Positions 1 to 57,735 are shown, numbered from the stretch's first letter. The stretch: DNA of 57,735 nucleotides from Mariprofundus ferrooxydans PV-1 (GCF_000153765.1 NZ_DS022294.1:534897-592631), one strand, 5' to 3'. Notes: generated by a model not told the origin, from the sequence alone. Numbers and translations: made by a program.

Positions 1-671
1 GCCAACGACCGGACAACGCCCTTGATGTCGCTATAATCACGGTGCAAAAACTTTGCACCGGCTTCACGCAACAAAGCCAGTCGCTGTCCGATACCGATAA
101 ACCCGTAACCCAGTTCGGCCGCGGCCCGCACATCCCAGAGGGCATCACCGAAATAGATAACCCCTTCAAAAGCCGTCAGATTCGCGCTGCGTAACGCCTT
201 CCCTGCTGAAACCGCCATGATTTCCACCCGACTGCCTCCATCTTCCGATGCAGCCAGAGGAATACCATCGACGTCAATACCGCTGGCCTCCAGTTTGAAC
301 AACGCCTCGCTCCGCCAACATCCGGTCGCAATCGAAATCGCAACATCGTCGCGCTGGCGCAGGTAGCGTAAAAATGCAGATGCGCCGGCAACCTCGTAAA
401 ACTGTTCGGAAGCCTTCAGGTGCAGCCGCTGCAAGCACTCCAGCATTTGCTGCTCAATGGCAGCAACCTCCGCCGGCTCTGCATCCCTGCCCCGGCAGTT
501 GCGTATCGCCTCGGCTGTAATGCCATGCGATGTCACATGGCGGTAAGCATGCCAGTCGGTATTCACATCCCGGTAGCCGGTCACCTCGAAAAATGCATCG
601 ACATAGGCCTGCTGATCATATGCGTACGATTCGGTCAGAGTACCATCGATATCAAACATGATCAGATACAC
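1..671 (-). CDS. HAD-superfamily phosphatase, phosphoglycolate-phosphatase-like (3' end outside window)
   Basis: The reverse strand reads continuously from 671 to the window edge, so the C-terminus is missing. The N-terminus carries HAD motif I, MFDIDGTLTES, with both aspartates. Further on are IATGCWRSEAL (motif II region) and VIYFGDALWDVRAAAELG (motif IV with its acidic residues), in normal HAD order. About 75 residues between motifs I and II form an alpha-helical cap. The start is a GTG at 669-671: the ribosome site AACGGAGGT (678-686 reversed) lies six bases upstream, whereas the ATG four codons inside has none. It follows the DHH gene after 81 bases and is probably the third gene of a prmA-led operon. 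HAD enzymes of this shape dephosphorylate small metabolites; the substrate cannot be read from sequence. Confidence 0.8.
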   Translation of the reverse strand, partial: MYLIMFDIDGTLTESYAYDQQAYVDAFFEVTGYRDVNTDWHAYRHVTSHGITAEAIRNCRGRDAEPAEVAAIEQQMLECLQRLHLKASEQFYEVAGASAFLRYLRQRDDVAISIATGCWRSEALFKLEASGIDVDGIPLAASEDGGSRVEIMAVSAGKALRSANLTAFEGVIYFGDALWDVRAAAELGYGFIGIGQRLALLREAGAKFLHRDYSDIKGVVRSL

Positions 672-752
672 CCGAACACCTCCGTTACGCTTACATACTC
701 CGCAATGAGACCATCACAGCAACCCGGTCTTAACGGGCAGCCCCTGAGAAGC

Positions 753-1709
753 TCAGCTGTAGGCGGCTCTGAAAGCTGCAATGAAATGATCCAGCTGTTC
801 GGCAGGCAGGGCATTGATGCCTGCTGCAGCTTTGCGCCCGCCACCGCTCGGGAACTGCATACAGAGCGCATCGGCTCCGGACTTGTTCTCTAACGGCGCA
901 CGCACACTTACCCGGTAATCGCCGCCGGGCAGCAGCGTTACCAGTGCATGCGCCCGTGCAGGAGCCCCGCGCGCCAGCTCATTGCCGAATACGCCGGAGA
1001 CACGCCTCGTCCAGGGAGCATCCGGCAAGAACACCACCCGGATCGCACTCTCATCAATAGAAAAATCCAGCTCGCGCGCCTGCGCCATATCGGATGCATA
1101 CCCCTCATCCAGCTGCCGATAAGCCGCCGAATCAGCGATAAATGCAAACGGATCGGCAAACGGGGCGACCTCCCGGTAGAGCTGATCCGGCGCGACATAG
1201 AGATCGTCCAGCTCTACCCCGTAACCATTGTAATTAATCAGCGTACCCAGGTGCGCCAGCTGCGAGAGCTGCATATCGGTGAGCCCCAGAGGCGACGCTG
1301 CCGCTCTCGCCGATGCAAACAGATTATCACCGAATGCCGCCACGACAGCCCAGGGCAGATATGCGCCCCCGAGAAAATCATTCACCAGCAGGCTGGTGCA
1401 GACATCGGCATCCGTATTGATATGAGCCTCCAGATCTGCCGACTGCGGTATTTCACCGGCAAAATGATGGTCGAAATAGCGTACACGGGCGCCCCCGGCC
1501 AGCAGACGGTTGAGCTCATCCCTGTTTTTATCCAGCGAGATATCCAGCACCGTCACCTGATCACCGGCTTCGGCATGCACCCGTTTGAGTAGTGCGATAT
1601 CCCGTTTTACCCCGGTAACCAGCTCCGCATCACGCGGCGCGGCCAGCCGCAACTGATGCAATGCACAGATACCATCGGCATCCCCGTTGAATACATCAAT
1701 ATATTTCAT
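753..1709 (-). CDS. DHH-family phosphoesterase
   Basis: A 318-residue protein that opens with MKYIDVFNGDADGICAL and has the family motif YFDHHFAGE near residue 90, followed by a DHHA1-type end with FPSGGGRKAAAG. DHH proteins are metal-dependent phosphodiesterases or exonucleases (RecJ, NrnA, c-di-AMP phosphodiesterases). Here GDADG replaces the usual first HxDxDG, which is typical of a less studied subgroup. The start ATG overlaps the prmA stop as ATGA, so translation is coupled; a longer frame upstream would run deep into prmA and is not used. There is no RecJ OB-fold and no CBS domain, so a small nucleotide substrate is more likely than long DNA, but that is inference. Confidence 0.75.
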   Translation of the reverse strand: MKYIDVFNGDADGICALHQLRLAAPRDAELVTGVKRDIALLKRVHAEAGDQVTVLDISLDKNRDELNRLLAGGARVRYFDHHFAGEIPQSADLEAHINTDADVCTSLLVNDFLGGAYLPWAVVAAFGDNLFASARAAASPLGLTDMQLSQLAHLGTLINYNGYGVELDDLYVAPDQLYREVAPFADPFAFIADSAAYRQLDEGYASDMAQARELDFSIDESAIRVVFLPDAPWTRRVSGVFGNELARGAPARAHALVTLLPGGDYRVSVRAPLENKSGADALCMQFPSGGGRKAAAGINALPAEQLDHFIAAFRAAYS

Positions 1710-2557
1710 TTCCGTACAAGCTCCACCGAGGCCCACTCTTCCAGAGTGTCGCGGCGCACCTCGACCAGCCCTTCTGCCGCATAGGCAGCACAAACATCAT
1801 CCACCTGTGTGGTCAGCAGACCGGAGAGAATCAGATGATCGGCAACACATGCCGACAACTCTGTTGCCATCCATACCAGCGGCGCGGCAAGAATATTGGC
1901 CACCACCAGCTCGAACTGCTGCTTCGGCGGCGTATCGGCCAGCAACACATCCAGTGCAACGCCGTTAATCCCGGCATTGGCCTGACATGCGTCGACAGAA
2001 TCCTGCTCCATATCGACAGCCAGTGCCGATCCGGCACCCAGTTTGATAGCGGCAATGGCCAGCAGTCCGGAGCCCGCCCCCATATCCAGCAGCGTCAACG
2101 GCGGCCGCTTATCACAGATGCGCTCAATAGCCTCCAGACACAGACGCGTTGTCGGATGCGTACCGGTACCGAAAGCCATACCGGGATCGAGCACAATATC
2201 GATACGCCCGTCGTTCGGCCCTTCGCAGAACGATGGCCTTACCCAGAGCCGCTTGCCTACCGGCATCGCATGCCAGTCCTTCTGCCAGGCCGTCTCCCAG
2301 CCATGCTGCTCCAGTGTCGTCAGCGTAAAATCCGCAGGCTGCAGGCCGGCCAGCAAAACAGCCGCCGTTAACCCGGCGCGTCGTTTAGCTTCATCCTCAT
2401 CTATGGCAAACCAGGCAAGATGTTCACAAGCTTTGGAATCAGCATCCGTCTCACTCGCTACCCCCAGAGACTGTAGGGCACCGGCCAGCTGCATAAAGTC
2501 GTCCTCTTCCATCGCGGTTGCCGGTATTCGCAGCTCCAGACATTTTCCTGCTTGCAT
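1706..2557 (-). CDS. prmA: Ribosomal protein L11 methyltransferase
   Basis: PrmA transfers methyl groups from S-adenosylmethionine to amino groups of ribosomal protein L11 in the cytoplasm. The 283-residue product has the family features in order: an N-terminal substrate-recognition domain, the stretch DPGMAFGTGTHPTTRL, the SAM-binding loop LLDMGAGSGLLAIAA, the acidic residue in LAVDMEQDSV, and the NPPY-like VVANILAAPL. The ATG at 2557 is preceded by GAAGGGGA. It heads a minus-strand operon with the DHH gene (ATGA overlap) and the HAD gene, and it diverges from the oxidoreductase gene at 2607. The 49 bases between should hold promoters for both directions. Confidence 0.93.
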   Translation of the reverse strand: MQAGKCLELRIPATAMEEDDFMQLAGALQSLGVASETDADSKACEHLAWFAIDEDEAKRRAGLTAAVLLAGLQPADFTLTTLEQHGWETAWQKDWHAMPVGKRLWVRPSFCEGPNDGRIDIVLDPGMAFGTGTHPTTRLCLEAIERICDKRPPLTLLDMGAGSGLLAIAAIKLGAGSALAVDMEQDSVDACQANAGINGVALDVLLADTPPKQQFELVVANILAAPLVWMATELSACVADHLILSGLLTTQVDDVCAAYAAEGLVEVRRDTLEEWASVELVRK

Positions 2558-2606
2558 CTTTTGTTCCCCTTCGTTCCAATACTGCCCTCTTAAATGGAGG
2601 TCGCTG

Positions 2607-3326
2607 GTGCACAACTCTTCTGCTTATCGCATGCGGGTCAAAGAAAATATCAGAATGGTTGACCCGGCATGCCACGATACCGTCATGCAGCTAACGCTGG
2701 CATCTCCGGACGGTGCAGATGTCCGATCATTCACGGCCGGCCAGTATGTGCGCCTGGCTATCCCCGGCGTAAAGGAGCCTGCAGCCGGTTATTTTGCTAT
2801 TGCTTCCGGACCGGAATCGCTCTCCTCTTATCAGTTTTATATTAAAAATGCCGGCCCCTTATCCGCCTATCTCTGCGATATGCAAGCAGGTGCAGAGCTG
2901 GAAGTGGAAGGGCCGATGGGCAAGGGCTTCGACCTGAATACGCACAAGGGTAAGGATGTCTACCTTATCGGCGTAGGCACCGGCATTGCACCGCTACGCA
3001 GCCTCTGGAATCATATCATCTGTCACCGGTCGGATTTCGGAAAGGTCGCTATTTATGCCGGCTTCAGGACCGCCATGCACCAGATGCTGACCGATGAGCT
3101 GGCTGAGCTGGCCAGCCATGATATTGAGGTCTCGATCACACTGGAGGCCGGCCATGACAGCTGGGATGGCCCGATCGGTTATGTACAGCATGCTCTGGAA
3201 AACGATGCTCCGGACGGCAGCCATGCCGTGGCGTGCCTCGCCGGCATGAGTGCAATGGTGGACGCATGCACGGAAACGCTGCATCATCTCGGATTTGATG
3301 ATAGCTGCATCCTGCTCAACTATTGA
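2607..3326 (+). CDS. FAD/NAD(P)-binding oxidoreductase of the ferredoxin-reductase superfamily
   Basis: A 239-residue cytoplasmic flavoprotein. The first half is a ferredoxin-reductase-like FAD barrel (FTAGQYVRLAIPGVKE, GYFAIASGPES). The second half starts with the NAD(P)-binding loop YLIGVGTGIAPLRSLW and ends ILLNY. It has no iron-sulphur cysteines, so it is not a second PyrK. The start is GTG 2607, five bases after a perfect GGAGGT (2596-2601); the frame stays open upstream but that part is antisense to prmA. It is the first gene of the run that continues through ruvX into pyrRBCK, so its co-expression with pyrimidine synthesis is notable. Substrate and electron acceptor are unknown. Confidence 0.8.
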   Translation: MHNSSAYRMRVKENIRMVDPACHDTVMQLTLASPDGADVRSFTAGQYVRLAIPGVKEPAAGYFAIASGPESLSSYQFYIKNAGPLSAYLCDMQAGAELEVEGPMGKGFDLNTHKGKDVYLIGVGTGIAPLRSLWNHIICHRSDFGKVAIYAGFRTAMHQMLTDELAELASHDIEVSITLEAGHDSWDGPIGYVQHALENDAPDGSHAVACLAGMSAMVDACTETLHHLGFDDSCILLNY

Positions 3327-3837
3327 CCCTGTGACCGATTCCAGTCGGCCTGAACAGCCTGTTTCCTCCTCCCGGATTCCTGACAAAGATCTCCCGCCCG
3401 ATTTCGCACTGCCATTGATTGCGCTCGATATCGGCATGAAACGCATTGGCGTTGCCGTTTGCGACCGTTTCGGCATCAGCTGCCGCGGCGTGACCTGCCT
3501 GATGCGCAGGGATCATGGCTGGCCTCAGCAGCTGGCCAAGGTCGTCAGGGAGTACGGCGCAAAATCTGTTGTCGCAGGTCTGCCGAAAAATATGGATGGC
3601 ACCGAAGGAGTGCAGGCCGCTGATGCCCGTGCCGCCGTAGCCGAATTGAAAAAAACGCTGCCACTGCCGGTTACATTCCAGGATGAACGCCTCTCCACCT
3701 GGACGGCAAAAGAACGACTTTATGCACAGGGCTTGCGCGAAAAAAAGGTGCAGGAAAAACTGGATCAGACAGCCGCCGCAGTCATTCTGGAGGATTTCCT
3801 GGCTTCCAATCCGCAGCTTACGGGGAAAAAACTATGA
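3298..3837 (+). CDS. ruvX: Holliday-junction resolvase-like / pre-16S rRNA nuclease
   Basis: RuvX (YqgF) has an RNase H-like fold and matures the 16S rRNA 5' end. The conserved core is complete: ALDIGMKRIGVAV with the first catalytic aspartate, GLPKNMDGTEGVQA, FQDERLSTWTAKERL with the catalytic glutamate, and KLDQTAAAVILEDFL with the last aspartate. The start is uncertain. ATG 3298 overlaps the upstream gene by 29 bases and has no good ribosome site; GTG 3331, just after the upstream stop, is the other candidate. Either leaves an unusual low-complexity leader of 25-35 residues before the fold. The stop overlaps the pyrR start as ATGA. Confidence 0.9.
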   Translation: MIAASCSTIDPVTDSSRPEQPVSSSRIPDKDLPPDFALPLIALDIGMKRIGVAVCDRFGISCRGVTCLMRRDHGWPQQLAKVVREYGAKSVVAGLPKNMDGTEGVQAADARAAVAELKKTLPLPVTFQDERLSTWTAKERLYAQGLREKKVQEKLDQTAAAVILEDFLASNPQLTGKKL

Positions 3838-4355
3838 GTAGCATCATATTTGATCATCAGGCGGTCGAAGATGCCATTGGCCACATGGCCGACGCCATAC
3901 AGGGTGAGCAGGTTCATCTGATCGGCATCCAGCGCGGCGGCGCCAAGGTCGCCAACGCCCTGCAACAGCTGCTGGAGGCGCGCGGCACACAGGTTTGCCG
4001 CGGTAATCTGGATATATCGTTCTATCGCGACGACCTGGATACCATCGCTCCCAACCCCGAAGTAAAGCCATCGCAGCTACCACACAATTTCAACGGAAAA
4101 ACTATCTGGCTTATTGATGACGTACTCTATACCGGCCGCACCATTCGGGCGGCGTTGGGAGAGATCTTCGATTACGGTCGTCCGGCCGCGGTCAAACTGG
4201 CTGTACTGGTCAATCGCGGCGGCCATCAGCTGCCCATCGCTCCGGATCTGGTGGGGCTGAACTATAATGCCGACCCCGGCTGCTCAATCAAACTGGTCAC
4301 GGCAGGTCCCTGGTATATCGAACAACGCGATCCATCAAGCGCGGAGGAGCAATGA
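3834..4355 (+). CDS. pyrR: PyrR, uracil phosphoribosyltransferase / pyrimidine operon regulator
   Basis: A 173-residue phosphoribosyltransferase fold with the PRPP loop IWLIDDVLYTGRTIRAAL and the hood-like segment YRDDLDTIAPNPEVKPSQLP that marks PyrR. In Bacillus, PyrR binds pyr mRNA and attenuates transcription in response to UMP; many relatives also convert uracil and PRPP to UMP. It is coupled by ATGA overlaps to ruvX before it and pyrB after it. I see no leader with antiterminator/terminator hairpins ahead of it, because the gene starts inside ruvX. An attenuation role is therefore not supported by this sequence and the salvage activity may be its main job. Confidence 0.92.
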   Translation: MSSIIFDHQAVEDAIGHMADAIQGEQVHLIGIQRGGAKVANALQQLLEARGTQVCRGNLDISFYRDDLDTIAPNPEVKPSQLPHNFNGKTIWLIDDVLYTGRTIRAALGEIFDYGRPAAVKLAVLVNRGGHQLPIAPDLVGLNYNADPGCSIKLVTAGPWYIEQRDPSSAEEQ

Positions 4356-5341
4356 AAACCATCAAACATCTGTTCGGCATTGCCGATCTTTCGCGTGAAC
4401 AGATCGAGTATCTGGTCAACATGGGCGAATCCTTTATTGAGGTTAACCGCCGCTCCATCAAAAAAGCACCGACACTGCGTGGCAAAACCATTATCAACCT
4501 CTTCTTTGAAAACTCAACACGCACCCGTACCAGTTTTGAGCTGGCCGGCAAGAGACTCTCTGCCGATGTGATTAATATCTCGGCCTCGACCAGCGCGACG
4601 ACAAAAGGGGAAACCCTGCTCGATACCGGTCAGACGCTGGCCGCGATGCAGCCACATGTGCTGGTCATCCGTCACTCACTGGCCGGCACCTGTGAGTTCC
4701 TGGCCGAATATCTGCCCAACACCGCACTGGTTAACGCCGGCGATGGCGCGCATGAGCATCCGACCCAGATTCTCACCGACCTGCTAACACTCAAACAGAC
4801 ATGGGGATCGCCTAAGGGAAAGATCATTACCATCGTTGGCGATATCGCCCATTCGCGTGTGGCCCGCTCACACCTGCTGGCGGCACAAAAGCTGGGTTAT
4901 ACGATGCGCGTAGTGGCTCCGAAGACGCTGCTACCGTCGCAAATTGAGCGCTATGGCTGCGAGGTCTATCATGATTTTGATGCAGCACTCCCCGGCTCCG
5001 ATGCCGTTTATATGTTGCGCGTTCAGACCGAACGGCTGACCGACAGCTGCGCCTTCCCCTCCATCCGCGAATATCACGAGGCCTACGGTCTGAATGCGAA
5101 GCGTTTGCGTGCAGCCGGCCCCGATTGCATCGTCATGCATCCGGGCCCGATGAACCGCGGCGTGGAAATTGCCACCGATGTGGCTGATTCGCTGAAGAGT
5201 CATATCCTCAATCAGGTGGAGCACGGCGTGGCCGTGCGCATGGCTGTACTGGCCGCCCTGTGCGGCGGACAGCATGAAGAGAAGAGTACGGACAGCGGCA
5301 AACCACTGTCCGATGACAAGGCACAGGGGTCACTGGCATGA
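4352..5341 (+). CDS. pyrB: Aspartate carbamoyltransferase catalytic subunit
   Basis: The enzyme joins carbamoyl phosphate and aspartate, the committed step of pyrimidine synthesis. The carbamoyl-phosphate loop ENSTRTRTSFELAG lies near residue 50. It is followed by GDGAHEHPTQILTDLLTL, by TIVGDIAHSRVARS, and by the domain-closing MHPGPMNRGVEI. It has 329 residues, somewhat longer than the 300-311 of simple ATCases because of a charged C-terminal tail that is rich in lysine, serine and aspartate. AGGAG precedes the ATG, which overlaps the pyrR stop (ATGA). The stop overlaps the pyrC start in the same way. No pyrI regulatory subunit is present nearby. Confidence 0.97.
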   Translation: MKTIKHLFGIADLSREQIEYLVNMGESFIEVNRRSIKKAPTLRGKTIINLFFENSTRTRTSFELAGKRLSADVINISASTSATTKGETLLDTGQTLAAMQPHVLVIRHSLAGTCEFLAEYLPNTALVNAGDGAHEHPTQILTDLLTLKQTWGSPKGKIITIVGDIAHSRVARSHLLAAQKLGYTMRVVAPKTLLPSQIERYGCEVYHDFDAALPGSDAVYMLRVQTERLTDSCAFPSIREYHEAYGLNAKRLRAAGPDCIVMHPGPMNRGVEIATDVADSLKSHILNQVEHGVAVRMAVLAALCGGQHEEKSTDSGKPLSDDKAQGSLA

Positions 5342-6630
5342 GCGGCACACTGCTGATAAAAAACGGACATATCATTGATCCGGCCAACGGCATAGATACC
5401 GTCGCCGACCTGTGGATCAATGATGGCAGAATTGCCGGCATCGGCAGCTTTGAGGGCGAGCAGCCGGATCAGCTGGTTGATGCCACCGGCAAGGTGGTTT
5501 GCCCCGGCCTGATTGATATGCATGTACACCTGCGCGAACCAGGCCAGGAGTGGAAGGAAGATATTGAATCGGGCTCCCGCGCGGCTGTAGCAGGCGGCGT
5601 CACAAGCATGTGCTGTATGCCCAATACCGGCCCCCATATCGATCATGCAGGCATTGCTCTGCAGATTGTCGCCCGAGCCAGACAGGTGAACCTGTGCAAT
5701 GTGCACCCGATTGGTGCTGTGACAAAAAACCTGGACGGGAAGGAGCTGACCGAGATGCGCGAGCTCTCCCGCGCCGGTTGCGTGGCTTTTTCCGATGACG
5801 GCTTGCCGATCTGGCATGCCGGCGTGATGCGCAAGGCCCTCGAGTACTCTGCCAGCTTCGGCTTCATGGTGATCCAGCATGCTGAAGAGAAGGCGCTGAC
5901 CAAGGGCGGTGCGGTTAATGAGGGATGGATTTCCACCCAGTTGGGCGTGGAAGGCATGCCGGCAGCCGGTGAAGACTCAATGATTGCCCGCGACATCATG
6001 CTGACCAAGCTCGCCGATGCACGCTATCATGTGGCCCATATCTCCACGGCAGGCGCCGTGGAGCTGGTACGACAGGCGCGCAAACAGGGTTTGAAAGTAA
6101 CCACGGAAGCTGCCCCTCACCACTTTGCCCTGACCGAAGATGAGGTGCTGGGATATAATTCCGATGCCAAGATGAGTCCACCGCTGAGAACCGAAGCGGA
6201 TCGACTGGCCGTCGTCGAAGGGTTGAGAGACGGCACCATTGAAGTCATCGCCACCGACCATGCGCCGCATCACGAAGATGATAAACGCTGCGGACTCTCC
6301 TGCGCCGCCTTCGGCATTGTAGGTCTTGAAACCATGCTGCCGGTATCGCTTGAGCTGGTTCGTGATGGCGTACTATCCATGTCCGATATGATCGCCAAGA
6401 TGACCTGTAATCCGGCCCGCCTGCTGGGGCTTGATTCAGGCACACTCTCAACCGGCGCAGACGCAGATGTCACCATCTTCGATGCCGATGCCACGTGGAT
6501 GCTGGATCGCAACAAACTGGTATCCAAGGGTAAAAATACGCCGTGGCACGGCAAGCAGATGACAGGGCGCGTTACCCATACTATCAAAGCCGGGCGGGTC
6601 GTATTCAGCGACGGAGTCGTGCATGAGTAA
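5338..6630 (+). CDS. pyrC: Dihydroorotase, long (class I) type
   Basis: A 430-residue amidohydrolase that cyclises carbamoyl aspartate to dihydroorotate. The metal ligands and catalytic residues of an active enzyme are visible: DMHVHLREPG, the histidine in VIQHAEE, the histidine in YHVAHISTAGAVEL, and the aspartate in IATDHAPHHEDDK. This matters because many proteobacteria carry an inactive PyrC-like partner (PyrX) next to pyrB; this copy keeps the catalytic set. It overlaps pyrB by four bases and pyrK by eight, so pyrB, pyrC and pyrK should be made in fixed ratio. Confidence 0.96.
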   Translation: MSGTLLIKNGHIIDPANGIDTVADLWINDGRIAGIGSFEGEQPDQLVDATGKVVCPGLIDMHVHLREPGQEWKEDIESGSRAAVAGGVTSMCCMPNTGPHIDHAGIALQIVARARQVNLCNVHPIGAVTKNLDGKELTEMRELSRAGCVAFSDDGLPIWHAGVMRKALEYSASFGFMVIQHAEEKALTKGGAVNEGWISTQLGVEGMPAAGEDSMIARDIMLTKLADARYHVAHISTAGAVELVRQARKQGLKVTTEAAPHHFALTEDEVLGYNSDAKMSPPLRTEADRLAVVEGLRDGTIEVIATDHAPHHEDDKRCGLSCAAFGIVGLETMLPVSLELVRDGVLSMSDMIAKMTCNPARLLGLDSGTLSTGADADVTIFDADATWMLDRNKLVSKGKNTPWHGKQMTGRVTHTIKAGRVVFSDGVVHE

Positions 6631-7495
6631 AGAGCAGGATGCCACCATCTTTGAAGAGCAGGCCAGGGTACTGGCTCATGTCACCCATCCGGGTGATCAG
6701 TATATTATGCGCCTGCATGCACCAAAAACAGCCGCCCGGGCAAAACCCGGTCAGTTCGTACACCTGCGCGTCTCACCGGAGCGGCCACTGCGCCGCCCGA
6801 TCTCGATTATGCTCACCGATCCGGAGCACGGTACAATCGACCTGCTCTATAAGGCCATCGGCGAAGGCACACAACTGCTGACCGAACGCAAAGCCGGAGA
6901 CCTTATTCCGATGCTCGGCCCGATCGGCGTGCCGTTCGACCTCTCCGACCACACCAAACGATACGTGCTGATCGGTGGCGGCGTCGGTATTCCACCAATG
7001 ATTTTTGCCGCAGATCAGTTGCAGGGCAAGGCCGACTGTATCCTCTTTGCCGGCTCTGAAGTCGAATTCCCGTTTGCCCTGAAGCCGTCAACCACACTAC
7101 TGCCCGGCATTAATGGCAACGCCATTCTCACCATCCGCTCGCTGGAAGAGCGCGGTATACCGTCCCGGCTGGCCTCCAATGCAGGCCTCTATGGCTGTTA
7201 TGAGGGGCATGTGCCGAATCTGGCCAGAGATTATCTGCAGGCCCTGCGGCCGGATGAACGGGCGCGTTGCGTACTACTCTCATGCGGGCCGCATCCTATG
7301 CTGCATGCAGTAGCAAAGCTGGGACGCGAGCTGGAGATCCCTACCTTCCTCAGCCTGGAAGAGCATATGGCCTGCGGTATCGGCGGTTGCGCCGGCTGCG
7401 TGGTTAAAACGCTTGAAGAGGGTCAGGAAAAATATCGCCGCGTCTGTGTTGACGGGCCGGTGTTTGCGGCGGAGCTATTGCCGGAGTTTGCATGA
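6623..7495 (+). CDS. pyrK: Dihydroorotate dehydrogenase electron-transfer subunit
   Basis: PyrK carries electrons from class 1B dihydroorotate dehydrogenase (PyrD) through FAD and a 2Fe-2S cluster to NAD. The 290-residue protein has the FAD motif RPLRRPISIML, the NAD-side loop YVLIGGGVGIPPM, and a C-terminal cluster of four cysteines in MACGIGGCAGCVVK plus YRRVCVDGP, the PyrK pattern. It overlaps the end of pyrC by eight bases. The partner pyrD is not in the window, so a class 1B PyrD should be elsewhere in the genome. The gene resembles the oxidoreductase at 2607 in fold, but only this one has the cluster. Confidence 0.92.
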   Translation: MSKEQDATIFEEQARVLAHVTHPGDQYIMRLHAPKTAARAKPGQFVHLRVSPERPLRRPISIMLTDPEHGTIDLLYKAIGEGTQLLTERKAGDLIPMLGPIGVPFDLSDHTKRYVLIGGGVGIPPMIFAADQLQGKADCILFAGSEVEFPFALKPSTTLLPGINGNAILTIRSLEERGIPSRLASNAGLYGCYEGHVPNLARDYLQALRPDERARCVLLSCGPHPMLHAVAKLGRELEIPTFLSLEEHMACGIGGCAGCVVKTLEEGQEKYRRVCVDGPVFAAELLPEFA

Positions 7496-8040
7496 CAGGC
7501 AGTACCGCCATGGATGTGCTGGAATTCTGGTTTGCGGAGCTTGAGCCGCGCCAGTGGTGGGTCGCAGATACTGCACTGGATGAGGAAATCCGACAGCGTT
7601 TCAGCGAGTTGCATGCCGATGCGAGCGCCGCAAAACTGTATAACTGGCGCGAAGATGCAGCCGGTCGACTCGCCGAGATCATTGTACTCGACCAGTTTTC
7701 ACGCAATATCTACAGAAACACACCGCAGGCCTTCGCCTGGGACGGCATGGCGCTGGTACTGGCACAGGAGGCAATACGCATCGGAGCCGATCAGGAGTTT
7801 GATGCGCCGGAAAAAGCCTTCTTCTATATGCCCTATATGCACAGCGAATCGATGGCGATTCACACCCAGGCGGTAAAACTGTTCGATCAACCGGGTGTGG
7901 AGTTCAACCTGGAGTTCGAGATCAAGCACAAGATCATCATCGACCGCTTCGGCCGCTATCCTCACCGCAACGCCATCCTCAGCAGAACATCCACGCCGGA
8001 AGAGCTGGAATTCCTCACCCAGCCGGACAGCTCATTCTGA
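7492..8040 (+). CDS. DUF924 family protein
   Basis: A 182-residue, all-helical soluble protein with the hallmarks of DUF924: VLEFWFAELEPRQWW at the start, the central IIVLDQFSRNIYRNTPQAF, AFFYMPYMHSES, and the terminal DRFGRYPHRNAILSR. The family has a tetratricopeptide-like helical fold and no firmly established biochemical role. The ATG at 7492 overlaps the pyrK stop as ATGA, which makes it the last gene of the pyrimidine run; an ATG at 7510 is a second possible start. The next gene is convergent. Confidence 0.88.
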   Translation: MTGSTAMDVLEFWFAELEPRQWWVADTALDEEIRQRFSELHADASAAKLYNWREDAAGRLAEIIVLDQFSRNIYRNTPQAFAWDGMALVLAQEAIRIGADQEFDAPEKAFFYMPYMHSESMAIHTQAVKLFDQPGVEFNLEFEIKHKIIIDRFGRYPHRNAILSRTSTPEELEFLTQPDSSF

Positions 8041-8136
8041 CAAGCGGCGAAGCACCATCCATTTAAAGCTTATCCCGCCCTTTCTGCCCGCTGAACACAG
8101 GCAGCTACTAACTCGCAATGAACACCTCGTTTTGTA

Positions 8137-11100
8137 TCACGCTTTATCATTCATGCCACTCTCCCCTGCCTGTTCAAACAGGCCGGAAAAATCTTCGGCA
8201 GGGATCGGGCGGCTGAACAGATAGCCCTGTACTTCATTACACTCCAGGCTCTTTAGCAGTTGCAGTTGAGCGCGGGTTTCCACACCTTCAGCGATAACGG
8301 TCAGTTGCAGCGTATGTCCGAGCTGAATAATAGCGCTTACAATGGCAGCATCTTCAGGATCGACAACCATGTCTCGTACAAAAGACTGATCGATCTTTAG
8401 CTTGTCCACCGCCAGTCGTTTCAGATAAGACAGGCTTGAATAACCTGTCCCGAAATCGTCGATGGAAAGCTTGATACCGATATCCTTCAGGCGATGCAGC
8501 GTTTCCATAACAACCTCGACATCATCCAGCAAAATGGATTCGGTGAGCTCCAACTCAAGGTTTTCGGCCGGCAAACCTGATCGCTCAAGGGCCTGGATCA
8601 CTGTCTCAACGATATTGCCACGCTTGAACTGGACTGCAGAGAGATTGACGGCCATGACCATCGATGGCATCCGGTTTCTCTTCCGCCAGACCTGAGCCTG
8701 TCTGCACGCTTCATTGAGCACCCACTCACCAAGCGGGATGATCAGGCCGCTCCGTTCGGCCAGCGGGATAAATTTAAGGGGCGGAACAAGCCCATGCTGT
8801 GGATGCTGCCAGCGTACCAGTGCCTCGGCCCCGATCATCCGCTCGTTGAGCGTATCGATTTGGGGCTGGTAGTAGATGCGAAATTCCTGATTGATGATGG
8901 CGTGACGCAATTGACCCTGCAACTGCATATGCTCCAGCGCGTTGATATTCATCTGCTCGGTGAAAAAGTTATAGGTATCTTTCCCTGCAGCCTTGGCCTT
9001 TTGCAAGGCTGCCTCGGACTGACTAATCAGCCTGTTAAAATCCCTGCCATCATTCGGAAAGATGGAGATACCGATACTGGAGGTAACTGAAACGATGTGA
9101 TCATCAACAGTAAATGGCTCAGAAAAGGCATCAAGGATCTTCTGGACAATGATTTCAATGGCCGCCAGATCGCCTACATCGCCCAGCAGAATGATAAATT
9201 CGTCGCCACCCTCGCGGCTGATCGTATCTGATTCACGTATACAGCCGTGCAGCCGCTCAACCACCTGAACAAGCATATGATCAGCAAGGCTGCGCCCCAG
9301 AACATCATTGACCAGATGGAAATCATCCAGGTTAAGAAAGAGCATGGCCACGTTCGAGCCACGGCGTCTGGCTGTTGCTGCTACCTGCTCAAAACGGTCA
9401 TGCAACAGGATACGATTGGGCATACCGGTCAGCGCATCATGATGAGCCATGAAATCCAGTCTATCCTCTGCCTCTTTATGCGCGACCCGCGTGCGCAGCG
9501 CGCCGATACCATAGGCAAGGTCACTGGCCAACTCTTCCAGCAATGCCACTTCATCAAGGTTAAATGCATCGGGCTCGGCTGCATAGATGGTGAGTACTGC
9601 CATTTCGGCTTTGCTGATAGCAAGAGGGAGGGCGATGCTCGACTGATAACCGCGCTTGATAGCTTGCTCACGCCATGGCGCCATCTTCGGATTATTCAGG
9701 CAATCCTGATTGACGACTTTTTTTCCTGTTCTTATCGCGGTGCCGGTGGGGCCCCGTCCCAGCTCCGTATCGGCCCATGTGATATTCACACTGTCCAGGT
9801 AACCCTCCTCATAACCGGATTGCCCCACCGGACGCACACTCTTGCCGGCATCGTGTTCGGCGATCCCCACCCAGGCCATCAAATAGCCGCCGGTTTTCAC
9901 AATCACCCGACACATCTCTTGCAGCAGGTTGGTTTCGTCACGGGCATGAACCAGCACCGAGTTACATGCACTAATGGTGCGCAGAGCCCGGTTCGCTTGC
10001 AGCAGCTCAAGCTCCGCTTCCTTACGCTGAGTGATGTCCTCATAGATGCCAAGCAGGCCGAAGAGCTCTCCGGCGGCACTGCGCAACGGCACCTTCGAGG
10101 TGCGCAACCAGATATGCCTGCCCTCCGGGGTCGTCTGCGGCTCCTCAAAGCCCAGCTTGGCTTCGCCGGATGCCATCACGCGATGATCGTCGGTGCGGTA
10201 AAGCTCAGCCTGCTCCCGCCAGCCCATATCGAAATCACTTTTGCCGACCAACTCCTCCGGCTGCGTCAGGCCGGCATCATGCGCGAAGGCGCTGTTGCAG
10301 CCCAGATAACGCGATTGGGCATCCTTCCAGAACACACGAATCGGCGCATGTTCGATGATCGAGCGGAGCAAATCCTTTGATTCCCTGAGTGCTTCATCAG
10401 CCTGCTTACGCTCGGTGATATCCTCAATCATGCACAGGTGCTGCGGCGAGCTGCCTTTCTCCCCTCTCAATGGTGCAATCGTCATTCTGACCCAGACAAT
10501 CGATCTATCCGGGCGAAAATACCGCTTTTCCATCGTAAAGCCGGGAATCCTTCCCGCATTCATCAAAGCCATATTATCCAGATCTGCCTGCACATCCTCC
10601 GGATGAGTAATACTCATCCAGTCAACAGCCTTCATCTCCTCGACAGACCTGCCGGCGATCTCGGCAAATCGTGGATTAAGCTCATGGATTGTCCCGTTGA
10701 GCGAATCAATCAGCGCCATACCCAAAGGCGCCTGGCGAAAGATGGTGGCAAAGCGTTCCTGACTTAATCGAATAACATCCGCTGAGTGTCTGCTTTCGGT
10801 AATGTCCAGTGTTGTGCCAGCCGAGCGCAGGGGCGTGCCATCATCATGGTAATAGGTCTCGCAGCGTTCATTGACCCACTTCACCAAGCCGTCCGGCAAC
10901 AGCAGGCGGTGCTCGATGTTGTAAGGGGTCCGATTCTTGACCGATGCCGTGTAGGCCCGGTCAACATACACCTTGTCATCCGGGTGCACCGTAGCCAGAA
11001 AGGTGTCATAGGTGTTTACCGAGCCGGGCTCCACACCGAATATGCGGTAGTTCTCATCCGACCACCAGAGGCTGTTTTCCAACAGATCCAGCTCCCAACT

Positions 11101-11790
11101 TCCCAGGTGGGCAACCCGCTGTGCTTCTTTGAGACGAAGCTCACTTCGCTGTAGCTCTAATTCCGCACGCCTGCGTTCGTCAATATCACGGGCCACAACC
11201 ATGACGGCAGGCTTTCCATCGAACTCGGTTCGCAAGGCATAAACTTCTGCCAATATCGATGTTCCGCCGGGCTGTAGCAGTCTCTCCTCCAGCTTCGGAG
11301 TCAACGCTTCTCCCTCGAATAGCTGACGCATCCGCTCCTGAACCACGATATGATCATCGGGGTGCACAAACTCCATTACCTGCCGACCGATAATGTCTTC
11401 CGGCTGCTTGCCGCCAAACAGCTTTGCGGCGGCATCATTGGCATACACCCATAGCCCACCCTGATGCACCGCTATCGCCTCGGGCGATACATCCATCAAA
11501 GCCTTGAACTGTTCTTCGCCTCGCCTTATTTCAGCCCGCATACGAGCGTCATCTATGCGTTGGGTAAAAAAACCGAACCCCAGAAACATGCACACAATAA
11601 ACATTCGCATCCACATTTCATGGTATACGGTAGGAAACAGATCATGGGACAGATTCCCCGGCTCAAAAAAGTAGAAATGAAGCAGCGACTCCCCGATCCA
11701 GAAAAGAGCGGCGAACAGCACCCCGAGCAGAACAAAAAAATGATGCTGAACCCACCCGGAGCCATCACCTGGCCTGATCCGCCTATTCAT
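8137..11790 (-). CDS. Membrane PAS/GAF sensor with GGDEF and EAL domains
   Basis: A 1,217-residue cyclic-di-GMP enzyme. Two membrane segments (about 17-35 and 58-78) are followed by four PAS modules (about 85-205, 215-335, 340-460, 466-590), a GAF domain (about 595-760), a diguanylate cyclase domain and a phosphodiesterase domain. The cyclase motif SREGGDEF (about residue 860) is intact, with an inhibitory-site RESD five residues before GGDEF. The EAL half keeps EALVRW, ELTES, IDDFGTGYSS and IAEGVET. Both activities therefore look possible, so the input domains probably choose between synthesis and breakdown. It stands alone, convergent with the DUF924 gene, and the start has only a weak ribosome site. 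Which signal each PAS binds cannot be read here. Confidence 0.93.
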   Translation of the reverse strand: MNRRIRPGDGSGWVQHHFFVLLGVLFAALFWIGESLLHFYFFEPGNLSHDLFPTVYHEMWMRMFIVCMFLGFGFFTQRIDDARMRAEIRRGEEQFKALMDVSPEAIAVHQGGLWVYANDAAAKLFGGKQPEDIIGRQVMEFVHPDDHIVVQERMRQLFEGEALTPKLEERLLQPGGTSILAEVYALRTEFDGKPAVMVVARDIDERRRAELELQRSELRLKEAQRVAHLGSWELDLLENSLWWSDENYRIFGVEPGSVNTYDTFLATVHPDDKVYVDRAYTASVKNRTPYNIEHRLLLPDGLVKWVNERCETYYHDDGTPLRSAGTTLDITESRHSADVIRLSQERFATIFRQAPLGMALIDSLNGTIHELNPRFAEIAGRSVEEMKAVDWMSITHPEDVQADLDNMALMNAGRIPGFTMEKRYFRPDRSIVWVRMTIAPLRGEKGSSPQHLCMIEDITERKQADEALRESKDLLRSIIEHAPIRVFWKDAQSRYLGCNSAFAHDAGLTQPEELVGKSDFDMGWREQAELYRTDDHRVMASGEAKLGFEEPQTTPEGRHIWLRTSKVPLRSAAGELFGLLGIYEDITQRKEAELELLQANRALRTISACNSVLVHARDETNLLQEMCRVIVKTGGYLMAWVGIAEHDAGKSVRPVGQSGYEEGYLDSVNITWADTELGRGPTGTAIRTGKKVVNQDCLNNPKMAPWREQAIKRGYQSSIALPLAISKAEMAVLTIYAAEPDAFNLDEVALLEELASDLAYGIGALRTRVAHKEAEDRLDFMAHHDALTGMPNRILLHDRFEQVAATARRRGSNVAMLFLNLDDFHLVNDVLGRSLADHMLVQVVERLHGCIRESDTISREGGDEFIILLGDVGDLAAIEIIVQKILDAFSEPFTVDDHIVSVTSSIGISIFPNDGRDFNRLISQSEAALQKAKAAGKDTYNFFTEQMNINALEHMQLQGQLRHAIINQEFRIYYQPQIDTLNERMIGAEALVRWQHPQHGLVPPLKFIPLAERSGLIIPLGEWVLNEACRQAQVWRKRNRMPSMVMAVNLSAVQFKRGNIVETVIQALERSGLPAENLELELTESILLDDVEVVMETLHRLKDIGIKLSIDDFGTGYSSLSYLKRLAVDKLKIDQSFVRDMVVDPEDAAIVSAIIQLGHTLQLTVIAEGVETRAQLQLLKSLECNEVQGYLFSRPIPAEDFSGLFEQAGESGMNDKA

Positions 11791-12304
11791 CGTTAAATGG
11801 CACCTGAAAACAATGTTTTATACATAAATCCTCATCATGCATACCTGCTACAGGACAGATCGCATCTCGTTTGCCGTTGGCCCTCTCTATGGAAAGTGAT
11901 CCTCCGGCATCATTTCAGGCAGGTGCCTCTTCGGACCTGCAGCTCAGAACAAATAGACTTAATAACACTTGATATAACAGAAAGCGCCCCAGAGCAGGGA
12001 AATGCCCTTCCATTTACTGACGCTAACCGGATTAAATATACCTCATCCAGGCTATTACGTCTTTAACTTTTTGAAAATCCCTTGGCAAACAGTATGTAAC
12101 GCATTCGGACTCAGGCCTGTTTTGCACCGTCAGATCGCCCGCAATCACGTTAGGTGTAGCGCTGTCCTGCTTGCGGTATTCTTGCGCAGTATTGTCGATA
12201 GCTGCACAACCCGGGAGGCAGGATTCACATGAATATACAGAAAAATTCTGAAACTGTGACCTGACTCATGGGATGGAATTACCGGATGATGAAGCGTGCA
12301 CACC
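11791..12304. other. Intergenic region with no convincing gene
   Basis: About 500 bases between the divergent GGDEF/EAL gene and mtgA. Reading frames here lack ribosome sites, have odd composition and match nothing I recognise. One tiny frame, ATG 12230 to 12265 (11 codons), follows a GGGAGG, but nothing else supports it. The stretch is more AT-rich than its flanks and probably holds promoters for both genes. Confidence 0.5.
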
Positions 12305-13045
12305 ATGCTCACTTCAACCATACAGGAACGCGCGCCTGTTGCAGCAACAGCCCTGCCCGTGATTAAACTGTTCAAATACGCTCTGCTGGCTGCATTAATC
12401 CTGCTTACCGGCTGGCTTGGCTGGGCCTATTCGCAGGTGCTGACATGGCGCGCCGGAAACCCGCAGATGAGTGCCTTTATGCAGCAGGATCTGGAGAGCA
12501 GACACATAAAAAATCCGAAAGCGCGGCTAAAACATCACCCCGTTCCGTACAAGCGCATCTCCGTGAATCTCAAGCGCGCGGTAATTGCCGCCGAGGATGC
12601 CTCATTTGTCGATCACAACGGCTTTGATCTGGATGGTATTCAGCTGGCCATGGAAAAAAACCTGAAGGCCGGGCATATCACGGCCGGCGGCTCGACCATT
12701 TCACAGCAGCTGGCCAAGAACCTCTTTCTCTCGGGCGAGCGCACACTTCTGCGCAAGGCTGAGGAGGCAATCTATACCGTAATGCTTGAGGCCACGCTTT
12801 CCAAACGGCGAATTCTGGAGCTCTACCTGAACTATGCGGAGTGGGGCAACCGCATCTACGGGGCCGAAGCTGCCGCCCGCCACTACTACGGCATTCCCGC
12901 CTCCATGCTCTCCCCCTGGCAGGCCGCCCGCCTGGCCGCGATCCTGCCCAACCCCCGCTACTACGATGGACGACGAACGGAGTGGATATCCGAAAAATCG
13001 AACACCATCCGCCACTATATGCCGATGGTACGCATTCCTCGCTAA
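12305..13045 (+). CDS. mtgA: Monofunctional peptidoglycan glycosyltransferase
   Basis: MtgA polymerises lipid II into glycan strands at the outer face of the inner membrane. A membrane anchor (LLAALILLTGWLGWAYS) precedes a family 51 glycosyltransferase domain with the catalytic motif AAEDASFVDHNGFD and the second block GGSTISQQLAKNLFLS, then RKAEEAIYTVMLE and ILELYLNYAEWG. There is no transpeptidase domain, and at about 246 residues it matches the monofunctional family. The start is either ATG 12305 or GTG 12296, three codons upstream; neither has a strong ribosome site. It stands alone on the plus strand. Confidence 0.95.
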   Translation: MLTSTIQERAPVAATALPVIKLFKYALLAALILLTGWLGWAYSQVLTWRAGNPQMSAFMQQDLESRHIKNPKARLKHHPVPYKRISVNLKRAVIAAEDASFVDHNGFDLDGIQLAMEKNLKAGHITAGGSTISQQLAKNLFLSGERTLLRKAEEAIYTVMLEATLSKRRILELYLNYAEWGNRIYGAEAAARHYYGIPASMLSPWQAARLAAILPNPRYYDGRRTEWISEKSNTIRHYMPMVRIPR

Positions 13046-13118
13046 CAACTCCCAACACAAAAACATTGAGATCTGGCGCCATATTGACGATATTGATCCA
13101 ATAGGGAGGGAAGCCACC

Positions 13119-13979
13119 GTGAACACCTCTGACTTACTGATTCGACCAATGCTTCGTGAAGAGCTTGATCTTGCCCTGAATTGGGCTGCCGCTGAAGGGT
13201 GGAACCCGGGGCTTGATGATGCTGTTCCATTTTACGAGGCCGACCCGCAAGGTTTTCTGATCGGCCTGCTCGATGATCAGCCGGCTGCCATGATCTCGGC
13301 CGTCACCTATGGCACAAGCTTCGCATTCATGGGCTTTTACATCGTCAGACCGGAATATCGCGGGCGCGGCTATGGCTGGCAGATATGGCAGGCAGCCATA
13401 GCCCGGCTTGCAAACCGCAACATTGGACTCGACGGTGTCCCTGACCAGCAGGATAATTACAGAAAATCGGGATTTATATTGGCGCACAGAAATATCCGCT
13501 ACCAGTGGTCCGGCCACCCCCTTCCACCACAGGCACCACTGCCCGGGGGAGCCTCACTCATCCCTCTTGATGGGGCCGCATTGAGCAGCCTCAAGCGTTA
13601 TGACCGGGCTTTTTTTGCCGATGATCGCACACAATTTCTACACAGCTGGATTGTACAACCCCACTGCACTGCAATAGCTGTACAACAGGGTGAGGAGCTG
13701 CTCGGTTATGGCGTCATCCGGCGATGTCGCGATGGTGCCAAAATCGGTCCGCTGTTTGCCGATACGCCGGAGATTGCGGCATCACTGTTTTCCGCACTCT
13801 GCAGTCACTCCGATGAGCCCGTCTTCCTTGATGTACCCGAATGCAATACAGCGGCCATGGCGCTGGCAGAGAGACACGGTATGCACCGGGTATTTGAGAC
13901 GGCGCGCATGTATACACAACAGGCGCCGGAAATATCACTGGAGCGCACCTATGGCATCACCAGCTTCGAGCTCGGTTAA
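13119..13979 (+). CDS. GNAT-family N-acetyltransferase, two-domain
   Basis: A 286-residue protein. The N-terminal half is a GNAT fold with the acetyl-CoA loop VRPEYRGRGYGWQIW. The C-terminal half resembles the second acetyltransferase-like domain (DUF1248/Acetyltransf_18) found in YitH-type proteins, with FLDVPECNTAAMALAERHG near the end. The GTG at 13119 is chosen because AGGGAGGG (13103-13110) lies eight bases before it; the frame is open further upstream only as an overlap with mtgA. The substrate is unknown. It follows mtgA after 73 bases and may or may not be cotranscribed with it. Confidence 0.8.
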   Translation: MNTSDLLIRPMLREELDLALNWAAAEGWNPGLDDAVPFYEADPQGFLIGLLDDQPAAMISAVTYGTSFAFMGFYIVRPEYRGRGYGWQIWQAAIARLANRNIGLDGVPDQQDNYRKSGFILAHRNIRYQWSGHPLPPQAPLPGGASLIPLDGAALSSLKRYDRAFFADDRTQFLHSWIVQPHCTAIAVQQGEELLGYGVIRRCRDGAKIGPLFADTPEIAASLFSALCSHSDEPVFLDVPECNTAAMALAERHGMHRVFETARMYTQQAPEISLERTYGITSFELG

Positions 13980-14082
13980 GCCTGCTACAACTACCTCGGC
14001 TTTCTGATCCACCGCAATATCTCCGCCTGCCGGCGTGTTTATGGCGCTTGGCCTGCTACCGGGAAGCCAGTAAGCTGACGCA

Positions 14083-14574
14083 ATGAAAACACTGATCCTG
14101 ATCCGCCATGCCAAATCCGACTGGGGTGACCTGTCAGCCCCCGACTATGACCGCACACTCAACCACCGGGGACTACATGACGCTCCGGTGATGGGGCGTC
14201 GCCTGGCCGAACAGACGTTGGTTCCGGATCTGTTTACCGCCAGCAGCGCCGTGCGGGCACGCATGAGCGCCGAATTGATGGCAGAAGCCATGGGCTACCC
14301 TGAAGCGCAGCTGCATTGGCGCGATGAGCTCTATCTGGCAGAGCCTTCGACCATGCTGGATATCATCCGAAAGACCCCCGAGACGGTCAACTCTCTGGCA
14401 CTGCTGGCCCATAATCCCGGCATGACCGGGTTGGTCGAGCGCCTTACCAGCGAGCGCTTTGACCATATGCCGACAGCCGGCGTGGTCACACTGAAAGCGG
14501 AGATCGCACACTGGCGCGAGGCTGGTCGCCGCTGGCAACTGCACTGTTTCGACTATCCTGAGCATTTGCAGTGA
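14083..14574 (+). CDS. SixA-like histidine phosphatase
   Basis: A 163-residue member of the histidine phosphatase superfamily. It begins MKTLILIRHAKSDW, where the RHA histidine is the phospho-acceptor, and has LALLAHNPGMTGL with the second catalytic histidine. This compact form matches SixA, which removes phosphate from phosphohistidine proteins such as ArcB or PTS-Ntr components. A full PTS-Ntr cluster lies about 37 kb away in this window, which makes that target plausible but unproven. The stop overlaps the start of the next small gene as GTGA. Confidence 0.8.
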   Translation: MKTLILIRHAKSDWGDLSAPDYDRTLNHRGLHDAPVMGRRLAEQTLVPDLFTASSAVRARMSAELMAEAMGYPEAQLHWRDELYLAEPSTMLDIIRKTPETVNSLALLAHNPGMTGLVERLTSERFDHMPTAGVVTLKAEIAHWREAGRRWQLHCFDYPEHLQ

Positions 14575-14813
14575 ACCCGCCTCCGCCTACACTGCGCGCC
14601 ATACTTATGGATAAACTGAAAATACTCCTGCCGGGCAGGATCTATCAGACACTGAAGCACGCTTTGCCGGCAGAGGGGTTCACCATCTGCCTGAGCGAGC
14701 TAACCCGCAAAATTCATGTGCCCTTATCTTATGCCGATGCGTTGTATGATTGGCGCCTGCATCTGACACCGATCCGTGAACAGGCAGAAAAGGCAAGAGG
14801 ACAGACACCGTGA
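14571..14813 (+). CDS. Small hypothetical protein (80 residues)
   Basis: A short soluble protein squeezed between the SixA-like gene and trhP. It overlaps the first as GTGA at its start and the second as GTGA at its end, so position argues for a real, coupled gene. An ATG at 14607 is an alternative start giving 68 residues. The product is basic in the middle (ELTRKIHVPL) and ends in a short helix, YDWRLHLTPIREQAEKAR. I recognise no domain. Confidence 0.55.
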   Translation: MNPPPPTLRAILMDKLKILLPGRIYQTLKHALPAEGFTICLSELTRKIHVPLSYADALYDWRLHLTPIREQAEKARGQTP

Positions 14814-16165
14814 GCAAGCCCGATATCGAACTGCTGGCACCCGCCGGCACCATAAAAAACATGCGTTATGCCTTCGCTTTTGGCGCGGATGCTGTCTATG
14901 CAGGCCAGCCACGTTACAGCTTGCGCGTCCGCAACAACGATTTCCAACTGGATAACCTGCAGACAGGCATTGACGAAGCACATGCTCAGGGCAAGAAGTT
15001 CTTTGTCGCCAGCAACCTGTTGCCGCACAACAGTAAGCTTAAACGCTATCTGGAGCATATGCAGCCGGTGATCGATATGCGGCCGGATGCGCTGATTATG
15101 GCCGATCCCGGTTTGATCATGATGGTCCGCGAGCGCTGGCCCGAAATGCCCGTCCACCTCTCGGTACAGGCTAACACGATGAACTGGGCTGCCGTGAAAT
15201 TCTGGCAGTCGGTCGGAGTATCACGCGTGATCCTGTCACGCGAGTTGAGTCTGGACGAAGTCGAAGAGATTCGTCAGCGCTGCCCGGACATTGAGCTGGA
15301 GGTGTTTGTACACGGCGCTCTCTGCATGGCCTACTCCGGCCGTTGCCTGCTCTCCGGCTATTTCAACCATCGCGATGCCAATCAGGGCTCATGCACCAAT
15401 GCCTGCCGCTGGGATTACGGCATGGAAAGTGCGGCTGAAGACATTTCCGGCGATATTATCCCGGTCAAGGTCATGGATGGCATGAATGCGCAGCCGTTTG
15501 CCGATACAGGCAATGTTGAGCGTCACCCGCTCGCCGACAAGGTCTATACACTGACTGAACCCGGACGCCCGGAAGAGCAGAACCCGATATTCGAGGATGA
15601 GCACGGCACCTACATCATGAACTCGAAAGATTTGCGGGCTGTGCAACATGTTGAGCGGCTGGTGAATATCGGCGTGGACTCACTGAAGATCGAAGGGCGC
15701 ACCAAATCCCATTATTATGTTGCACGCACTGCACAGGTTTACCGGCAGGCGATTGATGATGCGTTGGCCGGTCGGCCGTTTGACGCATCGCTGCTGCATC
15801 AGCTCGACGGACTGGCCAACCGGGGTTATACCGATGCCTTTTATACGCGCAAACGTGCATCGGCGACCCAGAATTACGATACCGGAAGCTCCATATTTGA
15901 CGTGCAACGCTTTGTCGGTGAAGTCCTCGCCTACCATGATGAGACAGGCATGGCGGAAGTGCTGGTGAAAAACAAGTTTTCTGTCGGCGATACGGTTGAA
16001 TTAATGAATCCGGGCGGAAACCGTACCTTCACCATCACATCGATTAACGATGCCCGTTACGGCCACCCCATGCAGGTTGCTCCCGGCAGCGGCCATCAGG
16101 TGTTAATCCCGGTTCCGGTCAAAGCGGACAAGCATGCGCTGTTGATCGTCAACCTGTCTCAATGA
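14810..16165 (+). CDS. trhP: U32-family tRNA hydroxylation protein TrhP (YegQ)
   Basis: TrhP is needed to hydroxylate uridine 34 of certain tRNAs to 5-hydroxyuridine. The 451-residue product has the U32 features ELLAPAGTIKNMRYAFAFGA at the start, VHGALCMAYSGRCLLSGYF, and GSCTNACRWDYG. These supply four cysteines of the kind that hold an iron-sulphur cluster in this family. It continues with ExEHGTYIMNSKDL and SLKIEGRTKSHYYVA, typical of the YegQ branch rather than the RlhA or UbiU/V branches. Length equals E. coli YegQ. The GTG start overlaps the previous stop, and the stop overlaps the TerB-like start (ATGA). Confidence 0.9.
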   Translation: MSKPDIELLAPAGTIKNMRYAFAFGADAVYAGQPRYSLRVRNNDFQLDNLQTGIDEAHAQGKKFFVASNLLPHNSKLKRYLEHMQPVIDMRPDALIMADPGLIMMVRERWPEMPVHLSVQANTMNWAAVKFWQSVGVSRVILSRELSLDEVEEIRQRCPDIELEVFVHGALCMAYSGRCLLSGYFNHRDANQGSCTNACRWDYGMESAAEDISGDIIPVKVMDGMNAQPFADTGNVERHPLADKVYTLTEPGRPEEQNPIFEDEHGTYIMNSKDLRAVQHVERLVNIGVDSLKIEGRTKSHYYVARTAQVYRQAIDDALAGRPFDASLLHQLDGLANRGYTDAFYTRKRASATQNYDTGSSIFDVQRFVGEVLAYHDETGMAEVLVKNKFSVGDTVELMNPGGNRTFTITSINDARYGHPMQVAPGSGHQVLIPVPVKADKHALLIVNLSQ

Positions 16166-16617
16166 TCAGGGCACTCAAGCAGATGTGGGCCCAGGCTGCT
16201 GCCAGCCCGTCAGCCACAAAACAGCACGATGTTGCACTGGCTGTAGCCGCCCTGATGACCGAGGTCATGCGCATGGATGGCGAGGCAGATGCAGCTGAGC
16301 GTGCACATATCGTTGGCAGACTGGAGCAGCGCTTCGGATTGGACACAACTGCGGTTCACCGGTTAATCGAAGATGCAGGCAGGGAGACTGAAGAGGCACT
16401 GGACCTGCATCAGTTCACCTCGGTTGTGGTCAAATCCTTTACCACGGAAGAGCGAATTCAGATACTGGCAGACCTATGGCAGGTGGCCATGGCAGACGGG
16501 TATGTCGACCCCTATGAAGAGCAGCTGCTGCGTCGCATCGCCGAGTTGATGGGGCTGCATCACAGTCAGTTTATCCGGGCAAAAATCAGTGCCGGTGCAG
16601 ATAAAATAAACGGCTAG
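16162..16617 (+). CDS. TerB-like helical protein
   Basis: A 151-residue soluble protein made mostly of helices with the TerB/DjlA-like pattern: AVAALMTEVMRMDGEADAAE, then LADLWQVAMADGYVDPYEEQ. The paired acidic turns bind divalent metal in characterised relatives. TerB proteins are linked to tellurite resistance and stress, but no other ter genes are nearby, so this should not be read as a resistance locus. The ATG overlaps the trhP stop (ATGA). Its TAG stop shares a CTAG with the TAG stop of the convergent gene. Confidence 0.8.
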   Translation: MIRALKQMWAQAAASPSATKQHDVALAVAALMTEVMRMDGEADAAERAHIVGRLEQRFGLDTTAVHRLIEDAGRETEEALDLHQFTSVVVKSFTTEERIQILADLWQVAMADGYVDPYEEQLLRRIAELMGLHHSQFIRAKISAGADKING

Positions 16618-19398
16618 GGCGCTGTCTCTACCCAGACAGAACCCGACTCCTCGACATGACTGGATGCTGAGGGCCGAAGCGGGTAAATACGTCCGACATC
16701 TATATTTCTGTGTATCAGGTAGCGCTCAACAGCCTGTTGCGTCTCCCGGATGCGCTCTGCTTCTGTCGCACTCAGCGTTGCCCCTGTCCACTCAGGCCGG
16801 AGATCGATCATCATCTCGGGATAGTTGTGCGCCTTGACCATCACTTTATGCAGCCGTGTGCGCTCGTTGAGTGACAGCCGCTTGTTATCATGCAGGCGAA
16901 TCCGGGTTTCCAGGTGACCCCGCTTTTCCGCCATGATGCGCTTCTGCACCCTCTCATCAGCTGTCAGCATGGCATGCCGATGCATTCCGTTACGCAGAGC
17001 CTGCTGTAACCCCTCGCCCAGCGACTCCAGCGTCAATTCAGACCATCGCCCGCCTGCTGTATAACTCACCCCTGCAAGCATCCGGTCATTTTGCAAACCG
17101 TAGAGCAACTCCGCCGTCTTGTAGCCGGTTCTGGCCAGCATCGGATCCGACGGTGCCTCCTGCTTCTCGAACAGTCCCCGCTTCAGTGTAAGGGTGACCG
17201 TTGCCATCCAGTTCTCCGGCGTCGTCGGCGAACTCAGGGAGATTGCGGCCGAGAGACGCCCTCGAATCAGCTGCGGCATACCAGAGGCACGCATCCAGTC
17301 ACTGAGAAAAAACGGCAGCGCATTATTTATGCGTCCTGTACCGCGAATGCGCCCGTAATCCGAGAACAGATCCCACTCCCCGTCCAGACTGAAAGGCGCG
17401 CCGCCCGCCACACCGTGAATCTTCGTTTCCGCCCAGTCATCGGGCGCAATATGCTGCATATCCACATCTATCTTCTCAGCCCAGTGGGCATCATTCCTGC
17501 CGATGCTAAGCGTACCATCCTGCCAGTGCAGCCTGTCTATACGGCAGTGATTTTCCCTAAGTGCAGTCATCCACCACGGTAGCTGCCTTGCTGCGCTATC
17601 CTGTTGGTCGCCCTGCACCGTAGCCGTAAGTGGTTGCAGCGCAGTGACATAGTGCCACCCGTCGGCCTCAATCGAACTGATTTGCTGAAAATCGAGCCCC
17701 ATTCCTACCGGCCCGAATGCAACACTGGCATTTGCCGCCGACCAGATACTGCCGCCATGGCTCAGTCGCAGGTCGCGGGCAGCCGCTCTGCCCTGCATCT
17801 GCCATTGCCCCTGCCTGATGCTGACATCAATATTCAGCTCAGCGCTTCCGGCCAGGCTCGTGCCATGTCCCTCATCAACCCGAAACGGCAGCAGTGCACG
17901 CAGTAGTGGTAATGAGACATGGCGCCCAACCACATTGAAGTCAGCGGCGACTCTCTCCCCCCCTTCCGTACTACCTTTCAGATGCCATTCACTAATCGCC
18001 TGCGCAGGCAGGCTGGTTGTTTTTGCCGTCATCAAATCAAACGACAGGGGCTCATCTGCAGGCCAGCTACTGCGCCCATTGAGCTCGGGTAACATCACCT
18101 TACCGTGCGGCAGTGACAGTGCCAGCATCATATTGTTAATCGTCATCTTGCCCGCGCTGACACGCCACTGGTTCGTTGTAGCTGCATTATCCGGCAAGGA
18201 CTGCGTATCCAGCACCAGCCTGGAGTCATCCAGTTCGGCACTGTCAATATGCATGCTGTGCTCAGACGTATCGAAGTTGGCTTGTTCGTAGCTTATCTGA
18301 CTCCAGTACCACGCCTGCCTCTGATCCGCAGCATAGGTAAGATCGTATAGCGTGCCGTGCTCACTGTTGACCATCCACGCACCGGGCTTGCCCTGCCAGT
18401 GCAGAACGCCATCGAAATGGCCTGCCGTCAATTCCCGCCCGGCCAGATGCGGGAGCACGGCCGACCAGGGTCGCAGTGGCCATGCTTCCGCTTTCGTATC
18501 GATCAGCCATTGTCCGCCATGCTCAATGGCGTGCCATTGCAGCGTGCGACTGCGGGACGTGCCGACAGCCGAGGATAATTGCACCTGGCCTTCGACATCA
18601 CTGCTGCCGGACTGATGATCGCCTGCAGCCGTCGACGTCCAGTCAAACGCTCCGTTCAGTTGGCCCGGAATCGCGTGCAACCCCACTCTTGTCGTTAACA
18701 ACGATGCATCCAGCTGCTGCCAGCTGCTCTTTCCTTGGGTATGGCCGGCGCTCTGCGACCATGTCCCTTGCAACTGACCGCCTCCAAGACGGGCTGATAC
18801 AGAGAACAGGCGCACGGCATCGCGCGTGTTCAGGTGAAAGTTCACATCAGAGAAAACCAGCGGTTTGTCGCTTCCCTGTGCAGCATATACGGCGAGCCGG
18901 CCACCACCCAGGCTAAAGGAGCGGGTTGCCTGCCACAGTTGCAGAAATGCCTGTTCATGCAGCCAAACACTCTCACCACTGCGCATATCCAGCGTCACAT
19001 CAACACCGCTGACCGTCACATCCCCGATACGCGGATGCGAACCGGTCAGTAACTGCGGGTTGGCATGTATCAGGATGTGTCTGATCGTCAGGCTCTCTTC
19101 TCCACGTCTGGCCTGAATATTCTGCAACACCAGTCCGTTACGCAGCAGATGATAGCGGACGTTAGCGATTTCAACGCCTGCATCGCGCCCCCACTTGTGG
19201 ATCAGCGCTTCCGCCTGTAACTGAGCCTGCTGTTGTACCGACAGATGCATACCAACACCAAGTAGTGCCAGTATGGCAATACTTGCCAGATACCAGCGCG
19301 CTCCGGCGGGAAAAACACCTACCGGATGGCGGAACAGGTGGGGTCTATTCAGACCCCCTCCAGCCCCTCGCCGGCTATGAGCACTGTCGACATGCTCA

Positions 19399-19421
<23 letters not shown>
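16614..19421 (-). CDS. AsmA/DUF748-like envelope protein
   Basis: A protein of about 910-935 residues with one N-terminal membrane segment ([18 protein letters not shown]) and a long, beta-rich body facing the periplasm. The body has low motif density and repeated strands such as [20 protein letters not shown] and [18 protein letters not shown], typical of AsmA/TamB-like lipid-transfer proteins. The C-terminal part, with [20 protein letters not shown], looks like DUF748. The start is unclear: no ATG or GTG exists in frame before the membrane segment. TTG 19421 (inside acs) and CTG 19352 (after a G-rich stretch resembling a ribosome site) are the options; the longer is given. It lies directly downstream of acs and is probably cotranscribed. 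Confidence 0.75.
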
Positions 19422-21339
<1,918 letters not shown>

Positions 21340-21436
21340 GGCAGTTCCCTCCTGTTGCATTTCTAACATGCACGCGGATGAACAACAACACCGCTTGCAT
21401 GTTCCCGCCCGGCGTCATTCCCGCTAGCATGCGTCT

Positions 21437-21754
21437 ATGCCCGACATCTCAGTCATCCATACCAGTGTAGCCAGCGAGGCTGATGCCTCGCAGCTGGCTG
21501 ATGAACTGATTCGCAGGCGCTTGGCAGCATGCGTTCAAATCACCGGTCCGGGCAGGTCGTTCTACCGGTGGCAGGGCGAGGTAACGCACGAGGAAGAGTG
21601 GCACCTGACCATCAAGACGACAACAGCAGCGAGTCTGCAAACACGCACATGGCTCGAAACGCATCATCCGTACGAAGTACCTGAAATTATCTGGTCAACC
21701 TGCCAGGGTACAATAGCATATGCCAACTGGGCGGGTGATGTCGTTGAACAGTAA
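21437..21754 (+). CDS. cutA: CutA-type divalent-ion tolerance protein
   Basis: A 105-residue protein with the full CutA pattern: DADxxLAxxLIxxRLAACVQI near the start, SFYRWQGEVTHEEEWHLTIKT in the middle, and HPYEVPEIIW near the end. CutA forms a very stable trimer related to PII proteins; a link to copper tolerance is historical and its precise role is unsettled. The gene precedes ccdA by about 100 bases. In E. coli cutA also sits beside dsbD, a ccdA relative, so the pairing is a conserved context. Confidence 0.93.
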   Translation: MPDISVIHTSVASEADASQLADELIRRRLAACVQITGPGRSFYRWQGEVTHEEEWHLTIKTTTAASLQTRTWLETHHPYEVPEIIWSTCQGTIAYANWAGDVVEQ

Positions 21755-21856
21755 CTTACACCCTCATCCCGGGGAAACGCTGGTGTTTGACAGAAACCAA
21801 TCCATCAGCACCTCTCTGGCAGCAGATCGAAAACCCGTAACAAACATGGAGTTTAC

Positions 21857-22609
21857 ATGATTGAAGTCACTTTTGCCGGCGCATTTATTGCCGGCCTGTT
21901 ATCGTTTCTGTCCCCTTGTGTTCTGCCGCTGGTACCCGCTTATTTGTCGTATATTTCGGGTGTTTCGGTCTCGGAATTACGGCGACAGGACGAGCCTGCT
22001 TCCGTGCGCCGACATGCGCTGGCCCAGTCGCTGTGGTTTATTGCCGGCTTCAGCCTCGTATTTATTGCACTCGGAGCATCCGCCTCGCTGCTGGGTCAGT
22101 GGATGCTCAGTCATATGGCGATACTGGCAAAGGTGGCCGGCGCAATTATCGTCGTATTCGGCATGCACTACGCCGGCATTATTCGCATTCCGCTGCTGAT
22201 GATGGATGCCCACTTTGATACCGGCGGCATCAATGCCAAACATGGAACCGGCGCACTAATCCTCGGCAGTGCTTTTGCTTTTGGCTGGACGCCCTGTATC
22301 GGTCCGATTCTGGGCGCCATTTTAGCCATTGCCGGCGCGCAGGCTGAAATGACACACGGCATCCTGTTGCTGGCCACCTATTCACTGGGACTCGCCATCC
22401 CCTTTCTGCTGGCTGCGCTGGCAACAGACAGCTTCCTGCGCTGGTCGCAAGGTTTCAAAAGCCATTTCGTCTTCGTGGAGAAGCTTTCCGGCGTACTGCT
22501 GATCATCGTCGGCGTACTGATTTTTCTCGGCAGCTTCAGCGTGGTTTCCGCATGGCTGATCGAATGGTTCCCCGCACTGGCCGATCTGGAGAGCAAACTG
22601 ACCCCCTGA
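21857..22609 (+). CDS. ccdA: CcdA-type thiol-disulphide membrane transporter
   Basis: A 250-residue inner-membrane protein with six predicted helices. It has the two reactive cysteines of the CcdA/DsbD core, in FLSPCVLPLVPAYLSYISG and GWTPCIGPILGAI. It moves reducing equivalents from cytoplasmic thioredoxin to the periplasm, where they serve cytochrome c maturation. Unlike DsbD it has no periplasmic domains, so it needs separate thioredoxin-like partners; the TlpA-like protein at 32977 is one candidate. The ATG at 21857 has only a weak ribosome site (CATGGAG upstream). Confidence 0.92.
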   Translation: MIEVTFAGAFIAGLLSFLSPCVLPLVPAYLSYISGVSVSELRRQDEPASVRRHALAQSLWFIAGFSLVFIALGASASLLGQWMLSHMAILAKVAGAIIVVFGMHYAGIIRIPLLMMDAHFDTGGINAKHGTGALILGSAFAFGWTPCIGPILGAILAIAGAQAEMTHGILLLATYSLGLAIPFLLAALATDSFLRWSQGFKSHFVFVEKLSGVLLIIVGVLIFLGSFSVVSAWLIEWFPALADLESKLTP

Positions 22610-22682
22610 TTTTCCACTCTCTTCGGTGGCGCCATTTATCTGACTGTTGACCGTGGCGCTCACTGGTGATTCAATATCATCC

Positions 22683-22967
22683 ATGCAGACCAACCCGCAG
22701 CAGGAACTGGAGAAGCGCATTGAATTACTGACAGAGCATCTGTCGACTATTCGGCGCAATATGGAAAAGCTTATCGCCGATAATCATCGCATGCGTGAAG
22801 TCGTGCGTATCGCCGAAAGTGAACTGCGCAAGCGCAGGGACCAGAGCCAGCAACGCGACCATGAACTGGAAAGCCTGCAAAATGCAAGACTCGAAGCAAA
22901 AGCCAGAGTCGAACATGTACTGGAAAAAGTGGATGAACTGCTATCTCAACCGGAGGAAACATCGTGA
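22683..22967 (+). CDS. ZapB-like coiled-coil protein upstream of zapA
   Basis: A 94-residue acidic and basic coiled coil with no membrane segment. Heptads run through LEKRIELLTEHLSTIRRNME and beyond. It occupies the position of the small TIGR02449/ZapB-like protein often found immediately before zapA in proteobacteria, and its stop overlaps the zapA GTG (GTGA), so the two are coupled. A role in FtsZ-ring organisation follows from position and shape only. ATG 22683 is preferred over an upstream ATG at 22647 because the extra residues are not part of the coiled coil. Confidence 0.7.
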   Translation: MQTNPQQELEKRIELLTEHLSTIRRNMEKLIADNHRMREVVRIAESELRKRRDQSQQRDHELESLQNARLEAKARVEHVLEKVDELLSQPEETS

Positions 22968-23257
22968 GCACACCTGTTGAGATCCATCTGATGGGACGCA
23001 CCTTTTCCATCATCTCCAATGAAGATCCCGCTCATGTACAGGCTGCCGCTGAACTGGTGCAATCCAAGGTTGATGAACTCAGACAAATGGGGGCGTCGGT
23101 TGCCTCAGATCGCCTGCTGGCGCTGGCCTCATTGAACCTGGCCGGTGAGCTTTTGGCCGGCAAAGAAACAAAGATTGATGGGCTGGGCAACTTGATTTCC
23201 AGCCTGGACCATGTAGTATTACAAGCAGAAGGTTTAGCGAAAGCGCCCCTGCGTTGA
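22964..23257 (+). CDS. zapA: Cell-division protein ZapA
   Basis: ZapA bundles FtsZ protofilaments at mid-cell. The 97-residue protein has the N-terminal beta module (VEIHLMGRTFSIISNEDP), the helix VQSKVDELRQMG, and the segment RLLALASLNLAGELL, followed by the dimerising helix. The GTG start overlaps the preceding stop. The end is unusual: its last five codons and stop lie inside the predicted closing stem of the 6S RNA that follows. The zapA-6S RNA-fthC order matches E. coli. Confidence 0.92.
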   Translation: MSTPVEIHLMGRTFSIISNEDPAHVQAAAELVQSKVDELRQMGASVASDRLLALASLNLAGELLAGKETKIDGLGNLISSLDHVVLQAEGLAKAPLR

Positions 23258-23423
23258 GCGAATGGCAATCATGTTGCCTGAGCCGATACTTGTTGAACGG
23301 GAGCCAAGCTACGATGGCTGTGTGAATCCCTTTAGGGGATACCTGATGCCAGAGTGCTGCACCCACCTCTTGTTAGAGGGTTCGACAACAGATTGCCGCA
23401 ACGTCAACGCGGGGGCGCCCTCT
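23240..23423 (+). ncRNA. ssrS: 6S RNA
   Basis: 6S RNA binds RNA polymerase holoenzyme by mimicking an open promoter. The region between zapA and fthC matches the E. coli context. It contains TTGCCTGAGCCGATACTTG (23274-23292), nearly identical to the conserved 6S sequence. Pairing supports the fold: GCGCCCCTGCGTTGA (23243-23257) with TCAACGCGGGGGCGC (23404-23418), GGCAATC (23264-23270) with GATTGCC (23391-23397), and an apical hairpin ATCCC/GGGAT around 23326-23342. Ends are estimated from the closing stem, about 180 nucleotides in all. Small reading frames across this stretch should not be called. Confidence 0.88.
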
Positions 23424-23457
23424 ATTTCCGATCAGTGCCCCGGACTCTATCTCTGAC

Positions 23458-24030
23458 ATGATATCTTCAGACAAAAACGTACTACGCTCGTCCGCCCTGT
23501 CGGCGCGGCGTGAACTCTCACCCGAGCAGCGCAGTGCATACTCCCGTACAATCTGCCTGCGCCTGCATGAGATACTGGCCGCAGCCCAACCCGACTGCCT
23601 ACTGGCTTATCGATCACTGCCTAACGAGGTCGATACAACACCGCTGTTCCAGGACACTGCAACACAGCTCTATGCCCCGGTCACCCATCACCATGAACAT
23701 ATGGAATGGCGAAAAATCTGTCGTGATACGGTATGGCATGCGGGCGTGTTCGGCGTGGATGAGCCTCAAGAAGGCCCGCTGTGGTCGGCTGCATCGGGGC
23801 ATACGATTCTCGTCTGCCCGCTGGTGGCATTCGACCAACGCGGCAACCGGCTCGGCATGGGGAAAGGGTGTTTTGATTTCTGGCTGGCACAGTACCGCAG
23901 CTCGATTGATCAAGTGATCGGGCTGGCCTTCTCCTGTCAGCAGGTCGCGGAAGTTCCTGCTGAAAGGCATGATATGCCGATGGATTTTATTATTACTGAA
24001 AAAGAGGTCACTCAATGTCTGAAGCGCTGA
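23458..24030 (+). CDS. fthC: 5-formyltetrahydrofolate cyclo-ligase
   Basis: The enzyme (YgfA/MTHFS) converts 5-formyl-THF to 5,10-methenyl-THF with ATP. The 190-residue protein has the N-terminal RRELSPEQRSAYS, the substrate segment LLAYRSLPNEVDT, and the conserved GNRLGMGKGCFDFWL (usually GxRLGxGxGxYDR), where the last part is altered. It lies directly after 6S RNA, as ygfA does in E. coli, where read-through expresses it. It overlaps ymdB by 16 bases. Confidence 0.93.
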   Translation: MISSDKNVLRSSALSARRELSPEQRSAYSRTICLRLHEILAAAQPDCLLAYRSLPNEVDTTPLFQDTATQLYAPVTHHHEHMEWRKICRDTVWHAGVFGVDEPQEGPLWSAASGHTILVCPLVAFDQRGNRLGMGKGCFDFWLAQYRSSIDQVIGLAFSCQQVAEVPAERHDMPMDFIITEKEVTQCLKR

Positions 24031-24809
24031 ATATTCTGGTGATTGGCGATATTATCGGCAAAGCCGGACGCAGGGCTCTTGCTCAGCATCTGCCTGCATT
24101 GATTGATATGCACCGAATCGATTTTGTCGTTGCCAACGGTGAAAATCTGGCGCACGGGTTCGGACTCAATGAAAGCGTGGCCTCCGAAATGTTCAAGCTT
24201 GGGGTGGATGTACTGACCAACGGCAATCACTGCTGGGATCAGCGCGAATTCCTGGAGTTGATTGATGAAGATGATCGCTATGTACGGCCGATGAACTTTA
24301 CTGAATTCGCACCGGGACGCGGCTGGACGATACAGGAAACAGGTCTCGGCCACCGCATCGCCGTGATCAATCTGATCGGTCAAACCTTCATGGGGCCATG
24401 GGACTGCCCGTTTGCGGCCGTGGACCGGGCCATGGATGAGATACCCGACGATGTCAGCGCGATCCTTGTCGACATGCATGCCGAAGCAACCAGTGAAAAA
24501 ATGGGCATGGGCTGGTACATGGATGGTCGGGCTTCATTTGTCTATGGCACCCACACGCATATTCCCACCTGCGACGAAACCATTCATGCCTCAGGCACGG
24601 CCTACCAGTCCGATATCGGCATGACCGGCTCCTACCAGTCGATCATCGGCATGAAAGTGGAGGGCGCACTGACACGTATGGTGCAACGTCTGCCTCAGCG
24701 CTTTGAGGCGGTCGAACGGGGCGGCTCCATCTTTGCCACCATGGTCACTATCAATCCGGCAACCCGTATGGCCACATCCATTGAGCGCATTCACATTCCT
24801 CCGGCCTGA
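24015..24809 (+). CDS. ymdB: YmdB-type metallophosphoesterase
   Basis: A 264-residue calcineurin-like enzyme of the YmdB (TIGR00282) family. Metal-binding motifs appear in order: IGDIIGKAGR at the start, VANGENLAHGFG, LTNGNHCWDQRE, DMHAEATSEKMG and YGTHTHIPTCD. In Bacillus the homologue hydrolyses 2',3'-cAMP and affects biofilm and motility decisions. The start overlaps the end of fthC by 16 bases. The next gene is convergent, separated by only four bases. Confidence 0.9.
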   Translation: MSEALNILVIGDIIGKAGRRALAQHLPALIDMHRIDFVVANGENLAHGFGLNESVASEMFKLGVDVLTNGNHCWDQREFLELIDEDDRYVRPMNFTEFAPGRGWTIQETGLGHRIAVINLIGQTFMGPWDCPFAAVDRAMDEIPDDVSAILVDMHAEATSEKMGMGWYMDGRASFVYGTHTHIPTCDETIHASGTAYQSDIGMTGSYQSIIGMKVEGALTRMVQRLPQRFEAVERGGSIFATMVTINPATRMATSIERIHIPPA

Positions 24810-24813
24810 AGAA

Positions 24814-25251
24814 TCACGCTTTAGACAGAGCAACCTGGATAAAATGGAGAACGACATAGAGTGACTGCAGGTCGTTATCAATAGTAATCGGGGCCTTGTT
24901 TTCCGGCTCAAACAGGTTCGTCTGTCCGCTGCCCGTGAAGTTCAGCCCACCTATTTCAACACATCCGGGCTCCGGAAATTCACTTTTCAGATAACACCTT
25001 ATATTTCCGATCAGCGCCCCGCTCTCGGTCGCGCTCGATGAAAAAACAAAATGCAGCGTACGCCCTGCAAATGTCGTGACAAAAAAGCCGTGATCCAGAT
25101 GCATCACAACAGAGATGCCTTTGATATGAAACGTGTTCGGCAGCAGCTGATCATCAACAAACATCGCGAACCTGTTAAAGCGGGAGGCAAGCTGCTGATG
25201 CGATTCAGCCGCCTTCTCCAGATTTTCATGCAATTGATCCCACTTGAGCAT
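24814..25251 (-). CDS. Hypothetical soluble protein (145 residues)
   Basis: No family is recognised. The N-terminus is helical and polar (KWDQLHENLEKAAESHQQLA); the rest reads as beta strands (FHIKGISVVMHLDHGFFVTT, RTLHFVFSS) and a final helix, LYVVLHFIQVAL. There is no signal peptide or membrane segment. The ATG at 25251 has GGAGGTGGG upstream and is preferred over an ATG at 25266. It lies downstream of rpoD but behind the rpoD terminator, so it should have its own promoter near 25270-25370. Confidence 0.7.
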   Translation of the reverse strand: MLKWDQLHENLEKAAESHQQLASRFNRFAMFVDDQLLPNTFHIKGISVVMHLDHGFFVTTFAGRTLHFVFSSSATESGALIGNIRCYLKSEFPEPGCVEIGGLNFTGSGQTNLFEPENKAPITIDNDLQSLYVVLHFIQVALSKA

Positions 25252-25379
25252 GTTTCCCACCTCCATGATGAAGCTACACCTATGGATATATCGCGGATTA
25301 ATGCGGTAACATGAAATCCGGCCCCATTCCGACAGCCGGAAAGCCTGCTCCCGAGCCCGTTAAGCCGGTGCCGGAAGAT

Positions 25380-25406
25380 AAAAAAAGGGGGCTCAAAACG
25401 AGCCCC
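25380..25406 (-). terminator. Intrinsic terminator of rpoD
   Basis: On the minus strand a GGGGGCTC/GAGCCCCC hairpin with a short loop (25387-25406) is followed directly by a run of seven T (25386 down to 25380). It lies 40 bases after the rpoD stop. Confidence 0.93.
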
Positions 25407-25445
25407 CTTCCTTGTTTACTATTTACGCTGTGCGACTTGCAGCAA

Positions 25446-27428
25446 TCAGCGGATGCTTTCAACCTGTGCCGGTGCATCCGGTGCATCGGCGAAGGTCTTG
25501 AGCTTCTGCGACCGCGACGGATGACGCAGCTTGCGCAGTGCCTTGGCTTCAATCTGACGAATACGCTCACGCGTCACGCCAAACTGCTTACCGACCTCTT
25601 CCAGCGTATGATCGGTATTCATACCGATGCCGAAACGCATGCGCAGCACTTTCTGCTCGCGGTCGGTCAGGTTTTCCAGCACTTCCAGCGTAGCCTCGGC
25701 CAACGCTGCGCCAATGGTGGAGTCCAGCGGATTTTCCGCATTGTCATCTTCAACAAAATCGCCCAATTGCGAATCTTCATCATCACCGATCGGCGTTTCC
25801 AGTGATACAGGCTCCTTGGCTACCTCCAGAATCTGCAGCACCTTCTCAACCGGCAACTCCAGATGCTCGGCCAACTCTTCCGGCGTCGGTTCACGACCGA
25901 TCTCCTGTGCAATCTGACGCGATACGCGCATCATCTTGTTGATCGTTTCAATCATATGAACCGGAATACGGATCGTGCGCGCCTGATCGGCAATGGAGCG
26001 GGTAATCGCCTGACGAATCCACCATGTTGCATATGTGGAGAACTTGTAGCCACGCCGCCATTCGAACTTCTCCACGGCCTTCATCAGGCCGATATTGCCC
26101 TCCTGAATCAGGTCGAGAAAGCCCAGCCCGCGATTGGTATATTTCTTGGCAATGGAGATCACCAGACGCAGGTTGGCCTCAATCATCTCGCGCTTGGCCT
26201 GACGCATCTTGGCCTCGCCCATGGTCAACTTGCGCGCTACATCCTTGAGCTCAACGACGCCCATCTCGGTTTCCTGCTCAACCCGGCGCAGACGACGCTG
26301 ATTCTCCTTGATTTTGCCCGTCACTTCCTCAATGGCCGTCACCCAGGCAGCATCCTTGTTCTGTTTCATCAGCTCATCGATCCAGCGCTCGTTGGTTTCA
26401 TCGACAGGAAATGTTTCCAGAAACAGTTTGCGCGGCATTCTTGCCTCCAGCGCATAATCACGAATAGAACGTTCAAAACGACGCACTTTTTCCACGGCAT
26501 TCTTGAAACGCTGCACCAGCTGATCCAGCTGTCGCGGCGAGAACGGGATACTGACAAGCTCCAGCAGCATCGCATCCAGCACTTCGCGACTACGCAGCAG
26601 CAGCGCCTTGTCATTCGGGCGTTTGGCCAGTTTCTTTTTCACCTCGATGAAATCATCATGCAGCTTCTTGGCTTCGCCAAAGTGAAACAGCGCTTCTTCC
26701 AGCTGCTCTTCCTTGGTAATAACCGTTTCCTGCATCGGCGTACCATCGGGAGTCGCAGTACGTGCCTTGATCGCTTCAGTCAGTTGCTCGCCGTCGAGCT
26801 TCGGCTCTGTTTCAACCGGCTCGTCGTCATCTTCCTCACTGCGGCTCATACGGTTTTCGTATTCTTTGATGGCCGCCGAATTCACTACCTTCTCATCTAC
26901 ATCGATAATATCGCGAAAGCTTGGCTCCTCACCCAGCTCCATCGCCTCATCACGAATCTGGATAATACGCTCGCCCAGCAGCATGATTTCACGGAAGGTC
27001 GAAGGACAGAGACAGATCGCCTCATGCACCTGCATGCGGCCTTCCTCAATACGGCGGGCAATTTCGATTTCGCCTTCACGGGTCAGTAGCTCAACCGTAC
27101 CCATCTCACGCAAATACATACGTACCGGATCATCAATTCTGATCACCGTACCCAATTGAGAGGTATCGGCCCTGAGGGCGGAGTCTTCCTTGCGCAGACG
27201 ATCCTTGCGCATGGCATACGCGCCGGTCGGTGCACGCTCGGGATCAACAACCTCAACGCCCATTTCAGTAAAGACATTGATCAGCTGCTCAACACGATCC
27301 GCACTGACCAGACCACCGGGCAGATGTTTATTGAGATCATCGTAGGTAATGAAGCCGGCCTGTTTGCCCTTGGCCATCAAGCTGCCAAGCTCGCGAATCG
27401 TGACCTGTTCCTGACTGTTCTTCGACAT
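25446..27428 (-). CDS. rpoD: Primary sigma factor (sigma-70)
   Basis: The housekeeping sigma factor, 660 residues. Region 1.1 is at the N-terminus and region 1.2 includes [20 protein letters not shown]. An acidic non-conserved insert follows. Region 2 then has [14 protein letters not shown]-type sequence with the -10 binding [19 protein letters not shown], region 3 follows, and region 4.2 is [19 protein letters not shown]. All parts are present in order and full length. It starts four bases after the dnaG stop and ends at a strong terminator. Confidence 0.98.
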
Positions 27429-27432
27429 GCGG

Positions 27433-29175
27433 TTATGCTCCTGTATCGATCAACTGTTCTTTGAGAAGTTGTTGCTGCGCCTGCAATTCGCGCAATCGCT
27501 TCTGCAACTGCACTGACTCACCCAGACTCAATCCCTGTCGTATACGACAGCGGATATCGTTGGCTTCCATGTCCAACAACAAGCTCTTGTATTCTATATC
27601 GTGAACGGTTGCCTGATTTATCCAACGAGAAATCATGTTTTGATCGGCGGGGCATTCCCGGATCAACTGTCTCGCGATATCGATAGTTTCTGTCTCAGCA
27701 TCCGCTTGCATCGAAAAAGCGCGCGAGTATAACGCATGAATGGCCGGATTATCAACAAAAAACTCCATCGCCGCACCGGAAAGCTGTAAAAAGCGCGCTG
27801 GCTTCTGCATCAAGCCGGCCATAAAGCGATCTTCCACCGGATTGAGCACAATATCTGCTCGCGCGGCAGGTTCGCTGGCAACATCTGTTACCGCAGCCCT
27901 GCGCCGGTGCTGCAACGCAATGCCGCTGCTCCGCTCAGCCTCCTGTCGCCAGGCCTGCATCAGGTAGGAATCAGTCATCGCAGCCAGCATCGTATCGGCC
28001 TTTTTGGCCATACGGGCACGCCCTTCGGCACCCTGACCTGCCAACAGTTTCAAACCATGCAACCATGTCTCCAGAACCGGCTTTGCTTCCTCTTTCAGGC
28101 GTCTGGCAAAAGCTTCGCCTCCCTCCTGCTTCAGCAGCGAGTCGGGGTCCTCCCCCTCCGGCAGATACAGAAAAGCGGGCATCAGCTCAGCTTTCAGCAG
28201 CGGCAACATACGCTCCAGCGCACGCCAGGCCGCCTGCCTGCCCGCGCGATCACCATCAAAGCAGAATACCGGCGTATCACACAGGCGGAATATCTCACGA
28301 ATCTGGCGCTCGCCAATGGCCGTCCCCAGCGGGGCCAGACCGATTTTCAAACCATGCGAAGCCAACGCCAGCACGTCCATATAGCCTTCAACCACGACCA
28401 GCTGCTTGCTTTTGCGAATGGTGTCGCGATGCTCGGAAAAGCCGTAGAGCAAATCGGATTTGTGGAAGTAAGGTGTTTCCGGGGAGTTCAGATACTTCGC
28501 CTCACCCTCGCCCGATCCGAGCACACGACCGCCAAAACCGACAATACGACCGCGCCGGTCGCGTATCGCGAACATCAGCCGGTCACGGAAGCGATCGCCG
28601 TAACCATGCTCCCCTTTGAAAACCAGACCAACTGTTTCCAGGCGACTATTGGTGGCGCTATCGCTGCCGAACAGCCGCTTCATAAAACCGTAACCGGGTG
28701 GGGCATAACCCAGCATATAGTCACGGATAATATCAGCTGGCAGGCCGCGCTGCTGCAGGTAGGCAGCCGCTTTGCCGCCGAGCTCCCCATGCAGAGCCTT
28801 GTTCATCGCCTGTGCTGCGCGCTCCAGCAGCTCATAATCTCTTTTCTGCCGAACCTCATCACCATGATCCTGCTTTGTCTCCTGCGGCACTTCCAGACCC
28901 GCTTTTTCCGCCAGATATTCAACGGCCTCAGGAAAGGCATAACCATCGTGCTCCATCAGAAACTGAAAAGCACCGCCGCCCTGACCGCAACCGAAACAGT
29001 AATAGAGCTGCTTGTCGGCCGATACGGAAAAAGATGGCGATTTCTCATGGTGAAACGGGCAGAGGCCCATCAGGTTCGAGCCGGACTTTTTCAGCTCGAC
29101 GTGACGACCAATGAGCTCAACGATATCAGTGCGCGCAAGCACCTCATCAAGAAATGATGGTTGGAAGTGAGCCAT
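27433..29175 (-). CDS. dnaG: DNA primase
   Basis: Makes RNA primers at the replication fork. The 580-residue protein has the CHC2 zinc finger ([14 protein letters not shown] then [10 protein letters not shown]), the primase core, and the TOPRIM motifs [13 protein letters not shown] and [13 protein letters not shown] with their acidic residues. The C-terminal helicase-binding region is more divergent, as usual. It is the third gene of rpsU-yqeY-dnaG-rpoD, four bases ahead of rpoD. The ATG lacks a good ribosome site. Confidence 0.97.
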
Positions 29176-29218
29176 AAACTCTTATGTAGCGCTTAAGCTG
29201 CCGATTTGCAAGGTCACG

Positions 29219-29656
29219 TCAGCCTAAACGGCCTTTGACGATACCTGAAAGCTTGCCCATATCGGCACGTCCCTCCGCTTTCGCTTTGACAATCGCCATC
29301 ACTTTGCCCATGTCGCGCATGCTGGTTGCACCGCTATCGGCAATGGCCTGATCGATAATCGCAACAAGCTCTTCATCGGAGAGCGGCTCCGGCATATAGG
29401 TCTGAAAAAAGGCAACCTCAGACAGCTCCTTTTCTTTCAGATCATCGCGACCGGCATCGGCATATTGCGCGGCAGCATCATTACGCTGCTTGACCAGCCT
29501 TGTGACAACCGACAAAGACTCAGAAGCATCCAGCGCATGCCCGAGCTCGATCTCCTTGTCCTTGAGTGCTGCACGCAGCATACGAATCGCGGACAAACGA
29601 TCTTTTTCACCCGCCTTCATCGCGGCTTTCATATCAGCTACTAACTGTTCCTGCAT
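29219..29656 (-). CDS. yqeY: GatB/YqeY domain protein
   Basis: A 145-residue helical protein equivalent to the tRNA-binding tail of GatB. The N-terminal half (LVADMKAAMKAGEKDRLSAI) and the C-terminal GKVMAIVKAKAEGRADMGKL match YqeY. Its function is not firmly known; it often sits between rpsU and dnaG, as here, so it belongs to the macromolecular-synthesis operon. The ATG at 29656 has GGAGAG before it and is better than an ATG four codons upstream. Confidence 0.93.
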   Translation of the reverse strand: MQEQLVADMKAAMKAGEKDRLSAIRMLRAALKDKEIELGHALDASESLSVVTRLVKQRNDAAAQYADAGRDDLKEKELSEVAFFQTYMPEPLSDEELVAIIDQAIADSGATSMRDMGKVMAIVKAKAEGRADMGKLSGIVKGRLG

Positions 29657-29699
29657 GGCTCTCTCCATAACTCATAAAGTACAAAACTTTTTCACCTGC

Positions 29700-29731
29700 A
29701 AAAAAAATGCCGGGCACAAAGGCCCGGCATT
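29700..29731 (-). terminator. Intrinsic terminator after rpsU
   Basis: On the minus strand a nine-pair hairpin ATGCCGGGC/GCCCGGCAT (29707-29730) is followed by a T run (29706 to about 29700). It lies between rpsU and yqeY. It can end most rpsU transcripts and leave a lower level for yqeY, dnaG and rpoD, as in the E. coli rpsU-dnaG-rpoD operon. Confidence 0.9.
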
Positions 29732-29756
29732 TCCAACTGCTTACGCAAGGGCGATC

Positions 29757-29972
29757 TTAATAATCGCGGTTCTCGCGCATACGTACACGGCGAAGGCGCT
29801 TCATCAGACGCTTGCGCGCTGCAGCCTCCTTACGCTTACTGGCGATCGAGGGCTTTTCATAGGCTTCACGACGACGGCAGTCTGCAATAACGCCGCCTTT
29901 CTCAACCTGTTTACGAAAACGCTTGAGTGCGATTTCAAAAGGCTCTTCAGGGTTTACTCTAATTCCTGGCAT
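29757..29972 (-). CDS. rpsU: 30S ribosomal protein S21
   Basis: A 71-residue basic protein starting MPGIRVNPEEPFEIALKRF and ending in an arginine-rich tail, typical of S21, which helps the 30S subunit recognise mRNA. The ATG at 29972 follows GGGGGTGAT; an in-frame ATG ten codons upstream is not family-like. It is the first gene of the rpsU-yqeY-dnaG-rpoD cluster and diverges from murJ. Promoters for both lie within 29973-30106. Confidence 0.97.
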   Translation of the reverse strand: MPGIRVNPEEPFEIALKRFRKQVEKGGVIADCRRREAYEKPSIASKRKEAAARKRLMKRLRRVRMRENRDY

Positions 29973-30106
29973 GTAAAACATCACCCCCTTGGGTCTTCCC
30001 AAAAAACTGTGCCCTTAAGCTTTCGCCATCGGGCTCGCCCTTCTCCCGCTACAACGCTAGCTTCGCAAATCCACCCGACGAGGGTGTGGAGAAAGGGCGG
30101 CGGATT

Positions 30107-31705
30107 ATGGCAAGCGACGAGAACAAGTCAAATCAGACGTTTGAAGCAGGGGCTGCCTCCAGCTCCGCGCTATTGCGTGCCACCTCAAAAATAGGTGGCT
30201 GGACCATGATCTCCCGCATTCTCGGTTTTGTGCGCGATATCCTGCTGGCGCGCGTACTTGGTGCAGGCATGCTTGCAGATGCCTTCTTTGTCGCCTTCAA
30301 GCTGCCCAATTTCTTCCGCCGCATGTTTGCCGAAGGTACGCTGACAGTCGCACTGGTGCCCGTTCTCGCCGAGGCCCGCCTGACCGGTGAAGCAGAAGCA
30401 CACCGTTTTCTCGATGCACTGGCTACACTGCTGCTGATAGTGCTGACCCTGTTCACGCTACTCGGCATGCTGCTGATGCCATGGCTGCTATACCTGTTCG
30501 CCCCCGGCTTTGCCGATGAGCCTGAACGCTGGGCCCTGGCGCTGCAACTGGCCCGCTGGATGTTCCCCTATCTGGCTATGATCTCGCTGGCCGCAATGGC
30601 CTGGGCTGTACTCAACACCTACAAGCGCTTTGCCGTACCTGCCGCCAGCCCTGCTCTGCTCAATGTCGCGATTATCTTTGCCGCAGTTGCGCTGGCGCCC
30701 TCATTCGACAATCCGGCGCTGGCTCTGGCTATCGGCGTGCTGCTCGGCGGTTTTTTACAGCTGGCCATCCAGTTTCCCGCACTCAAACGTATCGGCTGGA
30801 TTCCGCGGCTGAATTTTGATTTCAAGCAGCCGGCCATTATTGAAACGCTGACCCTGTTCGGCCCCGCCGTGCTGGCCATTGCCGCCGTACAGATCAATAT
30901 CCTGGTCGGCACGATCCTTGCCACACTGCTGGATACCGGTGCGGTCTCTTATCTCTATTATGCCGATCGCATTGTGCAGCTGCCGCTGGCGCTGTTCGGC
31001 ATTGCCATGAGCACAGCCCTGCTGCCGACCCTATCGGGCCATCTCTCCCGGGGCGATCAGACTGCCGCCGCCGATGATCTGCGCGCAGGGCTCGCCTGGC
31101 TGAGCTGGATCACGCTGCCTGCCGTCGCCGGCGCCCTCTATCTGGCTGAACCGATTGTCGCCACCCTGTTCGAGCGCGGCGCCTTCACCCATGCCGACAG
31201 CATCGCCACCGCCCACACGCTGCAGGCCTATGCCATCGGCCTGATCGCCTTCTGCTGGGTCCGGTTGCTCGCTTCCGCCTGCTATGCCGGCAAGGATGCG
31301 AAAGCGCCGATGCGTTATGCGGCCATCAGCGTAGCGGTAAATATTGTACTGGCTGTGATTCTGATGCAGTTCTGGGCCTATGTCGGGTTAGCGCTGGCCA
31401 CATCGCTGGCGGCATTCGTCAATGTCGGGCTGCTCTATGCACGACTGCGCAGCAGCTACGGCTCACTGCTTACGCCTGCAACCATACGCCGCCTGCTCAG
31501 TGCGATAGCCGCCAGTGCGACCATGCTGTTCGCCCTCGCTGCTTTCGGCATGTTCTGGCCATTCCCGGCAACTGGCCCCATGCAATCTGTCTGGCTTGCC
31601 GCAGCCATGATCGGCGCTATCGCAGTTTTCTTCGTTTCTGCTTTAATACTGGGTGAGCGAGCGCTGCTGATGCGCTTTTTGACAAGGAGAAACCATGCGT
31701 CGTGA
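30107..31705 (+). CDS. murJ: Lipid II flippase MurJ
   Basis: Moves lipid II across the inner membrane for peptidoglycan synthesis. About 532 residues with 14 predicted membrane helices. Diagnostic segments are ISRILGFVRDILLARVLGAG, ADAFFVAFKLPNFFRRMFAE and the charged cavity residues after them, then SYLYYADRIVQLPLALFGIA. The ATG at 30107 is preferred over a GTG at 30086. The N-terminal tail before the first helix is about 25 residues longer than usual and polar. It overlaps the exonuclease gene by 11 bases. Confidence 0.96.
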   Translation: MASDENKSNQTFEAGAASSSALLRATSKIGGWTMISRILGFVRDILLARVLGAGMLADAFFVAFKLPNFFRRMFAEGTLTVALVPVLAEARLTGEAEAHRFLDALATLLLIVLTLFTLLGMLLMPWLLYLFAPGFADEPERWALALQLARWMFPYLAMISLAAMAWAVLNTYKRFAVPAASPALLNVAIIFAAVALAPSFDNPALALAIGVLLGGFLQLAIQFPALKRIGWIPRLNFDFKQPAIIETLTLFGPAVLAIAAVQINILVGTILATLLDTGAVSYLYYADRIVQLPLALFGIAMSTALLPTLSGHLSRGDQTAAADDLRAGLAWLSWITLPAVAGALYLAEPIVATLFERGAFTHADSIATAHTLQAYAIGLIAFCWVRLLASACYAGKDAKAPMRYAAISVAVNIVLAVILMQFWAYVGLALATSLAAFVNVGLLYARLRSSYGSLLTPATIRRLLSAIAASATMLFALAAFGMFWPFPATGPMQSVWLAAAMIGAIAVFFVSALILGERALLMRFLTRRNHAS

Positions 31706-32498
31706 TGTGATTGTCTTTGATATCGAAACGGTCGTGGATGCCGATGCCGCGCGTCGCCTGCTGCACCTGCCCGAGCTCACTGATAGCGAGGCACGCGATG
31801 CACTCTCCGACTATTTTCTGGAAAAGACCGACGGACGTAATGATTTCCCGCGTCAGCCCTTCCACCAGATCGTTGCCATCTCCTACGGCCACCTGATCCG
31901 GGAGCCGGGCGAGCAGGGGCAGGAGCTAATCATCCGCCAACTGGCCAGCGGCGGCACGAAAGAGAGCAGCGAGAAGGATTTGCTGGATGGCTTTCTGCAA
32001 CTGATCGAAACACGCGCCCCGCAGCTCGTCAGCTTCAATGGCCGCGGTTTTGATGTGCCGGTGCTGAAATACCGCGCCATGGCGCATGACCTCTCCTGTC
32101 CGCGCTGGTTCAGCGAGGGAGATAAGTGGAACAATTACGATACCCGCTACTCACCCACCTATCACTGCGACCTGCTGGAGGTGCTATCCGATTTCGGCGC
32201 CTCCGCCCGTTGCTCAATGGATGAGGTGGCCGCAGCGCTGAATCTGCCCGGCAAGCTGGACACCTCCGGCGGCGAGGTACGCGAGATGTTTGAATCGGGC
32301 CAGATCGAAGCAATCCGCAACTACTGTGAGACCGATGTGCTCTCCACCATGCTGATCTTTCTGCGTCATCAGCTCTTTTCCGGCGCCCTCTCCACCGGCG
32401 CTTATCAGCGCGCCAGCCTCGGTATCCGCCACTACCTGGAAGGCGAATGCGGCGAGCGCCCTCACCTGAATGAATACCTGCAGGCGTGGCCTGAGTAA
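31695..32498 (+). CDS. PolB-type 3'-5' exonuclease
   Basis: A 267-residue protein with a DEDD exonuclease core. It has VFDIETVVDAD (ExoI), LVSFNGRGFDVPVLKYRA (ExoII) and AIRNYCETDVLSTMLI (ExoIII); the tyrosine four residues before the last aspartate suggests the DEDDy type. It matches the stand-alone family related to DNA polymerase B exonucleases (PF10108). No polymerase domain is present. The start overlaps the end of murJ by 11 bases. The biological substrate is unknown. Confidence 0.88.
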   Translation: MRRDVIVFDIETVVDADAARRLLHLPELTDSEARDALSDYFLEKTDGRNDFPRQPFHQIVAISYGHLIREPGEQGQELIIRQLASGGTKESSEKDLLDGFLQLIETRAPQLVSFNGRGFDVPVLKYRAMAHDLSCPRWFSEGDKWNNYDTRYSPTYHCDLLEVLSDFGASARCSMDEVAAALNLPGKLDTSGGEVREMFESGQIEAIRNYCETDVLSTMLIFLRHQLFSGALSTGAYQRASLGIRHYLEGECGERPHLNEYLQAWPE

Positions 32499-32548
32499 CT
32501 AAATTGCAAGCAACTGATCCGGGGCAAGATCAGACAGGGAGGCAACAG

Positions 32549-32908
32549 ATGGGGGCACATGAGAAAATTAACTATGTTGAGCTTCCGGCAACCGATATTG
32601 AAGCAGCAAAAGCATTTTTCACCGCAGCTTTTGGCTGGTCATTTACCGACTACGGGCCGGAATACAGTGCCTTTTCGGATGCGGGGCTGGACGGCGGCTT
32701 TTTCAAATCCGATCTGGCTTCGACCACAGCCAACGGCAGTGCCCTGATTGTGCTTTACAGCAAAGACATTGAACAAACACAGGCAAACATTGAATCTGCC
32801 GGTGGCACTGTCATCAAACCGCTGTTTGCATTCCCCGGCGGACGCCGGTTTCACTTTGCAGACCCCAATGGCAATGAATACGCCGTCTGGTCAGACATTC
32901 AGTCATAA
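32549..32908 (+). CDS. VOC (glyoxalase/bleomycin-resistance fold) protein
   Basis: A 119-residue protein with the vicinal-oxygen-chelate fold: KINYVELPATDIEAAKAFFT at the start and GRRFHFADPNGNEYAVWS at the end. The histidine and glutamate positions typical of metal binding are present. Close relatives are annotated as glyoxalase-like, but the substrate cannot be told. ATG 32549 follows GGGAGG with six-base spacing. It lies about 50 bases after the exonuclease gene and is likely part of the same transcript. Confidence 0.88.
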   Translation: MGAHEKINYVELPATDIEAAKAFFTAAFGWSFTDYGPEYSAFSDAGLDGGFFKSDLASTTANGSALIVLYSKDIEQTQANIESAGGTVIKPLFAFPGGRRFHFADPNGNEYAVWSDIQS

Positions 32909-32976
32909 TCAACCCAAAGAGCGATTCTGCTGATAACATGACATAAACAGGATCATGCTTGCATGGATAAGAGTTC

Positions 32977-33474
32977 CTAATGATTCCCGGACTTTGCGCC
33001 TGTGGAGTACACAGCATCAAGTCGACTCTCGATATCTGCAATGGGCGCCGGTCCGTCATATTTGGCAACCAGCTTACCATCCGGGGCATATAAATAGCTC
33101 GTTGGCAAACCTCTCATGCTGCCAAAAGCACTGGCTATATCTTCGTTCCCCATCACGACGGGGTAGTTAAGGTGCGCCTCGTGCTCTATCTCCGTCACAT
33201 TTTGACGCGCCCGGTACATCACCGCCACGCCAATAACCTGTAACGAATGACGCCGTTGCTGCAAACCCACCAGGTCGGGAATCTCCTGAAGACAGTGAGG
33301 GCACCATGGCGCCCAAAAATTAACCAGCACCCATTTACCATGCGTCTCAGTCTGCGCAAAATGTTCACCATATTGATCTGTCAGCGCCCAGCCGCCGGCA
33401 TGGGCAGTCAGACAAAGCAGAAACATCATCCCGGACACTCCCGCCAGCAACACCCGCTTGATGCTAGAAGGCAT
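32977..33474 (-). CDS. Secreted TlpA/ResA-like thioredoxin
   Basis: A 165-residue periplasmic protein. The signal peptide ends in CLTAHAGGW. A thioredoxin fold follows, with the redox pair in FWAPWCPHCLQEIPDL (cysteines at 58 and 61) and the cis-proline loop MRGLPTSYLYAPDGK. TlpA-like proteins reduce or shuffle disulphides outside the cytoplasm. The start overlaps the end of the outer-membrane barrel gene by 11 bases, so the two are cotranscribed and likely coupled. The barrel has its own CxxC just after its signal peptide, a possible substrate for this protein. Confidence 0.88.
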   Translation of the reverse strand: MPSSIKRVLLAGVSGMMFLLCLTAHAGGWALTDQYGEHFAQTETHGKWVLVNFWAPWCPHCLQEIPDLVGLQQRRHSLQVIGVAVMYRARQNVTEIEHEAHLNYPVVMGNEDIASAFGSMRGLPTSYLYAPDGKLVAKYDGPAPIADIESRLDAVYSTGAKSGNH

Positions 33475-34492
33475 ACCGCATACCAAATGAGAAGATATAG
33501 CTCGGCGTCAATTGCAGGGAGTTCACCTTCTGATATACAGGCAACTGGAGAAAGGCATGCAGCATGAATCCGCCACCCAGCCGGTAGGTCGCCCCCGGCG
33601 CTACATACACAAGCGTGCCCCCGCTCACCGAGACGCCGGTAATCGGGTCATTCGGTACGCCTGTACCAGTATCGATGTTACGTTTAATCACATTAAACTG
33701 CACAGTCGGTACGAATTTATCGCCAAAGTGGGAGTGGCGGATACCTACATTGAACGCATAGGCATCGCCCGGTCGGTACGTCACACCGGCAAGTCCCGTT
33801 TTGGTTGCCACTGCATGCTGCCATGTACCCTGCACGAACCAGCCAAAATCACTGATCGCCCCGAAACTGTAGAGACCCAGAATCGTATCCGTGGAGCCTG
33901 TGCCGATCTGCACGCCGGCATCAAGCGGCGTTACGCCATCGGAGAAATAGGTGTTGTTGGTGCCGGTAGGCAGCTTCAGCCCGACGATCAGCCCGACGAT
34001 CAGGCCGCTGCTGTTATCTGCGGAAAAACCGGAGTAATGACCCAGCAAACGCATATCGCCGACACCGCTGGCGGAAGAGCTCAGATATTGTGCTCCGGTT
34101 GGCCATGCGCTGCCGAAAGTACCGTGCGTACGTTTCACATATGGCAACTGCAGGCTGAGTCCCCAGGCCTCGCCCGTGTAGTTGATGTTACTGGTCACCG
34201 TTTGTGTGCGGGTATAATCCTCCACCTCGCCACCGGCAGCCGTGATAGCTGCCATTCTCGCTGATGAGGCCGCGCTGGAACCATAGCGCTGTTTGTTCTG
34301 ATTGAGCAGGTCATATGTCACATCAACAGACCAGCCCTCGGTAGCTGTGATACCTTGCGTCTCCCAGTTTCTGGACAAAGTGCTGCCACACGTGGCGCAA
34401 GCCTGCGCCTGACTGGCACACATCACTGAAGCCAGTAGGACAGCCAGTGGTGAAACGCACTTAAGCTTCGTACGAAGCCTCTCTGTTTTCAT
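33464..34492 (-). CDS. Outer-membrane beta-barrel with N-terminal CxxC
   Basis: A 342-residue protein with a signal peptide ending ASQAQA, immediately followed by CATCGSTLSRNWE (cysteines 32 and 35). The body alternates like a transmembrane barrel and ends RYAF, with the terminal phenylalanine used by the BAM machinery. GVGDMRLLGHYSGF, GLKLPTGTNN and QIGTGSTDTILGLYSFG resemble the PF13557 (Phenol_MetA_deg) barrels, a family whose name does not establish function. GGGGAGG precedes the ATG. There is no CxxCH, so it is not a heme c site. Its operon partner is the TlpA-like thioredoxin. Confidence 0.8.
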   Translation of the reverse strand: MKTERLRTKLKCVSPLAVLLASVMCASQAQACATCGSTLSRNWETQGITATEGWSVDVTYDLLNQNKQRYGSSAASSARMAAITAAGGEVEDYTRTQTVTSNINYTGEAWGLSLQLPYVKRTHGTFGSAWPTGAQYLSSSASGVGDMRLLGHYSGFSADNSSGLIVGLIVGLKLPTGTNNTYFSDGVTPLDAGVQIGTGSTDTILGLYSFGAISDFGWFVQGTWQHAVATKTGLAGVTYRPGDAYAFNVGIRHSHFGDKFVPTVQFNVIKRNIDTGTGVPNDPITGVSVSGGTLVYVAPGATYRLGGGFMLHAFLQLPVYQKVNSLQLTPSYIFSFGMRYAF

Positions 34493-34720
34493 TGTGATCC
34501 TCCCCTCGAGAATGAGTATTCAACTATACCTATTCCCGCCCGGCTGACGATGCGGCAAAGTGTCACAGCGCTCTTAAGCCGCGAAAAACAATAAGGCGAA
34601 GGCTGCTCTCTCTATCTTTTGCATATGCGCCCGCCTAAGATGCTGCCAATATGACCATGATGTCGTTTCTTTCTGACGCATCGCCGAAACTATTCAATCG
34701 TCTGCACACAGGATAACCCA

Positions 34721-36100
34721 TTGAGCCAAGCTGCCTTTTCAACACTCTCCCTACGCCCCGATCTGCTGGATAATCTGGCGACGCTGGGCTATGAGGCGAT
34801 GACCCCGATTCAGCAGCAGAGCCTGCCTGATATTCTGGCCGGCAGGGATGTGATCGCGCAGGGGCAAACAGGCTCAGGTAAAACCGCCGCCTTCGGCCTT
34901 GGCCTGCTGCAGAAGCTGGATATCACAAAGCCGCACGTGCAGTCACTGGTACTATGCCCGACACGTGAGCTGGCCGATCAGGTGGCCAAGGAGATACGCA
35001 AACTGGCGCGCAAGCTGGCTAACATCAAAGTACTGACCCTCTGCGGCGGCATGCCATTCGGCCCGCAGATCGGCTCACTGGAGCATGGCGCGCATATCAT
35101 TGTCGGCACACCCGGACGCATCGAAGATCATATGAACCGGGGCACACTGAAGCTTGATCGCGTCACTACACTGGTGCTTGATGAGGCGGACCGGATGCTG
35201 GAGATGGGCTTTCAGAGCGTACTCGACAGTATCATCGGCAAAATACCCAAACAGCGTCAGACCCTGCTGTTCAGCGCCACCTTTCCCGATCAGATCCAGT
35301 CTGTCGCCAAACGCATCATGGACAAACCTGTCATGGTGGCCGTGGCATCGACGCATGATGACAGCAGCATTGAACAACATTTTTACAAGGTGAGCGATGA
35401 TGAGCAGCGCATGACAGCTCTACGCCTGTTGCTGCTGCAGCACAAACCTGTCTCCACACTGGTCTTCTGCAATACCAAGGCGGAGACCGAGGCTGTCGCC
35501 AAGACGCTGGTTTGGCATGGTTTTAGTGCACTGGCTTTAAACGGTGATCTGGAGCAGCGGGATCGGGATCAGGTGATGGTGCGCTTTGCCAATAAAAGTA
35601 TCTCCGTGCTTGTCGCCACAGATGTGGCTGCGCGCGGACTGGATATCGATGCGCTCGATGCCGTTATCAACTATCACATAGCACATGATCCGGAAGTACA
35701 CGTTCACCGTATAGGTCGCACCGGACGCGCCGGCAGCAAGGGCGTGGCCTGCTCCCTCTACCGCGAAAACCCGTATCGCATGACGGTACTCGGCGACTAT
35801 CTGGGTCGTGTGATTGAGGGGGAAACACTGCCGCCGGCAGAGCTGTTAAAGCAGGCACCGACCAGGCCGCTGATGACAACGCTGCAGATTGGCGGCGGCA
35901 AAAAACAGAAGATCCGCCCCGGTGACATTCTCGGCGCGCTGACCGGCGAAGCCGGTATTGCCGGCTCACAGGTCGGTAAAATTCACATTATGGATAACTG
36001 GTCTTATGTCGCGGTCAGCCGGGATGCGGTTAAAACGGCCATCCGAAAATTAACCGCAGGAAAGCTCAAGGGCCGCTCCTTCCGAGTCCGGCAGATCTAG
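34721..36100 (+). CDS. dbpA: DEAD-box RNA helicase DbpA
   Basis: A 459-residue helicase for 50S subunit assembly. All motifs are present: AQGQTGSGKTAAF (I), PTRELADQ (Ia), TPGRI, VLDEADRML (II), FSATF (III), ATDVAARGLDID (V) and HRIGRTGRAG (VI). The last 75 residues contain GGGKKQKIRPGDILGALTGE and a SYVAVSRD end, the RNA-binding domain of DbpA that targets 23S hairpin 92. The start is TTG at 34721 after AGGATAA; no in-frame ATG exists before the Q motif. It is divergent from the barrel gene. Confidence 0.95.
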   Translation: MSQAAFSTLSLRPDLLDNLATLGYEAMTPIQQQSLPDILAGRDVIAQGQTGSGKTAAFGLGLLQKLDITKPHVQSLVLCPTRELADQVAKEIRKLARKLANIKVLTLCGGMPFGPQIGSLEHGAHIIVGTPGRIEDHMNRGTLKLDRVTTLVLDEADRMLEMGFQSVLDSIIGKIPKQRQTLLFSATFPDQIQSVAKRIMDKPVMVAVASTHDDSSIEQHFYKVSDDEQRMTALRLLLLQHKPVSTLVFCNTKAETEAVAKTLVWHGFSALALNGDLEQRDRDQVMVRFANKSISVLVATDVAARGLDIDALDAVINYHIAHDPEVHVHRIGRTGRAGSKGVACSLYRENPYRMTVLGDYLGRVIEGETLPPAELLKQAPTRPLMTTLQIGGGKKQKIRPGDILGALTGEAGIAGSQVGKIHIMDNWSYVAVSRDAVKTAIRKLTAGKLKGRSFRVRQI

Positions 36101-36152
36101 TACGCATAACGGTTGCCTCATCGGTGCTGCTACCGGTTCGACTCGAACTGTT

Positions 36153-39100
36153 TTACAGCACTGATTCGGGAGTCGCATTGGTCGGCAGGTCGTTCATCTT
36201 CTCCAAAGCTGCCGGAGAACGATGCAAATCGAAAAACAGGTTCATTGACAGCGTCATCATGAACTCGCGGTGGAATACCGCCTTCAACGCCGGCGACAGT
36301 CTGGCATATGCCTGTGCCATATCCCGCTGCTGCTTTGGATTCATACCCTTCTGCCAACGTCTGGCTGCGCGAATGGCCAGATTGGTGACACGGCTATTCC
36401 ACCGCGCCGCCATCTCGGGTGAAATGCCATCCCCGGTGATCTGGTTAAACAAAAACATGGAGGCCTGAAATACGAGGGCATGCTGCATTTGTTCATTAAA
36501 CGCCTTGAAATCCTGTATAAGATGCTGATGCTCCGGGTCGGGTGCCAGAATAAGAATGCGCGCCCACTTGTCCGCATCCATCCGGACCTTTTTCTCAGCC
36601 GTCCTGGACAGCTTGACCTTCGCTTCTTTGCGACCTGTGTCATGGTTCAGGTTATATTCAGGCCGCTTCATCAAATCGGATATCGATTCATGCAACGACG
36701 TGCATCCATGCGCGCTCTGGTATGCGGTTTTACCATCCGCAGGCTGCTCAAAGCTCAGCCTGCCTTTTTCACCAAACCCGAGGCCGAAGACAAACGGAAC
36801 CGTTTTGATCACTTCGCGGCCAAACATAGTCGCTTTGGCCGTATCCTGTGTAACCAGCGACCATTGCTTCGGATCAAAATGATCAGGCAACGGAAACCGG
36901 GCAATCACCCCCTTCAGCTTGCCGAACGGCGGCAGACCGAAACGCTCCCATATGCCGGGGGCATTTAAGATCGCCTTGTATCGCTCCAGCAACTCTTTCC
37001 ACTGCGTTGATTCACGCGTGACACTGCGATCAACCAGCTGGCCATCGATATAGGTTTCCCGTGTAATAGTAATCGTCAGCTTCCAGTGCGCCCACAGTTC
37101 AAATATCATATAACCGACTGGCCTGAGGATGCGCCCGTCCCTGTTCTGCAATACCATCATGTGCGGTGCGCCCTGATCGGGCGATCTGGAGATCTCCTGG
37201 GCGATGCGAATCTCGCCCGCCCTGTTTTTGGGCTGATACAGCCAGCCATTGAGTTGAATCGTGATGCCACTGGCAGCATCAGAGATCTTCATCCAGTCTC
37301 CCTTGGGCCGGGGAGTCATGCGCGGGCCGCTATTTCCGCCAAACGGATTGCCGCCGCCAAACATGCCCAGCGCACCCTTGGCAACATCCCCGGCGGCAGA
37401 TTTCACCTTGCTCGCCGCTTTCTCACTATCCGGCATGGATAGAAGCACCGGGTTCGTCAGGCCGTTGATTTCTGCATCACACATCCCGCCATTCAGCTGA
37501 TCGGGGTCATGTGCCAGATAGCCTGTGCTTAGCTGGATATCCTTGCCGGAAAGTTTTCTGAAAGTGCCTGGCCCACCAGTCTTATCTTCACCCTTGATCG
37601 AACAGTGCCTCCTGATGCAAGCGACAACGCCGGATTCCGCTTTCAGATTAAGCTGCCGAACAGCCTGAATATCCTTTTCGGCATCCCGAAGCATGCGCTC
37701 CACATCCTTAATCTCCTCCTTGAGGCGTTGCTTGCGTTGCACCGAATATCCGGCTGCGTCTTCATGTCTGAGTGCGTAAAGATCATGATTCAAGCCCGAT
37801 GCACGTTTGGATTTCTCATTGTAATCGTATAATCCATGGTGATAACCGGCCAGCAGGGATCGGCATGCCTTGCATACCTTCTTTCCGCGAAACACACCCC
37901 CGCCCTGTTCCGGACTGAGCCAGTAGGCCTCTCCCTGTGCGAGCGCAGCAGGCTTCTTGCCATGCGCTTCCCCTTGTTGCAGATAGCCGGGTTCACCAGC
38001 AACAACATCGGTTCCCTTTGATGCTAGAACACCAGTCTTTTTCAAGCCCGGGCCTCCACTACCGGCATCATGTTCCGAATATCCGGTGCTTAACCCGACA
38101 TCCTTACCTGTAAGTTCCCTGTGCTTGCCCGGTCCGGGATAGGTGTAAATCGACACAAGGGATTTTCTGGGCTCTGGGCCCTGCTGTTTTGTAACCAGAA
38201 GGGCGACGCAGAGTTGCCTGGATTTGAGCCATAATCGCTCAGTAGTGCCGAACCTGGACCGGGCGGCGTCATCCTTCAGAATACGCCAGCCTTTTTTCGG
38301 CAATCGCACTTTATACCACGACTTGATGTTGGCAGGCGATTCGGTCGAGAGAAAGCTGAATGACTTGCCTGTGTCATGGTCAAATGATTCAGGAGACCTC
38401 GCAGCTGGCGGCCAGGGAATATCTGCTGGCATGTCCGATACATTTCGGCGGTAGTTTGTCGACGATTTCGGTTGGGAAAACAGACAACCACCGACCTGCA
38501 ACGAATTCGTATGTTCCGGAACATTCTTCGCGCCGATATTGCCGGATTTGCTTATCTTATTGCCTTTTGCCCGCACACCCGGCTTAACAGTCAAGCGGCT
38601 GTCGCCGGCTACTGCAGCTGTGCAAACCTGCAGTGGAGCATTAATTTGAATAATGGGTGCTTGCAAGTGCACTTTGTCTTTTTTCGCATGAACCAATCCT
38701 TTATACACATCGGTTTCGGAAAAGTGCTCATAGGTGAAGGACAGGCTTGTTTTCTCTCCGCCTGCCCTGCTTTGCTCCACATTCATTTCAACCACAAAAC
38801 TGTAAACGGGATTAGCGGAATCCGCTTCAAGCCTGTGGATTTTATATAACTTGAATTCGCCGGAATAGTACTGCGACATTCCTCCGGATGACTCGCGGCC
38901 TGTATTAATCGCTTCCGATGTGATTGCCGCGTTGCAGATGTCACGCCCGCTTTGTCTGGCCGTTTTCAGCTGTACCCGACTCAGACTGGCATCGCTGAGT
39001 AAGCTCTGCTTAACTTCCAACACATAATCTGTCGAAGCCACCCTCGCGTTATGGTGCTGATCAAACCGGTAGCTCTCTTTTCTGCCTTTTCCCCAGTCTA

Positions 39101-39398
39101 CTTTCACGCTGATGCGATGCGGTTCAATGATCATCGTTGCCGTCCCACGGCGCATTGCAATGGCATCCCAGACCTCAACCCCTTTCAGCACCACCTGTTG
39201 ATTTTTCACATCGGGCAGCTGCAACGAAACAGCATGTGCGGGTGTTATAAGTGCAAAAAAATAAATTATGCATACCAACAATATCCGGTACAAAAGGGCA
39301 ATGCCCCCCTTAAGATAATCAAGTCGTCCGCATCGTCCTTCACTGCGGAAAGAACGAACGGTCATATTGGCGTTATAGTTACTCGTGTCATATACCAT
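36153..39398 (-). CDS. Large secreted protein of unknown function with a duplicated motif
   Basis: About 1,081 residues; I do not recognise a family for the whole. ATG 39398 is chosen because AGGAGG lies six bases before it; it leaves a 35-residue tail before a clear signal sequence (ILLVCIIYFFALITPAHA), so TTG 39293 (after AAGGGGGG) is an alternative. Seen in order: a beta-rich N-terminal domain; a WYKVRLPKKGWRIL segment; repeat A (38067-38135, LTGKDVGLSTGYSEHD); KVCKACRS; a coiled coil; repeat B (37506-37574, LSGKDIQLSTGYLAHD); a glycine-rich FGGGNPFGGNSG linker; and a large C-terminal domain rich in tryptophan and basic residues. It follows the DUF4892-OmpA gene by 44 bases, so it is probably an envelope protein. 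Confidence 0.7.
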   Translation of the reverse strand: MVYDTSNYNANMTVRSFRSEGRCGRLDYLKGGIALLYRILLVCIIYFFALITPAHAVSLQLPDVKNQQVVLKGVEVWDAIAMRRGTATMIIEPHRISVKVDWGKGRKESYRFDQHHNARVASTDYVLEVKQSLLSDASLSRVQLKTARQSGRDICNAAITSEAINTGRESSGGMSQYYSGEFKLYKIHRLEADSANPVYSFVVEMNVEQSRAGGEKTSLSFTYEHFSETDVYKGLVHAKKDKVHLQAPIIQINAPLQVCTAAVAGDSRLTVKPGVRAKGNKISKSGNIGAKNVPEHTNSLQVGGCLFSQPKSSTNYRRNVSDMPADIPWPPAARSPESFDHDTGKSFSFLSTESPANIKSWYKVRLPKKGWRILKDDAARSRFGTTERLWLKSRQLCVALLVTKQQGPEPRKSLVSIYTYPGPGKHRELTGKDVGLSTGYSEHDAGSGGPGLKKTGVLASKGTDVVAGEPGYLQQGEAHGKKPAALAQGEAYWLSPEQGGGVFRGKKVCKACRSLLAGYHHGLYDYNEKSKRASGLNHDLYALRHEDAAGYSVQRKQRLKEEIKDVERMLRDAEKDIQAVRQLNLKAESGVVACIRRHCSIKGEDKTGGPGTFRKLSGKDIQLSTGYLAHDPDQLNGGMCDAEINGLTNPVLLSMPDSEKAASKVKSAAGDVAKGALGMFGGGNPFGGNSGPRMTPRPKGDWMKISDAASGITIQLNGWLYQPKNRAGEIRIAQEISRSPDQGAPHMMVLQNRDGRILRPVGYMIFELWAHWKLTITITRETYIDGQLVDRSVTRESTQWKELLERYKAILNAPGIWERFGLPPFGKLKGVIARFPLPDHFDPKQWSLVTQDTAKATMFGREVIKTVPFVFGLGFGEKGRLSFEQPADGKTAYQSAHGCTSLHESISDLMKRPEYNLNHDTGRKEAKVKLSRTAEKKVRMDADKWARILILAPDPEHQHLIQDFKAFNEQMQHALVFQASMFLFNQITGDGISPEMAARWNSRVTNLAIRAARRWQKGMNPKQQRDMAQAYARLSPALKAVFHREFMMTLSMNLFFDLHRSPAALEKMNDLPTNATPESVL

Positions 39399-39442
39399 CA
39401 TCCCCCTCCTAAACACCTGACACCACTTCCTCGGCTAGAGAC

Positions 39443-40420
39443 TTATTGCTCGATGATCTCCACCCGACGATTTTCGGCCCGCCCCTCTGCACTGCGATTA
39501 CTGGCGATCGGTGCCAGATAACCGATGCCGGCTGCGCCAAGACGCGCTCGCTTGATGCCGTAATCGCTCTCCAGGGAGTTCATCACCGCTTTGGCCCTGC
39601 GTTGTGACAGGTCCATATTGTACTGCAGGTCGCCCTGATTATCGGTGTGGCCAACCAGGATGATTTTCAGATCCGGATTGTTTTTCAACATCAAAGCAAT
39701 CTGATCAATGGCGGGGCGCGAATCCGCTTTGATTATGTCGCTGTCAGTATCGAAATGAATCTGGTGAAGTGCGATATGCCCCTGCTGCGTGATCCCATTC
39801 GCCAGATCCTTAGCCTTGATGAATACCATCTCCTGCTGCATCGGCTCAACCTCAACCACATTAAGCTCGGCCATGGTTCTCCCTGCCCAGGCTCGCACAA
39901 CGGATGAGTCATAGTTGTAGACCAGCAGGGAGACATAGATATCTCCCTCCTTGCGCTGCAGGTAAGCAGAGAGGTAGCGGAAATCGCCGCCCAACTGCGT
40001 CGCATAGTCACGCAGACCGCCGAGCGTCTGCGCTCCAACAAACCACGACCACCAACCACAGCCGCCATTACCGGCGCAGCTGAACAGGGTAGAGAAACCC
40101 TGGGCCTTGAGCGTTTTTTCGTAATTTCGAAAGACCTGCAATGTTGTCTTTTCAGCAGGCAGTAAATACAAATTGCGCGTGATGCGTCCTTCAACGCGCT
40201 TGTCTTTTTCAAGTCGCTTGTCGTTATATCCGGCGTCGTAAGCCTTGCCGAGCGCCATGATCAGTTCGTCATAGTCGCTAACCTTATGGCCGATAATTTC
40301 GGAACCTGCAAAACGTGGAAACAGCGGGTGATCGCTGCTGCCTTGAATATCCGCCCATGCCGCCCCTTGCATTACCGTAAGCGCTGCGAACAGACAGATG
40401 AATCGTTTAAAATTATTCAT
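39443..40420 (-). CDS. DUF4892-OmpA family envelope protein
   Basis: A 325-residue exported protein. The signal peptide ends MQGAAWA. The first part, SSDHPLFPRFAGSEIIGHK and the segments after it, matches DUF4892. The C-terminal 120 residues are an OmpA peptidoglycan-binding domain with IHFDTDSDIIKADSRPAIDQ and VGHTDNQGDLQYNMDLSQRR, followed by NRRVEIIEQ. It should therefore sit in the periplasm or outer membrane and bind the cell wall. ATG 40420 has AAGGAGGAGACC before it. It is the first gene of a two-gene unit with the large secreted protein. Confidence 0.9.
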   Translation of the reverse strand: MNNFKRFICLFAALTVMQGAAWADIQGSSDHPLFPRFAGSEIIGHKVSDYDELIMALGKAYDAGYNDKRLEKDKRVEGRITRNLYLLPAEKTTLQVFRNYEKTLKAQGFSTLFSCAGNGGCGWWSWFVGAQTLGGLRDYATQLGGDFRYLSAYLQRKEGDIYVSLLVYNYDSSVVRAWAGRTMAELNVVEVEPMQQEMVFIKAKDLANGITQQGHIALHQIHFDTDSDIIKADSRPAIDQIALMLKNNPDLKIILVGHTDNQGDLQYNMDLSQRRAKAVMNSLESDYGIKRARLGAAGIGYLAPIASNRSAEGRAENRRVEIIEQ

Positions 40421-41121
40421 GGTCTCCTCCTTACAGGATACATTCAATCACATATACAAAGCAGTGATTTTGTAACCAGGCCCCCATTCATGACACAAAA
40501 GGCAGCTCCAGACGGAAAGCGGAGGCATCTCTATTCCAATCCTTATACTTAAAGACCAATTACACATAAAAGTCCATATCGAATATAACCTGATCGCGTT
40601 CGGATCACTGCAAATACCGGGCACTCTCACCAGATATCGACGGCACAGTAATCGTTTGTATGACACATGTTTTGCCAGGACTACCCGGTCATTGTCATCA
40701 ACAACGGCCTCAAGCGTACAGCTGGAAAAATTGCACTTTTGTATACGTTACATTGGGAAATCAGAATCTTTTTTCAAATGGGTCAAACAGGAAACAAACG
40801 GTCGGAGGCTTCTTCGAAACCAGTGAGAATCGCCTGAAAACTGGACTAAGGACGTTTGAACGGTTTCATAGCCATCAGCAGGGACCTGATCTGGATATGC
40901 CGACACAACGATGCGACGCTGCCAACCGGCTGAATGGATCAGACAGCTATCGCTCGTGGTTATGACGGGACTCTTCCTCTCTGGATGTGAGATAAAGAAA
41001 TCGACACGAGATGATTCCGATTCCATAAAAATTCAGAACTGCGATACTGAGTAAACCGGTGAATTTTGAAGTGCTAAACCATGACATTCGCAGCATATTG
41101 AATAACCGCTGAATCAAAGCA
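40421..41121. other. 700-base gap, possibly with relict coding
   Basis: No convincing gene. The first 200 bases are AT-rich and probably hold the promoter of the DUF4892-OmpA gene. On the minus strand a reading frame ends at 40947 and could give a 46-residue peptide with one hydrophobic stretch (LLSIAVLNFYGIGIIS), but it has no ribosome site. Another minus-strand frame around 40770-41026 reads in a protein-like way without a match I know. Base composition is unlike the flanking genes, so a decayed gene is possible. Confidence 0.4.
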
Positions 41122-41604
41122 TTAATCAGAGACATCCCGCCAGAGACCGAACATTGCCGCCTGACCACAATGCCGCTGCCGGCTATCGAGCAGACTCCAC
41201 ACGGTGGCCTGTTCAATATAAAAGCGGCGACCGCTGGCTGCGATTCGGATGCCGGTGTAGTCATCGATAAAACCCTGCTCAGATACGCGTTTGAGCAATG
41301 CATTGCGCTCAGCCTGCAACGGCGCTTCAGCGGAGAGACGTGAAGGCAGGCGGGTGATCTCTGCCCAATCCATCTCAAACAACGCCTGCGCGGTGTGATT
41401 CGCATAGGTAAACAGCGGGTCACTGCCTGTGCCATGCGAGAGCAGGGCAAACGGGGCAAAATAGAGCATGCGGGCTGCCACTACCTCATCCTCTCCCGGC
41501 TCAATCAGGCCGCAACCGCTCCAGTGCTGCAGACTGTCGCTGAGCAGGCGCGCATGCTCAACCAGAAAGCCGTTCTGCTCATCCGGCTCAGGCCACTCAG
41601 CCAT
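41122..41604 (-). CDS. MEKHLA-domain protein
   Basis: A 160-residue soluble protein with a PAS-like MEKHLA domain: LLSDSLQHWSGCGLIEPG, ILSHGTGSDPLFTYANHTAQ-like core (here ALLSHGTGSDPLFTYAN), ALFEMDWAEITRLPSRLSAE, and the end AMFGLWRDV. The domain is shared with plant HD-ZIP III proteins and many bacteria; the ligand is unknown. It overlaps the end of the permease gene, so the pair is probably coupled. GTG 41616 is an alternative start that adds four residues. Confidence 0.82.
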   Translation of the reverse strand: MAEWPEPDEQNGFLVEHARLLSDSLQHWSGCGLIEPGEDEVVAARMLYFAPFALLSHGTGSDPLFTYANHTAQALFEMDWAEITRLPSRLSAEAPLQAERNALLKRVSEQGFIDDYTGIRIAASGRRFYIEQATVWSLLDSRQRHCGQAAMFGLWRDVSD

Positions 41605-43126
41605 CGGCCTGCTCACGGCCCAACAGCCAGAAACATGCGCCGACAGTCAGATAGCCGATGACAAACGGCCATGTCGTGGCCGGCCCATAAGCGTTGAGGA
41701 TAGCCGCCTCGGTCACATTGTAGCCGTGAATAATGCCGGTACTACTAAACAGCGCGGCGGCAAAGGCCCAGTTGGCGGCAATTCGAAAACGCCCGTCCAG
41801 CAGAGAGGCCGTCATCGCAGCCAGCAGCATTGATGTGAAAATGAAGCCCTGCCCCAACGCAATCATGCCGGTGACCGGCAGTTGCATGGCCAGCGTATTG
41901 ATGCCGACCGTGCCAACAGTGGTCCCGGCCGCACGCAGCCCGCTCTCCAGCATTAACAATCCCCAGGCAGCAATCGCAGGAATCAGACCGACAACCACGG
42001 CCGGTGCATGGTGAGGCGGAGTATCGCGAAACGCCTGTGCGGCAATAACAATGCCGATCCACAACAGAATTGCAGCACCGGCCTCTATCGGAATCAGCGC
42101 AGTGGCAACGCCGACAAGGCCGAAACAGCAAAGCAATGTAATCACGACACCATTGGCCACCGAGTACCCGGCTCCGGCTCCCATACTCTTCCAGGCCGGG
42201 TGACCGATATAGATCGTGGTCGGAAAGCAACTGCCGAAGCAGGCAGCGACAATCGTGCCTATACCGTTGGCTGCCAGCGAAGGTTTGACCGGGTAGATAT
42301 CACCGGCCGCCTCCGCACTCTCCAGATTCTGCAACGAGCCGATCAGATTAAACAAACCCATCGGCAGAATTACCGCCACGAAGCCGATCAGCTCGGGCGA
42401 TTCAAATGCACGGGCCAGATCAAACAGATAGAGACTCGGCAGATAGAGATGCAGGTCCATCGCTGCCGTCACTGCTGCCGCATCCATACGGCCAAGGCTC
42501 CAGGCCAGCACGGTACCGACAATAACCGCAGCAAGGCCTGCCGGAATACCGCGCGGCAACTGCAGCCGACCGATATACTGCATAAAAATAAGTGCCAGCG
42601 GCGCGAATCCGACCAACGGATCGGCGAATATGCGGAAGGCAAAATCCATCGAGATAAAGGTAATAGCGATACCGGCAAGTGTCGCCAGCATCGCTGCGCG
42701 CGGCGTGATCCGCTTCACCCGTCCGCCAATCCATGCGCCTGCCAGCTCAATCACACCGGAGCCGAAACAGGCCACCAGCCCCATCTGCCAGGCAAGCTCC
42801 GCATTACCCGTGGTTTTCACTATCGGCAGCATGACAAACAGCACATAGGCAAACAGGGATACCGTATTAACGCCATAGGGCAGCGCTGTGGCGGGCTGCC
42901 CTGTCGCCAGACTCAGCCGTCTGGCCTGCCATGCATAAAACAGGTTACCTACCAGCAGACTGACAGCCACACCGGGCAGAATACGTCCGAACACCAGCTC
43001 CGCCGGCATGTCGAGCAGGCCGGTGCAGAGCACGGTAATCAGAATCAACTGGATCAGGTTGTCGACGAACAGGCCGAAAAAACCGTCCAGGTCGCCGCGC
43101 GTCCACCAGCTGAAGCTGTTGTTCAA
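41597..43126 (-). CDS. NCS2/AzgA-like permease
   Basis: A 509-residue inner-membrane protein with 12 or more helices. The N-terminal WWTRGDLDGFFGLFVDNL, the half-helix motif YGVNTVSLFAYV, and AAGDIYPVKPSLAANGIGT resemble the nucleobase/ascorbate (NCS2) superfamily in its AzgA-like or uncharacterised branch. The substrate is not deducible; xanthine, uracil or sulphate-like anions are all possible. The start is TTG at 43126 after CGGGGCA, because no in-frame ATG precedes the first helix. It lies 33 bases after the glyS stop and overlaps the MEKHLA gene. Confidence 0.8.
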   Translation of the reverse strand: MNNSFSWWTRGDLDGFFGLFVDNLIQLILITVLCTGLLDMPAELVFGRILPGVAVSLLVGNLFYAWQARRLSLATGQPATALPYGVNTVSLFAYVLFVMLPIVKTTGNAELAWQMGLVACFGSGVIELAGAWIGGRVKRITPRAAMLATLAGIAITFISMDFAFRIFADPLVGFAPLALIFMQYIGRLQLPRGIPAGLAAVIVGTVLAWSLGRMDAAAVTAAMDLHLYLPSLYLFDLARAFESPELIGFVAVILPMGLFNLIGSLQNLESAEAAGDIYPVKPSLAANGIGTIVAACFGSCFPTTIYIGHPAWKSMGAGAGYSVANGVVITLLCCFGLVGVATALIPIEAGAAILLWIGIVIAAQAFRDTPPHHAPAVVVGLIPAIAAWGLLMLESGLRAAGTTVGTVGINTLAMQLPVTGMIALGQGFIFTSMLLAAMTASLLDGRFRIAANWAFAAALFSSTGIIHGYNVTEAAILNAYGPATTWPFVIGYLTVGACFWLLGREQADG

Positions 43127-43159
43127 CTCATGCCCCGATAAACAGCGGCAGCAGAGCCG

Positions 43160-45258
43160 TTACAGGCGCGACACATCCGCCAGATTCAGGAACAATGCAC
43201 GCAAACGCGCCAGCAGCGCCAGTCGGTTACCGCGCACCCGCTCATCCTCGGCCATCACCATCACATCATCGAAAAAGCTGTCTACCGGCTCACGCAAACG
43301 CGCCAGCACCGACAGAGCAGGTACGATACTGCTGTCAAAGTCTCCCGTGGACACGGCTGCCCTGAAATCGTTTTCGGCGCTGATCAACTCAGCATAAAGC
43401 TTGCTCTCAGCCGCTTCGGAAAACAGGGTCTCATCGATACCGGCCGGGACAGCAACGGCTTTTTTCAGGATGTTGGCAATTCGCTTATGGCTGCGGCAAT
43501 GGCCTGCCCCTCATCCGAAGACTCGAAGCCCATCAGATGACGTGCAATCAACGCCTCCCGAGACAACGGGCGGCTTTCGGACGAATTTACGGCTGCATCG
43601 ATCGAGGTACGGGATACACCCAGCGTACTGCTCATGCCCAGCAGACGTTCGATAATAAAGGCGTGTACCTGTGCCTTGGTATCATCTGCAATGGCAATAG
43701 TAACACGCTGCTGATTCCACTGTTTGGCCGCTTCATCGATCACTTTCGCCAGTGTCATATCAATCGGCATGGCCGTATCACTGAGCAGACGAATCAGCCC
43801 GATCGCAGCACGGCGCAGGCCGTATGGGTCGGCACTGGCTGTCGGGATACGGCCGAGATGAAAGTAACCAAGCAGTTTATCCGCGCGCTCACCGATACCT
43901 ATGGCACGGGCAATCCTATCTTCCGGCAATGCATCCTCAGCACCGGTCGGGGCATAGTGTGACTCAATACCTGCGGCTACAGCATCGCTCTCACCGTCCA
44001 TACGGGCATAAATACCGCCCATATAGCCCTGCAACTCGGGAAACTCGCCGACCAGTCCGGTGGTCAGATCCGACTTGCACAGGTAAGCGGCTCGCTGCGC
44101 AGCATCGGCATCAACACCCAGTGCCTTGGCATTATCAAGCACAAAGGTACGTATACGACGCACCTGATCACCCACCATGCCAAGCCCGTCCTGAAAGACG
44201 ATTTCGGAGAGTTTTTCAACGCGCGCATCCAGCGACTGCTGTGGATCGCGATCAAAATAGAAGGCGGCATCGGCCAGACGTGCATTGACCACCCGCTCGT
44301 TGCCCTGCGCCACAGCGGCAGGATTCTTCGACTCGATATTGGCGACGGCAAAAAAGACCGGACTGACACTGCCATCGGCATTGCAGGCGGAGAAGCAGCG
44401 CTGATGATGCTTTAACTCAATACGACTGACTTCTGCCGGCAAACGCAGGAAGCTTTCATCATAACGCGCGGCAATGGCCTGCGGCCACTCAACAAGGTCG
44501 GTAACCTCATCCAGAAGCGCATCATCACCCACCAGCTCAACACCGGCAGTAGCAGCAGCTGTGGCCAACTGCGTTACAATCAGCGCCTTCCGTGCATCAC
44601 GATCTGCACGCACAAACTGGCCTTCCAGCCAGGCGAATGGATCGTTCACATCAATTTCACCACTGCTTCCGTGCACCCGATGACCACGGCTGATCTTGCC
44701 TGACTGAATACCGGCAAAGGTAAAATCAATAACCTCATCGCCCAGTCTTGCCACTATCCAGCGAACCGGACGAATAAAGGCATCGCTGCGTGATGGCCCG
44801 TCCTGCCACTGCATCTGCTTCGGGCTAGGCAGCTTGCGCAAAATTCCCGGCATCGCCTCGGCGATAATCTCTGCCACCGGTCGCCCCTGCTGCGTACGCA
44901 CGGCTTTCATATACAGCCCCTTGCCATCGCCTTTGTCCGCCAACGTAAAATCATCCAGCGACAAACCCGACTTTTTGGCAAAGCCGAGGGCCGCACCGGT
45001 TGCCTTATCATCGGCAAAGGCAACCCGCTCAGGCGGCCCCCAGATGGTCTCTTCACGATCCGCCTGCATGACCGGGCAATCAGCTGCATGCAACAACAGT
45101 CGACGTGGCGATACGCCCAGACGCAGTGAAGCCAACGCCACATCAGCATCAGCCAGCAGTTTGTGCAGCGCATCAAACAGTGCCGTCCCCATACGCGGCG
45201 CAACGCCGGCCGGGATCTCTTCGGTACCGATTTCAATCAATAACGGTTTCATACTCAT
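43160..45258 (-). CDS. glyS: Glycyl-tRNA synthetase beta chain, with a single-base frameshift
   Basis: The beta chain recognises and charges tRNA-Gly together with GlyQ. The frame from 45258 codes 597 residues of normal GlyS ([18 protein letters not shown] onward) and then stops at 43465. The missing C-terminal anticodon-binding (DALR) domain continues in the next frame down to a TAA at 43160, with [20 protein letters not shown]. At 43485-43489 the sequence reads GCCATAAGCG where GlyS needs GCCAATAAGCG (Ala-Asn-Lys-Arg), so one A is missing. Restoring it gives 699 residues, the normal length. The gene is essential, so a sequencing or assembly error is the likeliest cause; it is annotated as one gene. 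The start overlaps glyQ (ATGA). Confidence 0.9.
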
Positions 45259-46112
45259 GCGTCCACCCCCGCGTAGGCACGGGCAACGGTGCGGGCAAGT
45301 CCGCGCACACGACCGATAAAGCGCTGGCGTTCCGCCACTGAAATCGCACCGCGCGCATCCAGCAGATTAAATGCATGCGAAGCTTTCATCACTTCCTCAT
45401 AGGCCGGCAGCACCAGATTGTGCTCGGTCAAACGTTTGCATTCGCCCTCGGCATGGTCGAACTGTTCATGCAGCCGGGCAGCATCCGCCTGCTCAAAGTT
45501 ATAGGCGGAGAACTCCACCTCATTGCGGTGGAACACATCGCCGTAAGTCACTGTTTTGCCATCCGGCGTTTCCACCCAAACCAGATCGAAGACATTTTCC
45601 ACGCCCTGGATATACATGGCCAGACGCTCCAGACCATAGGTGATTTCACCCGGCGTGCGCGGCAATTCAACACTGCCGACCTGCTGAAAATAGGTAAATT
45701 GGGTGATTTCCATGCCATTGAGCCATACTTCCCAGCCCAGTCCCCATGCACCCAGTGTCGGGCTCTCCCAGTCATCCTCAACAAAACGGATATCGTGCAC
45801 TTCCGGGTCAATACCGATGGTGCGCAGCGAATCCAGGTATAACTCGAGGATATTCTCCGGCGCAGGCTTCAGAATCACCTGAAACTGATAATAGTGCTGC
45901 ATCCGATTGGGATTCTCGCCATAACGGCCGTCGGTCGGACGACGGCATGGCTGCACATAGGCCGTCCGCCAGTCTGAATCATCGAGCACGCGCAGGAAGG
46001 TGGCCGGATGAAAGGTACCCGCTCCCATCGAAGAGTCGTATGGCTGCTGCAGCACGCAGCCCTGTGCAGCCCAGAATCGCTGTAATGTAAGTATCAAGTC
46101 CTGAAAGGTCAC
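45255..46112 (-). CDS. glyQ: Glycyl-tRNA synthetase alpha chain
   Basis: The catalytic subunit of the alpha2beta2 enzyme; it activates glycine with ATP. The 285-residue product is nearly all conserved: [57 protein letters not shown], and [16 protein letters not shown]. The GTG start at 46112 has GGGGAG nine bases upstream. The stop overlaps the glyS ATG, so the two chains are made together. Upstream, about 150 bases separate it from the divergent small gene at 46268. Confidence 0.97.
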
Positions 46113-46199
46113 TGTATTGTACTCCCCGAAAACATGGAATGCGGCAGCCTAGCCGCCGAGGCATGCCCTTGCCAGTTCATCTCGCTTTACCGCGTCAGG

Positions 46200-46242
46200 A
46201 TGATGTCATCATATTGACACATATATGTGTGAGTGTATCGGA
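46200..46242 (+). promoter_or_regulatory. Palindrome pair and -35-like hexamer upstream of the small membrane peptide gene
   Basis: Two inverted repeats sit side by side: ATGATG-T-CATCAT (46200-46212) and the perfect 14-base ACACATATATGTGT (46217-46230). A consensus TTGACA (46214-46219) joins them, with a weak -10 (TATCGG, 46236-46241). A repressor or activator site is plausible. It may also act on the divergent glyQ. Confidence 0.45.
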
Positions 46243-46267
46243 TTGACCAGTAACACAAGGAGGAACC

Positions 46268-46363
46268 ATGTCCGATATATGGAACACGCGCATTAAAATC
46301 ATCATTGGCTCACTATTGATTCTCTGCCTGATGATACTGATGGATAACTTCGGCAGCTACTAA
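46268..46363 (+). CDS. Small single-pass membrane peptide (31 residues)
   Basis: An ATG at 46268 directly follows AAGGAGGAACC, an excellent ribosome site with short spacing, and the frame runs 31 codons to TAA. The peptide begins MSDIWNTRIK and continues with a hydrophobic helix IIIGSLLILCLMILM and a short polar end DNFGSY. The basic residues before the helix suggest the N-terminus stays in the cytoplasm. It is too short for most gene finders and I recognise no family. The upstream palindromes and TTGACA support its being a real, regulated gene. Confidence 0.65.
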   Translation: MSDIWNTRIKIIIGSLLILCLMILMDNFGSY

Positions 46364-46521
46364 GGTACTGACTTCACCGCAGAACACATCTGATTTGAGG
46401 CACCCTGTCGCTCTTACCGCCTTGCCGACAGAGACTCACCTCTAATCCACCGAAAAGCCTGCCGGATTGAGGCAGCCACACATCGACTGCACAACAATCC
46501 TGATAAAATCGACTCTGTTTA

Positions 46522-47841
46522 TTAACCTTTCTTGGCCCGCGGACGTCCCGATGAGCGACCCCGCCCGCCACCGCGCGGCGGACGGCCATTACCAGGCTTG
46601 CCACCCGATTTGCCATGAGGGCTTTCCGCCTTGTCACCTGCTCCCATACCTTCGGCATGCGCGTCGGGATGGGTCGGCTTACCGATATCCAGCATCTCAT
46701 TCGTAATACTGACCAGCGGAATGCGGCGCTCTACGTATGCCTCGATATCGGGCAGGCCGAAACAAAAGCGTTCGCAGGAAAAAGAGATGGCGGTGCCAGC
46801 TGCGCCGGCACGTGCAGTTCGGCCGATACGATGAACATAATTCTCGGCATCCTCAGGCAGATCATAATTAAATACGTGCGTAACCCCGTCAATATGCAGG
46901 CCACGGCTGGCCACATCCGTGGCTACCAGTAGCTGCAACTTACCATTGGTGAAGTCTTCCAGAATACGTACCCGCTTTGCCTGTCGCACATCACCGGAGA
47001 GAATACCTACGGAAAATCCGTAGCGAGCCAGATTGCGGGCCAGACGCTCACCAGTGCGTTTCTCGTTAATAAAAATCATCCCGCGCTCAACATTGGATTC
47101 ACGCAGCAGGTGAATCAGTAGCGGCAATTTATCATCCATCGCCGTGTGATACATGGTTTCCACAATACCCGAGGCCGTAATACCGCCCTCTTCAGCACGC
47201 AGTTTCACCGGTTGATTCATATGCTCGTATGCCAGCTCCATCACCCTGTGCGACAGCGTAGCCGAAAACATCAGCGACTGGCGCTCATCGAACTTCGGCA
47301 GGCGACGCATCATAAAGCGCAAATCATTGATAAAGCCCAGATCAAACATCCGGTCCGCCTCGTCAATCACCAGCATCTCCGTCAGTTTCAGCTCATAGGC
47401 TCTCTTTTTGAGATAATCGATCAGGCGACCTGGCGTGCCGATCAGGATATCGACACCATCATCGAATGCCTTGAGCTGTTTCTCATAATCCACACCGCCA
47501 TAGACTGTGTGAATCTTGAGGTCGGTGAATTGCGCCAGCTTGTGTGCATCTGATGCAATCTGAATCACCAGTTCGCGCGTCGGGGCGATCACCAGTGCAC
47601 GCGGAAAATTATGCTTCCGCCCTGTTTTTGGCGGAGAGGTCAGCAGCCGGTTGATGGCGGTCACCAGAAAAGTAGCTGTTTTACCCGTACCTGTTCGGCC
47701 CTGTCCGGCCACATCCTTGCCTGCCAGTGTAATCGGTAAAGCTGTCTGTTGCACATCGGTCATGCTGGTAAAGCCCAGCGCATCGATTCCCTTTTGCAGG
47801 GCATCGGGAAGGTTCAGTTCTTGGAAAGTCGTTGGATTCAT
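46522..47841 (-). CDS. rhlB: DEAD-box RNA helicase, RhlB-like
   Basis: A 439-residue helicase with all motifs: AGQGRTGTGKTATF (I), APTRELVIQ (Ia), TPGRLIDYL, VIDEADRMFDLGF (II), FSATL (III), ATDVASRGLHIDGV (V) and HRIGRTARAG (VI). GRTG in motif I and SCERFCFGLPDIEAYV after the core are typical of RhlB, which unwinds RNA for the degradosome. The C-terminal 55 residues are a glycine/arginine/proline-rich tail, likely RNA-binding. The ATG 47841 has no strong ribosome site. It is divergent from the tRNA gene. Confidence 0.85.
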   Translation of the reverse strand: MNPTTFQELNLPDALQKGIDALGFTSMTDVQQTALPITLAGKDVAGQGRTGTGKTATFLVTAINRLLTSPPKTGRKHNFPRALVIAPTRELVIQIASDAHKLAQFTDLKIHTVYGGVDYEKQLKAFDDGVDILIGTPGRLIDYLKKRAYELKLTEMLVIDEADRMFDLGFINDLRFMMRRLPKFDERQSLMFSATLSHRVMELAYEHMNQPVKLRAEEGGITASGIVETMYHTAMDDKLPLLIHLLRESNVERGMIFINEKRTGERLARNLARYGFSVGILSGDVRQAKRVRILEDFTNGKLQLLVATDVASRGLHIDGVTHVFNYDLPEDAENYVHRIGRTARAGAAGTAISFSCERFCFGLPDIEAYVERRIPLVSITNEMLDIGKPTHPDAHAEGMGAGDKAESPHGKSGGKPGNGRPPRGGGRGRSSGRPRAKKG

Positions 47842-47920
47842 GCTGCGAAGCGTACGCGTCAAGCGATTGCCATGCCACTACAGGCTGATTAGGCTGCGCC
47901 GCCTTGCAATGAAAGCTGAC

Positions 47921-47997
47921 GGGCTCATGGCGCAATTGGTTAGCGCAACCGGCTCATAACCGGTTGGTTCTAGGTTCGAGTCCTAGTGAGCCCACCA
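47921..47997 (+). tRNA. tRNA with CAU anticodon (tRNA-Ile2 or tRNA-Met)
   Basis: A complete 77-base cloverleaf with encoded CCA. The acceptor stem GGGCTCA pairs with TGAGCCC, the anticodon stem ACCGG/CCGGT encloses CTCATAA (anticodon CAT at 47955-47957), and the T arm contains GGTTCGAGTCC. The first pair is G-C, so it is not the initiator. The anticodon arm GGCTCATAACCG resembles tRNA-Ile2, whose C34 is changed to lysidine by TilS, more than elongator tRNA-Met, but bases alone do not settle this. Confidence 0.95.
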
Positions 47998-48015
47998 CAT
48001 AAGAAAATCGAGTCG

Positions 48016-48050
48016 AAAAAGCCTGCAACCCTTGTGATTGCGGGCTTTTT
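48016..48050 (+). terminator. Intrinsic terminator after the tRNA gene
   Basis: AAAAAGCCTGCAA (48016-48028) pairs with TTGCGGGCTTTTT (48038-48050), giving a strong stem of about 12 pairs that ends in a T run, 18 bases after the tRNA. Confidence 0.9.
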
Positions 48051-48222
48051 CTTGCAAATAGCGGCTCTCCTGCTCGAAACGGGACGGGGAATAGGGTTGA
48101 ATCTCCCGGCCAGCGTTGTCAGCGTTCGACAGGCAACGACATTTGGCAGAGTGGCTTATCTATTGATAAGGACACCATAACAAACACTACATCAACCCGC
48201 ACTTAAACAGAGAAGGAGCAAC

Positions 48223-48456
48223 ATGACACCGACACCAGAACAGATTGCCGATATGATCCGCACGCACCTGCCTGACGCAGATGTTGAGGTACGCCTTTAT
48301 TCCGGAAATGATCATTTCGAGATGACTGTCGTGTCATCTGCCTTTATCGGTAAAACGCGCGTCGCCCAGCACCAGATGGTTTATGCCGCGCTTGGTGAGC
48401 ACATGAAACAGGCCATCCATGCGCTGGCCCTGAAAACAGCAGCACCCAAGGAGTAA
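48223..48456 (+). CDS. BolA/IbaG-family protein
   Basis: A 77-residue protein with the BolA fold: DVEVRLYSGNDHFEMTVVSS and a C-terminal MVYAALGEHMKQAIHALALKT. The histidine in NDHFEM and the helix-turn pattern match the short IbaG/YrbA branch more than BolA proper. These proteins bind glutaredoxin and share an iron-sulphur cluster. The next gene, two bases after its stop, is a monothiol glutaredoxin, the expected partner. AGAAGGAGC precedes the ATG. Confidence 0.9.
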   Translation: MTPTPEQIADMIRTHLPDADVEVRLYSGNDHFEMTVVSSAFIGKTRVAQHQMVYAALGEHMKQAIHALALKTAAPKE

Positions 48457-48458
48457 TC

Positions 48459-48785
48459 ATGACAGATTCAGCACTCAAACAGATTGATCAGGTTGTAAAA
48501 GAGCACGATATCGTATTGTTCATGAAGGGCACGCCCGATTTTCCTCAATGCGGTTTCTCACAGCGTGTTGCCGGCATCCTCAATGAGTATGAACTCCCTT
48601 ACGCCGCAGTGAATGTTCTGCTCTCCGACGCGGTTCGTCAGGGCATCAAGGAATATTCCGACTGGCCAACCATCCCGCAGCTATATGTAAAAGGTGAATT
48701 TATCGGTGGCTGCGATATCGTTTCTGAAATGCATGCATCCGGCGAGTTAAAAGAATTACTGGCCCATTTGCAAAAAGACGCATAA
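48459..48785 (+). CDS. grxD: Monothiol glutaredoxin (Grx4 type)
   Basis: A 108-residue glutaredoxin with the CGFS active site in DFPQCGFSQRVAGIL and the glutathione-binding segments DWPTIPQLYVKGEFIGGCDIV. CGFS proteins hold a 2Fe-2S cluster between two subunits, or with a BolA partner, and pass it to other proteins. Its start lies two bases after the stop of the BolA-family gene, so they are translated together. This pair suggests an iron-sulphur trafficking unit. Confidence 0.95.
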   Translation: MTDSALKQIDQVVKEHDIVLFMKGTPDFPQCGFSQRVAGILNEYELPYAAVNVLLSDAVRQGIKEYSDWPTIPQLYVKGEFIGGCDIVSEMHASGELKELLAHLQKDA

Positions 48786-48947
48786 ACTTATGCTTCAATG
48801 GGTATCGGATTATACCCTGTCCACCACTATAAGGATGTAGATGCTAATTGAGACGGTCGCCATTTTCCGGTACTTTAGTGGTTCACTGCCACAACAGCAC
48901 TTCTACAACCTGGAAATCCCTACACTCCCATATGCCGGGCGCTTCTG

Positions 48948-50342
48948 ATGCAGACTAAACTGGCCCATAAACTGGGTCAGCGCCTTGCGCTGACGCCGCA
49001 GCTGACCCAAAGCCTCAAGGTTCTGGCCATGAACAGCATGGAGCTCGATGCCTATCTGGAAGAGTCCATCGAGTCCAATCCAATGCTGGATATAGACTTC
49101 AATGCCACACCAACCACGGATGCCGCGGGCGAAGAGCGGGCGCTGGAAATATCCGAACAGGATCAATGGCGTGAACAGGGCGATAATCGATGGGAAACCA
49201 TGTATGCATCCGCCAGCAGGGATGACTACAACGAGCGCGAACCACTGTGGCAGCAGGAACAGAGCCTGAGTGAATCACTGCACGAACAGGTGGACCGTCA
49301 ACCGATGAGCGAGGCAGAGCATCGGATTGCACATATGCTGATTGATTCGCTCGATGATGATGGCTATTTCCGCCTTGGCACGGATGCTTTTGTACGTGAA
49401 GTAGCCGACGAGATCACCACAGACGCAGAGGCCGTCGATAATGTGCTGCACAATGTGATTCAGCAACTCGATCCGTCAGGCCTCGGTGCCCGGGATCTGA
49501 CTGAATGCCTGCTGCTGCAACTCGATGGCAGTCAGGAGATTGATATATGGGTCAAGCGACTGCTCCTTCACTACTCTGATAAACTACTACTGCCCGATGA
49601 TGAACTGGCAGCAGCTGCCGATTGTGATGTGGAGACCGTCCAGCTCGCCCGCAGTCGGATGCGCCGCCTTGACCCCTTCCCCGGGCATGGTCTGCGAGGA
49701 GAAGAAAATTACTACATCCGACCTGAAATTGTTTTCCGCCGCAACAGCAATAACGACATTGAAGTGGATATCCCTGGCACAGGCTGGCGCGGCATTCGCC
49801 TGAATGAGCAGTGGAAAGAGCATGAATGGAAAGGCAAGGACAAGGAGTTCATGAGCCAGGCCATGAAAGAAGCAAAGTGGCTGCTACATGCGCTGGATCA
49901 GCGCAGTGAAACCCTGATGAAGGTGGCGCTGTGTCTGGCAGAGCGGCAACGGGCATTCCTGGAGTATGGCATACTGGGACTCAAGCCCCTGACCTTGCAG
50001 GATGTAGCTGAAGATGTGGGATTGCATGAATCAACCATTTCACGGGTAACCAACAGTAAATACGCCGAGACCCCGATCGGACTGATTGAGCTCAGACGTT
50101 TTTTCTCCGCTGGTTTGCCTACCCGGGGAGGAGGTACAATTTCTGTATATCGTGTACAACAACGGGTAAAGGCACTGATCGACTCAGAACCGGCTGGCCG
50201 GCCGATTTCCGATCAGGCCATTGCCGACAGGCTGCAGGCCGAGGGTATTGAAATTGCCCGTAGAACTGTAGCCAAATATCGTGAACAATTAGGGCTGCCG
50301 CCGAGCAGCCAGCGGAGGCGTACCGCCAGATCACGCCAGTAG
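48948..50342 (+). CDS. rpoN: RNA polymerase sigma-54 factor
   Basis: Sigma-54, which needs enhancer-binding ATPases. The 464-residue product has the glutamine/leucine-rich region I (LAHKLGQRLALTPQLTQSLK), an acidic region II, the core-binding domain, the helix-turn-helix around LQDVAEDVGLHESTISRVTN, and the RpoN box ARRTVAKYREQLGLP close to the C-terminus. Full length. The ATG lacks a strong ribosome site. It heads the run that continues with hpf and the PTS genes. The 160 bases upstream hold no gene and should contain its promoter. Confidence 0.97.
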   Translation: MQTKLAHKLGQRLALTPQLTQSLKVLAMNSMELDAYLEESIESNPMLDIDFNATPTTDAAGEERALEISEQDQWREQGDNRWETMYASASRDDYNEREPLWQQEQSLSESLHEQVDRQPMSEAEHRIAHMLIDSLDDDGYFRLGTDAFVREVADEITTDAEAVDNVLHNVIQQLDPSGLGARDLTECLLLQLDGSQEIDIWVKRLLLHYSDKLLLPDDELAAAADCDVETVQLARSRMRRLDPFPGHGLRGEENYYIRPEIVFRRNSNNDIEVDIPGTGWRGIRLNEQWKEHEWKGKDKEFMSQAMKEAKWLLHALDQRSETLMKVALCLAERQRAFLEYGILGLKPLTLQDVAEDVGLHESTISRVTNSKYAETPIGLIELRRFFSAGLPTRGGGTISVYRVQQRVKALIDSEPAGRPISDQAIADRLQAEGIEIARRTVAKYREQLGLPPSSQRRRTARSRQ

Positions 50343-50416
50343 TGATGCGCAGCATAGCGCATGCACAGGCCGCTTCAGCACCATTGGGGCTGCCAAACAA
50401 CAACGGAGGAAAAACC

Positions 50417-50980
50417 ATGCAAGTATCCATCACAGGTCGCCATGTAGAGCTTACAGAGCCAATGAAGGCCTATGTCACTGACAAATTACAACACCTGAAA
50501 CATTCATTCGACCATGTGCTTGATGTGCACGTAGTACTTTCGGTGGAGAAATTTCGTCAGCGCTGCGAAGTGAGTATGCAAGCCAACGGTATCAACATCC
50601 ATGGCAGCGATGAAACAGAGGATATGTATGCATCTATTGACGGGGTTATTGATAAAATCAACCGCCAGCTTAAGCGCTATCGTTCCAAGCTCCATCGCCA
50701 TCAGGGTGGCGGGCAACGCGAAGGCCGGCAGATCAAGGTATCCCATCGGGTACTTGATGTCGCGGCAGAGCAAGACGAACTGAGTGAAGCTCATCAGCCG
50801 GCAACGCTCCGACATGAGTCCATTGATGCAAAACCCATGCATGTCGATGAAGCGGTGATGCAGCTGGAACTGGGCAGCCGCGACCTGCTCTTTTTCACCA
50901 ATGACGAGACGGATCAGCTCAATGCCATCTATCGCCGGCCAGACGGCGCATTAAGCTGGATTGAACCAGAAGCCGCTTAA
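50417..50980 (+). CDS. hpf: Ribosome hibernation promoting factor, long form
   Basis: HPF stops ribosomes under starvation. The N-terminal domain (MQVSITGRHVELTEPMKAYV, with KLHRHQGG at its end) binds the 30S decoding site. A second domain from about residue 125 (KPMHVDEAVMQLELGSRDLL then NAIYRRPDGALSWIEP) is the dimerisation domain of long HPF, which joins ribosomes as 100S pairs. At 187 residues it is the long type. The ATG at 50417 has CGGAGGAAA before it; an upstream frame overlapping the rpoN end is not used. Confidence 0.94.
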   Translation: MQVSITGRHVELTEPMKAYVTDKLQHLKHSFDHVLDVHVVLSVEKFRQRCEVSMQANGINIHGSDETEDMYASIDGVIDKINRQLKRYRSKLHRHQGGGQREGRQIKVSHRVLDVAAEQDELSEAHQPATLRHESIDAKPMHVDEAVMQLELGSRDLLFFTNDETDQLNAIYRRPDGALSWIEPEAA

Positions 50981-50998
50981 GCAGATACTCCGCAAACC

Positions 50999-51442
50999 AT
51001 GACCCTGTTAACTGCAGAACATATCTTGCCGGACTCGAAAGCTGACAGTAAACGCGCTGTCATCACGGAGTTGGCCAACGTGCTGACCTCCATTGATCCG
51101 GATAGTGTGATGGAGGTGGTCATGGCGCGCGAGCATCTGGGCAGTACCGGTATCGGCCATGGGGTTGCCATACCTCATGGCCGCATGCCTGACCTGTCAA
51201 ATCCTATCCTGGCTTTGGCCAGACACGTTAACGGCGTCGACTTTGACGCCATTGACGGCCAACCCGTACATATCATCGTATTACTGCTGGTCCCTGACTC
51301 GGATGACCGCCGCCACCTGGAGCTGTTGGCACAACTGGCCCGCAACCTGCAGCAACAAGCATTCAGGGAGCAGGTCATGCAAGCCACCAGTAACCAGATG
51401 CTCTGCCAGCTATTCAGCGGCGAAGGGATTTCAGGCTCGTAA
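50999..51442 (+). CDS. ptsN: PTS IIA-Ntr protein
   Basis: The nitrogen-type EIIA of 147 residues, a regulatory phospho-protein. The phospho-acceptor is histidine 60 in IGHGVAIPHGRMP, with the usual surrounding sequence STGIGHG. It receives phosphate through enzyme I and HPr, both encoded 2-4 kb downstream, and in other bacteria it controls potassium transport and stress responses. The stop overlaps the hprK ATG (TAATG). Confidence 0.94.
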   Translation: MTLLTAEHILPDSKADSKRAVITELANVLTSIDPDSVMEVVMAREHLGSTGIGHGVAIPHGRMPDLSNPILALARHVNGVDFDAIDGQPVHIIVLLLVPDSDDRRHLELLAQLARNLQQQAFREQVMQATSNQMLCQLFSGEGISGS

Positions 51443-52386
51443 TGAAACAAGGGCGCCGGATCACAATACGTGAGATACTGGCGGCGCAGGGCACGGTCGC
51501 AAAAATGCGTCTGCTGGAGGGTGAGGCGGGACTGGATCGTTATATCGATCATGCGCGCATTCAGAAGCCATCTCTGGCCTTTGCCGGTTTCACCAAGAAC
51601 CTCAGCGACTACCGCCTGCAGGTCATTGGCCAGACGGAACTGCAATATCTGGCCACGCGTACAGAAACAGAACAACAACAGGCAGTGGATGCGGTGTTTG
51701 CACTGCGGCTTGCCGGCGTTGTCGTGACGCGCAACCTGATGCCGCCCGACATCATCCGTGAGGCCGCCAGACGAACTGAAACGCCACTGATTATCTCAGA
51801 GTTTCCCTCCTCCACTTTCATGACCAACATGATGCTGTTCCTCTCCGACCGCCTGGCGCCGGTGGTCTACCAGCATGGCGTCTATATGGACATTTTTGGG
51901 CTGGGCGTACTGGTCACCGGAGCCAGCGGCATCGGCAAGAGTGAAATCGGTCTGGAACTGATTTCGCGCGGACATCGATTGATTGCCGATGATATGGTTG
52001 AATTTTCCCGCAAGAGTCCGGGCGTGGTTGTCGGCCGCAGTCCTGAGGCTCTGCGCTACCATATGGAGATCCGTGGCCTGGGCATACTCAATATCCGAGA
52101 CCTGTACGGGGCTGCGGCAATCACAGATGCCAAACGCCTGAGTCTGGTCGTGGAAATGGTGCCCTGGGATCAACTGGCCCCGGAAGACCGCGTACTGGGA
52201 GAGGAGAGTGAAACCGAGTTGCTGGACGTCTCCATTCCGCGCGTTCCCGTTCCGATCCGCTCCGGTCGTTCTCTGGCCGTACTGGTTGAAGTGGCAACGC
52301 GCAATCAACTGCTCAAGCAACGCGGCATTCACAGTGGCGAAGCGTTTGTCCAGTCCCTGCAAAAGCGCATTGATCAGGGGAAATAA
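51442..52386 (+). CDS. hprK: HPr kinase/phosphorylase
   Basis: HprK phosphorylates and dephosphorylates serine 46 of HPr. The 314-residue protein has the Walker A loop GASGIGKSEIGLELI, the acidic pair in RLIADDMVEF, and the HprK signature MEIRGLGILNIRDLYG. The N-terminal domain is normal length. In proteobacteria this enzyme usually accompanies regulatory rather than sugar-carrying PTS parts, as here. It starts on the ptsN stop codon and ends three bases before rapZ. Confidence 0.96.
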   Translation: MKQGRRITIREILAAQGTVAKMRLLEGEAGLDRYIDHARIQKPSLAFAGFTKNLSDYRLQVIGQTELQYLATRTETEQQQAVDAVFALRLAGVVVTRNLMPPDIIREAARRTETPLIISEFPSSTFMTNMMLFLSDRLAPVVYQHGVYMDIFGLGVLVTGASGIGKSEIGLELISRGHRLIADDMVEFSRKSPGVVVGRSPEALRYHMEIRGLGILNIRDLYGAAAITDAKRLSLVVEMVPWDQLAPEDRVLGEESETELLDVSIPRVPVPIRSGRSLAVLVEVATRNQLLKQRGIHSGEAFVQSLQKRIDQGK

Positions 52387-52389
52387 CGA

Positions 52390-53274
52390 ATGATCCTGAT
52401 CAGCGGCCTCTCCGGAGCGGGCAAAAGTACTGTCCTGCACGCACTGGAGGACAGCGGGTTCTTCTGCACGGATAACCTGCCGGTCGAACTACTCCGCGAC
52501 TGGTCAATCAGCATGCAGTTGCGCAAACAGCCTGCGGCCGTATGTCTGGATACACGCAGCGGCATGAATAGCCGTTCGCTGAGGGAAGCTGTTGCTGCAG
52601 TACTGGTTTCCGACGACTGGAAGCTGCTGTTTGTCGAAGCAGAGGATCAGGTACTGCAACGCCGATTCTCCACCGTGCGCAGGCGCCACCCGTTTGCTCC
52701 GAATGAGGACCTGATGGAAGCCATAGATCAGGAACGCGACAGCCTGATGCCGGTGCGGGAAATGGCCAATCTGATTCTCGATTCCAGCCACTTGACGCCG
52801 TATGAGCTGGCTGAAAAAGTGGATCTGTTCTGGCGGCAGCCGGAGTCAAACACAACGCAGATGTCCTGCACCGTTATGTCTTTCAGCTATAAATACGGCC
52901 TGCCCCCGCATGCAGATGTCGTCTTTGATATGCGTTTCCTGCCCAACCCCCACTACCAACCGGAGCTGCGACCGAAAACGGGCTGCGATGAAGAGGTCGC
53001 CGCATTTCTGCAGTCATACCCCGATGTGAATGAGGCGGAGCTGCGGATTCAGCACTGGCTGAAACTGGTATGGCCGCTGATGCAAAGAGAGCGCAAGCAA
53101 TACTTCACCCTTGCTCTGGGCTGTAGCGGTGGACGTCATCGCTCCGTCTATATGGCCGAAAGAGTGGCACTATGGATTCAGCGGCAAGGCTGGCTGGTGC
53201 CGACCATCCAGCATCGGGAGCTCGGTGTTGTCTATCGCTGGGAAGCCGATGAAAAGCAGATGGAGACGCCATGA
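52390..53274 (+). CDS. rapZ: RapZ-family nucleotide-binding protein
   Basis: A 294-residue protein with the Walker A loop LISGLSGAGKSTVLHALED, FFCTDNLPVELL, and the C-terminal region GCSGGRHRSVYMAERVALWI, which binds RNA in E. coli RapZ. There RapZ targets the small RNA GlmZ and so controls glucosamine-6-phosphate synthase; it is also a sensor of that sugar phosphate. The small RNAs are not expected to be conserved here. It sits between hprK and the EIIA-Man-like gene, overlapping the latter by four bases. Confidence 0.95.
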   Translation: MILISGLSGAGKSTVLHALEDSGFFCTDNLPVELLRDWSISMQLRKQPAAVCLDTRSGMNSRSLREAVAAVLVSDDWKLLFVEAEDQVLQRRFSTVRRRHPFAPNEDLMEAIDQERDSLMPVREMANLILDSSHLTPYELAEKVDLFWRQPESNTTQMSCTVMSFSYKYGLPPHADVVFDMRFLPNPHYQPELRPKTGCDEEVAAFLQSYPDVNEAELRIQHWLKLVWPLMQRERKQYFTLALGCSGGRHRSVYMAERVALWIQRQGWLVPTIQHRELGVVYRWEADEKQMETP

Positions 53275-53681
53275 TCGGCATTGTCATGATCGGGCACGCT
53301 CACATTGCCAGCCAGATGAATGAGGCTCTGCAACATATTCTGGGCGAACAGCCTTTGATTGCCACGGTAGACATCAATGATGAAAGCAGCACGGAATCTC
53401 TGGCTGCCCAACTGGAGCGGAAGATTCGCTCCTGCGATGTCGGTGACGGAGTGCTGCTGCTGGCCGATATGTTCGGTGGTACGCCATGCAATATTGCCAT
53501 GGGCTTTCTACAGGCTGGCCGTGTGGAAGTGGTGTCAGGCTTTAACCTCCCGCTGCTGATCAAGGCCGCAACCATTCGGGACAAGGCTGCCAGTGTATCC
53601 GAACTGGCCAATCATGTAGTAGATTCCGGACGCCAGTATATCCGCATGGCATCCGATTTGCAGAGGAGCAAACGTGCCTGA
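53271..53681 (+). CDS. PTS EIIA component, mannose family
   Basis: A 136-residue protein with the mannose-class EIIA fold. It begins MIGIVMIGHAHIA; the histidine at about position 9 is the phosphorylation site. It continues with VLLLADMFGGTPCNIAM, typical of this class. No IIB, IIC or IID genes are nearby, so it cannot form a sugar transporter with visible partners and is probably regulatory. The start overlaps rapZ by four bases, and its end overlaps the HPr gene by eight. Confidence 0.9.
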   Translation: MIGIVMIGHAHIASQMNEALQHILGEQPLIATVDINDESSTESLAAQLERKIRSCDVGDGVLLLADMFGGTPCNIAMGFLQAGRVEVVSGFNLPLLIKAATIRDKAASVSELANHVVDSGRQYIRMASDLQRSKRA

Positions 53682-53943
53682 GCGACGCATTCGTATCTGT
53701 AACAAGCTCGGCTTGCACGCACGTGCCTCCGCCAGACTGGCCAGTGAGGCCAGCCGTTTCACATGTAATATCCACCTGCTCAGGGATGACGTGAACGTCA
53801 ACTGCAAAAGTATCATGGGCATCATGATGCTGGCGGCAGCCAAGGGCACTGAGCTGCTGCTACAGGCCGATGGCCCCGATGCAGATGCGGCGCTGGATGC
53901 CCTGGAGAGAGTGGTAAACGAGCGATTCGGAGAAGCCGAGTGA
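53674..53943 (+). CDS. ptsH: HPr phosphocarrier
   Basis: An 89-residue HPr. Both regulatory residues are present: histidine 15 in NKLGLHARASARL, phosphorylated by enzyme I, and serine 46 in VNCKSIMGIMMLAA, the HprK site. The sequence suggests it joins the two arms of the cluster. The start is GTG, overlapping the EIIA gene by eight bases; its stop overlaps the ptsI GTG as GTGA. It may act as a nitrogen-type HPr (NPr) because no sugar permease is present. Confidence 0.95.
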   Translation: MPERRIRICNKLGLHARASARLASEASRFTCNIHLLRDDVNVNCKSIMGIMMLAAAKGTELLLQADGPDADAALDALERVVNERFGEAE

Positions 53944-55625
53944 GTGCCCCTCGCAGTACAGGGAGCGCAGTAGCCGCCAGTCCCGGCATCATTATCGCCC
54001 GTACGCAGAAGCTGATGCATGGTCGCAGCCCGATTCCGGAGCGCCACCTGCCGGCGGATCGTATTGATCAGGAGGTCACACGACTGAAACAGGCCGTCGA
54101 TGCAGCCATTGCTGAAATTGATTTCGAACGGCAACACCTGCGCGAGCTCGGTTCACAAGATCCGTTAATGGTGCTTGATGCCCATCGCATGATGATCAGG
54201 GACCCCGAACTCGCGCACAGGGCTATCACCCGAATTATGACCGAGTGTATTAATGCAGAGTGGGCCTTAAGGCAGCAGATCGATACCATTCAGATGGTGT
54301 TCGACCAGTCGGACAATACCTATCTTCGAAGCCGCCGGCATGATGTCGAACAGGCGGGCCAACGCATTCTGAACCAGCTGATGGATCAGTCACCGGCAAG
54401 CTCGCCTGAAGAAAGGTATCCGGTTCACCCGGATGAACCGGTCATTTATGTTGGGGAAGATTTTTCTGTCAGTGATATCGTGCAAATGTGGCGGCAAGGC
54501 GTTGCCGGCATCATCACCGAACAGGGAGGTGCCGATGCCCACAATATTATTGTTGCGCGCGGTATTGGCCTGCCTGCTCTGGTCGGCGCAACAGGTATTC
54601 TTCAACACACCAATGACGGCGACCAGATTATTCTCGATGGCGAAAGGCGCTTATGGATACTGAATCCACCGCCGGAAGAGCTGGCTACCTACAAGCAGTT
54701 TATCAAAGCCATTTCCATCAGTCGGGAGGCCCTCTCTGCATATGCCATGCAGCCTTCACTCAGCCGCGACGGGCGCGAAATAAAGTTGATGGCCAATATC
54801 GAGTTTCTCGAGGAGCTTGATCTTGCCGACCGGATCGGCATCGATGGCGTAGGGCTCTACCGTAGCGAGTTCCTGTTTCTTAACTGCAAGGAGATACCGG
54901 ATGAGGAGATGCAGTACCGCTGTTATGCCTCCATCGTCCGTCGCCTGAGAGGCAAACCGGTGACCATGCGGCTGCTGGATATCGGCGGCGACAAGGCCTG
55001 CATGTACAGGCAGGCCACCAGTCGCGACTATAGTGGCTCCAACCCTGTATTGGGGCTGCGAGGCATTCGCCTGCTGCTGCGTTCACCCCGCCTGCTGACT
55101 ACACAGCTGCGTGCCATGTTGCGGGCTGGCGAGGAGGGACCCCTGCATATTCTTGTGCCCATGGTGACCTGCTGTGAAGAGATGATTGAGGTGCGTAAAC
55201 TGGCTGAGCAGCTGCATCACGACATGAATCTGCACCAGCCGCTCTCCATCGGCGCTATCATTGAGGTACCGGCAGCCGCGCTGGTAGCCGATGCGCTGGC
55301 AGAAATCAGCGACTTCTTTTCCATAGGCACCAATGACCTTGTTCAATATACGCTGGCGGCAGACCGCTCCGATGAAGAGGTGGCAAGCCTCTATCAGCCA
55401 AGCCACCCGGCCATCAAACAATTGATTTACCAAACTGCCGTGGCCGCGAAAAAAGCCGGGATTCCCCTGTCGGTTTGCGGTGAACTGGCAGCAAGCCCCG
55501 AATGGACATCAACCTTCCTGAACCTCGATATGCATGCCCTGTCGATGAGCCTGAACAATATTCTGCCTATTCGCCGCCATCTGAGTAAGCAGGATTATAA
55601 ACCCGCCATACCTCCTGCTTTTTGA
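53940..55625 (+). CDS. ptsI: PTS enzyme I
   Basis: The 561-residue enzyme takes phosphate from phosphoenolpyruvate to HPr. It has the HPr-binding helical domain, the active-site histidine in QGGADAHNIIVARGIGLPAL (about residue 200), the substrate-binding EFLEELDLADRIGIDGVGLY and RSEFLFL, and the C-terminal LSVCGELAASPEW with the catalytic cysteine. It lacks the GAF domain of the nitrogen-type PtsP and so is a standard enzyme I. It ends the run of PTS genes. Confidence 0.95.
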   Translation: MSAPRSTGSAVAASPGIIIARTQKLMHGRSPIPERHLPADRIDQEVTRLKQAVDAAIAEIDFERQHLRELGSQDPLMVLDAHRMMIRDPELAHRAITRIMTECINAEWALRQQIDTIQMVFDQSDNTYLRSRRHDVEQAGQRILNQLMDQSPASSPEERYPVHPDEPVIYVGEDFSVSDIVQMWRQGVAGIITEQGGADAHNIIVARGIGLPALVGATGILQHTNDGDQIILDGERRLWILNPPPEELATYKQFIKAISISREALSAYAMQPSLSRDGREIKLMANIEFLEELDLADRIGIDGVGLYRSEFLFLNCKEIPDEEMQYRCYASIVRRLRGKPVTMRLLDIGGDKACMYRQATSRDYSGSNPVLGLRGIRLLLRSPRLLTTQLRAMLRAGEEGPLHILVPMVTCCEEMIEVRKLAEQLHHDMNLHQPLSIGAIIEVPAAALVADALAEISDFFSIGTNDLVQYTLAADRSDEEVASLYQPSHPAIKQLIYQTAVAAKKAGIPLSVCGELAASPEWTSTFLNLDMHALSMSLNNILPIRRHLSKQDYKPAIPPAF

Positions 55626-55731
55626 CCGCCGGCGGCGCTCACTGGCTTAACATCTGGCCGTCGCAAGGCTATTGCTTCAGCATATAGCTGTATTAAGCCG
55701 GATCCCCGCCGTTTTATATTTTAGGAGACCT

Positions 55732-56388
55732 ATGACAACCGAATCGAAATTGCGCCGTAGTGACCGTACAGGACTGTGGATGTTACTGGCAGTTGTCGCA
55801 ATCACCGCAGCCGTTTTTTTCTGGACAAGCTCTCGCTACCACGAGGGAGGGAGTGCATCGCTGGAGACCCACATCGATGCGCGGGGACATCTGCATGTAC
55901 TGGGCATCACACTGGGAGAGACAAATCTGAAGCAGGCAGAGATTATTCTGCAAAGCAAGAGCGATGTGGCGCTCTATATCTATCCACAGGAGCATCCGAA
56001 GGCCGGGCTGAAGCTGGAGGCATTTTTCCCGGCTATCGCCGATCATACAAAAGTGATCTTGCTACTGGATCTCACACAGGCTCAACTCAAGGGGCTCGAA
56101 TCACGCGCAACCATCCCGCATCAGTATCAGAACCGAGTGGCCCGCATGAACCTTGCACCGGATGACATCATAAACATGCGCCATGCAACCATCTCCGAAC
56201 TAACACTGATCCCCAATCTGATACTGACCGCTGAAAACCTGAAGAGCCGATTCGGAAAACCCGATCACATCAGGCACCTGGACAGTGAGCGGGATCAGTA
56301 TGACTTTAACGCCATCGGATTACAGGCCACCCTCAGCAAGGAGAGCCCTCCCACGCTACATTTCACCAATCCGGCAGCACGGAAGTAA
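55732..56388 (+). CDS. Hypothetical membrane-anchored protein (218 residues)
   Basis: One membrane helix (LWMLLAVVAITAAVFFWTSS) after a short cytoplasmic tail, then about 180 residues outside with beta and helix character. The outer domain begins SLETHIDARGHLHVLGITLG. It has no cysteines visible and no motif I know. AGGAG lies five bases before ATG 55732, which is preferred over the upstream frame. It follows ptsI by about 106 bases and may be cotranscribed. The next gene is convergent. Confidence 0.75.
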   Translation: MTTESKLRRSDRTGLWMLLAVVAITAAVFFWTSSRYHEGGSASLETHIDARGHLHVLGITLGETNLKQAEIILQSKSDVALYIYPQEHPKAGLKLEAFFPAIADHTKVILLLDLTQAQLKGLESRATIPHQYQNRVARMNLAPDDIINMRHATISELTLIPNLILTAENLKSRFGKPDHIRHLDSERDQYDFNAIGLQATLSKESPPTLHFTNPAARK

Positions 56389-56403
56389 CGCTACCATGCT
56401 CCG

Positions 56404-57081
56404 TCACATCTGATGCATATGCATCACACCACGGAAAATCGTCATCAACCCCAAAACCACCATCATCACTGCAGCCGTACGCATCGCGGTTGAACGTAGC
56501 GTCGGCGTCATCGCACGCAGCACAGATGGCACTGCCATCATCGCCGGAATCGTTCCCAGACCAAAGCAAGTCATCATCAATAACCCGTCCACGGCATCAC
56601 CGGCGGCAAGCGCCAGCGACAAAGCAGCATAAACCAGGCCACAGGGCAGCAAGCCGTTGGCAAGACCCAGTGCATACCAGCCGCCTGCCCGGGCATCATT
56701 TGCAACGCTCCTGGCCAGCTGCGCCAGCCCTGTTCTTCGAGCCGCCCAAATACCGGCTCGACGCAAAGGATCCGGCAGCCAGCCAGCCAGGTTCATGGCA
56801 AACAAGATCATCAACAGGCCGGCCAGCAGAGCCAACATGCGCTGCAACAGGTCTCCGCCAAACACACTCAAAGCCGCGCCGCTGATGCCGACCAGCAAAC
56901 CCAGCACGGCATATGTTGTTACCCGCCCAAGCTGATAGATCAGAAGTCCTGACCACCACACCTGTTGCCGACTAAGGGTAACCGCGCTCACCAGGCCGCC
57001 GCACATGCCGATGCAGTGCAGGCTGCCCATAAAACCCATGGTGAACATCAACAGCAGTAATGATGCGGATGTATCAGTCAT
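56404..57081 (-). CDS. SafE/TauE-like (DsbD_2) membrane protein, cbb3 oxidase maturation candidate
   Basis: A 225-residue inner-membrane protein with six predicted helices. The first helix contains TMGFMGSLHCIGMCGGL, the hallmark of the urease-accessory/sulphite-exporter-like DsbD_2 group often found with ccoS; a second motif, LGLANGLLPCGLVYAA, is in the middle. The cysteines in both suggest copper or thiol handling. Its start overlaps the ccoS stop (ATGA), and this order is the usual cbb3-oxidase assembly arrangement. The oxidase genes themselves are outside the window. Confidence 0.85.
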   Translation of the reverse strand: MTDTSASLLLLMFTMGFMGSLHCIGMCGGLVSAVTLSRQQVWWSGLLIYQLGRVTTYAVLGLLVGISGAALSVFGGDLLQRMLALLAGLLMILFAMNLAGWLPDPLRRAGIWAARRTGLAQLARSVANDARAGGWYALGLANGLLPCGLVYAALSLALAAGDAVDGLLMMTCFGLGTIPAMMAVPSVLRAMTPTLRSTAMRTAAVMMVVLGLMTIFRGVMHMHQM

Positions 57082-57254
57082 AACGAACTATCACTGTCTC
57101 GATCAGATTCATCCATATCATCGTCATCGAGAATTCGGTGAGCCGGGCCTTCCATATCATCATACTGACCATTTTTTACCGCCCAGAAAAAGACCAGCAC
57201 ACTCACCAGGCCGAGCAGAATCATCCCCGGAATCAATCCATAAATAACATTCAT
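57078..57254 (-). CDS. ccoS: Cytochrome cbb3 oxidase assembly protein CcoS
   Basis: A 58-residue protein not easily caught because of its size. One membrane helix (GMILLGLVSVLVFFWAV) is followed by the highly conserved KNGQYDDMEGPAHRIL, the CcoS signature, and an acidic tail. CcoS is needed for assembly of the high-affinity cbb3 terminal oxidase. The ATG at 57254 follows AGGAGG with good spacing; its stop overlaps the ATG of the SafE-like gene. It diverges from the cytochrome c gene at 57387. Confidence 0.93.
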   Translation of the reverse strand: MNVIYGLIPGMILLGLVSVLVFFWAVKNGQYDDMEGPAHRILDDDDMDESDRDSDSSL

Positions 57255-57327
57255 GAATCCTCCTGTTCAGCCATGGTAGTCGACCTCCGCAAATTCGACA
57301 ATATATAAATAAACAATAATATTCTCA

Positions 57328-57356
57328 TTGACATGGGCGATCATTCCCACTAAAAT
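57328..57356 (+). promoter_or_regulatory. Near-consensus sigma-70 promoter of the cytochrome c gene
   Basis: TTGACA (57328-57333), exactly 17 bases, then TAAAAT (57351-57356). It lies 30 bases before the cytochrome c ATG, in an AT-rich stretch, so strong constitutive expression is expected. Confidence 0.8.
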
Positions 57357-57386
57357 AGTTTGCCGATTGTATTAAGGGGGTAAACC

Positions 57387-57735
57387 ATGAAAAAAATGAT
57401 CATTGCCATAGGTTCTCTGGCCATGCTGATGACTGTGTTTGCGGTCAACGAAGCCGCAGCCGGGCCTGAAAGTAAGTGCAAGGCCTGTCATACCTTTGAT
57501 CAGGGCGGCAAGAATAAAATGGGACCGAACCTGTTCGGGATTGTCGGAGCCAAGGCAGGCAGCAAGGAAGGCTATAAATACAGCGACTCACTGAAGGATG
57601 GCAATTGGGTGTGGGATGATGCCAAACTGCAAGCCTGGGTCTGTGACTCCAAATCCGCCATCAAAGAGCTCACCGGCGATGACAATGCCAAAACCAAGAT
57701 GGCCAAGCAGAACAAGTGCGGTGAAGATGCTGCCG
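57387..57735 (+). CDS. Periplasmic class I cytochrome c (3' end outside window)
   Basis: The visible 116 residues begin with a signal peptide (MIIAIGSLAMLMTVFAVNEAAA) and then the heme-binding CKACHTFDQ. GPNLFGIVGAKAGSKEGYKYS follows, as in small mitochondrial-like cytochromes c. A methionine ligand is likely in the cut-off part or in the TKMAKQN region. The insert WVCDSKSAIKEL adds an extra cysteine. AAGGGGG precedes the ATG. It diverges from ccoS, so it may feed electrons to a cbb3 oxidase. Confidence 0.88.
   Translation, partial: MKKMIIAIGSLAMLMTVFAVNEAAAGPESKCKACHTFDQGGKNKMGPNLFGIVGAKAGSKEGYKYSDSLKDGNWVWDDAKLQAWVCDSKSAIKELTGDDNAKTKMAKQNKCGEDAA

What the first reader, a model, noticed from the sequence alone, without database searches (positions are those of the whole stretch)
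36153..40420. Two-gene envelope operon with a giant uncharacterised protein
A DUF4892-OmpA cell-wall-binding protein is followed after 44 bases by a secreted protein of about 1,080 residues that I cannot place in a family. The large protein joins a beta-rich N-terminal domain, a coiled coil, a CxxC and a large C-terminal domain. The pair has the look of a peptidoglycan-anchored assembly, which I do not recognise from known systems.
Basis: partly seen in the sequence, partly recalled or inferred. Interest (0 to 1): 0.65.

Follow-up and report, generated by a model that had tools for sequence, protein, structure and literature searches.

The report
Swapped-in two-gene cell-envelope cassette
An iron-oxidising marine bacterium (Mariprofundus) carries an unusual two-gene cassette, swapped in where a relative keeps other genes, that pairs a cell-wall-gripping protein of a known type with a giant secreted protein built around a domain that has no entry in the protein-family databases; it is real and undescribed, but it is a local accessory pair rather than a conserved machine.

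Summary
On the minus strand a DUF4892-OmpA gene (39443-40420) is followed after 44 bases by a 1,081-residue secreted protein (36153-39398) with no Pfam, NCBIfam or PDB sequence match. The OmpA domain keeps the expected peptidoglycan-binding residues, but the pair is not conserved: DUF4892-OmpA genes are widespread without the giant protein, and the giant protein's relatives occur without DUF4892.

New here: (1) Residues 654-899 form an undescribed domain (Ala/Gly-rich segment plus about 200-residue beta-domain), also found in two other Mariprofundus and several Alphaproteobacteria, with different flanking modules. (2) The CxxC belongs to a four-cysteine arrangement bracketing the coiled coil, so a disulfide staple is likelier than a redox site. 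(3) Residues 299-424 look Mog1/PsbP-like (PsbP, DcrB, EagT6/SciW), the fold published for DUF4892 in PA1624; both proteins thus carry the same fold class. (4) In the closest relative the same flanks enclose a binding protein and a sensor gene; the window keeps the sensor's 3' relic, so the cassette replaced them.

Best reading: an accessory envelope scaffold held to peptidoglycan by its partner. Biochemical role unproven.

The parts
36153..39398 (-). giant secreted protein, 1,081 aa
39231..39293 (-). hydrophobic signal-peptide-like stretch (aa 36-56, ends AHA)
   Evidence: hydropathy; sequence
38505..39230 (-). orphan N-terminal region (aa 57-298), beta-strands predicted but mostly at low confidence; no relative found in 398 genomes
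38127..38504 (-). Mog1/PsbP-like domain (aa 299-424), the best-modelled part of the N-terminal half
   Evidence: sequence relatives in G068 and G041
38067..38135 (-). internal repeat copy 1 (aa 422-444, GPGKHRELTGKDVGLSTGYSEHD)
   Evidence: 15 of 23 residues identical, score 83 against at most 44 in 100 shuffles
37506..37574 (-). internal repeat copy 2 (aa 609-631, GPGTFRKLSGKDIQLSTGYLAHD)
37863..37874 (-). CKAC (aa 509-512), first cysteine pair of the hairpin
37605..37742 (-). long helix / coiled coil (aa 553-598)
37602..37619 (-). CIRRHC (aa 594-599), second cysteine pair of the hairpin
37323..37427 (-). Ala/Gly-rich amphipathic segment (aa 658-692)
36705..37304 (-). beta-rich core domain (aa 699-898), undescribed family
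36156..36701 (-). helical C-terminal region (aa 900-1081), shared only with Mariprofundus MAG G059
39443..40420 (-). DUF4892-OmpA protein, 325 aa
40040..40351 (-). DUF4892 domain (Mog1/PsbP-like in the solved PA1624)
   Evidence: PMC7716261
39467..39754 (-). OmpA-type peptidoglycan-binding domain
36101..41030 (.). variable slot: segment not shared with closest relative G051, containing the whole operon
41031..41113 (+). relic of the 3' end of the sensor gene that occupies the slot in G051

Best explanation
This is an accessory (replacement) cassette of two closely spaced, probably co-transcribed envelope genes. Shown by sequence: a DUF4892-OmpA protein with intact peptidoglycan-binding residues, followed by a protein with a signal-like stretch made of an orphan N-terminal region, a Mog1/PsbP-like domain, a coiled coil bracketed by two cysteine pairs, an Ala/Gly-rich segment, a beta-rich core domain and a helical tail; and replacement of other genes between conserved flanks. 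Inferred: both proteins are exported; the OmpA domain pins the partner to peptidoglycan; the two Mog1/PsbP-like domains, or one of them and another part of the giant protein, bind each other, so that the giant protein is held in the periplasm or at the outer membrane as a scaffold; the beta-rich core and the variable end modules do the binding work. The molecular target is not known.
For: 44-base spacing on one strand and a common variable segment. OmpA domain above cut-off with the conserved D/R pair. Foldseek hits of aa 299-424 to PsbP 1v2b, DcrB 6e8a, Mog1, EagT6 and SciW, most at probability 0.93-1.00; DUF4892 of PA1624 is described as Mog1p/PsbP-like with DcrB as closest relative (PMC7716261). 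Core domain conserved across Mariprofundus and Alphaproteobacteria with different end modules. Conserved cysteine pairs at both ends of the coiled coil. In G041 a DUF4892 gene lies in a cluster with three small secreted proteins that resemble the aa 299-424 domain, an independent hint that the two domain types work together.
Against: The pairing is seen in one genome only. The fold match of aa 299-424 rests on a model from three sequences; Foldseek E-values are only 0.008-0.1 and TM-scores about 0.4 by target length. A direct profile comparison of that domain with DUF4892 gave nothing (tiny alignments). The C-terminal half was modelled at mean pLDDT 52.7. No expression, localisation or interaction data.
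Confidence: 0.45

Rival explanations
1. The two genes are unrelated in function: a standalone DUF4892-OmpA envelope protein and a standalone secreted protein that arrived side by side.
For: Each occurs without the other in other genomes, and neighbourhoods of both kinds are diverse.
Against: 44-base spacing, a shared variable slot and the same fold class in both proteins; G041 clusters DUF4892 with similar small proteins.
Confidence: 0.3
2. The giant protein is membrane-active: the Ala/Gly-rich amphipathic segment plus beta-domain inserts into or perforates a membrane, distantly like leukocidin-type beta-pore proteins, and the partner restrains or anchors it.
For: Top Foldseek matches of the C-terminal half are leukocidin-type pore proteins (E 1.8e-4, probability 1.00); the segment is amphipathic (93rd percentile within the protein).
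Against: TM-scores only 0.16/0.29 and rmsd above 15 A; no leukocidin match by Pfam or by profile search of PDB sequences; low-confidence model.
Confidence: 0.08
3. The giant protein is a variable-tip effector or conflict protein: a constant core carrying exchangeable C-terminal domains (helical in Mariprofundus, DUF4347-like caspase-type in family f121).
For: C-terminal modules differ between families around a constant core; the gene is patchy and sits in a replacement slot.
Against: No adjacent immunity-like gene; in genus g431 the gene is present in all four genomes held, with neighbours conserved within pairs of them, so it is stably inherited there; no delivery signal or toxin family match.
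Confidence: 0.1
4. The operon belongs to iron-stalk formation or iron oxidation, hallmark traits of these bacteria.
For: Only the organism's lifestyle.
Against: Core domain in 3 of 23 genomes of the genus and DUF4892 in one, too patchy for a hallmark trait.
Confidence: 0.03

Closest known systems
DUF4892 (PF16234), PA1624 of Pseudomonas aeruginosa
   Same: DUF4892 domain followed by an OmpA-like domain; conserved C-x(4-5)-CG disulfide motif; periplasmic
   Different: PA1624's OmpA-like domain is degenerate and lacks the glycan-binding motifs (PMC7716261); the window protein keeps them
Other DUF4892-OmpA fusions (loci L065, L073, L074, L075, L076, L079, L081)
   Same: Same two domains in the same order, same binding residues
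   Different: Not followed by a giant protein with the core domain
Mog1/PsbP/DcrB/Eag fold superfamily
   Same: Predicted fold of aa 299-424
   Different: Embedded in a 1,081-residue secreted protein; no significant sequence match
Core-domain proteins of M. erugo (717 aa) and Alphaproteobacteria (about 615-1,387 aa)
   Same: Ala/Gly-rich segment plus beta-domain; M. erugo and family f223 also share the cysteine-bracketed coiled coil
   Different: No Mog1/PsbP-like domain seen, no DUF4892-OmpA partner where checked, different N- and C-terminal modules

Membership tests
DUF4892 (PF16234) | Pfam score above gathering cut-off 28.8 | tested here: met
   41.4 bits
DUF4892 (PF16234) | Cysteine pair of the PA1624 disulfide | tested here: met
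   FSCAGNGGCG against FWCERRDCG in PA1624 and YSCREEECG in G041
OmpA C-terminal domain (PF00691) | Pfam score above cut-off 27.2 | tested here: met
   65.8 bits
OmpA C-terminal domain (PF00691) | Peptidoglycan-binding Asp (HTD) and Arg (LSxxRA), 15 residues apart | tested here: met
   D260 and R275, conserved in seven relatives; that these residues bind peptidoglycan is established knowledge, binding itself not tested
Mog1/PsbP-like fold | Structural match to solved members | tested here: met
   PsbP, DcrB, Mog1, EagT6, SciW, most at probability 0.93-1.00, but E-values 0.008-0.1 and TM about 0.4
Mog1/PsbP-like fold | Sequence match to a Pfam member family (for example DUF1795) | tested here: not met
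   No hit for the window protein
Leukocidin-type pore proteins | Sequence profile match | tested here: not met
Leukocidin-type pore proteins | Fold match | tested here: inconclusive
   E 1.8e-4 and probability 1.00, but TM 0.16/0.29, rmsd 15.6 A, low-confidence model
Conserved DUF4892-OmpA + giant protein operon | Same gene order in other genomes | tested here: not met
   0 of 20 DUF4892 neighbourhoods; no DUF4892 in 7 genomes with the core domain
DUF4347-bearing relatives | C-terminal DUF4347-like domain | tested here: not met
   Present sub-threshold in f121 proteins, absent from the window protein

The most novel reading that the evidence does not exclude
The Mog1/PsbP-like domain works as a built-in chaperone, as EagT6 and SciW do for effector transmembrane segments: it shields the Ala/Gly-rich amphipathic segment of the same giant protein until a signal releases it into a membrane, while the partner's DUF4892 domain and OmpA domain hold the loaded complex on peptidoglycan.
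Probability: 0.05. Interest if true: 0.7.

Novelty: new variant of a known kind. Interest (0 to 1): 0.35.

Why it matters
It defines a secreted domain family with no Pfam entry, shared by Zetaproteobacteria and Alphaproteobacteria and combined with different end modules; it suggests that DUF4892, whose function is unknown, can be teamed with a second Mog1/PsbP-like protein; and it documents a replacement of a sensor module by an envelope cassette at one locus, which gives a natural comparison for testing function.

Tried and rejected
Whole-protein PDB search: nothing. Plasmid and phage collections: no relative. A genome-contig scan with the whole protein found none; with the core alignment it found only M. 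erugo and a Mariprofundus MAG. The G001 match (E 9e-4) falls in a 2,007-residue helical/TPR-like protein and is taken as chance. Profile comparison of the aa 299-424 group with DUF4892: no signal. Viral structure library: no credible match. Leukocidin hit considered and not accepted. Direct or inverted repeats at the slot ends: none of 9 bases or more found. Stalk/iron role rejected on distribution.

Full report
Observation. Two genes on the minus strand: DUF4892-OmpA (39443-40420, 325 aa) and, after 44 bases, a 1,081-aa protein (36153-39398). Shuffles, codon usage and homologues show that the long frame is coding. No Pfam, NCBIfam or PDB sequence family covers the giant protein.

The partner. 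DUF4892 and OmpA domains score above their cut-offs. DUF4892 has one published structure, PA1624, with a Mog1p/PsbP-like N-domain closest to DcrB and a degenerate OmpA-like C-domain (PMC7716261). The window protein has the same plan, but its OmpA domain keeps the HTD...LSxxRA residues (D260, R275), as do seven other DUF4892-OmpA fusions. DUF4892 occurs in 32 of 329 genomes sampled from the phylum; of 20 neighbourhoods examined, at least eight contain OmpA fusions and none contains the core domain of the giant protein. The sample includes many same-genus genomes, so the fraction is not a rate for the phylum.

The core domain. A 46%-identical stretch occurs in M. erugo and a 43%-identical C-terminal piece in the MAG. 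Invariant features include the Gly-rich stretch, a SPDxG-like turn, LWxxWxL and the W and G of GLWKxxG. No Pfam family covers it in any member scanned. End modules differ: DUF4347-like (sub-threshold, with WGHG and INQCKAG) in G544 and G633; helical Cys-flanked segments in G264; a helical tail in the window and the MAG, while M. erugo stops just after the core. None of the seven genomes checked that have the core domain has DUF4892 (G706, G707, G708 and G720 were not checked).

The cysteine hairpin. The CxxC lies before the coiled coil, and a second pair (CIRRHC) closes it. M. erugo (226/229 and 388/393) and family f223 (for example 194/198 and 329/333) have the same arrangement just before the core. 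A disulfide-stapled hairpin is inferred, not shown; the automatic alignment did not place the first pair of all sequences in one column.

The Mog1/PsbP-like domain. In the model of aa 57-545 aa about 299-424 is the well-modelled part, besides a short N-terminal stretch; Foldseek returns PsbP, DcrB, Mog1, EagT6 and SciW. Sequence relatives are a 281-aa secreted protein in G068 and, by motif and alignment only, three small secreted proteins upstream of a DUF4892 gene in G041. A sequence-profile link to DUF4892 was not found, so the shared fold is the claim, not homology.

The internal repeat. Residues 422-444 and 609-631 match at 15 of 23 positions, far above shuffles; they bracket the cysteine hairpin. 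In the core alignment copy 2 lies opposite the VGxNxKxGSGA motif that precedes the Gly-rich stretch in Alphaproteobacteria; this correspondence is only suggestive.

The C-terminal half. The model (mean pLDDT 52.7) gives a coiled coil, disordered Gly-rich linker, beta-domain and helical tail. Leukocidin-type pore proteins head the Foldseek list, but superpose poorly and have no sequence support. This is recorded as a weak lead.

The locus. In G051, the closest relative by the flanking genes, the DEAD-box gene (89% DNA identity, to window 36100) and the MEKHLA-permease region (85.5%, from 41031) are the same, but between them lie a NitT/TauT-like binding protein and a PAS-type sensor instead of the operon (names from reading the sequences, not from a family search). 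Window 41031-41113 retains a relic of that sensor's 3' end (LSKPVNF...IRSIL), so the G051 arrangement is likely older and the operon replaced it. The slot's G+C is 0.518 against 0.565-0.572 in the flanks. M. erugo and the MAG carry their homologues at other loci.

Mechanism. Shown: operon-like arrangement, domains, binding residues, distribution, replacement. Inferred: export, peptidoglycan anchoring, pairing through the Mog1/PsbP-like domains, scaffold role. Unknown: target and phenotype.

Verdict. Real and undescribed, but an accessory pair in one genome built from a known envelope family plus a member of an unnamed domain family. Interest 0.35.

Noticed in passing
window 41031-41113 (+) and L116:5292-7880: 3' relic of a PAS-type sensor gene that is intact in relative G051; shows the direction of the gene replacement.
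   Followed up: yes
L023:8305-11037, L024:6008-8764, L034:6546-9194: Alphaproteobacterial core-domain proteins end in a DUF4347-like domain with WGHG and INQCKAG motifs, possibly a caspase/CHAT-type His/Cys pair.
   Followed up: partly
L016:7409-11572: 1,387-residue relative with several helical segments, each bounded by cysteines, before the core domain.
   Followed up: partly
L022:5971-8598: Second copy of the core-domain gene in G633, split by an in-frame stop.
   Followed up: no
L033:2-3400: Cluster in G041 of three small secreted proteins with an IPxYPGA...SPxxVxxWY motif, a TIGR00266/AIM24-like gene and a DUF4892 gene at the contig end.
   Followed up: partly
window 23243-23419 (+): 6S RNA (Rfam RF00013, 68.8 bits).
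   Followed up: no
L026:6147-12170: 2,007-residue secreted repeat protein with a CHAT-like C-terminal end near a FecR-like gene in G001; unrelated to the finding.
   Followed up: no
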